A stretch of 36,650 bases of DNA from Bacteroidaceae bacterium (GTDB lineage Bacteria > Bacteroidota > Bacteroidia > Bacteroidales > Bacteroidaceae): the NCBI GenBank assembly GCA_017541265.1, contig JAFXZK010000031.1:1-36650 (forward strand), given 5' to 3'. Every line of letters begins with the position of its first letter. Position 1 is the first letter of the stretch. Of the stretch, positions 1-36,650 are shown piece by piece. The notes under the pieces were generated by a model. It made no database searches and was not told where the DNA came from. It was given only the letters and a program-made list of their open reading frames with translations. Both the position numbers and the translations under genes were made by a program.

Positions 1-1188
1 GTCGTAGAGCGGCTTGATGAAAGGCATCTGCTTGCCGGGGTTCGGCGAGAAGAACTCTTCGCGCAACTCGACGTCGAGGTCGAAGGTATCCTCGTTGCCC
101 TTGCGATCGACCGTGATGAAGTACTGCGGTGTGAAGGCAGGGAACTCGGTCAGCACGGTCTCTATCTGGCTTGGGAAGACGTTGACGCCGCGGATGATGA
201 GCATGTCGTCGCTTCGTCCCAGCACCTTTCCGAGGCGAACAGCCGTGCGTCCGCACTTGCATGGCTCGTAGTTGAGGCTGGAGAGGTCGCGGGTGCGGTA
301 GCGAAGGATGGGCATTGCTTCCTTGCAGAGCGAGGTGATGACCAGCTCGCCGACTTCGCCTGGGGCAACCGGTTCGAGCGTCTCGGGGTTAACAATCTCG
401 GGCAGGAAATAGTCTTCCCAGATGTGTGTGCCGTCCTGATACTGGCATTCGCCACCTACACCAGGTCCGCACATCTCGGTCAAGCCGTAGATGTCGATAG
501 CCTTGATGCGAAGTTTGGCTTCGAGCTCACGACGAATGCCCCACGTCCAGGGCTCTGCTCCGAAGAAACCGACACGCAGCTTGAGCTTGTCAGCAGGTAC
601 TCTGTTTTGCTCAACCACCTCTGCCAGATGAAGGGCATACGATGGTGTGCAGCAAATGGCCGTTGTGCCGAGGTCTTGCATCAGCATGATTTGCTTCTCG
701 GAGTTGCCTGCGGAGGTGGGGAGCTGAATCGCGCCAAGCTTGGCTACGCCGTCGTGCGCACCAAGTCCGCCGGTGAAGAGGCCGTAGCCGTAGCTCACCT
801 GCACCACATCGCCCGGGCCAATGTCGCCCACGGCAAACACGCGGGCTACACATTCTGCCCACATATCGAGGTCGGCCTGCGTGTAGGTGCCGACAACGGG
901 TTTGCCCGTCGTGCCGCTCGAAGCGTGAATGCGACGAATCTTGTCCATAGGCACAGCCTGAAGGCCGAAGGGATATTCGTCGCGCAGGTCGTACTTCGTG
1001 GTGAAGGGCAGCTTGGTGACGTCCTTGATGGACTTGATGTCCTCGGGCTTCACGCCACGCTCGTCCATCTTCCTTTTATAGAAAGGAACCGTTTCATAGC
1101 ACCGCTTCACTGTTGCCGCGAGCCTTTCGCTCTGCAGCTTCGTCATGTCCTCGCGGGACATGCACTCCATTTGGGGATTGTGAATCAT
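1..1188 (-). CDS. paaK: phenylacetate-CoA ligase (aryl-acetate CoA ligase), 3' end cut by window edge
   Basis: AMP-forming ligase that joins phenylacetate or indoleacetate to CoA using ATP; in anaerobes it can also work with IorAB to interconvert aryl-acetyl-CoA and free aryl-acetate. The visible 396 codons start MIHNPQMECMSRED at 1188 and run unbroken to base 1, so the gene is incomplete only because the window begins there; family members are about 430-440 residues. Visible family motifs are the P-loop RRIHASSGTTGKPVVGTYT, the adenylate-binding stretch DIYGLTEMCGPGVGGEC, and RYRTRDLSSL with the hinge region GRSDDMLIIRGVNVFPSQIE. A second Met (MECMS) lies 6 codons in and is an alternative start. 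It is the last gene seen in the iorA-iorB-paaK unit, 40 bp after iorB with a short repeat tract between them. Identity is secure; the exact acid used is not visible from sequence. Confidence 0.95.
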   Translation of the reverse strand, partial: MIHNPQMECMSREDMTKLQSERLAATVKRCYETVPFYKRKMDERGVKPEDIKSIKDVTKLPFTTKYDLRDEYPFGLQAVPMDKIRRIHASSGTTGKPVVGTYTQADLDMWAECVARVFAVGDIGPGDVVQVSYGYGLFTGGLGAHDGVAKLGAIQLPTSAGNSEKQIMLMQDLGTTAICCTPSYALHLAEVVEQNRVPADKLKLRVGFFGAEPWTWGIRRELEAKLRIKAIDIYGLTEMCGPGVGGECQYQDGTHIWEDYFLPEIVNPETLEPVAPGEVGELVITSLCKEAMPILRYRTRDLSSLNYEPCKCGRTAVRLGKVLGRSDDMLIIRGVNVFPSQIETVLTEFPAFTPQYFITVDRKGNEDTFDLDVELREEFFSPNPGKQMPFIKPLYD

Positions 1189-1199
1189 AGTTATCCTGA

Positions 1200-1236
1200 A
1201 TAGGTTATGAGGTTATGAGGTTGTAAGGTTATGAGG
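1200..1236. repeat. short tandem tract of GGTTATGAG units at the iorB/paaK junction
   Basis: Four degenerate copies of an 8-10 base unit (GGTTATGAG, once GGTTGTAAG) fill the gap between iorB and paaK. On the minus strand the tract reads CCTCATAACC, and the TAA in it is the iorB stop codon, so the last two residues of IorB (Ala-Ser) are encoded by the repeat. The same unit returns in inverted arrays at 9823-9919. Confidence 0.8.
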
Positions 1237-1855
1237 CTTTTACTCCTGCGTCGAAGGCTTTGAGGTTGGCTTCAACCACTTGTTCTCCCTTGCGGGCGAA
1301 CACGGTGGCGATGGCTTCGCGCAGGTTCTCTACAGAAAGGATGCCGATATAGGGGGCAGCCATGCCGAGCAACACCATGTTGGCACCTCTGGGATTGCCG
1401 CAGTCCTTGGCGACGGTATCGATGTCGAGCTTCACGCTTGGCAAGGTGTCGAGTTCCTGCTGCAAAGCTGCCTCATCGGGATAGTTGGGGATATTGACGA
1501 AGGGCTTCGAGCTGGTCACTATCTTGCCGTCCTTGCTGAGATAAGCCAAGTAGCGCATAGCCTCCATCGGCTCCATAGAGATAATGAGGTCTGCACCGGC
1601 TTCAGCGATGAGGTCGCTCCAAATGGGTTCAGTGGAGAGGCGCAGGTTCGACTGCACGTCGCCGCCTCGCTGACTCATACCATGTACCTCGGCTTGCTTC
1701 AGGTAAAGCCCAGCCTTTGTTGCTGCCTCGCCTATGATGGTTGCGATGGAGAGGATGCCTTGTCCGCCCACACCGCAAAGGATGATGTCAGACCCACCCC
1801 CTGACCCCTCCCTTGTAGGGAGGGGAGTTGATAGCTTTGATTGGTTGTTATTCAT
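1229..1855 (-). CDS. iorB: indolepyruvate:ferredoxin oxidoreductase, beta subunit
   Basis: Gamma-domain type subunit of the 2-oxoacid:ferredoxin oxidoreductase that converts indolepyruvate or phenylpyruvate with CoA to the aryl-acetyl-CoA, CO2 and reduced ferredoxin. The family signature DIILCGVGGQGILSIATIIG begins at residue 23 and is followed by the conserved QAEVHGMSQRGGDVQSNLR. The 208-residue product carries an unusual N-terminus: residues 1-22 (MNNNQSKLS, then TPLPTREGSGGGS) precede the domain, which in relatives starts almost at the initiator Met. Residues 10-22 are translated from the left arm of the 501-bp DUF559 cassette, and the start codon itself lies inside the cassette. The start overlaps the DUF559 stop in ATGA, so translation is probably coupled. 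No internal Met gives a better start, since the next Met lies well within the domain. paaK follows 40 bp downstream. Confidence 0.95.
   Translation of the reverse strand: MNNNQSKLSTPLPTREGSGGGSDIILCGVGGQGILSIATIIGEAATKAGLYLKQAEVHGMSQRGGDVQSNLRLSTEPIWSDLIAEAGADLIISMEPMEAMRYLAYLSKDGKIVTSSKPFVNIPNYPDEAALQQELDTLPSVKLDIDTVAKDCGNPRGANMVLLGMAAPYIGILSVENLREAIATVFARKGEQVVEANLKAFDAGVKAS
1790..1828 (-). repeat. left inverted arm of the DUF559 cassette
   Basis: The outer end begins AGACCC; the hairpin stem is CCCCTCCC (1805-1812), loop TTGTA, GGGAGGGG (1818-1825). Read on the minus strand it encodes IorB residues 10-22. It differs from the right arm at four positions, one of them in the hairpin loop, so the stem is intact in both arms. 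Confidence 0.9.
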
Positions 1856-2235
1856 CGTTCAAAGTATTCTGTTATCTTTCTTATTACATTATCAATATCG
1901 TAAAGTACCTCTTCGTTTGAGAAACGCATCACATGATACCCCATTCTTTGCAAGTTATATTCTCGGACAGCATCATCTTCCTGTTGTTGTGGTTCGGAAT
2001 GATACCCACCATCCACTTCTATAACAAGACCGCCATGTCGGGAAACGAAATCTACGATGTAATCACCTATTATGTGTTGTCTGAGGAAATCAACTCCTAA
2101 AGCCTTGGCTCGTAAATGTTCCCAGAGATATTGTTCTGCCAGCGTAGCATTCCTTCGATTCTTGCGGGCATACTCCCGTAGCACCATGTATCTGTCTGGC
2201 GAAGCGCACTTGTATGTGGCTTCTCGTTTTCCCAT
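1852..2235 (-). CDS. DUF559 family protein, PD-(D/E)XK-type endonuclease domain
   Basis: A small protein of 127 residues with the DUF559 (Vsr-like) fold. An N-terminal basic helix region (REYARKNRRNATLAEQYLWE) leads to FLRQHIIGDYIVDF, then VIEVDGGYH. Asp62, Glu73 and Asp75 form the D...ExD metal-binding pattern of PD-(D/E)XK nucleases, so the active site looks intact. I place the start at 2235 (MGKREA). A longer reading to 2331 would run through the right arm and the end of iorA and begins with repeat-encoded residues (PPPNPSLAGRG). The IorA stop is 14 bp upstream and the gene's own TGA overlaps the iorB start. No methyltransferase or specificity gene is nearby, so a classical restriction role is unlikely. 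Its place between inverted paired-hairpin arms suggests a role in the spread of that element; this is inference. Confidence 0.85.
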   Translation of the reverse strand: MGKREATYKCASPDRYMVLREYARKNRRNATLAEQYLWEHLRAKALGVDFLRQHIIGDYIVDFVSRHGGLVIEVDGGYHSEPQQQEDDAVREYNLQRMGYHVMRFSNEEVLYDIDNVIRKITEYFER

Positions 2236-2249
2236 CCCAGAAAAGGTAT

Positions 2250-3863
2250 CTACTCCCCTCCCTGCAAGGGAGGGGTTTGGGGGAGGGTCTTCTTCTTTTC
2301 CTTCGCGTGTCTTGCGAAGGTCTGGATGCATTCCCTGCGGGGGATGATGACAGAGACGCCATTGTACTCAATCTCTTCCTTGATGACGCGGGTTATCTCA
2401 GGCAGGTTCTTGGGCAAAGGCACAACGACACGTACATGCTCTGGCTCTACGCCAAGGCCGAGGCAGATGGCTTCGTACTTATTGGTGCCGGCAGAGTCTT
2501 GTCCGCCAGTCATTCCCGTTGTGAGGTTGTCAGAGATAACGACCGTGATGTTCGCTTTGTCGTTGACAGCGTCGAGCAAGCCTGTCATGCCGCTATGGGT
2601 GAAGGTCGAGTCGCCGATGATAGCCACGGCAGGGAAGAGTCCTGCATCGGCAGCGCCCTTTGCCATCGTGATGCTTGCGCCCATATCGACACAAGACGAA
2701 AGGCTCTGGAAGGGAGGCAAGGCACCAAGCGTATAGCAGCCGATGTCACCGAAGACGCGATGGTCGGGATAGTCGGCAAGGACTTGATTCAAGGCAGCAT
2801 AAACATCTCTGTGACCGCAGCCTTGGCATAGCTGGGGAGGACGTGCCGCCATATTCTTGGCAGGAGCAAAGACTGCACCAGTCGCTTTGCCTAATGCCTT
2901 TGCCACGCAGTCGGGTGTGAGTTCGCCTGTACGGGGCAGGTCGCCTGTCAAGCGTCCCTTCACGGGATAGCCTGCACCAAGCAAACCCTTGACGAGTTCC
3001 TCAACAACAGGCTGACCGTCCTCAATAACCATCAACTCATCACATTCAGCAGCCAAAGCCTTAATCTTCGCTTCGGGGAGAGGATATTGGGAAATCTTGA
3101 TAAGGTTGGCATCATTGCCAAGGGCTTCCTTCACATAGTTGTATGCGATACCGCAAGCCAAGATGCCTGTCTTCGCAGCAGCTTTCTCTACCTTATTATA
3201 TATGCTCTCTTCGGAAGCTTGCTTCATGGCTTCTTGCTTTTCGAGGAGCTTCACATACTTCTTCCTCGCAATGCCTGGCAGAAGCACCCACTGGTCGGTG
3301 GCAGGCGAAAGGGACTTCTCGGCCATTGGTTCTGTTACTTCCACAGCGGCACGAGAGTGAGCCAAACGTGTCACGACACGCAGCACGATGGGTTCGCCAA
3401 GTTTCTCCGAGAGGTCGAAGCCATAGGCCATCATGTCGTAGGCTTCCTGCTGATTAGAGGGTTCAAGGCAGGGAACGAGGGCGAACTTCGCATAGAAGCG
3501 CGAATCCTGCTCGTTCTGGGAGGAATGCATGGAGGGGTCATCGGCAGCGAGGACAATCAAGCCGCCCTTCACGCCAGTAATGGCACTGTTGACGAAAGCG
3601 TCGGCACAAACGTTCATGCCTACATGCTTCATGCACACCAAAGCCCTCTTGCCTGCATACGACATACCGAGGGCAGCTTCCATAGCCGTCTTCTCGTTGG
3701 TGCACCAACGGGAATGCATGCCGCGTTCCTTGGCAAGAGGATTGTTTTGAATGTATTCGGTGATTTCGGTGCTTGGCGTTCCTGGGTAAGCATACACGCC
3801 GCTCAGTCCGGCGTTGATGGCACCAAGGGCAATCGCCTCGTCACCTAAAAGGAGTTTCTTCAT
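2250..3863 (-). CDS. iorA: indolepyruvate:ferredoxin oxidoreductase, alpha subunit
   Basis: Thiamine-diphosphate-dependent catalytic subunit of the aryl-pyruvate:ferredoxin oxidoreductase, 537 residues. The pyrimidine-binding half begins LLGDEAIALGAINAGLSG with YPGTPSTEI. The CQGCGHRDVY motif and the thiamine-pyrophosphate region GDIGCYTLGALPPFQS, GDSTFTHSGMTGLLDAV and SDNLTTGMTGGQDSAGT follow in the C-terminal half. No CxxCxxC ferredoxin domain is visible at the C-terminus, so the protein is shorter than the archaeal form (about 620-650 residues) and resembles the Bacteroides form. The native protein seems to end near RRECIQTFARHAKEKKK; the last 12 residues and the TAG stop come from the arm of the inserted DUF559 cassette. 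Upstream is folE, separated by a 9-bp tandem repeat. The pair works with iorB and paaK. Confidence 0.95.
   Translation of the reverse strand: MKKLLLGDEAIALGAINAGLSGVYAYPGTPSTEITEYIQNNPLAKERGMHSRWCTNEKTAMEAALGMSYAGKRALVCMKHVGMNVCADAFVNSAITGVKGGLIVLAADDPSMHSSQNEQDSRFYAKFALVPCLEPSNQQEAYDMMAYGFDLSEKLGEPIVLRVVTRLAHSRAAVEVTEPMAEKSLSPATDQWVLLPGIARKKYVKLLEKQEAMKQASEESIYNKVEKAAAKTGILACGIAYNYVKEALGNDANLIKISQYPLPEAKIKALAAECDELMVIEDGQPVVEELVKGLLGAGYPVKGRLTGDLPRTGELTPDCVAKALGKATGAVFAPAKNMAARPPQLCQGCGHRDVYAALNQVLADYPDHRVFGDIGCYTLGALPPFQSLSSCVDMGASITMAKGAADAGLFPAVAIIGDSTFTHSGMTGLLDAVNDKANITVVISDNLTTGMTGGQDSAGTNKYEAICLGLGVEPEHVRVVVPLPKNLPEITRVIKEEIEYNGVSVIIPRRECIQTFARHAKEKKKTLPQTPPLQGGE
2252..2290 (+). repeat. 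right inverted arm of the DUF559 cassette
   Basis: Hairpin stem CCCCTCCC (2255-2262), loop TGCAA, GGGAGGGG (2268-2275), then a tail ending AGGGTCT. On the minus strand it encodes the last 12 residues of IorA (TLPQTPPLQGGE), and the iorA stop codon TAG (2250-2252) lies at its inner edge. Confidence 0.9.
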
Positions 3864-3871
3864 AGTTTATT

Positions 3872-3952
3872 ATCTGAGTATTCTGAATAATCTGAATAAT
3901 CCGAGTAATCTGAATAATCGGAGTAATCTGAATAATCGGAGGATTCTGAAAG
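3872..3952. repeat. nine tandem 9-bp units (ATCTGAATA type) between folE and iorA
   Basis: Nine consecutive 9-base units fill almost the entire folE-iorA gap: ATCTGAATA (three exact copies), ATCCGAGTA, ATCGGAGTA and close variants. Because the unit is a multiple of three, the minus-strand translation is a run of Ser-Asp-Tyr, but no start or domain makes it a gene. The variation between units suggests an old array, and copy number may differ between strains. Confidence 0.9.
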
Positions 3953-3956
3953 GGCT

Positions 3957-4541
3957 TTAGGCCTTGATGAGTTGCAGGAACTCTTCGCGAGTCTTGGCTT
4001 GGTTGAAGGCGCCGCAGAAGTCGCTGGTCGTGGTGATGCTGCCTTGCTTCTGAACGCCGCGCATCTGCATACACATGTGCTGAGCCTCAACAACCACCAT
4101 CACGCCAAGAGGCTGAAGAGCTTCCTGGATGCACTCGCGTATCTGCTTCGTCATACGTTCCTGAATCTGGAGGCGGTGCGAGAAGCAATCCACCACGCGG
4201 GCAATCTTGCTCAAGCCTGTGACCTGTCCGTTGGGAATGTATGCCACATGCACCTTGCCGTAGAAGGGCAGCATGTGATGCTCGCAAAGGGAATAGAAAT
4301 TGATGTCGCGCACGATGACCATCTGGCGGTAGTCCTCGTTGAACTTCGCCGAGTTGAGTATCGCCACAGGGTCTTGCGCATAGCCTTGCGTCATGAAGGT
4401 CATGGCCCTTGCCACACGTTTCGGGGTCTTGACAAGGCCTTCGCGCTGTGCGTCCTCGCCGAGAAGGTCGAGGATGGCGCGGATGTGTTCCGAGATTTGT
4501 TGTTGGGTGGGTGTCAGCTCGTGCTTGTATTGTTCTTCCAT
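3957..4541 (-). CDS. folE: GTP cyclohydrolase I
   Basis: First step of tetrahydrofolate synthesis: GTP to 7,8-dihydroneopterin triphosphate. The 194-residue length fits the family. Key sites are visible: [20 protein letters not shown] holds the zinc ligands Cys and His and the catalytic His; [22 protein letters not shown] is the signature helix; and [19 protein letters not shown] carries the second zinc Cys and the substrate-binding QKQGS. It follows the SPOR gene with a one-base gap and precedes iorA after the 9-bp repeat array, so it is read within the long operon from DUF1599. Confidence 0.98.
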
Positions 4542-4542
4542 A

Positions 4543-5064
4543 TTACAATCTGACGTTTATCTTACTTTTCACGATGACGGCTTCACGGAAGATGCCCATT
4601 TCGCGAATCTGCCTGAGCACTTCGCTTGCCTCCTCCATCGTGCGGAAGTCGCCGGCTCTGCAAAGCCAGTGGGGTGAGTTGAAGCTCACGTAGACAGGCA
4701 GTTCCGGGAAGGAGTTCCTGAAACGCAGGCCTGCAGCCCGCGCTTCAGTCTTTCCTTTACGGGAGTTGTCGCCGAAGTACACCTGAATGCGGAAGCCGTT
4801 TATCTTCACCTTCGGCCCGAGCGAGAGGCTGTCCACGGCAGTCGAGTCAGGGAATTGCGACACGGTGCCGTCCACCTGTCGTCTCTGCACAGGTGTCGCG
4901 GCAGGCTTATTCGTGTTGTTGACGAGGTCTGTGATGGACTTGTCCTGATGCAGGATGATTCTGCCCGCCGATTCCACTACCTTCTGCAGCTTCTCGGTGA
5001 AAGTCTGCTGGGCGCCTGCATTCAAGACACCCAAGCAGAAGATAAGGGACAAAGTGTACTTCAT
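4543..5064 (-). CDS. secreted SPOR-domain protein
   Basis: 173 residues with an N-terminal signal peptide ([19 protein letters not shown], cleavage probably after GAQ). A low-complexity linker follows, then a C-terminal SPOR fold from about residue 85 ([20 protein letters not shown] ... [20 protein letters not shown] ... ILRQIREMG-type end). SPOR domains bind denuded peptidoglycan glycan strands, so a periplasmic cell-wall role is expected, though no specific function is established. It sits between tpiA and folE; a 78-bp paired-hairpin element separates it from tpiA. This neighbour order is one I recognise from other Bacteroidales. Confidence 0.88.
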
Positions 5065-5084
5065 TTACAATTTAACAATTTGAG

Positions 5085-5162
5085 GACCCCTCTAAATCTC
5101 CCCTTAAAGGGGAGACTTTCTATCCGAGGTTCTCTCCCTTTAAGGGAGAGTTAGAGAGGGTC
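5085..5162. repeat. 78-bp paired-hairpin element between tpiA and the SPOR gene
   Basis: Two inverted arms. The left hairpin is TCTCCCC-TTAAA-GGGGAGA (5097-5115) and the right is CTCTCCC-TTTAA-GGGAGAG (5132-5150). The outer ends are GACCCC on the left and GGGTC on the right. The arrangement (outer tail, hairpin, short spacer, hairpin, outer tail) equals that of the DUF559 cassette without the gene. The loops of the two hairpins are reverse complements of each other, as expected of inverted copies. Confidence 0.85.
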
Positions 5163-5173
5163 TGTGTTTGTGT

Positions 5174-5932
5174 TTATTTCCAAGCGTCGATGATGCCCTT
5201 GAAGTCGGGAGCCTTGAGGCTTGCGCCGCCGATGAGGCCGCCGTCGATGTCGGGCTTACCGAAGAGTTCGGGAGCGTTGCTGGCCTTGCAGCTGCCACCA
5301 TAGAGGATGCTGGTCTCATCGGCTGCCTGTGCGCCATAGACGTCGGCCACGCACTTGCGGATGTAGGCATGAATCTCCTCAGCCTGTTCTGCGGTAGCGG
5401 TCTTGCCTGTGCCGATGGCCCAGATGGGTTCGTAGGCAATCACGATGTTCTTCCACTGTTCTGCGCTCAGATGGAATACGCTGCCCTCGAGTTCTGCCTT
5501 GCAGACTGCTTCCTGCTGGTTTGCCTCGCGCTCTGCCAGGCTTTCGCCGATGCAGAAGATGACCTTGAGGCCGTTGGCAAGAGCGAGGTCAACCTTGTCC
5601 TTGAGGATTTCGGGAGTCTCGTGGTAGTACTCGCGGCGTTCGCTGTGACCGAGGATAACATACTCTGCGCCAGTGCTCTTCACCATTGCTGCGCTCACTT
5701 CGCCCGTGTAGGCTCCGCTTTCCTTGTTGGCACAGTTCTCGGCGCTTACGGCGATGACGCTGTCCTTCAACAGCTCGCTCAGAGTGGCGAGGTGGATGAA
5801 GGGAGTGCCGATGATGACTTCACAATTGGGCTTTTCAGCAGCCAAGATGTTCTTCAGTTCAGTAGCGAGTGCTACACCTTCTTGCAGGGTCTTGTTCATT
5901 TTCCAGTTGCCTGCTACGATTTTCTTTCTCAT
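5174..5932 (-). CDS. tpiA: triosephosphate isomerase
   Basis: Interconverts dihydroxyacetone phosphate and glyceraldehyde 3-phosphate in glycolysis. The 252 residues match the family length. The active site is complete: GNWKMN with the catalytic Lys near the N-terminus, the His in VILGHSERR, the general base Glu in [14 protein letters not shown], and the phosphate-binding loop [11 protein letters not shown] with GGLIGGASL. It starts 30 bp after the DoxX-like gene, and the paired-hairpin element follows its stop. Confidence 0.98.
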
Positions 5933-5962
5933 AAGTTTTTTAATTAGTTAGTTGTTATTACG

Positions 5963-7063
5963 TTATTTCGTTATATCGATATCTTCAGGGGTTGGAAGTG
6001 CCGTCGAAGGCCATTTGCTCACGACCTTGCCGTCACGCAGAAGCATGAGACCCGGGTTGGAGCGTATCATTGTCTTGAGCACGACGGCATCTGCGCGGCA
6101 GAAGGGGTATTCGGCTCCGGTCATTTCAATCCAGTTCCCAATGGCTTCGTCGCCGCTCGATGTGAGACAATAGAAGCCGATATCGCATTCCCGACAGAAG
6201 TCGTATATTGCAAGGATGTCGCCCATTACGCCATCGTCTGCTTTCTCGAGGTATGGAGCAACGAGCAGGAACGTCCACCCTTCGTCGCAGAGTATCTGTT
6301 CGGTGAGGTCATCGCCTGTCTTTGCATCTTGGATGAGCAAGTCCCCCACCCCGCTGCGCTTCGAAGGCTCCACCTCGATGGTCTTCGAGTCGATGAAGGT
6401 CCAGGTGCTGTCCGGATAGTCTTCGAGCGCGAACTCTTTCCTGACGCCGTCCTTCTCCATGATGAAAGTTGTGACGAACTGCCCGAAGTTCTGCTGGTCG
6501 TCGTACCACGCCTGACGGATGTCGGCACCCACATGGTAGGGACGGAAGTCGATGACAGGCAGCCGCCAGAGGTTGTAGCTGACGAAGAGTGCGGCGAAGA
6601 CGAGCGCGCAGAGTGCCACCATCCATTGGAAACGCTTCGCCACGAAGTGCGGCATCAGCCTGTAGTAGCGCAAGGCCGTGATGGAGAGGACGAGCAGGAC
6701 GACATTCTTCCAGAAGGTCTGCCAGTTGGTGAGCACAAGTGCGTCGCCAAAGCAGCCGCAGTCGGACACAGGGTTGTTGAGCGCCAGGTAGAGCGTCAGC
6801 GGTGTCATCACGAGCATGAAGCAAATCGACACTGTCGTTGCCAGACGCCTGCGGATGCCGAAGAACAGGTAGATGCCCATCAGGAACTCCACGATGCCCA
6901 GCAGACAAGCCAGCACCAGCGGCAGGTTCTCGGGCATGAGGCTACCCAGACCGAAGGCAGTGGCGTAGTCCTCTATCTTGTACTGCGTGCCGCGAGGGTC
7001 AATCAGCTTCACCGCGCCGGAGAACAGATACGTCAGCGCAAGGACAAAACGAACGATGAGCAT
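5963..7063 (-). CDS. DoxX/MauE-like membrane protein with C-terminal thioredoxin-like region
   Basis: 366 residues from the start at 7063 (MLIVRFVLALTYLFSGAVKL). The first 130 residues hold four membrane helices with the motif NPVSDCGCFGDAL between helices three and four, as in DoxX/MauE-like quinone- or thiol-linked proteins. One more helix follows near residue 150, then a soluble region of about 200 residues with a stretch that could be a thioredoxin-like fold (WTFLLVAPYLEKADD ... PGLMLLRDGKVVSKWP). An upstream in-frame ATG at 7174 would add 37 residues, but these would be almost entirely the translation of the 98-bp paired-hairpin element (SPLPAPPLGE, STPQKGERGGG). I prefer 7063, though the long form cannot be excluded. 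The role is unknown; the conserved pairing with DUF1599 and tpiA gives no mechanism. Confidence 0.8.
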   Translation of the reverse strand: MLIVRFVLALTYLFSGAVKLIDPRGTQYKIEDYATAFGLGSLMPENLPLVLACLLGIVEFLMGIYLFFGIRRRLATTVSICFMLVMTPLTLYLALNNPVSDCGCFGDALVLTNWQTFWKNVVLLVLSITALRYYRLMPHFVAKRFQWMVALCALVFAALFVSYNLWRLPVIDFRPYHVGADIRQAWYDDQQNFGQFVTTFIMEKDGVRKEFALEDYPDSTWTFIDSKTIEVEPSKRSGVGDLLIQDAKTGDDLTEQILCDEGWTFLLVAPYLEKADDGVMGDILAIYDFCRECDIGFYCLTSSGDEAIGNWIEMTGAEYPFCRADAVVLKTMIRSNPGLMLLRDGKVVSKWPSTALPTPEDIDITK

Positions 7064-7066
7064 CAC

Positions 7067-7164
7067 AAAGCCCCCTCCCCGCTCCCCCTTTTGGGGAGTG
7101 CTTTGGAGCGGCGAGGCCACGGGAATGTGGCACTCCCCCAAAGGGGGAGCGGGGAGGGGGCTTT
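7067..7164. repeat. 98-bp paired-hairpin element at the DUF1599/DoxX-like junction
   Basis: The left arm 7067-7101 and right arm 7130-7164 are inverted copies with 34 of 35 positions identical. Each arm reads AAAGCCCCCTCCCCGC outward-in, then a CTCCCC...GGGGAG hairpin. It begins at the stop codon of DUF1599 and ends three bases before the likely start of the DoxX-like gene, so it lies exactly between two genes of an operon. The near-perfect arms suggest it is the youngest element in the window. Confidence 0.9.
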
Positions 7165-7703
7165 TATTTTTCATTCAATTTAATTAGCCCGAAGACGGCA
7201 TAGTTCAACATGTCCATGTAGTTCGCGTCCACGCCTTCGCTGACCAGTGTGTCACCGTCGAGCAGCTCAATCTGCTTCGTACGGAAGACCTTCATGAGGA
7301 TAAGGTCTGTGTAGCTGCTGATGCGCATCATGCGCCAGGCCTCGTCGTAGTCGTGGTTCTTGCGGAGCATCAGCTGCAGGGCCTCGTTCGCGTGCTTGTC
7401 GTAAGCCTCGATTGCCTCCTCCTTCGTCATGTCGTCGGGCTTCTCGCTGTAGCCCTTTTCCAATTGTATGAGGCCGATGATGGCATAGTTCACGATGCCG
7501 ATGAACTCCGGACGGATGCCCTCGTCGACCATCGAGACACCCTTCGTCTCGATGCTTCGGATGCGGTTGGCCTTGATGTATATCTGGTCGGTGAGCGACG
7601 AGGGACGCAGGATGCGCCAGGCAGCCCCGTAGTCGTGCAGCTTCTTCACGAACAGCGCACGGCACTCCGCCATCACCTTCTCGAACTGTTCTTTGGTTTC
7701 CAT
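7164..7703 (-). CDS. DUF1599 protein with two tandem domain copies
   Basis: 179 residues from METKEQFEKV. The protein is an internal duplication: copy one has FVKKLHDYGAAWRILRPSS, DQIYIKANRIRSIE and GIRPEFIGIVNYAIIGLIQL; copy two has LRKNHDYDEAWRMMRISSYT, LILMKVFRTKQIEL and GVDANYMDMLNYAVFGLIKL. The HDYxxAWR motif is present in both. I recall this family also being called nucleotide-modification associated domain 1, but nothing here shows such a role. I chose the start at 7703 because the upstream residues of a longer reading (from 7742) are repeat-like (GTTCAAT units). It is the first gene of the long minus-strand operon, with a promoter near 7766. Confidence 0.85.
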   Translation of the reverse strand: METKEQFEKVMAECRALFVKKLHDYGAAWRILRPSSLTDQIYIKANRIRSIETKGVSMVDEGIRPEFIGIVNYAIIGLIQLEKGYSEKPDDMTKEEAIEAYDKHANEALQLMLRKNHDYDEAWRMMRISSYTDLILMKVFRTKQIELLDGDTLVSEGVDANYMDMLNYAVFGLIKLNEK

Positions 7704-7765
7704 TGAACGAATATTGAACATTGAACAATATAATATGTTCACGCGCCCTCGCGCGTAAAACGTCG

Positions 7766-7799
7766 CAAAGATACTACATTATTTTCAATTATAGGGCAA
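7766..7799 (-). promoter_or_regulatory. Bacteroidetes-type promoter of the DUF1599-to-paaK operon
   Basis: On the minus strand TATCTTTG (7766-7773) matches the TAnnTTTG -7 box. A TTG lies upstream at 7797-7799 with a 23-base spacer, longer than the usual 19-20, so the -33 box is uncertain. It is 63 bp before the DUF1599 start. Confidence 0.55.
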
Positions 7800-7870
7800 G
7801 TTGCCGAGAAAAAAGTGAGATAATGCGTCTTTTGGCACTTTACATAGCATCGGGAGCTCCTGCGGGATCG

Positions 7871-7993
7871 GGCGGATTTGCAATCCGACCGTATCGAGTA
7901 TAAGCATTTGCAATGCGATAATCGAAGATGACAATTATACAGTTGCGGGATTACAAATCCCCATACTCGATACTGGCGGATTGCAAATCCGCC
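7871..7993. repeat. 123-bp palindromic element with GGCGGATTTGCAATCCG ends
   Basis: The left arm 7871-7901 and right arm 7963-7993 are inverted copies (29 of 31 identical), each a hairpin GGCGGATTTGCAATCCG followed by GTATCGAGTAT. Inside each arm is a second palindrome, GCATTTGCAATGC on the left and GGGATTACAAATCCC on the right. It is unrelated in sequence to the C-rich elements but has the same paired-inverted-hairpin logic. It lies in the long gene-free stretch 7743-8542. A degenerate single arm is at 18101-18122. Confidence 0.85.
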
Positions 7994-8057
7994 AGAACAC
8001 CCCAAGGTCGAAACTCGACAAATAGAAAGCAAAAACGCTATTTCTCTTTCTTCTTGA

Positions 8058-8411
8058 TTTCAGGCAAACCGTCGAGAAACACTGGAAATGCTCTTGACCA
8101 TAGTTTGAGTCGTTTTTTCAGAGAAATGCGCTTAAATCGAATGTATACTGGGAATCAACATGTTACAAGTCGAGTTTTTCGGAAACAAACGCCGAATTGA
8201 CAACCATACATGGCAAAACAGACCATTTTTGCGCGTTTTTCGGCCAAATTCTACATGGGGTTTTGCCCAAACTAACCATGTACTTATTGGAATAAGTCCG
8301 TGTTCTTATCTAAATAAGTCCACGTTCTTATTGGAGCAACTTCACATGAAAATTCCAAATTCGACGTGTTTTGCCCCATTTTTAGCCACGTCTGAAAGTG
8401 ACAAAACGAAA
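8058..8411. other. copy A of a dispersed non-coding sequence, about 350 bp
   Basis: This stretch aligns collinearly with 18202-18586. The first 81 bases align without gaps at 54 identities (hand count), many differences being transitions. A second block near 8211 shares GCAAAAC...TTTT...CGTTTTT, and a third shares the exact 14-mer GTGACAAAACGAAA (8398-8411). No reading frame with a credible start or domain spans it. In both places a GGATTTGCAATCCG-type palindrome lies 60-100 bp upstream. Function unknown: a decayed mobile sequence or a structured RNA are both possible. Confidence 0.6.
8277..8342. repeat. three tandem 22-bp units with palindromic cores
   Basis: Units at 8277-8298, 8299-8320 and 8321-8342 each follow the plan CrTGTnCTTATnnnAATAAGTC. 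The first two contain the palindromes ACTTATTGGAATAAGT and CTTATCTAAATAAG; the third has lost its right half. They lie inside the non-coding copy A. Confidence 0.75.
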
Positions 8412-8455
8412 GGATGCAACCACAAAAAGGTTACAATTTGGCATCATAAAGAATT

Positions 8456-8490
8456 GGCGGCAAGCTTGCACTAAAAGCAAACCTGCCGCC
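8456..8490 (-). terminator. hairpin downstream of glyA
   Basis: GGCGGCA (8456-8462) pairs with TGCCGCC (8484-8490), with an inner TTGC/GCAA pairing. It lies 53 bp after the glyA stop on the minus strand. The run of T after it is weak, so this is a candidate only. The bases from 8511 to 8550 between it and the stop are a palindromic short repeat (CCTATAGG, CTTATAGG, CCTAATAGG) that includes the glyA stop codon. Confidence 0.5.
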
Positions 8491-8542
8491 GACTCCTGAG
8501 GCTATAGAACCTATAGGTCTTATGAGTCTTATAGGCCTAGGC

Positions 8543-9823
8543 CTAATAGGCGAAAATGGGATACTTCTCCATGATGGCGTTCACTTCGCTGCGAACCTGG
8601 GCGATAACGGTCTCGTCCTCGGGGGCGTTCAGCACCCGCTCGATGAACTCTGCAATCTTCACCATCAGGTCTTCCTTCGCACCGCGAGTGGTGAGGGCTG
8701 GCGTGCCGAGACGGATGCCAGAGGTCTGGAAGGCGCTGCGGCTGTCGAAGGGCACCATGTTCTTGTTGACGGTCAGGTCGGCTGCCACAAGGGCTTTCTC
8801 CGCCACCTTGCCGGTGAGGTCGGGGTACTTGCTCCGCAGGTCAACAAGCATCGAGTGGTTGTCTGTACCGCCGCTCACGATGTCGAAGCCACGCTTGATA
8901 AGCTCTTCGGCAAGTACAGCGGCGTTCTTCTTCACCTGCTTTGCCCACTCCTTGAACTCAGGTTGCAATGCTTCGCCGAAAGCAACAGCCTTGGCTGCGA
9001 TGACGTGCTCCAACGGACCGCCCTGAATGCCGGGGAACACGGCGCTGTTCAAGAGGGCGGACATCTTCTTCACCTCGCCCTTCGGGGTTGTCTTGCCCCA
9101 AGGATTGTCGAAGTCCTTGCCCATGAGGATGATGCCGCCGCGCGGGCCGCGCAGGGTCTTGTGGGTGGTGCTGGTCACGATGTGTGCGTACTTCACGGGG
9201 TTGTCGAGGAGGCCTGCTGCGATGAGTCCGGCGGGGTGCGCCATGTCAATCATGAGCAGAGCTCCCACCTTGTCGGCAATCGCGCGCATGCGGGCGTAGT
9301 CCCACTCGCGGCTGTAAGCCGAGCCGCCGCCGATGATGAGCTTGGGTTTATGCTCAATGGCCAGCTGTTCCATCTCGTCGTAGTCCACGCGACCAGTCTC
9401 CTTCTTTAGGTTGTAGCCGACGGGCTTGTAGATGATGCCGCTGGTGTTGACCAGGGAGCCGTGGCTGAGGTGCCCGCCGTGGTCGAGGTTCAAGCCCATG
9501 AAGGTATCGCCCGGATTGAGGCAGGCGAGGAAGACGGCTGCATTGGCCTGTGCGCCGGAGTGCGGCTGCACGTTGGCATACTCGGCTCCAAAAAGCTTGC
9601 AGACGCGGTCGATGGCAAGTTGCTCCACCTCATCGACTACCTGACAGCCGCCATAGTAGCGCTTGCCAGGATAGCCCTCGGCATATTTGTTGGTCAGGCA
9701 AGAGCCCATAGCTGCCATAACCTGGTCACTCACATAGTTCTCGGAGGCAATGAGTTCCATGCCTCTGCGCTGTCGCTGGTTCTCCTTCTCGATGAGGGAG
9801 AAGATGGTTGAATCTTTTTGCAT
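8543..9823 (-). CDS. glyA: serine hydroxymethyltransferase
   Basis: PLP enzyme that converts serine and tetrahydrofolate to glycine and 5,10-methylene-tetrahydrofolate. The 426 residues fit the family. Visible signatures: [19 protein letters not shown], the folate/PLP region [33 protein letters not shown], and [18 protein letters not shown] with the PLP lysine in THKT. It follows pyrI after an inverted array of GGTTATGAGG repeats, and the bases just before the ATG (CATAACCT) are part of that repeat, so no Shine-Dalgarno is present. Co-transcription with pyrBI is probable. Confidence 0.98.
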
Positions 9824-9919
9824 AGGTTATGAGGTTTTGAGGTTATAAGGTTTTAAGGCTATGAGGAAACTTCACCTCATAACCCGAAAGCGAAGCGACC
9901 TCATAACCTTATAACCTTA
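9823..9919. repeat. inverted arrays of GGTTATGAGG units between pyrI and glyA
   Basis: The left part (9824-9866) has GGTTATGAGG, GGTTATAAGG and GGCTATGAGG units. The right part (9874-9919) has CCTCATAACC twice and CTTATAACC units, so the two halves can fold on each other. The array overlaps the pyrI stop codon (TAA in GTATAAGG) and touches the glyA start. It is the same family as the tract at 1200-1236. The 93-bp intergenic gap contains little else. Confidence 0.85.
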
Positions 9920-10372
9920 TACAAGTTTTACATCTGTTAGATTGATTTCCCTGTTGCAATAGTGGCACTGGAGCGTGCCGCGTTCCTTGCCGAGGTAGTG
10001 GAAACGCGTCTGCATCGGTTCGTTGTTGGTGATGCACTTGTGGTTGTCGCAGCGCACGATGCCGATGAGTTCCTCGGGCATCTTGACTTCCTTCTTCTCC
10101 ACCACCTCGTAGTCGCGGATGACGCTCAGCGTGACGTTTGGCGCCACGACGGAAAGCTGGTTGACTTCGTCGTCGGAGAAGAACCTTTCGGCAACCTTGA
10201 TGATGCTCTTGCCTCCCATCTTCTTGCTCTTGAGGTTGTAGCCGATGGTGACGGCTGAACGCTCCTCTTCGAGGTGAAGCAGGCTGATGACCTGGAAGAG
10301 CTTGGCGGAAGGTATGTGGTCGATGACTGTGCCGTTCTGAAGGGCAGCCACCTGAAGTTCCTGGCGTTTCAT
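9917..10372 (-). CDS. pyrI: aspartate carbamoyltransferase regulatory chain
   Basis: Regulatory subunit that binds nucleotide effectors and, through a zinc site, the catalytic PyrB trimers. 151 residues from [20 protein letters not shown]. The N-terminal allosteric domain includes [14 protein letters not shown] and [20 protein letters not shown]. The C-terminal zinc domain has CDNHKC and CHYC, the four cysteines in the expected Cx4C...CxxC pattern. A reading from 10405 would add 11 residues without support, so I use 10372. It follows pyrB by 42 bp. Confidence 0.96.
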
Positions 10373-10414
10373 ATAAAAGGTGAAAGAATGGGAGTTGGTG
10401 CGCACTTCTTCTTT

Positions 10415-11374
10415 TCAACTTTTTAATGTTTCAATTTTATTTTTGTCGTTAATAATCTCTTCGAGTGTGATGCCGAGGGTATCGCAGAGGATGGCCTCGC
10501 GTGCATAGAGACCGTTGCGGGCCTGCTGGAAGTAGTAGGCGTAGGGCGTGCCGTCGATGCTGTACTCTATCTCGTTGACCCTGGGCAGCGGATGCAGAAT
10601 CTTCATATTGGGCTTAGCCTTCGAGAGCATGGCACACTTCAGAAGGTAGCGGTCCTTGACGCGCTCGTACTCGTCGAGGTCAGTAAAGCGCTCCCTCTGT
10701 ACGCGCGTCATATATAATATGTCCGCGCCTGCGATGGTGTCTGCGTCGAAGTCCTGATGCTCTACATACTTGATGCCCTTCTCGCGGCAGTACATCTTGT
10801 AGTGTTCGGGCATAGCCAGTTCGTCGGGTGCGATGAAGTGGAAGGTTGGCGAGAAATGGCGCATTGCCGTCAGAAGGCTGTGAACTGTGCGTCCGTACTT
10901 GAGGTCGCCAACAAGATAAGTGTTCAGGTTCTCCAGCGTGCCCTGCGTCTGATAGATGGTATAGAGGTCGAGCATCGTCTGGCTGGGGTGCTGGTTGGCA
11001 CCGTCGCCGGCATTGACGATGGGTACGGGCGACACCTCGCTGGCATACTGTGCCGCACCCTCCAGATGGTGACGCATGACGATGATGTCAGCATAGTTGG
11101 ACACCATCATTATCGTGTCCTTCAGCGTCTCGCCCTTCGTGCCGCTCGTCACCTTCGGGTCCGCAAAGCCGATGACTTTCGCCCCAAGGCGGTTGGCTGC
11201 CGTCTCGAAGCTGAGACGTGTCCGGGTACTCGGCTCGAAGAACAATGTGGCAACAATCCTGCCTTCAAGAAGCCGGCGATTGGGATGCTTCTCGAACTCC
11301 TGCGCCATGCGGATGAGGTACTCTATCTTCTCGCGCGAATGGTTGGCTATGGTAACAAGACTTCTATTTTCCAT
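10415..11374 (-). CDS. pyrB: aspartate carbamoyltransferase catalytic chain
   Basis: Second step of pyrimidine synthesis: carbamoyl phosphate and aspartate to N-carbamoyl-aspartate. 319 residues. The carbamoyl-phosphate motif [35 protein letters not shown], the YGRTVHSL stretch and [22 protein letters not shown] are all present. The very last residues, IETLKS, are encoded by a 17-bp repeat (AACTTTTTAATGTTTCA, 10417-10433) that also ends the RNA methyltransferase gene at 15961. The gene heads the pyrB-pyrI-glyA unit. Confidence 0.98.
10417..10433. repeat. 17-bp dispersed repeat encoding the pyrB C-terminus
   Basis: AACTTTTTAATGTTTCA, identical to 15963-15979. On the minus strand it encodes (I)ETLKS and most of the stop codon of pyrB. 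Confidence 0.85.
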
Positions 11375-11394
11375 TGCATTGCATTTTTCTGTTG

Positions 11395-11402
11395 CAAAGG
11401 TA
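11395..11402 (-). promoter_or_regulatory. -7 box of the pyrB promoter
   Basis: TACCTTTG on the minus strand, 21 bp before the pyrB start. A clear -33 TTTG is not seen; the upstream bases are the repeat tract of TTGAAAATT units. Confidence 0.6.
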
Positions 11403-11410
11403 CAAAAAAG

Positions 11411-11488
11411 TTGATAATTGAAAATTGAAAATTAAAAATTATTAAAGGAAAAGGAAAACTTTCAACTTTGAACTTTCAATTTTCAATT
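11411..11488. repeat. tract of TTGAAAAT / TTTCAATT units between pyrB and PBP1A
   Basis: The left half is TTGATAATTGAAAATTGAAA and similar; the right half is AACTTTCAATTTTCAATT. The two halves are partly complementary and could fold. The tract separates the divergent promoters of pyrB and the penicillin-binding protein. Confidence 0.7.
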
Positions 11489-11496
11489 ATTTACCG

Positions 11497-11504
11497 TATC
11501 TTTG
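11497..11504 (+). promoter_or_regulatory. -7 box of the PBP1A promoter
   Basis: TATCTTTG, 13 bp before the ATG at 11518, giving a very short leader. It is divergent from the pyrB promoter. Confidence 0.55.
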
Positions 11505-11517
11505 TAGTCTTAAAACT

Positions 11518-13866
11518 ATGTTTCGCATGAGAAAGAAGTTTTTCGTCTTCCTTTGGACGTGCTACATACTGGGTGTAATCGTTATCGGCGTTGTATTCTA
11601 TGGCATTTTCACAGGTGCCATCGGCTACATGCCGCAAATCGAGCAGCTGCAGAACCCCGTTAACAAGTTTGCCACGCAGGTTTTCTCTGCCGACGGCAAA
11701 CAGCTCGGCACATGGAGCTACAGCAGTGCCAACCGTGTCTTTGCTGACTTCGACGAACTGCCCCCAGCCCTCGTGCAGGCTCTTATCGCCACAGAGGATG
11801 TGCGCTTCTACGAGCACAACGGCATCGACTTCTTTGCCCTGCTTCGAGCCATCATCAAGCGCGGCGTGCTGCAGCAGAAGAGCGCAGGCGGCGGCAGCAC
11901 CATCACCCAGCAGCTTGCCAAGCAACTCTACTCCGAGAAAGCTGCCAACACCCAGGAACGTCTCTTGCAGAAGCCCATCGAATGGGTGATTGCCCTAAAG
12001 CTGGAACGCTTTTACACGAAGGAGGAAATCATCGGCATGTACTTCAACTACTTCGACTTCCTCCATAATGCAGTCGGCATCAAGACGGCGTCGCAAACCT
12101 ACTTTGGCAAAAGCCCGATGGAACTCGACACCTGCCAGTGCGCCCTGCTCGTCGGTATGTGCAAGAACCCCAGCTTTTTCAACCCCGTACGTCAGCCAGA
12201 GCGCTGCATTGACCGCCGCAACATCGTTCTGATGCAGATGGAAAAGGCAGGCTTCCTGACAAAAGAGCAACGCGAAGACCTTAGGCAGCGTCCGCTTGGC
12301 CTCAACTTCCACCGCGTCAGCCACAAAGAAGGACATGCTACCTACCTGCGCGACCACCTGCGCCTCATGCTCATGGCCAAGAAGCCCGTCCGCAGCGACT
12401 ACCCCTCTTGGCAGAAGCAGAAATTCTATGAAGACTCGTTGTCTTGGGAACAAGACCCGCTCTACGGTTGGTGCAACAAGAACATGAACCGCGACGGGCG
12501 TCCTTACAACATCTACACCGACGGTCTGAAGGTCTATACCACCCTTGACAGCCGCATGCAGGAATATGCCGAGGAAGCTGTTGCCAGACACGTCACGGGC
12601 GAGCTGCAGCCAATCTTCGACAAAGAGCAGTCCAAAAACAAGAATGCGCCATACGCCTCTGCACTCTCTGCCGACAAAGCCCGTGCCGACCTCGCTCGTG
12701 CCAAGCGCCAATGCAGTCGCTACATAGAGATGAAAAAGGCAGGCTACTCGGACGCAGAAATCGATGATGCCTTCTCGAAGCCCATCGAAATGACTGTCTA
12801 TTCGCTCACAGGCGACAAGGACACCGTAATGTCGCCCATCGACAGCATCCGCTACTACAAATCCTTCCTCCGCACAGGCTTCATGTGCATGGATTCCGAG
12901 ACGGGACACGTCAAGGCATACATCGGTGGCGTGGACTATAGCCACTTCCAATACGACATGTGTACGCAGGGAAAGCGTCAGGTCGGCTCCACCATCAAGC
13001 CCTACCTCTACTCCCTCGCCATGGAGAACGGCTGGACACCTTGCGACGTGGCTCCCAACGTGCAGCAGACCTACACCGTGGCAGGCAATCAGCTCTGGAC
13101 GCCCCGCAACGGCAGCAAGGCAAGATATGGCGAGATGGTGACGCTCAAATGGGGACTTGCCATGAGTAACAACTGGATTTCCGCCTGGCTGCTCAATCAG
13201 CTCAGCCCCGACCTTTTCGTTAAGCTGCTCCACGACTTCGGCATCCAGAACCAGGACATCGTGCCCTCGCTGGCACTCTGCCTCGGCCCTTGCGACATAT
13301 CAGTAGCCGAGATGGTGGGCGCGTACTCTGCCTTCCCGCAGAAAGGCGTGCGCCGCAATCCGCTTTACGTCACACGCATCGAAGACAGCGACGGCAACGT
13401 GTTGGCGCAGTTCCAGTCGAGAGTGAAGGAAGTCATCTCCGAGGAAGCTGCCTACAAGATGATTGTCATGATGCGCGGCGTCATCGACGGCGGCACGGGC
13501 AGCCGCATGAGAGGCCGCTACAAGATAACCGCTCCGATGGGCGGCAAGACGGGTACCACGAACGACAACAGCGACGGCTGGTTCGTGGGCTATACCCCGC
13601 GCCTCGTCTTCGGGGCATGGGTGGGCGGCGACGAGCGCGACGTCCACTTCGCAAGCATGGCAATCGGCCAGGGTGCCAATTCTGCACTTCCCATCGCTGC
13701 CTACTTCCTCCAGAAGGTCTATGCGGACGAGCGTCTCGGCTACAGCCAGACAGAAAACTTTGGCATTCCCGCCGAATTCGACCCCTGCAAGAGCGTTATT
13801 GACGAGGATGAGGGAAGTTCCAACGGCGAGGAAGAATTAGTTGGCTTCGACATTGAAGAAGATTAA
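11518..13866 (+). CDS. penicillin-binding protein 1A, bifunctional glycosyltransferase/transpeptidase
   Basis: Class A PBP that polymerises lipid II and cross-links peptidoglycan at the outer face of the inner membrane. 782 residues. A short cytoplasmic basic start (MFRMRKK) and one membrane helix at about 8-33 lead to the GT51 domain, with catalytic Glu93 in IATEDVRFYEHNGID and the signature GGGSTITQQLAKQLYSEK. The transpeptidase domain has Ser491 in VGSTIKPYLYS (SxxK), Ser550-Asn-Asn (SxN) and Lys677 in GGKTGTT (KTG). All three transpeptidase motifs are intact. The acidic tail (DEDEGSSNGEEELVGFDIEED) is unusual but not tied to a function. It appears to be a single-gene unit with its own promoter and a hairpin after the stop. 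Confidence 0.96.
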   Translation: MFRMRKKFFVFLWTCYILGVIVIGVVFYGIFTGAIGYMPQIEQLQNPVNKFATQVFSADGKQLGTWSYSSANRVFADFDELPPALVQALIATEDVRFYEHNGIDFFALLRAIIKRGVLQQKSAGGGSTITQQLAKQLYSEKAANTQERLLQKPIEWVIALKLERFYTKEEIIGMYFNYFDFLHNAVGIKTASQTYFGKSPMELDTCQCALLVGMCKNPSFFNPVRQPERCIDRRNIVLMQMEKAGFLTKEQREDLRQRPLGLNFHRVSHKEGHATYLRDHLRLMLMAKKPVRSDYPSWQKQKFYEDSLSWEQDPLYGWCNKNMNRDGRPYNIYTDGLKVYTTLDSRMQEYAEEAVARHVTGELQPIFDKEQSKNKNAPYASALSADKARADLARAKRQCSRYIEMKKAGYSDAEIDDAFSKPIEMTVYSLTGDKDTVMSPIDSIRYYKSFLRTGFMCMDSETGHVKAYIGGVDYSHFQYDMCTQGKRQVGSTIKPYLYSLAMENGWTPCDVAPNVQQTYTVAGNQLWTPRNGSKARYGEMVTLKWGLAMSNNWISAWLLNQLSPDLFVKLLHDFGIQNQDIVPSLALCLGPCDISVAEMVGAYSAFPQKGVRRNPLYVTRIEDSDGNVLAQFQSRVKEVISEEAAYKMIVMMRGVIDGGTGSRMRGRYKITAPMGGKTGTTNDNSDGWFVGYTPRLVFGAWVGGDERDVHFASMAIGQGANSALPIAAYFLQKVYADERLGYSQTENFGIPAEFDPCKSVIDEDEGSSNGEEELVGFDIEED

Positions 13867-13893
13867 CCATCTTTGCAAATACGCAAAGATGGT
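13866..13893 (+). terminator. perfect 11-bp stem hairpin after PBP1A
   Basis: ACCATCTTTGC, six-base loop, GCAAAGATGGT, starting at the last base of the stop codon. No T-run follows, so termination is inferred from position and stem only. Confidence 0.6.
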
Positions 13894-13975
13894 ATCATGT
13901 TCCGCTAAAAAAGTATTGGCACATTGACATAAATCAACAAAATTGGCATTTTGTTGTTTTTGTTGTTCCTTTTGC

Positions 13976-14005
13976 TTGCGGAAAGAATAATTCATCGTAC
14001 CTTTG
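13976..14005 (+). promoter_or_regulatory. promoter of an orphan small RNA
   Basis: TTG at 13976-13978, a 19-base spacer, and TACCTTTG at 13998-14005, a good match to the Bacteroidetes -33/-7 pattern. No plus-strand gene follows until 18697. Confidence 0.7.
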
Positions 14006-14011
14006 CAGTGC

Positions 14012-14148
14012 AAAAGAAAAGCAAAACTATTTCAGAAGCATATCATTAGTTAGTTTTAGTGTTTAGGTAAAAGATTTGTTTGAAGGTTAATAATAGTTGT
14101 TAGTTTTAGTTTTTGGAGAAGCAATCCGCGAGGACGCTTCTTTTTTTT
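14012..14148 (+). ncRNA. candidate small non-coding RNA, about 137 nt
   Basis: Bounded by a good promoter and a strong intrinsic terminator, with stop codons in all frames and no ATG of use. It contains a 12-base direct repeat, GTTAGTTTTAGT, at 14049-14060 and 14099-14110. The next genes on both sides point away from it or converge on it, so it is not a leader. I do not recognise the family. Confidence 0.6.
14117..14148 (+). terminator. intrinsic terminator of the small RNA
   Basis: AGAAGC pairs with GCTTCT (14117-14122 / 14136-14141); an inner TCC-GCGA-GGA stem is closed by a GNRA-type tetraloop. A run of eight T follows at 14141-14148. Confidence 0.85.
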
Positions 14149-14196
14149 GTCCATAAGCGAAAGCGGCATCAAGCCAGACGCATGCGACATAACAAG

Positions 14197-14236
14197 GAAG
14201 CCCCCTGTCGGCAATCATCTGTCGGCAGGGGGCTTC
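14197..14236 (-). terminator. hairpin downstream of the calpain-family gene
   Basis: GAAGCCCCCTG (14197-14207) pairs with CAGGGGGCTTC (14226-14236), an 11-bp perfect stem with an 18-base loop, 21 bp after the stop of the minus-strand gene. No clear T-run. Confidence 0.65.
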
Positions 14237-14257
14237 TCTGCGTTATAGGAATCTTCC

Positions 14258-15868
14258 CTATTCCTCTATGTAGTCCTCAACGAAGTCGTCAAGCTTTGCG
14301 TCGTTGGGAACCGGGAACCGTTCGTAGTCCTTCACATTGTACATACGCAACATTTCCTCCGACGGATTCATGTCCCTGTAGGTCGGGCAGAAGCGCGGCG
14401 GCGTGTAGCCCGAGGAATTGTCAACCTTATACTCTGCCATCTGCTCTCCGGGATAGACGAAGCGGAAATCGATGAGACGCAGCTTCTCATGGTCGAAGGG
14501 GATCTTGAGCTTGCCGTCTGTCCTGTTGTTTGTGGTGGAGCCATTTGGCTCGTTGCCCCAGGGGTTGCGCATGACGAACGCATAGTCGGAGCCCTCGTCG
14601 GCATACATCACCGTGAAAGCATGGGCTGTGACGGTCTTCAGTTCGCCCATCAGGACATCGCTCTCATGGAAGCCGCCCACGCCGATCATGCCGAGGGTGC
14701 CCAAGGCGTAGTCAACAAGCAGAGGATATTCGGAGTTGTAGAGTTTGTCGCCCCAGTCGAAGCTATAGCTGTCACCGTTGCCTGTAAAGGGAGGCGCAGC
14801 GTGCTCGGTGCCGATGCCGCCCAGTCCGCCAGTCTTGAAGCAAGTGAGCCACTTCATCAGTGCTTTCTCCATGATGGTCGCCCAGTCGAACTTGCCGTTC
14901 TTGCCGCTTACCTGGGCACAGTCGCCATTGCTGTTGCACAGGAGCTTGTTATCGACGACGACGTCAATGGGGTTGCCCTTCGGGTCGAACATGTGTACGG
15001 TGTAGTTGTTGCCGTCCTTCTCAATGAGCGTCTTTATCCACTGCGGATAGTTGTAGGCGAAGGAGGCGAAGACGGCGCACATACAGCAGTCGCCGATGGC
15101 GTGCTGGTTGACGTCGGCAGGCGTCGGTGATGCTGACATTGGGTATAGGGTGATTGTCTTGGCCGTCCATCGGTTATAGCTTTCATTGGCGTCGGCAAGC
15201 GTGTAGTCCGGCTGGTTGCTGGGGTTGGCGAGCCATTCAATCTGTTCCTGCGTGGCAGCGGCATATTTGGCATAGTGCGAACCCATCGGTGTGCTGCTGG
15301 AGTGAGTGTTGCCGCCCTTAATGCCAGCATTCCATACGGCCTCGCCCGTGGCGTATTGTGCACGTGTGAGGTAATTGCCGTTTTCAGGCTTCATTGCGGT
15401 GATGGCAGCCTCCTTCGATTTATAGAAGTAGTATCGGCTTGAACCCTGTTTCAGGACGAGCATGTCCCCCTCCATGGCAAATATCATGTAGGTGAGCGCC
15501 GTCGTAGAGCCTTCGCGAAGTCCCTTGAAGCTCGAGCCGACCTTAGCGCCACCTTCGGGATAGGTCAAGGTATATATGTTCTCCGTCGTTTTCTTCACCC
15601 ATTTCATCTTGCCGGCATAGAAGACAAGCATCTCTTCGCCATTGCTGTTCGTTGTCCCAGAGCTTGTCACCTTCCAGCCGAGATACCACACGCCGTCCAG
15701 TTCACCGGGATTTGCGCCCTCCACGATTTCCATGTAGTTAATGTCGTCCAGGGTGCAAGAGACGATGCTCTTGTCCTTGAGCGTGATGTCCAGTCGCTGC
15801 TGTGCTGAAGCGACAGAGCAGAATGCCACAAAGAGCAATCCTGCACTCAAAAGTCGATTTGCTTTCAT
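14258..15868 (-). CDS. secreted calpain-family (C2) cysteine protease
   Basis: 536 residues with a signal peptide (MKANRLLSAGLLFVAFCSVASA), so exported. The N-terminal 240 residues hold a beta-rich region of unknown type. The C-terminal half carries the calpain triad: Cys261 in VNQHAIGDCCMCAVFASFAY (with the oxyanion Gln255), His416 in VTAHAFTVMY and Asn435 in FVMRNPWGNE. RNPWG is the classical calpain Asn motif. Calpain relatives are known in Bacteroidales (for example Tpr of Porphyromonas gingivalis). No calcium-binding EF-hand is seen. Targets are unknown; as a gene it is alone, with its own promoter box and a terminator-like hairpin. Confidence 0.82.
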   Translation of the reverse strand: MKANRLLSAGLLFVAFCSVASAQQRLDITLKDKSIVSCTLDDINYMEIVEGANPGELDGVWYLGWKVTSSGTTNSNGEEMLVFYAGKMKWVKKTTENIYTLTYPEGGAKVGSSFKGLREGSTTALTYMIFAMEGDMLVLKQGSSRYYFYKSKEAAITAMKPENGNYLTRAQYATGEAVWNAGIKGGNTHSSSTPMGSHYAKYAAATQEQIEWLANPSNQPDYTLADANESYNRWTAKTITLYPMSASPTPADVNQHAIGDCCMCAVFASFAYNYPQWIKTLIEKDGNNYTVHMFDPKGNPIDVVVDNKLLCNSNGDCAQVSGKNGKFDWATIMEKALMKWLTCFKTGGLGGIGTEHAAPPFTGNGDSYSFDWGDKLYNSEYPLLVDYALGTLGMIGVGGFHESDVLMGELKTVTAHAFTVMYADEGSDYAFVMRNPWGNEPNGSTTNNRTDGKLKIPFDHEKLRLIDFRFVYPGEQMAEYKVDNSSGYTPPRFCPTYRDMNPSEEMLRMYNVKDYERFPVPNDAKLDDFVEDYIEE

Positions 15869-15908
15869 TATTATAATATATTTTGGTTACTTTTTACCTT
15901 TTCCCATG

Positions 15909-15916
15909 CAAACTTA
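15909..15916 (-). promoter_or_regulatory. -7 box for the calpain-family gene
   Basis: TAAGTTTG on the minus strand, 41 bp before the start. The -33 region is not distinct. Confidence 0.45.
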
Positions 15917-15960
15917 TATAAAGAAATGTTGAAACCTTTAGCATTTCACGTTTTATCTTT

Positions 15961-16800
15961 TTAACTTTTTAATGTTTCACTTTTTCTCTGTCTGACAGCC
16001 TCGAAGAGCAGGATGGCAGCGCTCACCGAGACGTTGAGAGAGTCGAGGCGGCCAAACATGGGGATGCGGATGTGCGCGTCGGCTGCCTCACGCCATTGGT
16101 CGGTCAAGCCCGTTGCCTCCGTGCCCATCACGATGGCGGTGGGGCCGGTCATCGGGGTGTCGTAGTAGGGTTTCGAGTCCTGCAGTTGCGCTGTAAGTAT
16201 CCGAATGCCTCTTTCCTTGAAGAAGGCGATGCACTCTTCTGTGGTGCAAGCCACGCAGGGAACGGTGAAGAGTGCCCCTATGGAAGAGCGGATGAGGTTG
16301 GGGTTGTATAGGTCGGTCAGCGGGTCGCAGACCACGACGGCATCCGCTCCTGCGGCATCCGCGCTGCGCAGCACTGCGCCGAGGTTGCCTGGCTTCTCCA
16401 CGCTCTCCAATACCACGATGAGCGGCGAAGCTGAGAGTTGCAAGTCGCTCAGTTGCGTCCTGCGTGCCTCCACGACAGCCACAATGCCCTCCGTTCCGCC
16501 ACGATAGGCGATGCGCTCATAGACGTTGCGGCTGACGGGAATAATCTCGACGATCGACCCCCACCCAACCTCCCCGAGGGGAGGCTTCCTGCCGTCCATC
16601 TTCCCTCCCCTCGGGAAGGTTGGGAGGGGGCTTATCTCCTCGCATACGAACGCCGTACGGATAGTATAGCCTGCCGAGAGGCAATGCTCCACTTCGCGCC
16701 GCCCCTCCACGACGAACAAGCCGTCAGCTTTTCTCTGTGCCGACTTCTGCTCGAGCAGCAGCAAGTGCTTGATGCGCGGATTCTGCGTGCTGGTAATCAT
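15961..16800 (-). CDS. SpoU/TrmH-family RNA 2'-O-methyltransferase with an in-frame palindromic insertion
   Basis: 279 residues. The N-terminal substrate-binding domain (TSTQNPRIKHLLLLEQKSAQR, GLFVVEGRREVEHCL) and the C-terminal SPOUT knot are clear: VLESVEKPGNLGAVLRSADA, AIVMGTEATGLTDQW and IPMFGRLDSLNVSVSAAILL, the three SpoU motifs with the trefoil-knot S-adenosylmethionine site. It is of the RlmB/TrmH-like type that modifies rRNA or tRNA; which one is not decidable here. Residues 57-82 (SPLPTFPRGG ... GEVGWGS) are the translation of a 78-bp paired-hairpin element that adds 26 residues without breaking the frame, in the linker between the two domains. The C-terminus SETLKS comes from the 17-bp repeat shared with pyrB. 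The start overlaps the stop of the serine hydrolase gene by four bases. Confidence 0.92.
   Translation of the reverse strand: MITSTQNPRIKHLLLLEQKSAQRKADGLFVVEGRREVEHCLSAGYTIRTAFVCEEISPLPTFPRGGKMDGRKPPLGEVGWGSIVEIIPVSRNVYERIAYRGGTEGIVAVVEARRTQLSDLQLSASPLIVVLESVEKPGNLGAVLRSADAAGADAVVVCDPLTDLYNPNLIRSSIGALFTVPCVACTTEECIAFFKERGIRILTAQLQDSKPYYDTPMTGPTAIVMGTEATGLTDQWREAADAHIRIPMFGRLDSLNVSVSAAILLFEAVRQRKSETLKS
15963..15979. repeat. 17-bp dispersed repeat encoding the RNA methyltransferase C-terminus
   Basis: AACTTTTTAATGTTTCA, identical to 10417-10433. It encodes (S)ETLKS and overlaps the first base of the reversed stop codon. Confidence 0.85.
16555..16632. repeat. 78-bp paired-hairpin element inside the RNA methyltransferase gene
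   Basis: The left arm begins GACCCCCACCCAACC and the right arm reads, reversed, AGCCCCCTCCCAACC. Inner hairpins are CCTCCCC/GGGGAGG on the left and CTTCCC (16600-16605) with GGGAAG (16613-16618) on the right. The insertion length is a multiple of three and the element has no stop codon in the frame used. The exact ends are uncertain by a few bases. Confidence 0.8.
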
Positions 16801-18014
16801 TTCGTTCTTCCCGTGTAGGCATCAATGCCGGAGGTGTCGATGGTCTGCTCGAAGAACTTCTCGGCGGCTTTATTCCTTGCATCGTCCCAAGGCTGCCTGC
16901 CATTGACCTGGACCACCCAGAGCTTAAGCTGCTTCTTGTGCCAGTTGACCATGCAATTCGTTCCCCATGCGCCTCCGTGACCGAACCACTCGTTCTCGCC
17001 GTCCTTCTTCGGAGCATTGAGGCCGAGCGAGTAGCCGCCCATGTTGTCGGGGCGTGTGGTCACAGCGAGGATGCTCTTCACCGTTTCCTCCTTCAGGATA
17101 CGCACGCCGTTGTCGCCCACGCCGAGGTTCATCAGCATCTTGTAGAACTTCAGCTGGTCGTTGGCTGTCGTCCAGAGGCCGGCTCCAGCCGAAGCAAAGA
17201 CGTGGCCGTCGTTGTAGGGGCGCTGTTCCCAGCCGTTCTCAAGGCGATAGACGGCAGGCTGGCCTTCTTTCACGTCGTACATCTCAATCTGCTTCTTCAA
17301 CTGCTTGTCGGTGGGCCAGAACCAAGTGGACTTCATGCCGAGCGGGTCGAGGACTTCCTTCTTCAGGTAGTTCTCCCACTTCATTCCGGTGATGACCTCC
17401 ACAATGGCACCGCCAATGTCGATGCCCGTGTTGGAGTACATGTCGCGTGTGCCAGGCTCGAACATGATGGGTGAGCCTGCTGCGATGGAAGCCACCTGGC
17501 GGAGCGGCGCACCGCCCGACCAGCCGCCGCCGCGCACGTCACTGCGCTTGGCACTGCACTCGAAGGGGAAGCCGCCGGTGTGGTTCAACACCATGCGCAC
17601 CGTCAGTTCGTTCTTTGCCTTGTGGAGCGTCTTGACGCCGTCCTTGTCGCTGTCCTGCACCCACAGTTCCTTGAACTCCGGCAGATATTTCGACACAGGG
17701 TCGTCGAGCGAGAGCTTGCCCTCTTCCACCAGTTTGGCGATGGTCACGCCGCAGAATCCCTTTGTCTGGGAACACTGCATAAAGACGTTGTCCAACTGGA
17801 TGGGACGCTTCTTCTCCACATTCGCATAGCCGATGCAACAGGTTTCCTGCACGCCGTTGTTGTAGAAAATGCTGATGGCACCCGGCAGCTCGCCTCTGTC
17901 AACGTAAGGCTGCAGCGCCTCGCGGGCAAAGGTCGTCTTGGAATCAATGACTTTCTTCTGCGCACCTGCGGTCAGGCAAAATGCGGTCAACAAAAGGAAA
18001 AACAGTTTCTTCAT
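16797..18014 (-). CDS. secreted serine hydrolase of the beta-lactamase/S12 family
   Basis: 405 residues from MKKLFFLLLTAFCLTAGAQ, a signal peptide; the longer reading from 18041 adds nine residues before it and is less likely. The serine beta-lactamase fold motifs are present: Ser82-Gln-Thr-Lys85 (SxxK), the Tyr of DMYSNTGIDIGG (YxN) and the HGG box in WFGHGGAWGTN. Members act as esterases, D-aminopeptidases or penicillin-binding-like enzymes; the substrate cannot be read from sequence. The stop overlaps the methyltransferase start in ATGA, so the two are translationally coupled. Confidence 0.9.
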   Translation of the reverse strand: MKKLFFLLLTAFCLTAGAQKKVIDSKTTFAREALQPYVDRGELPGAISIFYNNGVQETCCIGYANVEKKRPIQLDNVFMQCSQTKGFCGVTIAKLVEEGKLSLDDPVSKYLPEFKELWVQDSDKDGVKTLHKAKNELTVRMVLNHTGGFPFECSAKRSDVRGGGWSGGAPLRQVASIAAGSPIMFEPGTRDMYSNTGIDIGGAIVEVITGMKWENYLKKEVLDPLGMKSTWFWPTDKQLKKQIEMYDVKEGQPAVYRLENGWEQRPYNDGHVFASAGAGLWTTANDQLKFYKMLMNLGVGDNGVRILKEETVKSILAVTTRPDNMGGYSLGLNAPKKDGENEWFGHGGAWGTNCMVNWHKKQLKLWVVQVNGRQPWDDARNKAAEKFFEQTIDTSGIDAYTGRTK

Positions 18015-18040
18015 ATTATTAATTATTAGGTTTCGTGCCA

Positions 18041-18048
18041 CAAATTTA
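18041..18048 (-). promoter_or_regulatory. -7 box for the serine hydrolase gene
   Basis: TAAATTTG on the minus strand, 27 bp before the start. The -33 box is not clear. Confidence 0.45.
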
Positions 18049-18100
18049 CGAAAAAATCTTCATTGTTTACCACTCGTCAACCAGATTTTATTGTTTGACC

Positions 18101-18122
18101 GTGCGGTTTTGCAATCCGACCA
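18101..18122. repeat. degenerate single arm of the GGATTTGCAATCCG element
   Basis: GTGCGGTTTTGCAATCCGAC resembles the left arm at 7871-7890 (GGCGGATTTGCAATCCGAC) with three changes. No inverted partner is seen nearby, so it is a remnant. Confidence 0.5.
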
Positions 18123-18201
18123 TAGCAGACAGAAGAGTTCCGACCACCAAACCGCGCCTTACAAAATGTCACAAAATGCACCGTTTTGCTTACACGACCG
18201 T

Positions 18202-18586
18202 TTTCAGACAAACCCGCCAGAAACGCTTCAGACGCTCTCGGAGGCATTTTCCTACCCTTTTTCAAAAAGACGCGCTTAAACCAAAAGAATTTCATAACCA
18301 CCTGAATTACAGGACGTGACATCGGCCACTTTTCTTTAACGCCCGACCCACAACAAACGAAAATGTCAACTTCACCTTGCAAAACCGGTCGTTTTCACAC
18401 GTTTTTGCACACTTTTCGGCGTGGGCTTTCCACCAAATTTTTTCCAAACACAACGTGGAGTTATGGCGACAACTCCCTGCCGTGTTGCTCGGCAAAGCCT
18501 GTTTTTCGCTGTTTTTCGCCTTGTTTTCAGAGTGTGCAAAAACAGCAAAAAGAAAGCAGAATGCGCGAAAACGTGACAAAACGAAA
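18202..18586. other. copy B of the dispersed non-coding sequence
   Basis: Collinear with 8058-8411: 81 ungapped bases at the start (54 identities), a middle block at 18379, and the shared GTGACAAAACGAAA at 18573-18586. It fills most of the 680-bp gap between the serine hydrolase and the flippase. Where copy A has ACTTATTGGAATAAGT, copy B has a different hairpin (GAGTT...AACTC, 18458-18474), so a stem may be kept with different bases. No credible coding frame. Confidence 0.6.
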
Positions 18587-18652
18587 ATTGCCAGGCTAAT
18601 ATGATGAGGCGAAAAAAACAGCAGAATTTTTCCGTCTTAAAGAAAAATTCCG

Positions 18653-18660
18653 TAACTTTG
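18653..18660 (+). promoter_or_regulatory. -7 box of the exopolysaccharide locus promoter
   Basis: TAACTTTG, 36 bp before the flippase start at 18697. An in-frame ATG at 18601 lies upstream of this promoter, which argues for the downstream start. Confidence 0.6.
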
Positions 18661-18696
18661 CCCATTAATTACAGCGATTGCTTCGAGACAGAACAC

Positions 18697-20223
18697 ATGA
18701 GAGAAGAAAACAGACGGATAGCGAAGAACACGCTTATTGTTTATGCCAGACTGATAATCACCACTTTATTGGGTCTGCTGTCCTCGCGCTTTGTGCTTGC
18801 CGCGCTCGGCGCATCGGACTTTGGCCTCTATAACGTGGTGGGCGCGACCGTCATTATGTTTTCCTTCATCACGAGCGCCCTCTACAACACGACTACACGC
18901 TTCATCAACTACGAGCAGGGGAAGCCCGACGGCAACGTCAACCGCATCTTCAACATGAGCCTTGCCATTCACGTCTGCTTTGCAATCGTCGCATTGGTGC
19001 TGCTGGAATCGGCAGGCGTTTACTACATCCTGAACTACCTGAATGTCGAAGCGGGAAAGGAGGCGGACGCGATGTTCGTCTTTCAGGTTTCTACCATCAC
19101 AACGTGCCTGAGCCTGACATGTGTGCCCTTCAACAGCCTTTTTATCGTACATGAGGATTTCCGGACAATAGCGATAATCGACATCCTGGGGACGGCGGCG
19201 AAGTTTGCGCTGATACTGGCGCTGGCGCTTTACGGGGGGAACCTCTTGCGCTTCTACGCACTAAGCATGGCACTCGTCACGGCCCTGATGTCGCTCTCCT
19301 ATTTCTTTTTGAGCCGCAGAAGATGGCCGGCAATCACCCGGTTTAACCTCATAAAGGGCAAAAGCAATTACAAGGAAATCCTGATTTTCAACAACTACAG
19401 CCTTTTAGGTGCTGCCGCATTGATATTCCGGAACCAGGGCAGCAATATGGTTATCAACTACTTCTTCGGTACCATTGTCAATGCAGCCTATGCCATTTCA
19501 TACTCTGTGCAGAGCTACATCATCACCTTTGTCGGCAACTTCGACATAGCATCAGCTCCGCAGATCACTCAAAACGTCAGTCGTGGCGACATGGACAGGA
19601 CTGTATTCCTGGCATCTTCCACTTGCAGGATATGTGTTTTGTTGACACTGCTATTGCTGTTCCCTATCTATTGTGAGTTACCTTTTCTCCTTCATCTATG
19701 GTTAGGCGACAACCTGCCAGATGGCACCATTACATTCTGCAAATGCACTTTACTGGTAGCATTGGTGTCCGCCACGTCTGGCGGAATCACCCAACTCATA
19801 CGAGGAACAGGGAAGTTAAAATGGTTCACCATACAATTCACCGTGTTATATGTCTTAGCACTCCTCATCAGCATTGGTCTTTATAACGCAGGTTTTCCCC
19901 CATACACGGTTATCCTATCATATTTCATAGCTGATGCCATCAGCCGGTACTTCCAGATACTATTACTGCACCGATATATAAAGCTTGACATAGGCAGTTT
20001 CGTTCAGAAGTCCTACCTGCGCCCTCTTGGCGTGTTTATGTGTGGTGTGGCGTATGTTCTGGTTTCAGGATTTGCCGACATAGAGCAAAACTTATGGCAC
20101 ATAACGAATTTCGTGATAGCCACACTTTTTATGGTCGTAACCATTTACTATGTTGGACTATACAAAGAAGAGAGGGATGCCATCTTGTCACACCTAAAAC
20201 ATTCTGTACTTAAAAAATCATAG
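18697..20223 (+). CDS. Wzx-type oligosaccharide flippase (MATE/polysaccharide transporter superfamily)
   Basis: 508 residues with about 12-14 membrane helices, starting MREENRRIAKNTLIVYARLI. The N-terminal pattern KNTLIVYARLIITTLLGLLS and SDFGLYNVVGATVIMFSF are typical of flippases that move lipid-linked repeat units across the inner membrane. It opens the exopolysaccharide locus and is followed by the TupA-like gene after four bases. The upstream ATG at 18601 would precede the promoter box and adds a Lys-rich, non-membrane stretch. Confidence 0.9.
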   Translation: MREENRRIAKNTLIVYARLIITTLLGLLSSRFVLAALGASDFGLYNVVGATVIMFSFITSALYNTTTRFINYEQGKPDGNVNRIFNMSLAIHVCFAIVALVLLESAGVYYILNYLNVEAGKEADAMFVFQVSTITTCLSLTCVPFNSLFIVHEDFRTIAIIDILGTAAKFALILALALYGGNLLRFYALSMALVTALMSLSYFFLSRRRWPAITRFNLIKGKSNYKEILIFNNYSLLGAAALIFRNQGSNMVINYFFGTIVNAAYAISYSVQSYIITFVGNFDIASAPQITQNVSRGDMDRTVFLASSTCRICVLLTLLLLFPIYCELPFLLHLWLGDNLPDGTITFCKCTLLVALVSATSGGITQLIRGTGKLKWFTIQFTVLYVLALLISIGLYNAGFPPYTVILSYFIADAISRYFQILLLHRYIKLDIGSFVQKSYLRPLGVFMCGVAYVLVSGFADIEQNLWHITNFVIATLFMVVTIYYVGLYKEERDAILSHLKHSVLKKS

Positions 20224-20227
20224 AAGG

Positions 20228-21142
20228 ATGAACCCTGCAAGGATATTATACTACCTACGAAACTATCGGGAATTACAGTTCGCGCTGGCAATAAGGTATC
20301 CGAGACTGTTTTCCGACAAGCAGTTCCTCAAAATCGTTTTTCGCCAACTTATTGGCTCGGAACTGAATCTGGACCAGCCAAAGACTTTCAACGAAAAGCT
20401 GCAATGGCTCAAACTTTATGACCATAACCCCGAATACACACGGATGGTTGACAAATATGAGGCCAAGAAATATGTGGCAGGCATCATCGGCGACGAATAC
20501 ATCATTCCGACCCTGGCTGTTTACAACAACACCAGCGAAATTGACCTTGACGCTCTGCCAGACAGATTTGTCCTCAAATGTACGCACGACAGCGGCAGCG
20601 TCGCTATATGTAAGGATAAGAAGATTTTTAAGAAGGATGAAGCTTTTGCCATGTTTGAGAAAGGTCTCAGCAAAAACTATTTTTGGCAAAACAGGGAATG
20701 GCCCTATAAGAACGTAAAGCCCCGCATTATTGCCGAGACATATCTGGAGGATATCGAGACTCAGGAACTGCGCGACTATAAGTTCTTCTGCTTTGACGGG
20801 AAGGTGAAAGTGCTCTTTATTGCAGAGGACAGACAGGGAGATGAGGAAACAAAGTTTGATTTCTTCGATGCAGACTTCCGTCATTTGGATATTCGCAACG
20901 GCCACCCCAATGCTGACGTTCCCCCCGCAAAGCCTCATTCGTTTGATAAGATGAAAGAAATGGCTGAAAAGCTATCGCAAGGCATTCCCCATTTGCGCGT
21001 GGATTTCTATGAGGCTAATGGCAAGATATACTTTGGCGAGCTAACTTTCTCGCATTGGAGCGGCTTTACACCTTTTGAACCTGAAGAGTGGGACTTGAAG
21101 TTCGGCCAATGGCTCAAACTTCCATCAAAGAAGATGATATGA
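20228..21142 (+). CDS. TupA-like ATP-grasp protein of polysaccharide loci
   Basis: 304 residues. PKTFNEKLQWLKLYDHNPEY and VDKYEAKKYVAGIIGDEYII are the family hallmark at residues 55-100; RFVLKCTHDSGSVAICKDK and PRIIAETYLEDIE mark the ATP-grasp ATP-binding parts, and the C-terminal LRVDFYEANGKIYFGELTFS supplies the metal-binding acidic residues. ATP-grasp proteins of this type are named for teichuronopeptide synthesis and probably attach an amino acid or similar group to the glycan by an amide bond; the substrate here is unknown. Its stop overlaps the next start (ATGA). Confidence 0.85.
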   Translation: MNPARILYYLRNYRELQFALAIRYPRLFSDKQFLKIVFRQLIGSELNLDQPKTFNEKLQWLKLYDHNPEYTRMVDKYEAKKYVAGIIGDEYIIPTLAVYNNTSEIDLDALPDRFVLKCTHDSGSVAICKDKKIFKKDEAFAMFEKGLSKNYFWQNREWPYKNVKPRIIAETYLEDIETQELRDYKFFCFDGKVKVLFIAEDRQGDEETKFDFFDADFRHLDIRNGHPNADVPPAKPHSFDKMKEMAEKLSQGIPHLRVDFYEANGKIYFGELTFSHWSGFTPFEPEEWDLKFGQWLKLPSKKMI

Positions 21143-21900
21143 ACAAGAAGGTAATATACACGTGTCTGGTAGGCAATTACGATGTGCTTCGGCAACCGTT
21201 GGCTGTCGACGAAAGCTATGACTACGTCTGCTTTTCAAACGACATAAAAGAGGAAAAGATTGGAGCCTGGCAAATACGTCCAATCCCCTTCAAACATAAA
21301 GACAAAGCCAGGTTATCACGCTATGTGAAGATACTGCCGCACAGAGCGCTCGAGGATTACGAATGGAGCTTGTGGATGGACGCAAACATCCAAATTACTG
21401 GAAAGGAATTCTATACCGTATTAGACAGCAAAATCGCAGAAGGCGGGAAAATCTACCAGGTGAACCATTGCTTTCCACCATGCGACTGCATATACGACGA
21501 GATAAAATTCGCCTATCTCGGTGGCCGGGCAGGATTCGGTGAGGCATTCCTTCAGTACTGGCATTTGAAAAGAGACGGGTTTCCCACTCACTGGGGACTG
21601 TTTGAAAACAACCTCATCCTGAGGGAACACAATGACGCACAAGTAAGAAAGGCATCAGAAGAATGGTGGGCTGAATTCATGACACACACAAAGAGAGACC
21701 AGTTCAACCTCATGTATGTATATTGGAAGAACAGCCTTAGACCCAGACTACTGCTCCCTCCAGACAAGAACACACGCAATGTCGGTTTCCTGCAATGGAA
21801 CTCTCATGCAGTCGAGCCAGAAAAAACATTTGTGTATCGCATGAAGTTCCATATCAGACGATGCATCTCTTTCTTGTTTAAGATGCTCGACATAATATAA
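21139..21900 (+). CDS. DUF616 glycosyltransferase-like protein
   Basis: 253 residues from MNKKVIYTCLVGNYDVLRQP, a start set by the ATGA overlap with the previous gene. Family features: YTCLVGNYD at the start, YDYVCFSND, the LSRYVKILPHRAL stretch and SLWMDANIQI, where the DxN sits in the position of the glycosyltransferase DxD. HCFPPCDCIYDE and FNLMYVYWKN follow. DUF616 proteins occur in polysaccharide clusters and are thought to be sugar transferases; the donor is unknown. It is the last gene before ssrA interrupts the locus. Confidence 0.82.
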   Translation: MNKKVIYTCLVGNYDVLRQPLAVDESYDYVCFSNDIKEEKIGAWQIRPIPFKHKDKARLSRYVKILPHRALEDYEWSLWMDANIQITGKEFYTVLDSKIAEGGKIYQVNHCFPPCDCIYDEIKFAYLGGRAGFGEAFLQYWHLKRDGFPTHWGLFENNLILREHNDAQVRKASEEWWAEFMTHTKRDQFNLMYVYWKNSLRPRLLLPPDKNTRNVGFLQWNSHAVEPEKTFVYRMKFHIRRCISFLFKMLDII

Positions 21901-21903
21901 TCG

Positions 21904-21936
21904 AAAAACCCTCACAAAGGTTTAATCCTCGGAGGG
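21904..21936 (-). terminator. intrinsic terminator of ssrA
   Basis: On the minus strand CCCTC (21932-21936) pairs with GAGGG (21909-21913), followed by five T (21904-21908). It begins 12 bases after the tmRNA 3' end. Confidence 0.7.
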
Positions 21937-21947
21937 CGAAACTTTAG

Positions 21948-22347
21948 TGGAGCTGGAGGGGATTGAACCCTCGTCCAAACAGGGACGTCCTGTGCTTTCT
22001 ACACGCTTATTCCAGACTTCGTTTTCGTGTACCGGCAAGACCTGGACCACCTACCAATACCTTATCCTCTAAAACTTCATCCCCGGATAGAGGCTTCTCC
22101 AAAGACTATTCCCGATTTTCCTGCACCGCTTTGTCAGACGCTTCGGAACAACAGCTTCTGAGCGATGTCTCGTCTCAGCACCTTGTGCCAAGATTAGGCC
22201 AGTAACCTACTGTGCTTCGGTTAGGCAGCGAGAGCGTAGTTATTTGCGCCAATTAAATTGTCGGAAGTCAGAGATTATAGAGAGGGACAACCAGCTCTCT
22301 GCGTGCTTACACAACACCTCATCCTGCTGTCAAATCCAGTCAGCCCC
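21948..22347 (-). ncRNA. ssrA: transfer-messenger RNA (tmRNA)
   Basis: Rescues stalled ribosomes by acting as tRNA-Ala and mRNA. The 5' end GGGGCTGACTGGATTTGACA pairs through its first seven bases with CAGCTCC at the 3' end, with a G-U at the third pair (the alanyl-tRNA synthetase identity element). The T-arm GGTTCAATCCC is clear. CCA is not fully encoded (A then CT). The tag frame, near 22212-22241, reads GGC GCA AAT AAC TAC GCT CTC GCT GCC TAA: GANNYALAA after the charged Ala. About 400 nt. It lies opposite to the capsule genes. Ends are set by the acceptor pairing. Confidence 0.95.
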
Positions 22348-22375
22348 GAAGTGACGTGTTCTGTCAATTTGGGTG

Positions 22376-22406
22376 CAAAGGTACGAATAATATCGGGAAA
22401 CACAAA
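22376..22406 (-). promoter_or_regulatory. ssrA promoter
   Basis: TTTG (22403-22406), 19-base spacer, TACCTTTG (22376-22383) on the minus strand: the best match to the Bacteroidetes consensus in the window. The tmRNA 5' end is 29 bp downstream. Confidence 0.85.
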
Positions 22407-22487
22407 ATAATTTGGCTTTTTTTCACTTCCCATGCAGCAAATACAATAAAAGTGCGCCCGCGCACGTTATAATAAAGTAAAAAAACG

Positions 22488-22495
22488 TACCTTTG
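22488..22495 (+). promoter_or_regulatory. -7 box of the second capsule transcription unit
   Basis: TACCTTTG, 60 bp before the exporter gene, divergent from the ssrA promoter about 100 bp away. The -33 region (TTATAA) is poor. A small hairpin (GCCCTGCCATGCAAGGC) lies in the leader. Confidence 0.6.
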
Positions 22496-22555
22496 CACAA
22501 CTTTGCCCTGCCATGCAAGGCAAAAAACAAGAATAATAACAAAACTATACCATAC

Positions 22556-24925
22556 ATGAAAAAATTTTTATTTGCACTGATGCTTGCCCTGTTTGCCGCA
22601 GGCCAACAAGCATCGGCACAGATGAGCGATGAAGAAGTTATTGAATTCGCCCAAAAGGAGCATGCAGAAGGCAAGAGCCAGCAGACCATCCTGGTTGACC
22701 TGCGGAAAAGGGGTGTGAAGACAGAACAACTGCTCCGTCTGAAAGAGAAATATGAAGCCGCACAGGCTGGCGGTGTAGGTCCGGACAGCGGCAGTTCTAC
22801 TTCTGCTGTAGGCGACCGCGTGCGCAAGTCGAATGGCGACACACAGACTAAAGCGGAAGGAGGCGAAGTCGTCAAAAATGTGACATCAGTCACCAAGCAG
22901 ATTTTCGGTCACGACATATTCCAGAACGAGAAGCTGACGTTCGAGCCGAACATGAACATCGCAACGCCTGCCAGCTATATCCTGGGACCAGGCGACGAGG
23001 TCATCATTGATGTCTATGGCACATCACAAATCAGCAACAAATACGCCATTTCGCCCGAAGGCACTATCATCGTTGAAAAGATCGGCCCCGTGTCAATCTC
23101 TGGGCTGACCGTTGAACAAGCCCAAGCAAAAGTCAGCAGCAAGATGGGATTGCACTATCAGGGATCAAGCATTAAACTGACAGTCGGACAAACCCGTACC
23201 GTCGTCGTCAACGTTCTGGGCGAGGTGGTCAACCCAGGAACATATACGTTGTCTGCTTTTTCCACCGTATTTAATGCGCTGTATTTGGCTGGTGGCATCA
23301 CCGAAATAGGCACCTTGCGAAATATCAAAGTGAGCCGTGGCGGAAAGATTATTTCAAAAATCGACGTTTATAACTACATCCTCAACGGCGAACTGACTGG
23401 CAACATCCTGTTGCAAGACAACGATGCCATCATCGTCGGTGCATACGACGCATTGGTAAACGTCCAAGGCACCATCAAACGCCCCATGTACTATGAGATG
23501 AAGGAAGGGGAAACGCTGAAATCCTTGATAGAATTTGCAGGCGGTTTCAAAAGCGAAGCCAACAAAAGCCTGGTCAACGTCGAACGCAAGACAAGAGACG
23601 GACTTACCGTCCACACAGTGGAAGAATGGGATTATGCCTCCTTTGGCGTCCAAGATGGCGACGTTGTCAGCGTCAAGGGCATCATAGGCAGATACCAGAA
23701 TATGGTCGAGGTTCGTGGTTCTGTCTTCTATCCTGGCCACTATGAAATTTCCAACGAATGCAACAGCGTTCGTACCCTGATAGAGAAAGCCGGCGGAGTA
23801 AAAGAAAATGCCTATACAGACCTTGTGGTTCTCTTCCGTCTGAACGAGAACCGCACACGCAAGGCTATGAGCATCGACTTGGCAGGCATCATATCAAACA
23901 ATGTGCCCGATGTCATCCTAGAAAACGAGGACTCGCTGGTTGTGTCGTCGGAAGATGAAATCACCAGAGCACGCAGATACTTCATCTACGGCCCTATTGC
24001 CAAACCGGGTTCATACGCATACGTCGAAAACATGACTCTGGAGGATGCCATTGTTGCTGCAGGCGGAGTGAGAGAGGAAGCACTGTTGAGCAACATCGAG
24101 ATTGCCCGTCGCCTGCAATACACAGATGAGCAAGATCCCACATACAACAAAAAAGCAAAGCTCTACACATTCAACATCGAGAACGGACTGGTGGTGAGAG
24201 AAGGGCAGAATTTCGTCCTGAAGCCTTTTGATGTGATTACCATTAGGAGAAACCCCGAATATGCAGATGTAACGACTGTTAACATTAGTGGCGAAGTCAA
24301 ATATCCAGGTAACTACAGTCTCAAAAGCAGGAATGAACGCTTGAGTGACTTGATAGAACGCGCCGGAGGTCTCACAAATGCAGGATTTGTCGGGGGGGCA
24401 CGCTTCACGCGAGCTTTGACGGCTTACGAGAGGGAACGTGCACAAGAGTTGTTGGAGATTGCCCACAGTTCTGACACGGTGGACATTACCAAGATCATCA
24501 TCAAAGACAGGTATTCAGTAGGAATTGACCTTGCGGCAGCAATGAAAGAGCCTGGCTGCACCAAGGATATCATCCTGCGCGACGGGGACCAGATTGTCAT
24601 TCCCCCACATGATAACACAGTACGCATCAGCGGAGAAGTGCTGTATCCCAACACCGTGCCATACGTCGAGGACAAGTCTGCCTCATACTATATCAACCAA
24701 GCAGGCGGCACCAGCGAAAAAGGACGCCGCAGCAAAGCATTCATCATCTATGCCAATGGTCAGGTAAGCCGCTTGTACCACGGTCGCATCCGACCTGGCT
24801 GTGAGATTGTGATACCCACGAAACGCGACAAACAAATTGACGCAAATAAAACATCTCTGACGCTGGCAGGTGTCAGCACGCTTTCTACCGTTGGCGCTGT
24901 TCTCATCAGTGCACTCAGACGTTAA
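22556..24925 (+). CDS. Wza/BexD-like outer-membrane polysaccharide export protein with six SLBB repeats
   Basis: 789 residues, signal peptide MKKFLFALMLALFAAGQQASA. A coiled, charged region (SDEEVIEFAQKEHAEGKSQQ) comes first, then the polysaccharide-export domain starting ASYILGPGDEVIIDVYGTSQ. Six SLBB-like units follow, recognised by VLGEVVNPGTY, VQGTIKRPMYY, VRGSVFYPGHY, IYGPIAKPGSY, ISGEVKYPGNY and ISGEVLYPNTV. It ends in a C-terminal hydrophobic segment (LAGVSTLSTVGAVLISAL). The protein is about twice the E. coli Wza length, which is usual for Bacteroidetes capsule loci. It should form the outer-membrane channel with Wzz beneath it. An in-frame Met 21 codons upstream overlaps the promoter and is rejected. 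Confidence 0.92.
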   Translation: MKKFLFALMLALFAAGQQASAQMSDEEVIEFAQKEHAEGKSQQTILVDLRKRGVKTEQLLRLKEKYEAAQAGGVGPDSGSSTSAVGDRVRKSNGDTQTKAEGGEVVKNVTSVTKQIFGHDIFQNEKLTFEPNMNIATPASYILGPGDEVIIDVYGTSQISNKYAISPEGTIIVEKIGPVSISGLTVEQAQAKVSSKMGLHYQGSSIKLTVGQTRTVVVNVLGEVVNPGTYTLSAFSTVFNALYLAGGITEIGTLRNIKVSRGGKIISKIDVYNYILNGELTGNILLQDNDAIIVGAYDALVNVQGTIKRPMYYEMKEGETLKSLIEFAGGFKSEANKSLVNVERKTRDGLTVHTVEEWDYASFGVQDGDVVSVKGIIGRYQNMVEVRGSVFYPGHYEISNECNSVRTLIEKAGGVKENAYTDLVVLFRLNENRTRKAMSIDLAGIISNNVPDVILENEDSLVVSSEDEITRARRYFIYGPIAKPGSYAYVENMTLEDAIVAAGGVREEALLSNIEIARRLQYTDEQDPTYNKKAKLYTFNIENGLVVREGQNFVLKPFDVITIRRNPEYADVTTVNISGEVKYPGNYSLKSRNERLSDLIERAGGLTNAGFVGGARFTRALTAYERERAQELLEIAHSSDTVDITKIIIKDRYSVGIDLAAAMKEPGCTKDIILRDGDQIVIPPHDNTVRISGEVLYPNTVPYVEDKSASYYINQAGGTSEKGRRSKAFIIYANGQVSRLYHGRIRPGCEIVIPTKRDKQIDANKTSLTLAGVSTLSTVGAVLISALRR

Positions 24926-24945
24926 TCATTGACATTTGAAAGAAC

Positions 24946-25977
24946 ATGGAAGAAAAGAAAGAAAACATATTGGACTTGACGGTAATTGTTCCCAAGCTAC
25001 TCAAAAGATGGAAACTTTATGTTCTGTGCATGGTGGGCGCGATTATTTTCTCCCTCATATTCGTATTCACCATTCCACGCTACTATGCTTGTCAAATCAT
25101 GCTTGCCCCCGAAGCCAGCGGCGGAGGAATGAACTCTCTTTTGAGTTCATTCGGATTTGGTGAAGCGCAAAGCACTAACGACGCTATCTCGCCCAACCTC
25201 TATCCAGACCTGATGCAATCCAAAGACTTCATTGTGTCATTGTTCCCTGTAGAGGTCACTACTTTAGATGGCACAATAGACACGAACTATTACGAATATC
25301 TGCGGAAACACAGTAAGAGTTCCTGGTACACAAGCCTGTTTGATAAGCTGAAAAAAATGATGAAGCCGAAGAAAGCTGAAACAAACATTTCCGGGGCAAG
25401 TGGAAAGACCTATTCGCCAAGTTTCCTGCTGACAGAGGATCAACACAACATTGCGAGAGCCATCGGGGGGAAGATTAAATACGACTACGACAAGAAGACA
25501 GGTGTTGTTTCCGTCACCGTTACCGACTTCGACCCTCTGGTCTGCGCCCTCATCGCCGACACTATCAGCAGCCGGCTGCAGGATTTTATCCTGAACTATC
25601 GCACTAAAAAGGCACGCAACGACTTGGAGTATGCCCAGCGAATCTACCACCAGACAAAAGCAGAATACGAGGAGAGCAACAATCGATATGTGGCAGCAGT
25701 GGATGCCAACTGGGACATCATTAATGAAACAGCAAAGGCAAAGCTCGAAGCTCTGGGCAACGAGAAGACGATGAAATACCAAACCTTCTCCGCGGCAGCA
25801 CAGAAACTTGAATCAGCAAAGGCAAAGCTACAGGAAGCCACCCCCGTCACCACTGTCCTTCAGGGAGCGTCTGTTCCACAGAAGCCCGCAGGTCCTAAAC
25901 GTCTCTTCATTACATTAGCACTTCTGATACTAACAGTATTCGTTTGCACTGTTTACCTTATTATAACTGATAAATAG
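24946..25977 (+). CDS. Wzz-type chain-length determinant
   Basis: 343 residues, two membrane helices (about 24-42, LYVLCMVGAIIFSLIFVF; about 320-340, RLFITLALLILTVFVCTVYL) around a periplasmic coiled-coil region (residues 205-300, rich in Glu, Lys and Ala). The proline motif PQKPAGPKR precedes helix two. No tyrosine-kinase domain follows, so it is the short co-polymerase form, and no separate kinase lies in the window. It starts 20 bp after the exporter gene. Confidence 0.92.
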   Translation: MEEKKENILDLTVIVPKLLKRWKLYVLCMVGAIIFSLIFVFTIPRYYACQIMLAPEASGGGMNSLLSSFGFGEAQSTNDAISPNLYPDLMQSKDFIVSLFPVEVTTLDGTIDTNYYEYLRKHSKSSWYTSLFDKLKKMMKPKKAETNISGASGKTYSPSFLLTEDQHNIARAIGGKIKYDYDKKTGVVSVTVTDFDPLVCALIADTISSRLQDFILNYRTKKARNDLEYAQRIYHQTKAEYEESNNRYVAAVDANWDIINETAKAKLEALGNEKTMKYQTFSAAAQKLESAKAKLQEATPVTTVLQGASVPQKPAGPKRLFITLALLILTVFVCTVYLIITDK

Positions 25978-26006
25978 GGGAAAACCAGAATCAATAGTTA
26001 CCCACT

Positions 26007-27050
26007 ATGGATGTACTGATTTTGTCCATATTCGCCATTGTCGTCGTCCTTTCCTTTTTGGAGGACTATATGCCTGCATGGCAGAAGATGGTCTTACTCA
26101 TCTCCATAGGGATTACCCTGATATGTATATCCACATTCAAACCCCTAACGACTGCAGATGCTGCCAACTATGAAACTTACTTTTATTATAACGACGACAT
26201 TTTTATTGAGGAAGTCACTGAGCCGACCTTCATATACTTGAGTCGTCTCTGTTTGTCGCTCGGTTTCGGCATCACGGTGCTTTTCTTCACCTATGCCTTG
26301 CTTGCGATACCATTGAAACTAATGATGCTCTGGAAAATGACACCATTTGTCTTTTCCTCTATGATTGTCTATGTGGGTATTTATTTCCCCCTGCACGATG
26401 TGGTGCAAATACGTTGCGGTGTAGCTGTAGCCCTCCTTTATTTAGCAATAATTCCATTGGAAAAACGGCAATACCTTTTGACCACAATTCTATTTGTTTT
26501 GGCCATACTATTTCACTATTCCAGTGTGGCCTTCTTGCCAATTCTTTTAATGGGTAACATGAAAATAGGCAAGTACTGGAAATGGGTTCTTGGAGCCGCC
26601 ATCCCAATCTGCCTTCTACTATACATCGCAAACTTTAGTGCCTTTAGCCTTATACCTAAATCCTTAATTGAAGGCAAATTAGACATGTATAAGGAGATAA
26701 GCGATGCTGGAGTTTGGGAGCCATACGTATTATACAAGCAGATAACATTTCTTGCAGAATTTGCACTGCTCTACCTCTTTATCTTTTATTACGACACCAT
26801 AGAAAAGCATTGCATATATGCTCATATACTTATAAAAGTACTCGCACTTGAGATGGGATATCTCATATTATTCTCAGAAATTGAAGTTTTGGGCAATCGT
26901 CTCCATGAACTTTTTGGCATGTACAATGTGTTAGCTTTTACGCAATGCATGTACTTCATTAAGCCACGCTATGCAGTTCGCATAGGCTTAACAGTATTCT
27001 CTTTGGCCTATTATCTTTCACAGATGCTCAACGAAGTTTACTTCCACTAA
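26007..27050 (+). CDS. EpsG/Wzy-like polysaccharide polymerase
   Basis: 347 residues with roughly nine or ten membrane helices. The pattern TTADAANYETYFYYND near residue 50 followed by helices, VQIRCGVAVALLYLAI and AILFHYSSVAFLPILL, are typical of EpsG-family polymerases (the RxG and HYS motifs). It joins repeat units at the periplasmic face. The gene is clearly richer in A and T than its neighbours, as Wzy genes often are. It lies between wzz and the TIM-barrel protein gene. Confidence 0.82.
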   Translation: MDVLILSIFAIVVVLSFLEDYMPAWQKMVLLISIGITLICISTFKPLTTADAANYETYFYYNDDIFIEEVTEPTFIYLSRLCLSLGFGITVLFFTYALLAIPLKLMMLWKMTPFVFSSMIVYVGIYFPLHDVVQIRCGVAVALLYLAIIPLEKRQYLLTTILFVLAILFHYSSVAFLPILLMGNMKIGKYWKWVLGAAIPICLLLYIANFSAFSLIPKSLIEGKLDMYKEISDAGVWEPYVLYKQITFLAEFALLYLFIFYYDTIEKHCIYAHILIKVLALEMGYLILFSEIEVLGNRLHELFGMYNVLAFTQCMYFIKPRYAVRIGLTVFSLAYYLSQMLNEVYFH

Positions 27051-27077
27051 ACCAAACAATTTATATATCGATAAAAG

Positions 27078-28190
27078 ATGAAGGCGCGACATATACTAAC
27101 GATTTTAATCCTTTTATCTCTGCAAATCGCAAAAGCCAACGAACCGCAGGGCTTCCCCATCATTGCCTGGACATTGGACACAGAATTGTTTGATGCCACA
27201 CGCTTCCGCGACATCCACAATGCAGGATTCAATGCATGCCAATGCTGGTGCAAAACTCCTGAACAGATGCAGGCAGCACTCTATCACGCAGGGACACATG
27301 GGATGAAGGTTATCATGTATGGCGACATGATTGTCTTCCATCCGGAAAAGGCTGCGGCTTTTCTTAAAGGAAATGAGGCCTTTTGGCAATACCTTTTAGC
27401 AGACGAGCCAAAAATAAAGCACTGGGACAATCTAAACAAGCTACAAGCACGCATCAAGAAATCAGACCCCACTGCCAAATGCTATATCAACCTTTTTCCA
27501 AACACTGGTAAAGCACTTCTTAAGGACATCGGTGTGAACAGCTATCCAGAGTATCTGAGAGAATATAGCAAGCTAAATTTGCCACAGATTTCCTTTGACT
27601 TCTATCCCATTCACGAAAAAGTCGTAAGGAGCAACCCTTGGTATTCCACGCTTGACGATATCAGGAAAGAAAGCCTTCGCACAGGCAAACCCTTTTGGGC
27701 TTTTGTGTTGTGTGTGCCGCACGGACCCTATCCGATGCCCACCCTCGCCCATTTGCGACTGCAATGCTACGTCAACCTTGCCTACGGGGCTCAAGCCATC
27801 CAGTACTTTGCCTATGCCACTCCCAAGCCCTCTGGATCTAATGACTTCCATGACGGTCCGTTGCTTCGCAACGGCAAGAGAAGTAAAACCTATAAGGTTG
27901 TTAAGAAGATGAACGCTGAGTTGAAGCCTGTGGCAAGTCTCTTCTGGCAAAGCAAAGTGACAAGCATCAAGCACCGGAAGTGTATTGATGGCGAAGTCGT
28001 TGAGTCGCACTTCAAAAAAGATGGCAGGCGCTACACCTGTTTCGTCAACAAGAGTGCCACCAAGAATGTGACCGTGGGGCTTCGCCCAGACGACTACCTC
28101 GTTCGCATCCGCAAGAATATGAAGCCCGAACTGGCAAAGAGCAGCTATACGCTCTCCCCTGGAGACATACTTATTATGATGAACAAATGA
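27078..28190 (+). CDS. secreted TIM-barrel, glycosidase-like protein in the capsule locus
   Basis: 370 residues with a signal peptide (MKARHILTILILLSLQIAKA). The pattern FPIIAWTLDTELFD, YHAGTHGMKVIMYGDM and FWQYLLADEPKIKHWDNL suggests a (beta/alpha)8 barrel, with Glu of ADEP in the position of the acid/base in clan-A glycosidases. ISFDFYPI, LRLQCYVNLAYGAQAIQYFA and a C-terminal beta domain (YTCFVNKSATKNVTVGL) fit a beta-galactosidase-like layout. I do not recognise a characterised family. It may trim or remodel the polymer outside the inner membrane. It overlaps the next gene in ATGA. Confidence 0.6.
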   Translation: MKARHILTILILLSLQIAKANEPQGFPIIAWTLDTELFDATRFRDIHNAGFNACQCWCKTPEQMQAALYHAGTHGMKVIMYGDMIVFHPEKAAAFLKGNEAFWQYLLADEPKIKHWDNLNKLQARIKKSDPTAKCYINLFPNTGKALLKDIGVNSYPEYLREYSKLNLPQISFDFYPIHEKVVRSNPWYSTLDDIRKESLRTGKPFWAFVLCVPHGPYPMPTLAHLRLQCYVNLAYGAQAIQYFAYATPKPSGSNDFHDGPLLRNGKRSKTYKVVKKMNAELKPVASLFWQSKVTSIKHRKCIDGEVVESHFKKDGRRYTCFVNKSATKNVTVGLRPDDYLVRIRKNMKPELAKSSYTLSPGDILIMMNK

Positions 28191-29008
28191 CGTCGATTCT
28201 ATACATACTGGTGATATATGGCTGTGAGGCAGAGGACGCTGAAGCCATGCGGACGCTGTTTGCCGGTCGAAGTGAACGGCTGCAACATCTGTTCATCTAC
28301 GACAACTCGCCCTCGCCACACACACCTCCCGATGGAGTGGCGCACTATGTCCACGACCCGTCGAACGGCGGACTTGGCCGCGCCTACAACACCGCCTGCC
28401 GCTATGCAGAAGCGGAAGGGTACGGATGGTTGCTGCTGCTCGACCAGGACACCTCGTTCCCGCCCGATGCCATCGACAAGTATGAGAACGCCATAGCCAC
28501 TCATCCCGAGACAGACATGATAGCGCCACGGCACATGGTGGCAGGCGGCAAATACCTCTCGCCGACGCACTACAGGATGAAGACATCGCACCTTCAGGAC
28601 TTCGCACCCACAGGCATCGTGGCCTTCAAGGATGCATGTCCCATCAACAGCGGGCTGCTTGTCAGCGTCAAATCCTTCATAAAGGCGGGCGGCTACGACG
28701 AACCGGTGTGGCTCGACTTCTCGGACATACGTTTCATCGAAAAGTATCGCAAGCACTACAACACCTTCTACGTCATGCCCGACCTTGTATGCCGGCAGAA
28801 CTATTCGGGGCTTGACACCGACCCCGAGAAGGTGTTCCGCCGCTTCTGCATCTACCTGCAATGCGCCGCCGCCTACCCAAGGGACAGCTGGACGGACATA
28901 CTCGCCCTGGCCTTAACAACCCTGCGGCCCACCCTCTCACATACCATCAGGCGGCGCACACTACGCTACCTGAAGGCCTACCTCAAATCTGGAATCGTGC
29001 ATCGCTAA
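28187..29008 (+). CDS. family 2 glycosyltransferase, rhamnosyltransferase-like
   Basis: 273 residues. GT-A fold: SILYILVIYGCEAEDAEAM at the start, IYDNSPSPHTPPDGV, the NGGLGRAYNTACRYA motif and LLLLDQDTSFPPDAI with DxD as Asp-Gln-Asp. The combination DNS...NGGxGxAxN...DQD is common in rhamnosyltransferases of O-antigen clusters, but the sugar is a guess. The start is set by the 4-bp overlap with the previous gene. Confidence 0.85.
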   Translation: MTSILYILVIYGCEAEDAEAMRTLFAGRSERLQHLFIYDNSPSPHTPPDGVAHYVHDPSNGGLGRAYNTACRYAEAEGYGWLLLLDQDTSFPPDAIDKYENAIATHPETDMIAPRHMVAGGKYLSPTHYRMKTSHLQDFAPTGIVAFKDACPINSGLLVSVKSFIKAGGYDEPVWLDFSDIRFIEKYRKHYNTFYVMPDLVCRQNYSGLDTDPEKVFRRFCIYLQCAAAYPRDSWTDILALALTTLRPTLSHTIRRRTLRYLKAYLKSGIVHR

Positions 29009-29024
29009 TTATGAATAGAGAATC

Positions 29025-29918
29025 ATGAAGGTAGTCGTATTGATGTCAACATACAATGGAGAGAGATACCTCAGGGAGCAGATAGACAGCATCCTGGGGC
29101 AGCGGGGCGTGGAGGTAAGCCTTCTCGTCAGGGACGACGGCTCATCCGATGCTACCCTGACGATACTCGACGAGTACAAAACGGCAGGGCAACTCGACTA
29201 CTACTGCGGCGGCAATCTCGGCCCGGCACGCAGCTTCATGCACCTGCTGCAGAATGCCCCCAAGAGCGACTACTACGCTTTCTCCGACCAGGACGACATA
29301 TGGTTGGACGACAAGCTCATCACTGCCGTTACCACGCTGGAAGGCCACGAAAGCCAGCCGGCACTATATTTCTCGCAGACACAACTCGTCGATGCCGGGC
29401 TGAATCCTATACCCAGCGTCATCATAAACCCTAAGCTGACATTCGGCGAGTCGCTCATATACAAGTTCATCGGTGGTTGCACGATGGTGATGAATCACCG
29501 CTTGCGGGAGGCCGTGGGCGACTTCATGCCAGAGATAATGCCTATGCACGACATCTGGATATACGGCATCGCACTCGGCATAGGTGCCTTCGTCCACTTC
29601 GACCCCACTCCACACATACTCTACAGGCAACACGGCGACAACACCGTCGGGCTGGGACAGGGAGCCGCATACGAGTGGAAGAAGCGATTCAGGAGGTTCA
29701 CCGCCAAGAACGACGAGCGGTACCTGCAGGCCCTGGAACTCTCCAATGGCTACCACGACAGGCTCACCGCCCCCAATGCCGCCTTGCTCACGCTCTTCCT
29801 CGAGGGAAAGACGAGTATGGCTCGAAGATTCAGAATGCTGACGTGCAGGAGCCTGCGCTGTGCAGACCGCACCACACAGCTGCTCTTCTGGATCAATCTG
29901 CTTTTCAACAAATACTGA
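29025..29918 (+). CDS. family 2 glycosyltransferase
   Basis: 297 residues. KVVVLMSTYNGERYLREQID, LLVRDDGSSDATLTIL and YYAFSDQDDIWLDDKL (DxD as Asp-Gln-Asp-Asp) are textbook GT2 motifs; the C-terminal HDIWIYGIALGIGA and RQHGDNTVG resemble rhamnosyl- and related transferases of capsule clusters. Starts 16 bp after the previous gene. Confidence 0.88.
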   Translation: MKVVVLMSTYNGERYLREQIDSILGQRGVEVSLLVRDDGSSDATLTILDEYKTAGQLDYYCGGNLGPARSFMHLLQNAPKSDYYAFSDQDDIWLDDKLITAVTTLEGHESQPALYFSQTQLVDAGLNPIPSVIINPKLTFGESLIYKFIGGCTMVMNHRLREAVGDFMPEIMPMHDIWIYGIALGIGAFVHFDPTPHILYRQHGDNTVGLGQGAAYEWKKRFRRFTAKNDERYLQALELSNGYHDRLTAPNAALLTLFLEGKTSMARRFRMLTCRSLRCADRTTQLLFWINLLFNKY

Positions 29919-29925
29919 CCTGCCT

Positions 29926-30717
29926 ATGACCATTCCGAAGATTACCGTCATCACCATATCATACAACAGCTCAGCCACGATAGAGGCAACGCTCAAGAGC
30001 GTAACCGCACAGGACTACGCGAACATGGAGTACGTCGTCATCGACGGAGGCTCCACCGACGGCACGCAGAGCATCATCGACAGATACCGCGAGCGCATCT
30101 CATTCTACGTCTCCGAACCAGACCGCGGCATCAGCGATGCTTTCAACAAGGGTATTGCACACAGCACAGGCGACATCATCGTGTGCATCAATTCTGACGA
30201 CCAGCTGTTGCCCGGAGCTTTGGAGAAGGTGGCAGCATACTACGACGGGGAGACGGACATCTACAGCTGCGACCTCCTGCTGCTGAACACAAAAACCGGC
30301 GAGAAGCGCATACAACACCCATCAACCCGCTTTCCCCTCATGCCCTTTTTCCGCAAGCCAGGGCATCAGGGCGTGTTCGTCAGCAGACAGGCTTACGAAC
30401 GGCTGGGCGGCTACAACACGTCGCTGCACTACACCATGGACCTCGACCTGCTCATGCGGGCCACTTCAGCCGGCATGAGATTCAAGCATGTGCCGGTACA
30501 GGTATCGGTGTTCCGTCTGGGAGGTGCCACCAACGAAAGCATCTTCAAGAAGAGGAAGGAGTATGTTGCCCTCATCCGAGGGAACGGCGGCTCATGGCTT
30601 CAGGCATACACATTCTACGGCTTCCTCGTATGCACACAGACAGTCAAGAAGGCACTCCGTCTGACCGGCATCGACTGGATAAGGAAGATAAGATACAGGA
30701 AGGAGGGCGCGGCATGA
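29926..30717 (+). CDS. family 2 glycosyltransferase, WcaE-like
   Basis: 263 residues from MTIPKITVITISYNSSATIE. VVIDGGSTDGTQSIIDRY, YVSEPDRGISDAFNKGIAHS and IIVCINSDDQLLPGALE match the WcaE-type GT2 subfamily, with SDD as the metal site. An earlier in-frame Met at 29860 lies inside the previous gene and is rejected. The stop overlaps the next start in ATGA. Confidence 0.88.
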   Translation: MTIPKITVITISYNSSATIEATLKSVTAQDYANMEYVVIDGGSTDGTQSIIDRYRERISFYVSEPDRGISDAFNKGIAHSTGDIIVCINSDDQLLPGALEKVAAYYDGETDIYSCDLLLLNTKTGEKRIQHPSTRFPLMPFFRKPGHQGVFVSRQAYERLGGYNTSLHYTMDLDLLMRATSAGMRFKHVPVQVSVFRLGGATNESIFKKRKEYVALIRGNGGSWLQAYTFYGFLVCTQTVKKALRLTGIDWIRKIRYRKEGAA

Positions 30718-31556
30718 ACACACATCAGATTTCCGTCATCATGTCCACCTACAAGGGAGAGAAGCCCAGGTATCTCGACAGGGCGATGAAGAGCATATGG
30801 GACGACCAGAAGCGCAAGCCCGACGAGATTGTCTTGGTGGAGGACGGACCGCTCACAGAGGAGCTTTGCGGCGTGATAGATTCATGGAAGAGGGTGCTGG
30901 ACAGCAGGCTCGTCGTCATAGAAAAGCCCGTGAACGAAGGTCTGGCAGCAGCCCTGAACGATGCCATCGAAGTGGCTCGCGGCGACCTCATTGCGCGCAT
31001 GGACAGCGACGACATCAGCCTGCCCGACAGATTCATGCTTCAGGAACGGTACATGAGCGAGCACCCCGATGTGGACATACTGGGAGGCTCAATACATGAG
31101 TTCAACGACGAGGGCACGCTCTCGTCCGTCTGCTGCTACCCCGCCACAATGCAGGAAGTGCTGCGCACGATGTACAAGGCATCGCCGCTGGCCCATCCCA
31201 CGGTGATGTACCGCTCATCCTTCTTCAAGGCAGGCTACAGATACAGCAGCAAATACCACATCTGCGAGGATGTGACGATGTGGTACGATGCAGCTGCGGG
31301 GGGACGGGTGATAAACAGCCTGCCGGATGTCCTGCTGGATTTCCGGCGCAATCCGTCGGTCATGCGACGAAGAAGCCGGGAAAAGGCCTGGAGCGAGTTC
31401 CTGGCCTACAACGACGGCATAAGCAGGCTCTATGGCCGATTCAGCTACAAGTACATCTACTCCTTCATGCGTATGTGCTTCCGCCTTATGCCCACGTCCC
31501 TGGTATCTTTCATCTACGACAGCAAGTTCAGGCGCAAGCTTGCCAGCCATGGTTAG
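30714..31556 (+). CDS. family 2 glycosyltransferase, AmsE-like
   Basis: 280 residues from MNTHQISVIMSTYKGEKPRY. EIVLVEDGPLTEEL, NEGLAAALNDAIEVARGDLI and IARMDSDDISLPDRF are typical of the AmsE-like GT2 subfamily (amylovoran-type polymer synthesis). DSDD is the metal-binding site. It is the fourth glycosyltransferase in a row, suggesting a repeat unit of at least four or five sugars once the initiating transferase (not in this window) is included. Confidence 0.88.
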   Translation: MNTHQISVIMSTYKGEKPRYLDRAMKSIWDDQKRKPDEIVLVEDGPLTEELCGVIDSWKRVLDSRLVVIEKPVNEGLAAALNDAIEVARGDLIARMDSDDISLPDRFMLQERYMSEHPDVDILGGSIHEFNDEGTLSSVCCYPATMQEVLRTMYKASPLAHPTVMYRSSFFKAGYRYSSKYHICEDVTMWYDAAAGGRVINSLPDVLLDFRRNPSVMRRRSREKAWSEFLAYNDGISRLYGRFSYKYIYSFMRMCFRLMPTSLVSFIYDSKFRRKLASHG

Positions 31557-31632
31557 AATCCACGAAAAACCATTACATCCAAAAACGAAGCAGAACGTCG
31601 ATCCGACGGAAAGCCTAAATAACCAACAAAAG

Positions 31633-33072
31633 ATGAAAAGACTTTTCCCTCTCGTACTGCTGCTCCTTCTGCCTGCCTTTTGTCTGGCCCAGACTTCCGA
31701 GAGTATGCTGAAGAAGTACTCTGCCTTGGGGCTGCCGGTGATATGCATTACGACTGTTAATGGCGAAGAACCGACATCAACAAATGTCCGTCACCCAGAA
31801 GGTTCATACGTCGGTGCAAGCATCACAAATGTCGTACCCAAAGAGGGACGGATACAAATCTACCGCGCCGACACGCTTTGGTACGACAGCGGGGAATACC
31901 AGAAAGATGTGTCAGGGATGAAAATCAAGCACAGAGGCAACACCTCGGCTTATAGCTATAAGAACAAACCATTCAAGGTAACACTCCAGAAGAAGGCCGA
32001 CTTGATACCGAAAGAGGAAGGCGACGAAACAGACAGAAGGAGCAAGGACTGGGTACTGCTCAACTGCTCTTTCTCCATAAGAAGCCATTTCATCCACCAA
32101 ATGGGAAAGATGATTGGAATGGAATATGCTCCAAGGGTGGAATACGTCAATGTCATCTTCAACAACAACTACCGAGGCGTTTACATCCTCTCGGAGAACA
32201 TCACCCGCGACAAGACATGCCGTATTGATGTTGACATGGATGAAGGCTACATCATAGAACTGAATGCCTACTTCTGGAACGAACCTCTCTACATTCGGTC
32301 CAAGTATATTAATTTTATGGCTTGGACATTCAAATATCCCAAACCTGAGGACATCTTTGATGAGCAAAAAGAAGACATAAAGAGCGACATTGAACGGTTT
32401 GAAGACGCCATCGTGAACGATTATTACCCGGAAGTGATAGACGTGCGCTCATTTGCCCGCTGGATTTTGCTGCACGACCTCCTGGGCACATACGATGGTG
32501 CAGGTTCCAACATCTATGTCGCGCGAAAGAACAGGGATGCCTCCTCGCTGATGCGAATGCCAGCAGGATGGGACATGGATTCCTCCATGAAATACCCCGA
32601 CCAATGGTCCAGGACACATAGAGAAAGCGGTATCTTCTTCTCAAAGCTGTTTGCCAATCAGAAATGTACGGACTTCATTGAAACATACATAGACGAATAT
32701 CATCGCGCCATGCAATTAGACGTGATGGAGCGGATGAGGCAGCTTGCTCTGTCCTTCCCCTCTTCAGCTCTGGGGCAGGGACTGATACGCTCCTACCCTC
32801 ATCACGGCCAGCGCTGGGGATGGAGTTCCAGCATCTACGAGAGCGTCGATATAGAGGCGCAGTCCCAATTCGTCTATGACTTTTTCGTGGAGAGGGAGCC
32901 GGGCTTGGCAAGCCTCGTCTCGGGACTCGCCGACGGCTTGACAGAAATTAAGGCGGACGAGCACACGGACGCGCGGAAAGTCATCCGCGATGGGCACCTC
33001 TACATCATCAAGGACGACAAGACCTATTCCGTCGACGGGTTCACTTTATCAGAACCTTCTTGCCGCCGATGA
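31633..33072 (+). CDS. secreted CotH-like protein (CotH kinase fold)
   Basis: 479 residues, signal peptide MKRLFPLVLLLLLPAFCLAQ. The CotH signature runs IKHRGNTSAYSYKNKPFKVT, WVLLNCSFSIRSHFIHQMGK, RVEYVNVIFNNNYRGVYILS, DEGYIIELN and the metal-binding region MPAGWDMDSSMKY. CotH proteins are atypical kinases that phosphorylate secreted proteins in Bacillus spores and fungi; in Bacteroidetes their targets are unknown. It follows the glycosyltransferases by 76 bp and may belong to the same unit. Its last 32 bases overlap the 3' end of the convergent SusF-like gene. An upstream Met (31432) lies inside the previous gene. Confidence 0.85.
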   Translation: MKRLFPLVLLLLLPAFCLAQTSESMLKKYSALGLPVICITTVNGEEPTSTNVRHPEGSYVGASITNVVPKEGRIQIYRADTLWYDSGEYQKDVSGMKIKHRGNTSAYSYKNKPFKVTLQKKADLIPKEEGDETDRRSKDWVLLNCSFSIRSHFIHQMGKMIGMEYAPRVEYVNVIFNNNYRGVYILSENITRDKTCRIDVDMDEGYIIELNAYFWNEPLYIRSKYINFMAWTFKYPKPEDIFDEQKEDIKSDIERFEDAIVNDYYPEVIDVRSFARWILLHDLLGTYDGAGSNIYVARKNRDASSLMRMPAGWDMDSSMKYPDQWSRTHRESGIFFSKLFANQKCTDFIETYIDEYHRAMQLDVMERMRQLALSFPSSALGQGLIRSYPHHGQRWGWSSSIYESVDIEAQSQFVYDFFVEREPGLASLVSGLADGLTEIKADEHTDARKVIRDGHLYIIKDDKTYSVDGFTLSEPSCRR

Positions 33073-34003
33073 TGTTCAGACCGCGCTGGGGCTTGCTCAA
33101 GCGCTGACCGGAAAGGTTATAAGCCTCCCCCATCCCCTCCTGAAGGAGGGGTGAATCAAAGTCCTTCCCTTCAGGGGAGGATTTAGGAGAGGCAATTCCG
33201 TCCGGCAGCTCCGTGCCAAGATATTCAGCTTCGATGGTTTCCTCGAAGACGTTAATCTTGATGTGGTAGTAGCCGTCCTTGCTGATAGCCCATTTGTAGT
33301 CCTCCGAGCCGTTGTACCATATCTGTTTGGCTGTCAGGATGGAGGCATCTTGCGTAAAGGGATGCAGCACCTTCGGACTCCATCCGTACTGCCCGTTTAT
33401 CTTGAAGCGTTTGGGTTCCAAGTTATAGGAATAAGCCTTCAGCAACCCTGTCCATTCGAAGACATTTGGGTCGTCCCAGTTTTGCTCCATCTGCTTGCCT
33501 GCCGTTATTTGCCAATGGCCTTCCTGACCTGAAATGTTTTCCCCTTGCCTGTCTTCTACGCAGCCGCCGCATATCCAAGCCTCGTACCAGCGAGTGAAGA
33601 GTTCGCCCGTTACCTGCTTGTTCGTGACATCGACGGTGAAGCGATAGTTGTCTGCCTCGAAGAGGACAGCCCATTCAGCACCGGTGCTGTCGGATTTCAG
33701 AACATAGTCTGCCTTATCCGTGACGATATTGGTGTCTACGAGTTTTGGCGCATAATAACGGGAAGAGGACCTCGGCGTGTTGGTCGTGGTGACATAGAGG
33801 TCGCCCGGGAGCAGTTTGCCGTGGAACTTAAAGGTATAGCGGCCACTCACATTCGTCGAGAACTTTGTCAATTCCTGTACGCCACCCGGTACGGCAGAGC
33901 CACGCACGTAAAGCCGCGTCTGGGCCATTAAAGGGTGAAAAGGTGAAAAGGTGAAAAGGTAAAACACCAAAAGATAATATAATAATGTAGGATTTAGTTT
34001 CAT
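33041..34003 (-). CDS. SusF/SusE-like secreted glycan-binding protein with an in-frame palindromic insertion
   Basis: 320 residues. The signal peptide MKLNPTLLYYLLVFYLFTFS is followed by PFHPLMAQ, its hydrophobic core encoded by a CTTTTCAC repeat. Two beta-sandwich units follow: residues about 28-140 (LYVRGSAVPGGVQELTKFS) and about 145-265 (WICGGCVEDRQG, QNWDDPNVFEWTGLLKAYSY, RFKINGQYGWSPK), the second resembling SusE/SusF starch-binding domains. Residues about 271-294 (SPKSSPEGKDF, SPLLQEGMGE) are a translated paired-hairpin element. The C-terminus AYNLSGQRLSKPQRGLNIIG, then GKKVLIK, resembles the short C-terminal tail seen on many Prevotella secreted proteins. Its partner upstream is the GH31 enzyme, so alpha-glucan binding is likely. 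Confidence 0.75.
   Translation of the reverse strand: MKLNPTLLYYLLVFYLFTFSPFHPLMAQTRLYVRGSAVPGGVQELTKFSTNVSGRYTFKFHGKLLPGDLYVTTTNTPRSSSRYYAPKLVDTNIVTDKADYVLKSDSTGAEWAVLFEADNYRFTVDVTNKQVTGELFTRWYEAWICGGCVEDRQGENISGQEGHWQITAGKQMEQNWDDPNVFEWTGLLKAYSYNLEPKRFKINGQYGWSPKVLHPFTQDASILTAKQIWYNGSEDYKWAISKDGYYHIKINVFEETIEAEYLGTELPDGIASPKSSPEGKDFDSPLLQEGMGEAYNLSGQRLSKPQRGLNIIGGKKVLIK
33123..33193. repeat. 71-bp paired-hairpin element inside the SusF-like gene
   Basis: The left hairpin is CCCCTCC-TGAA-GGAGGGG (33134-33151), the right CCTTCCC-TTCA-GGGGAGG (33163-33180). The loops are reverse complements of each other. Outer ends GCCTCC and GGAGAGGC. It adds about 24 residues in frame just before the C-terminal tail of the protein. 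Ends are uncertain by a few bases. Confidence 0.8.
33929..33963. repeat. GGTGAAAA tandem units inside the SusF-like signal peptide
   Basis: Four copies of an 8-base unit (GGTGAAAA, the last GGTAAAAC). On the minus strand they encode LFTFSPFHPL, the hydrophobic part of the signal peptide. Confidence 0.85.
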
Positions 34004-34044
34004 GTGCTTTGCAGTTTATGGTTGTAACATAAATTGTTGTTCAT

Positions 34045-34080
34045 TTCAACTTTTTAATTTTTCAACTTTTCAACTTTCTT
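34045..34080. repeat. TTTTCAAC tract between the GH31 and SusF-like genes
   Basis: Repeats of TTTCAACTT and TTTTTAATTT run up to the GH31 stop codon (34079-34081). Same family as the tracts near 10413 and 15957. Confidence 0.7.
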
Positions 34081-36409
34081 AGGCTATTTCGCCCAACGGG
34101 ACATTGATAGTGATGGGCTGGGAGAGGTTGCTTGTGTTGACAGTAATTGTGAGTGTACCTGTGGCTTCATCGTACTGGATGTCTGAGCTGTCAACGGGGT
34201 TGCCGTTGACCGTGATGCCTTCTGCGACGAACGACTTTGTGCCGAGGAACTGGACTGTCCACTTCCTTTCGGTCGGCATTCCCTCGAAGCTGCCTTCGCG
34301 TCCGCCGATGGTGAGCGCAATGTTGTCGCTGGTGCGTGTCTGGGTGAAGGTGGTCATTGTCCAGGCATTGCCCTTGTAGTCCTGATTGTCGCCCTTGTCC
34401 TCGTAGAGTTTGCCTGTGCCGTCTGCTCCGGGCACGACCTTGAGGATAATCTCGCCCGGGTCTCCCACGACGGTTCGGCGAACAGGATAATAGGGAATGA
34501 TGCTTCCGGCGCGATAGAAGACGGGGAACTGGTCGAGCGTATAGACGCTGTAGAAGGCCTGACCGCCGCTCACCAGACGCGACCTTGTCACATCCCACCA
34601 CTTCCCTGCGGGGAACCAAATCTTGCGGCCGCTGTAGCCGTTCTGCTGAGGCGTGTATATGGGTGCCACGAGCATGTCGCCGCCGAACATGTACTCGTCC
34701 TCGAAGGTGTAGGCGTTGCCGTCTTCGGGATAGTCATAATAGAGCGGGCGGTTCATACCGACGCCCGTGTCGTATGTCTCGCGTGCAGCGGTATAGATGT
34801 ACGGAAAGAGCCTGTAGCGCTCCCTGACTGCCTCGCGGAGCTGCTCGAAGTTGCTGTATTTCCAGATGCGGCGCTCCAAGCTGCTGTTGTTTGTGGCGTG
34901 TGTGCGGAAGATTGGCGTGTAGGCTCCGAACTGCAGCCAGCGCAGGAGAAGCTCGGGGTCGTTGTTTCCGCCCTGATGCCCGCCGAGGTCGTGCCCCCAA
35001 TAGTCGTAGAGGACGTTGCTGGCGTTGCTTGTGAAGAAAATTTCATACCCGAGCATTGACCAGGCCGCCCAAGTGTCGCCGGAGAAGCAGATGGGGTAAC
35101 GGTGCGACCCGAGGCCGCCCCAGCGATGATAGATGACGGGGCGCAGCTCGGGACGGTTCTTCTGCATATCCTCGAAGAAAGTGTGGTTGCACCAGAATGT
35201 CTCGCCCAGAGTCCCGGAGCCTTCCGCTGGCGTGTAGTTCTTCTCCTGCCCGTGCTTGCCGACAGTAAGTGCCTGCTGCCAGTCAAGCCACCAGAAATCG
35301 ACGCCCTCCTGCTCGTGCGGACGGATGACGTCCTTGAAGAAAGCCTTCATAAAGTCGTAGTCCTCCACCTTCCACAATATCGTTTTTCCGGACGTGTCGC
35401 CCAGGTCGGCAGCCAGCGCGCTGTAGCTGTCCTCATGGGTTCCCACGCCGTCGGAGGGGTGCAGGTTGAGGGCGGTCTTCAGGCCGTGACTGTGGATGAA
35501 GTTGATGAGTCCCCTGGGATTGGGGATGCGGCTGGTGTTCCAGCTCCAGCCCGTCCAGCCGCTCTTGTGCCAGTCCATGTCCATGATGAGCACGTCCATC
35601 GGGACATCCTTGCTCTCCGCATCGCGCACAATCTGCTGGAACTCCGCCTGCGTGTAAGCCCAATAGCGGCTGTACCAGTAGCCGAGGATGTACTTCGGCG
35701 GCAACGGCACACGGCCGCCCACTTTGATAAAGTCGCCCAGACATTCCTTGTACTGATGGCCGTAGCCGAGGAAGTACCAATCGATAGCGCTCTTGTCAAC
35801 GGGATTCGCCCACCAAGTGATGCCCTCCTCCTTTGGCTCAAGGGCGTATGAGGAGCTGCCGTCGCCCCTTAGCGTCGCGGGACTCTCATCGACGATGCTC
35901 CAGCCGGCTCTCGACAGGAGGCCTTTCTCGAGGTTCTGGCGTTTGTTGTCGCCCCAAGCGCCGTCGAGCGTGCGGTTCGTGCCCAGCAGGTTCATCGAGT
36001 CGTCCTTGCCCGGGTACCAAGTGACGGTGCGGCCGTTCATCTGGAACGTGACCATCAGGTTGTCGGGCTTCTTGTCGGTGGCCTTGAACGTGCTGCCAAC
36101 CTTGTAACGGAGCGCGACATCCGAGGTGCGGATGTAGAGGTAGCCGTCCGCTTCCTCTGTCGTGAACGCAGGCACGGGCAGGCGGCGGTTGACGATGGCA
36201 AACGTGGCACGGTCCTCGAACTGCGCCGTCGCGCTGTACTGGATGCGAATCATCCTGCTCGTCAGCACGGTGAAGCGGGCATTACCCGAAGTGACGACCG
36301 CCGCTGGGTCGGCCACAGGGTCGAGCGCATCCTCCGCGAAAGCAGGCAACACAAGCAAGAATGAACAAATGAAAAAATGAAGAAATGAAAGACGAACAGG
36401 GAACTTCAT
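34079..36409 (-). CDS. secreted GH31 alpha-glucosidase/alpha-xylosidase family protein
   Basis: 776 residues from MKFPVRLSFLHFFICSFLLV, a signal peptide. An N-terminal beta-sandwich (residues 30-230, with RIQYSATAQF and WYPGKDDSMNLLGTNRTLDG) precedes the barrel. Barrel motifs: YILGYWYSRYWAY, DVLIMDMDWHKSGWTGWSWN, the nucleophile Asp376 in VDFWWLDWQQAL and the acid/base Asp445 in PICFSGDTWAAWSMLG. C-terminal beta domains follow (FYRAGSIIPYYPVRR, GKLYEDKGDNQDYKGN). It hydrolyses terminal alpha-linked glucose or xylose in the periplasm or outside; which one is not decidable here. It is the first gene of a two-gene unit with the SusF-like protein 75 bp downstream. An earlier Met (36439) overlaps the promoter and is rejected. 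Confidence 0.93.
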   Translation of the reverse strand: MKFPVRLSFLHFFICSFLLVLPAFAEDALDPVADPAAVVTSGNARFTVLTSRMIRIQYSATAQFEDRATFAIVNRRLPVPAFTTEEADGYLYIRTSDVALRYKVGSTFKATDKKPDNLMVTFQMNGRTVTWYPGKDDSMNLLGTNRTLDGAWGDNKRQNLEKGLLSRAGWSIVDESPATLRGDGSSSYALEPKEEGITWWANPVDKSAIDWYFLGYGHQYKECLGDFIKVGGRVPLPPKYILGYWYSRYWAYTQAEFQQIVRDAESKDVPMDVLIMDMDWHKSGWTGWSWNTSRIPNPRGLINFIHSHGLKTALNLHPSDGVGTHEDSYSALAADLGDTSGKTILWKVEDYDFMKAFFKDVIRPHEQEGVDFWWLDWQQALTVGKHGQEKNYTPAEGSGTLGETFWCNHTFFEDMQKNRPELRPVIYHRWGGLGSHRYPICFSGDTWAAWSMLGYEIFFTSNASNVLYDYWGHDLGGHQGGNNDPELLLRWLQFGAYTPIFRTHATNNSSLERRIWKYSNFEQLREAVRERYRLFPYIYTAARETYDTGVGMNRPLYYDYPEDGNAYTFEDEYMFGGDMLVAPIYTPQQNGYSGRKIWFPAGKWWDVTRSRLVSGGQAFYSVYTLDQFPVFYRAGSIIPYYPVRRTVVGDPGEIILKVVPGADGTGKLYEDKGDNQDYKGNAWTMTTFTQTRTSDNIALTIGGREGSFEGMPTERKWTVQFLGTKSFVAEGITVNGNPVDSSDIQYDEATGTLTITVNTSNLSQPITINVPLGEIA

Positions 36410-36435
36410 ATTGATAGACTTTGCTTCTTTTGCCC

Positions 36436-36467
36436 GCAAAGTTACACTTTTTCAACCAAACAAACAA
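36436..36467 (-). promoter_or_regulatory. promoter of the GH31-SusF-like unit
   Basis: TAACTTTG (36436-36443) on the minus strand, 20-base spacer, TTTG (36464-36467). It is 27 bp before the GH31 start. Confidence 0.65.
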
Positions 36468-36501
36468 AGGAAACAACGAAAAAGAACGAAAAAACTAAAA
36501 C

Positions 36502-36650
36502 TAACTTTGCAGGCGACAGCTTTTGCAATTGTCAACTAAATCAGAAAAAGACACTCTCGTTTTCGTTTGTTGCAAGTGTTGCAGTGTTGCAGTTGTTGCA
36601 GTTGTTTTTTAAGCTTGCAAAAGTCAAAAGAAAATTTTATATTATATATA
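36502..36650. other. gene-free end of the window with a GTTGCA repeat
   Basis: TAACTTTG at 36502-36509 could be a plus-strand -7 box for a divergent gene beyond the edge, but no -33 box is visible. A tract of GTTGCA / GTGTTGCA units lies at 36569-36605. No open frame is supported before the window ends. Confidence 0.4.

Follow-up and report, generated by a model that had tools for sequence, protein, structure and literature searches.

A 501 bp element between iorA and iorB (positions 1790..2290, coding strand minus) in the window, the 36,650-nucleotide stretch of DNA that was analysed, is probably, on the evidence of its sequence, a small homing-like mobile element in which inverted G/C-rich hairpin arms enclose one gene, encoding a single-domain nuclease of Vsr/EDxHD type (DUF559). 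Elements of this type are discrete insertions, located at gene junctions or in frame within conserved genes. At one site the element is present in some genomes and missing from close relatives, and related nucleases are found at the same kinds of site. We read the element as non-splicing and homing-like, with arms that double as stop-free Pro/Gly linkers. A broader proposal, on which belief and doubt are nearly balanced with doubt slightly ahead, is that it may belong to a new class of selfish element that is widespread in prokaryotes. Here, a homing-type nuclease would be carried as a tolerated extra domain in other, even essential, proteins, splicing being unneeded since the terminal DNA hairpins encode flexible Pro/Gly linkers, and many G/C-rich palindromic repeats of these genomes would derive from it, as ends or as gene-less descendants.

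The arms, located on the iorB side at 1790..1828 (plus strand) and on the iorA side at 2252..2290 (minus strand), share 35/39 positions in inverted orientation. Each consists of a tail starting with AGACCC (AGACCCACCCCCTGA and AGACCCTCCCCCAAA, respectively) followed by a hairpin (DNA fold -10.5 kcal/mol). The first-pass annotation had described 39 bp inverted hairpin ends around one DUF559 gene, and this description holds except for the stem, given there as 8 bp and found by folding to be 9 bp with a 3-nt loop. Over 58 nt the inverted similarity is still 83%, and the arms are the best inverted pair at this spacing, scoring 34.0 against 13.5 for the runner-up over 143 window positions tested. 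The single gene between them predicts a DUF559 protein (PF04480, E 1.6e-32), with the domain match at 1864..2181 (minus), and the 159-aa ORF includes only nuclease-type Pfam domains. The coding sequence is placed at 1852..2235 (minus) from the first ATG within the element, a predicted start codon; the frame stays open upstream as far as 2331.

On either side of the cassette are a 537-aa open frame with TPP_enzyme_C/POR_N domains and another with a POR domain, and these domains fit the gene names iorA and iorB, which are those of the first-pass annotation. The iorA stop is now within one arm and the iorB start within the element. Compared with relatives, iorA has a C-terminal extension into the arm (2250..2290, minus) ending in TLPQTPPLQGGE and a stop codon, and iorB has the N-terminal extension MNNNQSKLSTPLPTREGSGGGS (1790..1855, minus), the start in relatives being ATGAAGAAAGACATC. 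The iorB ATG (1855-1853) overlaps the DUF559 TGA (1854-1852) as ATGA. A search of the iorA-iorB junctions of relatives for empty sites bore out the view that the cassette is an insertion, as close relatives G005, G008, G012 and G013 have a short junction that lacks the element. Approximately 19 bp of that junction is replaced in the window, as judged by eye.

Inverted arms were detected at 48/58 DUF559 loci of related genomes (58 of 69 match rows, the remaining 11 being short fragments) versus 1/168 control windows, and at 55 of 79 cross-phylum loci, examined from the best 80 of 527 and biased towards the query, versus 1/235, the controls in both cases being windows within the same loci and not a neutral gene family. 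The comparison of hairpins around DUF559 genes with background, suggested with the first-pass annotation, came out in its favour. Neither of two outcomes named beforehand as telling against that annotation, DUF559 genes elsewhere without hairpins or relatives without an empty site, was seen: DUF559 loci are mostly armed and relatives with empty sites exist. Strong arms are absent at 10/58 related-genome and 24/79 cross-phylum loci. In the plasmid collection, 2 of 6 DUF559 loci score at least 15, and the E. coli locus has no arms. The excess of hairpins rises with DUF559 count (rho 0.65 in 61 genomes, uncorrected for relatedness); hairpins are many in three DUF559-free draft genomes and few in nine genomes with DUF559.

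Arm and nuclease sequences co-vary over 48 copies picked by arm score from the related-genome set (rho 0.346, 0/2000 permutations). The co-variation is also found in 32 copies without shared sites (rho 0.386, 1/2000 permutations); restricted to the genus (27 copies) it is weak, with rho 0.19 and 14/2000 permutations. The two arms of one copy give 0.196 versus 0.54 between copies, a likeness that is partly built in because copies were chosen by arm score. From the arm-protein co-variation, our guess is that the nuclease may also recognise its own hairpins. Clades linked to site are L003, L029 and L006, supported at 1.0, and a type I R-M clade of 10 tips, supported at 0.952. Plasmid or phage cargo was rejected, the L162 protein having matches in 37 plasmid records out of 72,556 (E<=1e-12) and in 2 phage records out of 50,697 (E<=1e-8). 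A defence label was also rejected, since the PADLOC matches are weak, the best being that of L005 to DpdF at 1.9e-8; the window protein matches a homing endonuclease model in PADLOC at 1.6e-5.

Among arm-bearing copies, 20/52 from the cross-phylum set (best 80 of 527 loci) and 4/45 from related genomes are read through in frame by the host gene on the sense strand, the survey having taken 52 of 55 and 45 of 48 armed loci with domain ends approximate for most of the 52. The arms of in-frame copies translate as stop-free Pro/Gly-rich stretches, and the host gene therefore stays translatable. The absence of antisense cases is partly as expected from operons and the survival of harmless insertions. 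Sites are shared by 4 copies in HsdM, 3 in HsdR, 2 in LeuRS and 2 in the epimerase, and hence the in-frame copies are not independent. The interrupted LeuRS is the only LeuRS match in two 99%-complete genomes, and the interrupted MetRS is the only strong MetRS match in its genome. Other in-frame hosts are class I/II aminotransferase, DegT, Hydantoinase_B and epimerase genes. The first-pass annotation foresaw neither in-frame residence nor arms that could serve as linkers. A draft-assembly artefact was rejected, as records without MAG in the title, among them Geothermobacter L162 and Phormidium L159 and L229, also carry in-frame copies.

R-M or DNA-methylase proteins make up 15/20 cross-phylum in-frame hosts, including a DUF1156 protein that we take to belong with them. 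This proportion, together with dN/dS of 0.107 and 0.164 in 2 of 12 shared-site pairs (2 had stops and 8 were not computable), would suit a nuclease for repair or defence, Vsr-like or accessory to R-M, retained in host proteins for the benefit of the host. However, this explanation is improbable, given that the hosts include LeuRS, MetRS and the other proteins listed above, that most epimerase copies have no insert (see below), and that it leaves the matching arms and gene-less pairs unexplained.

The epimerase was sought in 139 genomes of the genus and found in 45 (47 rows), and 34 of these rows plus the G029 locus were compared, 13 rows being left out. In the gene tree 5/35 tips are filled, 29/35 are insert-free and one has a scar only. 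Filled alleles are scattered over the tree, with the insertion at the same codon in 4/5, and the filled/empty state requires 4 parsimony changes versus a shuffled mean of 4.8; losses could be part of this scatter. The filled G024 allele pairs with the empty G012 allele (support 1.0). Over 675 bp the G024 gene is 93.0% identical to empty G012 and 83.6% to filled G000, and over the last 150 bp, beside the insert, 98.7% and 86.7%, respectively. In the first ∼15 bp right of the insert, four G024 bases are unlike G012 and the outgroup G035, and three match G000, but empty alleles from other genomes commonly have the three bases behind this supposed donor tract as well. At a moxR-DUF58-type junction (gene names read from sequence), the eight genomes include 2 with a short junction that lacks the element (G012 and G024), 2 with a longer spacer and no element, 2 with a filled junction and 2 in which it was unreadable.

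Many sites are common to species with both host flanks alike, and stops or frame breaks are found in L017, L047, L056 and L006, as would be expected if the insertions were old and today travelled only as part of whole genes, by ordinary horizontal transfer and recombination. We consider this very unlikely, because the insert is present in G024 and not in G012 despite 93-98.7% identity of the surrounding gene, and because three copies within G049 share 90-94% identity across the domain, their arms being weak (scores 12.5, 15.0 and 9.5). For the homing-like element, site-specific cleavage of empty alleles is predicted, and the occurrence of both filled and empty alleles at a single codon lends this indirect support.

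Gene-less inverted hairpin pairs are also present in the window, and their proposed kinship with the element is supported, as they have the same arm types that DUF559 copies carry. The pair at 5084..5163 (no strand assigned) has arms that best match L054/L055 from other genomes of the genus, and the arms of the pair at 7067..7164 (no strand assigned) resemble those of L004, a DUF559 copy in this genome, and also those of L048. A pair at 16558..16630 (minus) is in frame inside a 286-aa open frame and matches known DUF559 arms weakly (best 22.5, L047). Another at 33118..33196 (minus), read in frame close to the C-terminal end of ORF 33041-34003 (ASPKSSPEGKDFDSPLLQEGMGEA), has one arm that resembles L003, the epimerase element of this genome. 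Gene-less pairs are no commoner in open frames than random intervals (1101/1500), in tests with detectors that gave 4 and 6 pairs and missed some.

A 339-kb sample of G000 contains 8 gene-less pairs versus 3 DUF559 copies. This ratio and the many hairpins of the three DUF559-free genomes are consistent with a REPIN/MITE-like element that has the arms as its ends and is mobilised by a RAYT or some unknown factor, DUF559 having been captured between the arms. Y1/RAYT-type genes of the same genomes likewise have inverted hairpins at 15/27 usable loci (30 loci in all). A Legionella segment that has a transposase is reported to include DUF559, and DUF559 segments are described as mutation and recombination hotspots, in the part of the report consulted (PMC12308824). 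Such a passenger role is nevertheless unlikely. The hairpins at Y1 loci differ in sequence from DUF559 arms by eye, G016 and G031 lack any Y1 match while giving 5 and 3 matches to DUF559, respectively, and the gene between such arms is DUF559 in many phyla, with all five catalytic-type residues kept in 46/47 full arm-bearing copies. A RAYT as mover was rejected on the by-eye difference in hairpins (27/30 loci usable).

In the homing-like reading, the nuclease would cut empty alleles and, rarely, other sites, and repair of the break would copy the element in and trim the target; gene-less arm pairs would be non-autonomous derivatives or remnants. Homing itself leaves new sites and gene-less pairs unexplained. 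If the proposal is correct, homing-type nucleases have another harmless way of life beside introns, inteins and intergenic residence, being in frame and unspliced with built-in linkers. It would also supply an origin for one group of palindromic repeats and mean that enzymes such as LeuRS gain a domain from mobile DNA. The proposal predicts that the nuclease cuts the empty epimerase or hsdM site and that the fused LeuRS is active. No description of DUF559 as a mobile element with hairpin arms was found in openly licensed PubMed Central papers.

Among known systems, classical IS elements and MITEs differ in two respects, as the window gene matches no transposase family and the target is replaced over ∼15-30 bp with no obvious duplication (by eye, three sites). 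Like inteins, the nuclease is in frame within conserved proteins and fills the same site in scattered lineages, but the element ends encode Pro/Gly-rich stretches, not splicing domains, and an intein was rejected because a scan of 23 open frames gave no match to an intein family at E<=1e-4. A group I/II intron was also rejected, as 11 loci searched against Rfam up to E 1 gave 4 matches, all to miRNA families below the gathering score. Rickettsia palindromic elements and CGTC REPs are in-frame palindromic inserts, the latter said to have no dedicated transposase, in the sections of PMC10969869 and PMC3733652 consulted. Some gene-less pairs of the window are likewise palindromic and in frame, as random intervals also often are (1101/1500 in open frames). 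The Rickettsia elements are ∼150 bp, with a nuclease gene unmentioned in the section of PMC10969869 consulted, whereas the DUF559 element carries one, a comparison by description and not by sequence.

A REPtron or RAYT-REPIN system shares with the element a small enzyme gene between inverted hairpins and gene-less inverted pairs in the same genome, but here the enzyme is DUF559 and not an HUH/Y1 transposase, the window element gene having no Y1 match, and no GTAG tag was noticed. The first-pass annotation had cast the nuclease in the part of the RAYT. The insertion, the arms around DUF559, gene-less pairs with the same arm types and arm-nuclease co-variation agree with that casting; RAYT-like working does not follow, as the hairpins at Y1 loci differ and the kin of the nuclease are homing endonucleases. 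One of these is I-Bth0305I (PDB 3r3p), with a profile match at E 2.7e-7. The homologous catalytic domain with conserved acidic residues fits the EDxHD group, with the D of the DF motif reading A in the 3r3p alignment and the H not conserved. I-Bth0305I is presented as a representative intron-type homing enzyme with long DNA-binding regions and long target sites in the part of PMC3943268 consulted; no extra DNA-binding regions of that kind were found in the 159-aa ORF (Pfam) or a 133-aa model. The element nuclease thus differs in being single-domain, with no intron found, and in having hairpin arms and in-frame residence, but the two share a homologous domain, a conserved site with both filled and empty alleles, and related enzymes at related sites.

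The DUF559 element at positions 1790-2290 of the window lies between iorA and iorB with its gene on the minus strand, and the first-pass annotation's account of a single DUF559 gene enclosed by inverted 39-bp arms, identical at 35 of 39 positions, was borne out. Each arm consists of a tail starting AGACCC and a hairpin, as described there, but the stem is 9 bp rather than 8 bp. The inverted-arm score is 34.0 at the element, compared with 13.5 for the runner-up (143 window positions at this spacing). A search for empty sites in relatives, proposed in the same annotation, found short junctions in G005, G008, G013 and G012, where the end of iorA is followed by a few bases and a ATGAAGAAAGACATC-type ATG start. 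The iorA gene of G005 is 95% identical to that of the window. Relative to G005, the window is missing ~19 bp that include the iorA stop and iorB start; both are provided by the element, where iorB now starts within an ATGA that also contains the DUF559 stop. At this junction, G020 (L064) holds a different insert, several hundred bases long, with runs like CATTTTAACATTTTAACACTTTAA.

All 4 DUF559 matches in the draft genome containing the window (G000) have inverted arms, with a different arm sequence in each. A DUF559 match is present in 31 of 61 related genomes, and hairpins were found to flank these genes more often than control windows from the same loci, with 48 of 58 loci scoring 15 or more (counted as armed) versus 1 of 168 controls. 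In a cross-phylum scan, 55 of 79 loci were armed versus 1 of 235 controls, the 79 being drawn from the best 80 of 527 and biased towards the query. By record title, armed loci include Bacteroidota, Cyanobacteria, Proteobacteria, Chloroflexi, Zixibacteria, Armatimonadetes and Patescibacteria/Gracilibacteria, and one Methanophagales archaeon (L182, score 17). A Gracilibacteria record (L201) has 2 stop codons within the DUF559 stretch under table 11, which the TGA=Gly code of this group may account for.

Strict arms number 57 in the 339 kb sampled from G000 (3 and 0 after two block shuffles), with 8 tails-out pairs and no tails-in pairs. Gene-less pairs had been proposed as relatives of the DUF559 elements, and arm likeness agrees, as 4 of 11 match the arms of a DUF559 copy in the same genome (score 28 or more). 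The pairs at 7067-7164 and in L117 (11969) match copy L004, and those at 33118-33196 and in L123 (2283) match L003, the copy in an epimerase gene. Most other compared pairs resemble arms of other genomes. Of the gene-less pairs detected, 3 of 4 in one set and 3 of 6 in another are in frame within an open frame, which is not above the rate for random intervals (1101 of 1500). Hairpin excess follows DUF559 count (rho 0.65 over 61 genomes, 0.60 in the genus only), with exceptions both ways, and G049 holds three DUF559 copies, 90-94% identical over the domain, amid like repeats.

The inverted pair at 7868-7996, with CGGATTTGCAATCCGCC, is similar to arms at a weak Y1 match (L147) and is probably a separate REP system. 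Y1/RAYT-type genes of the genus (L137 on C49 of G000, L139, L142) have inverted arms with hairpins of type GCCCAGGGCATCGCCCTGGG. Intergenic short-period repeats at 1201-1240, 3866-3950 and 9840-9921 (AGGTTATGAGGTTGTAAGG; AATCTGAATAATCGGAGT) may be another repeat family of the genus.

Among 45 related-genome loci, 27 are flanked on both sides by open frames co-directional with the nuclease gene and 8 are of type '-+'; the downstream frame starts within the element in 35. In four, which represent two sites (LeuRS and epimerase), the host frame continues through the element. In the cross-phylum set of 52 loci, for most of which domain ends are approximate, a host frame continues through 20 in frame and in the sense direction. 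Neither flank of another 16 carries a long open frame; 4 are of type '++', and the remainder are mixed. Antisense read-through, or both sides antisense, occurred at none of the 45 and 52 loci. Pfam places the LeuRS insert just ahead of the editing-domain match, which begins at profile position 20-22, and finds MetRS, class I/II aminotransferase (BioF in our reading), DegT, Hydantoinase_B and HsdM each split into two stretches. Further hosts are HsdR, HsdS, Eco57I/MmeI-type and other methylase proteins; no Pfam family was found for the host at L174. Restriction-modification (R-M) or methylase proteins make up 15 of the 20 cross-phylum in-frame hosts, including DUF1156, which we take to be of this type. 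By eye, the arms of in-frame copies encode Pro/Gly-rich stretches.

The interrupted LeuRS gene is the single match to the C-terminal half of LeuRS in both G055 and G038 (each 99% complete), and the interrupted gene at L230 is the sole strong MetRS-family match in its genome, the remaining rows being its second half and weaker relatives. Because LeuRS and MetRS are essential, these fusions are very probably functional.

G000, G024, G077 and G127 carry the epimerase element after an identical codon (HAP(E)|), with, by eye, ~27-30 bp of target replaced; G029 is also filled, with its left frame broken. The site is empty in 29 of 35 copies looked at in the genus. G150 (L265) has neither the loop nor the element of the other copies but PIPSEEGLGEA, an arm-like scar of 11 residues; loss of the gene is possible there. 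On the epimerase tree, placing the 5 filled tips takes 4 changes (mean 4.8 for shuffled labels); they are thus scattered about as expected by chance. Filled G024 groups with empty G012 as its sister (support 1.0); the two share 93.0% identity over 675 bp, and 98.7% in the 150 bp immediately left of the insert. G024 and filled G000 share 83.6% and 86.7% over these stretches. Within the first ~15 bp right of the insert, G024 departs from G012 and the outgroup G035 at four bases; three match G000, yet are also common in other empty alleles, making this a thin sign of gene conversion.

On the protein tree, the three sampled epimerase nucleases group together as a clade (support 1.0; the G077 and G127 copies lie outside the sample). 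A 10-tip clade (0.952) sits in type I R-M genes, 8 tips being assigned by Pfam, and L175 and L222 by similarity (86% to L182 and 48% to L162). Of the 47 full arm-bearing copies, 46 have a complete set of five catalytic-type residues; dN/dS is 0.107 and 0.164 in the two shared-site pairs that could be computed, and the AlphaFold model (mean pLDDT 83.3) mixes helices and strands. Alongside the observed anatomy, arm association, empty sites, in-frame residence and re-occupied or lost sites, we lean towards a homing-like element whose hairpin arms double as linkers; the nuclease would cut, the element would be copied, and gene-less pairs would presumably originate from such elements. Profile searches matched the nuclease to PDB 3hrl (E 1.3e-32) and to 3r3p, I-Bth0305I (E 2.7e-7).
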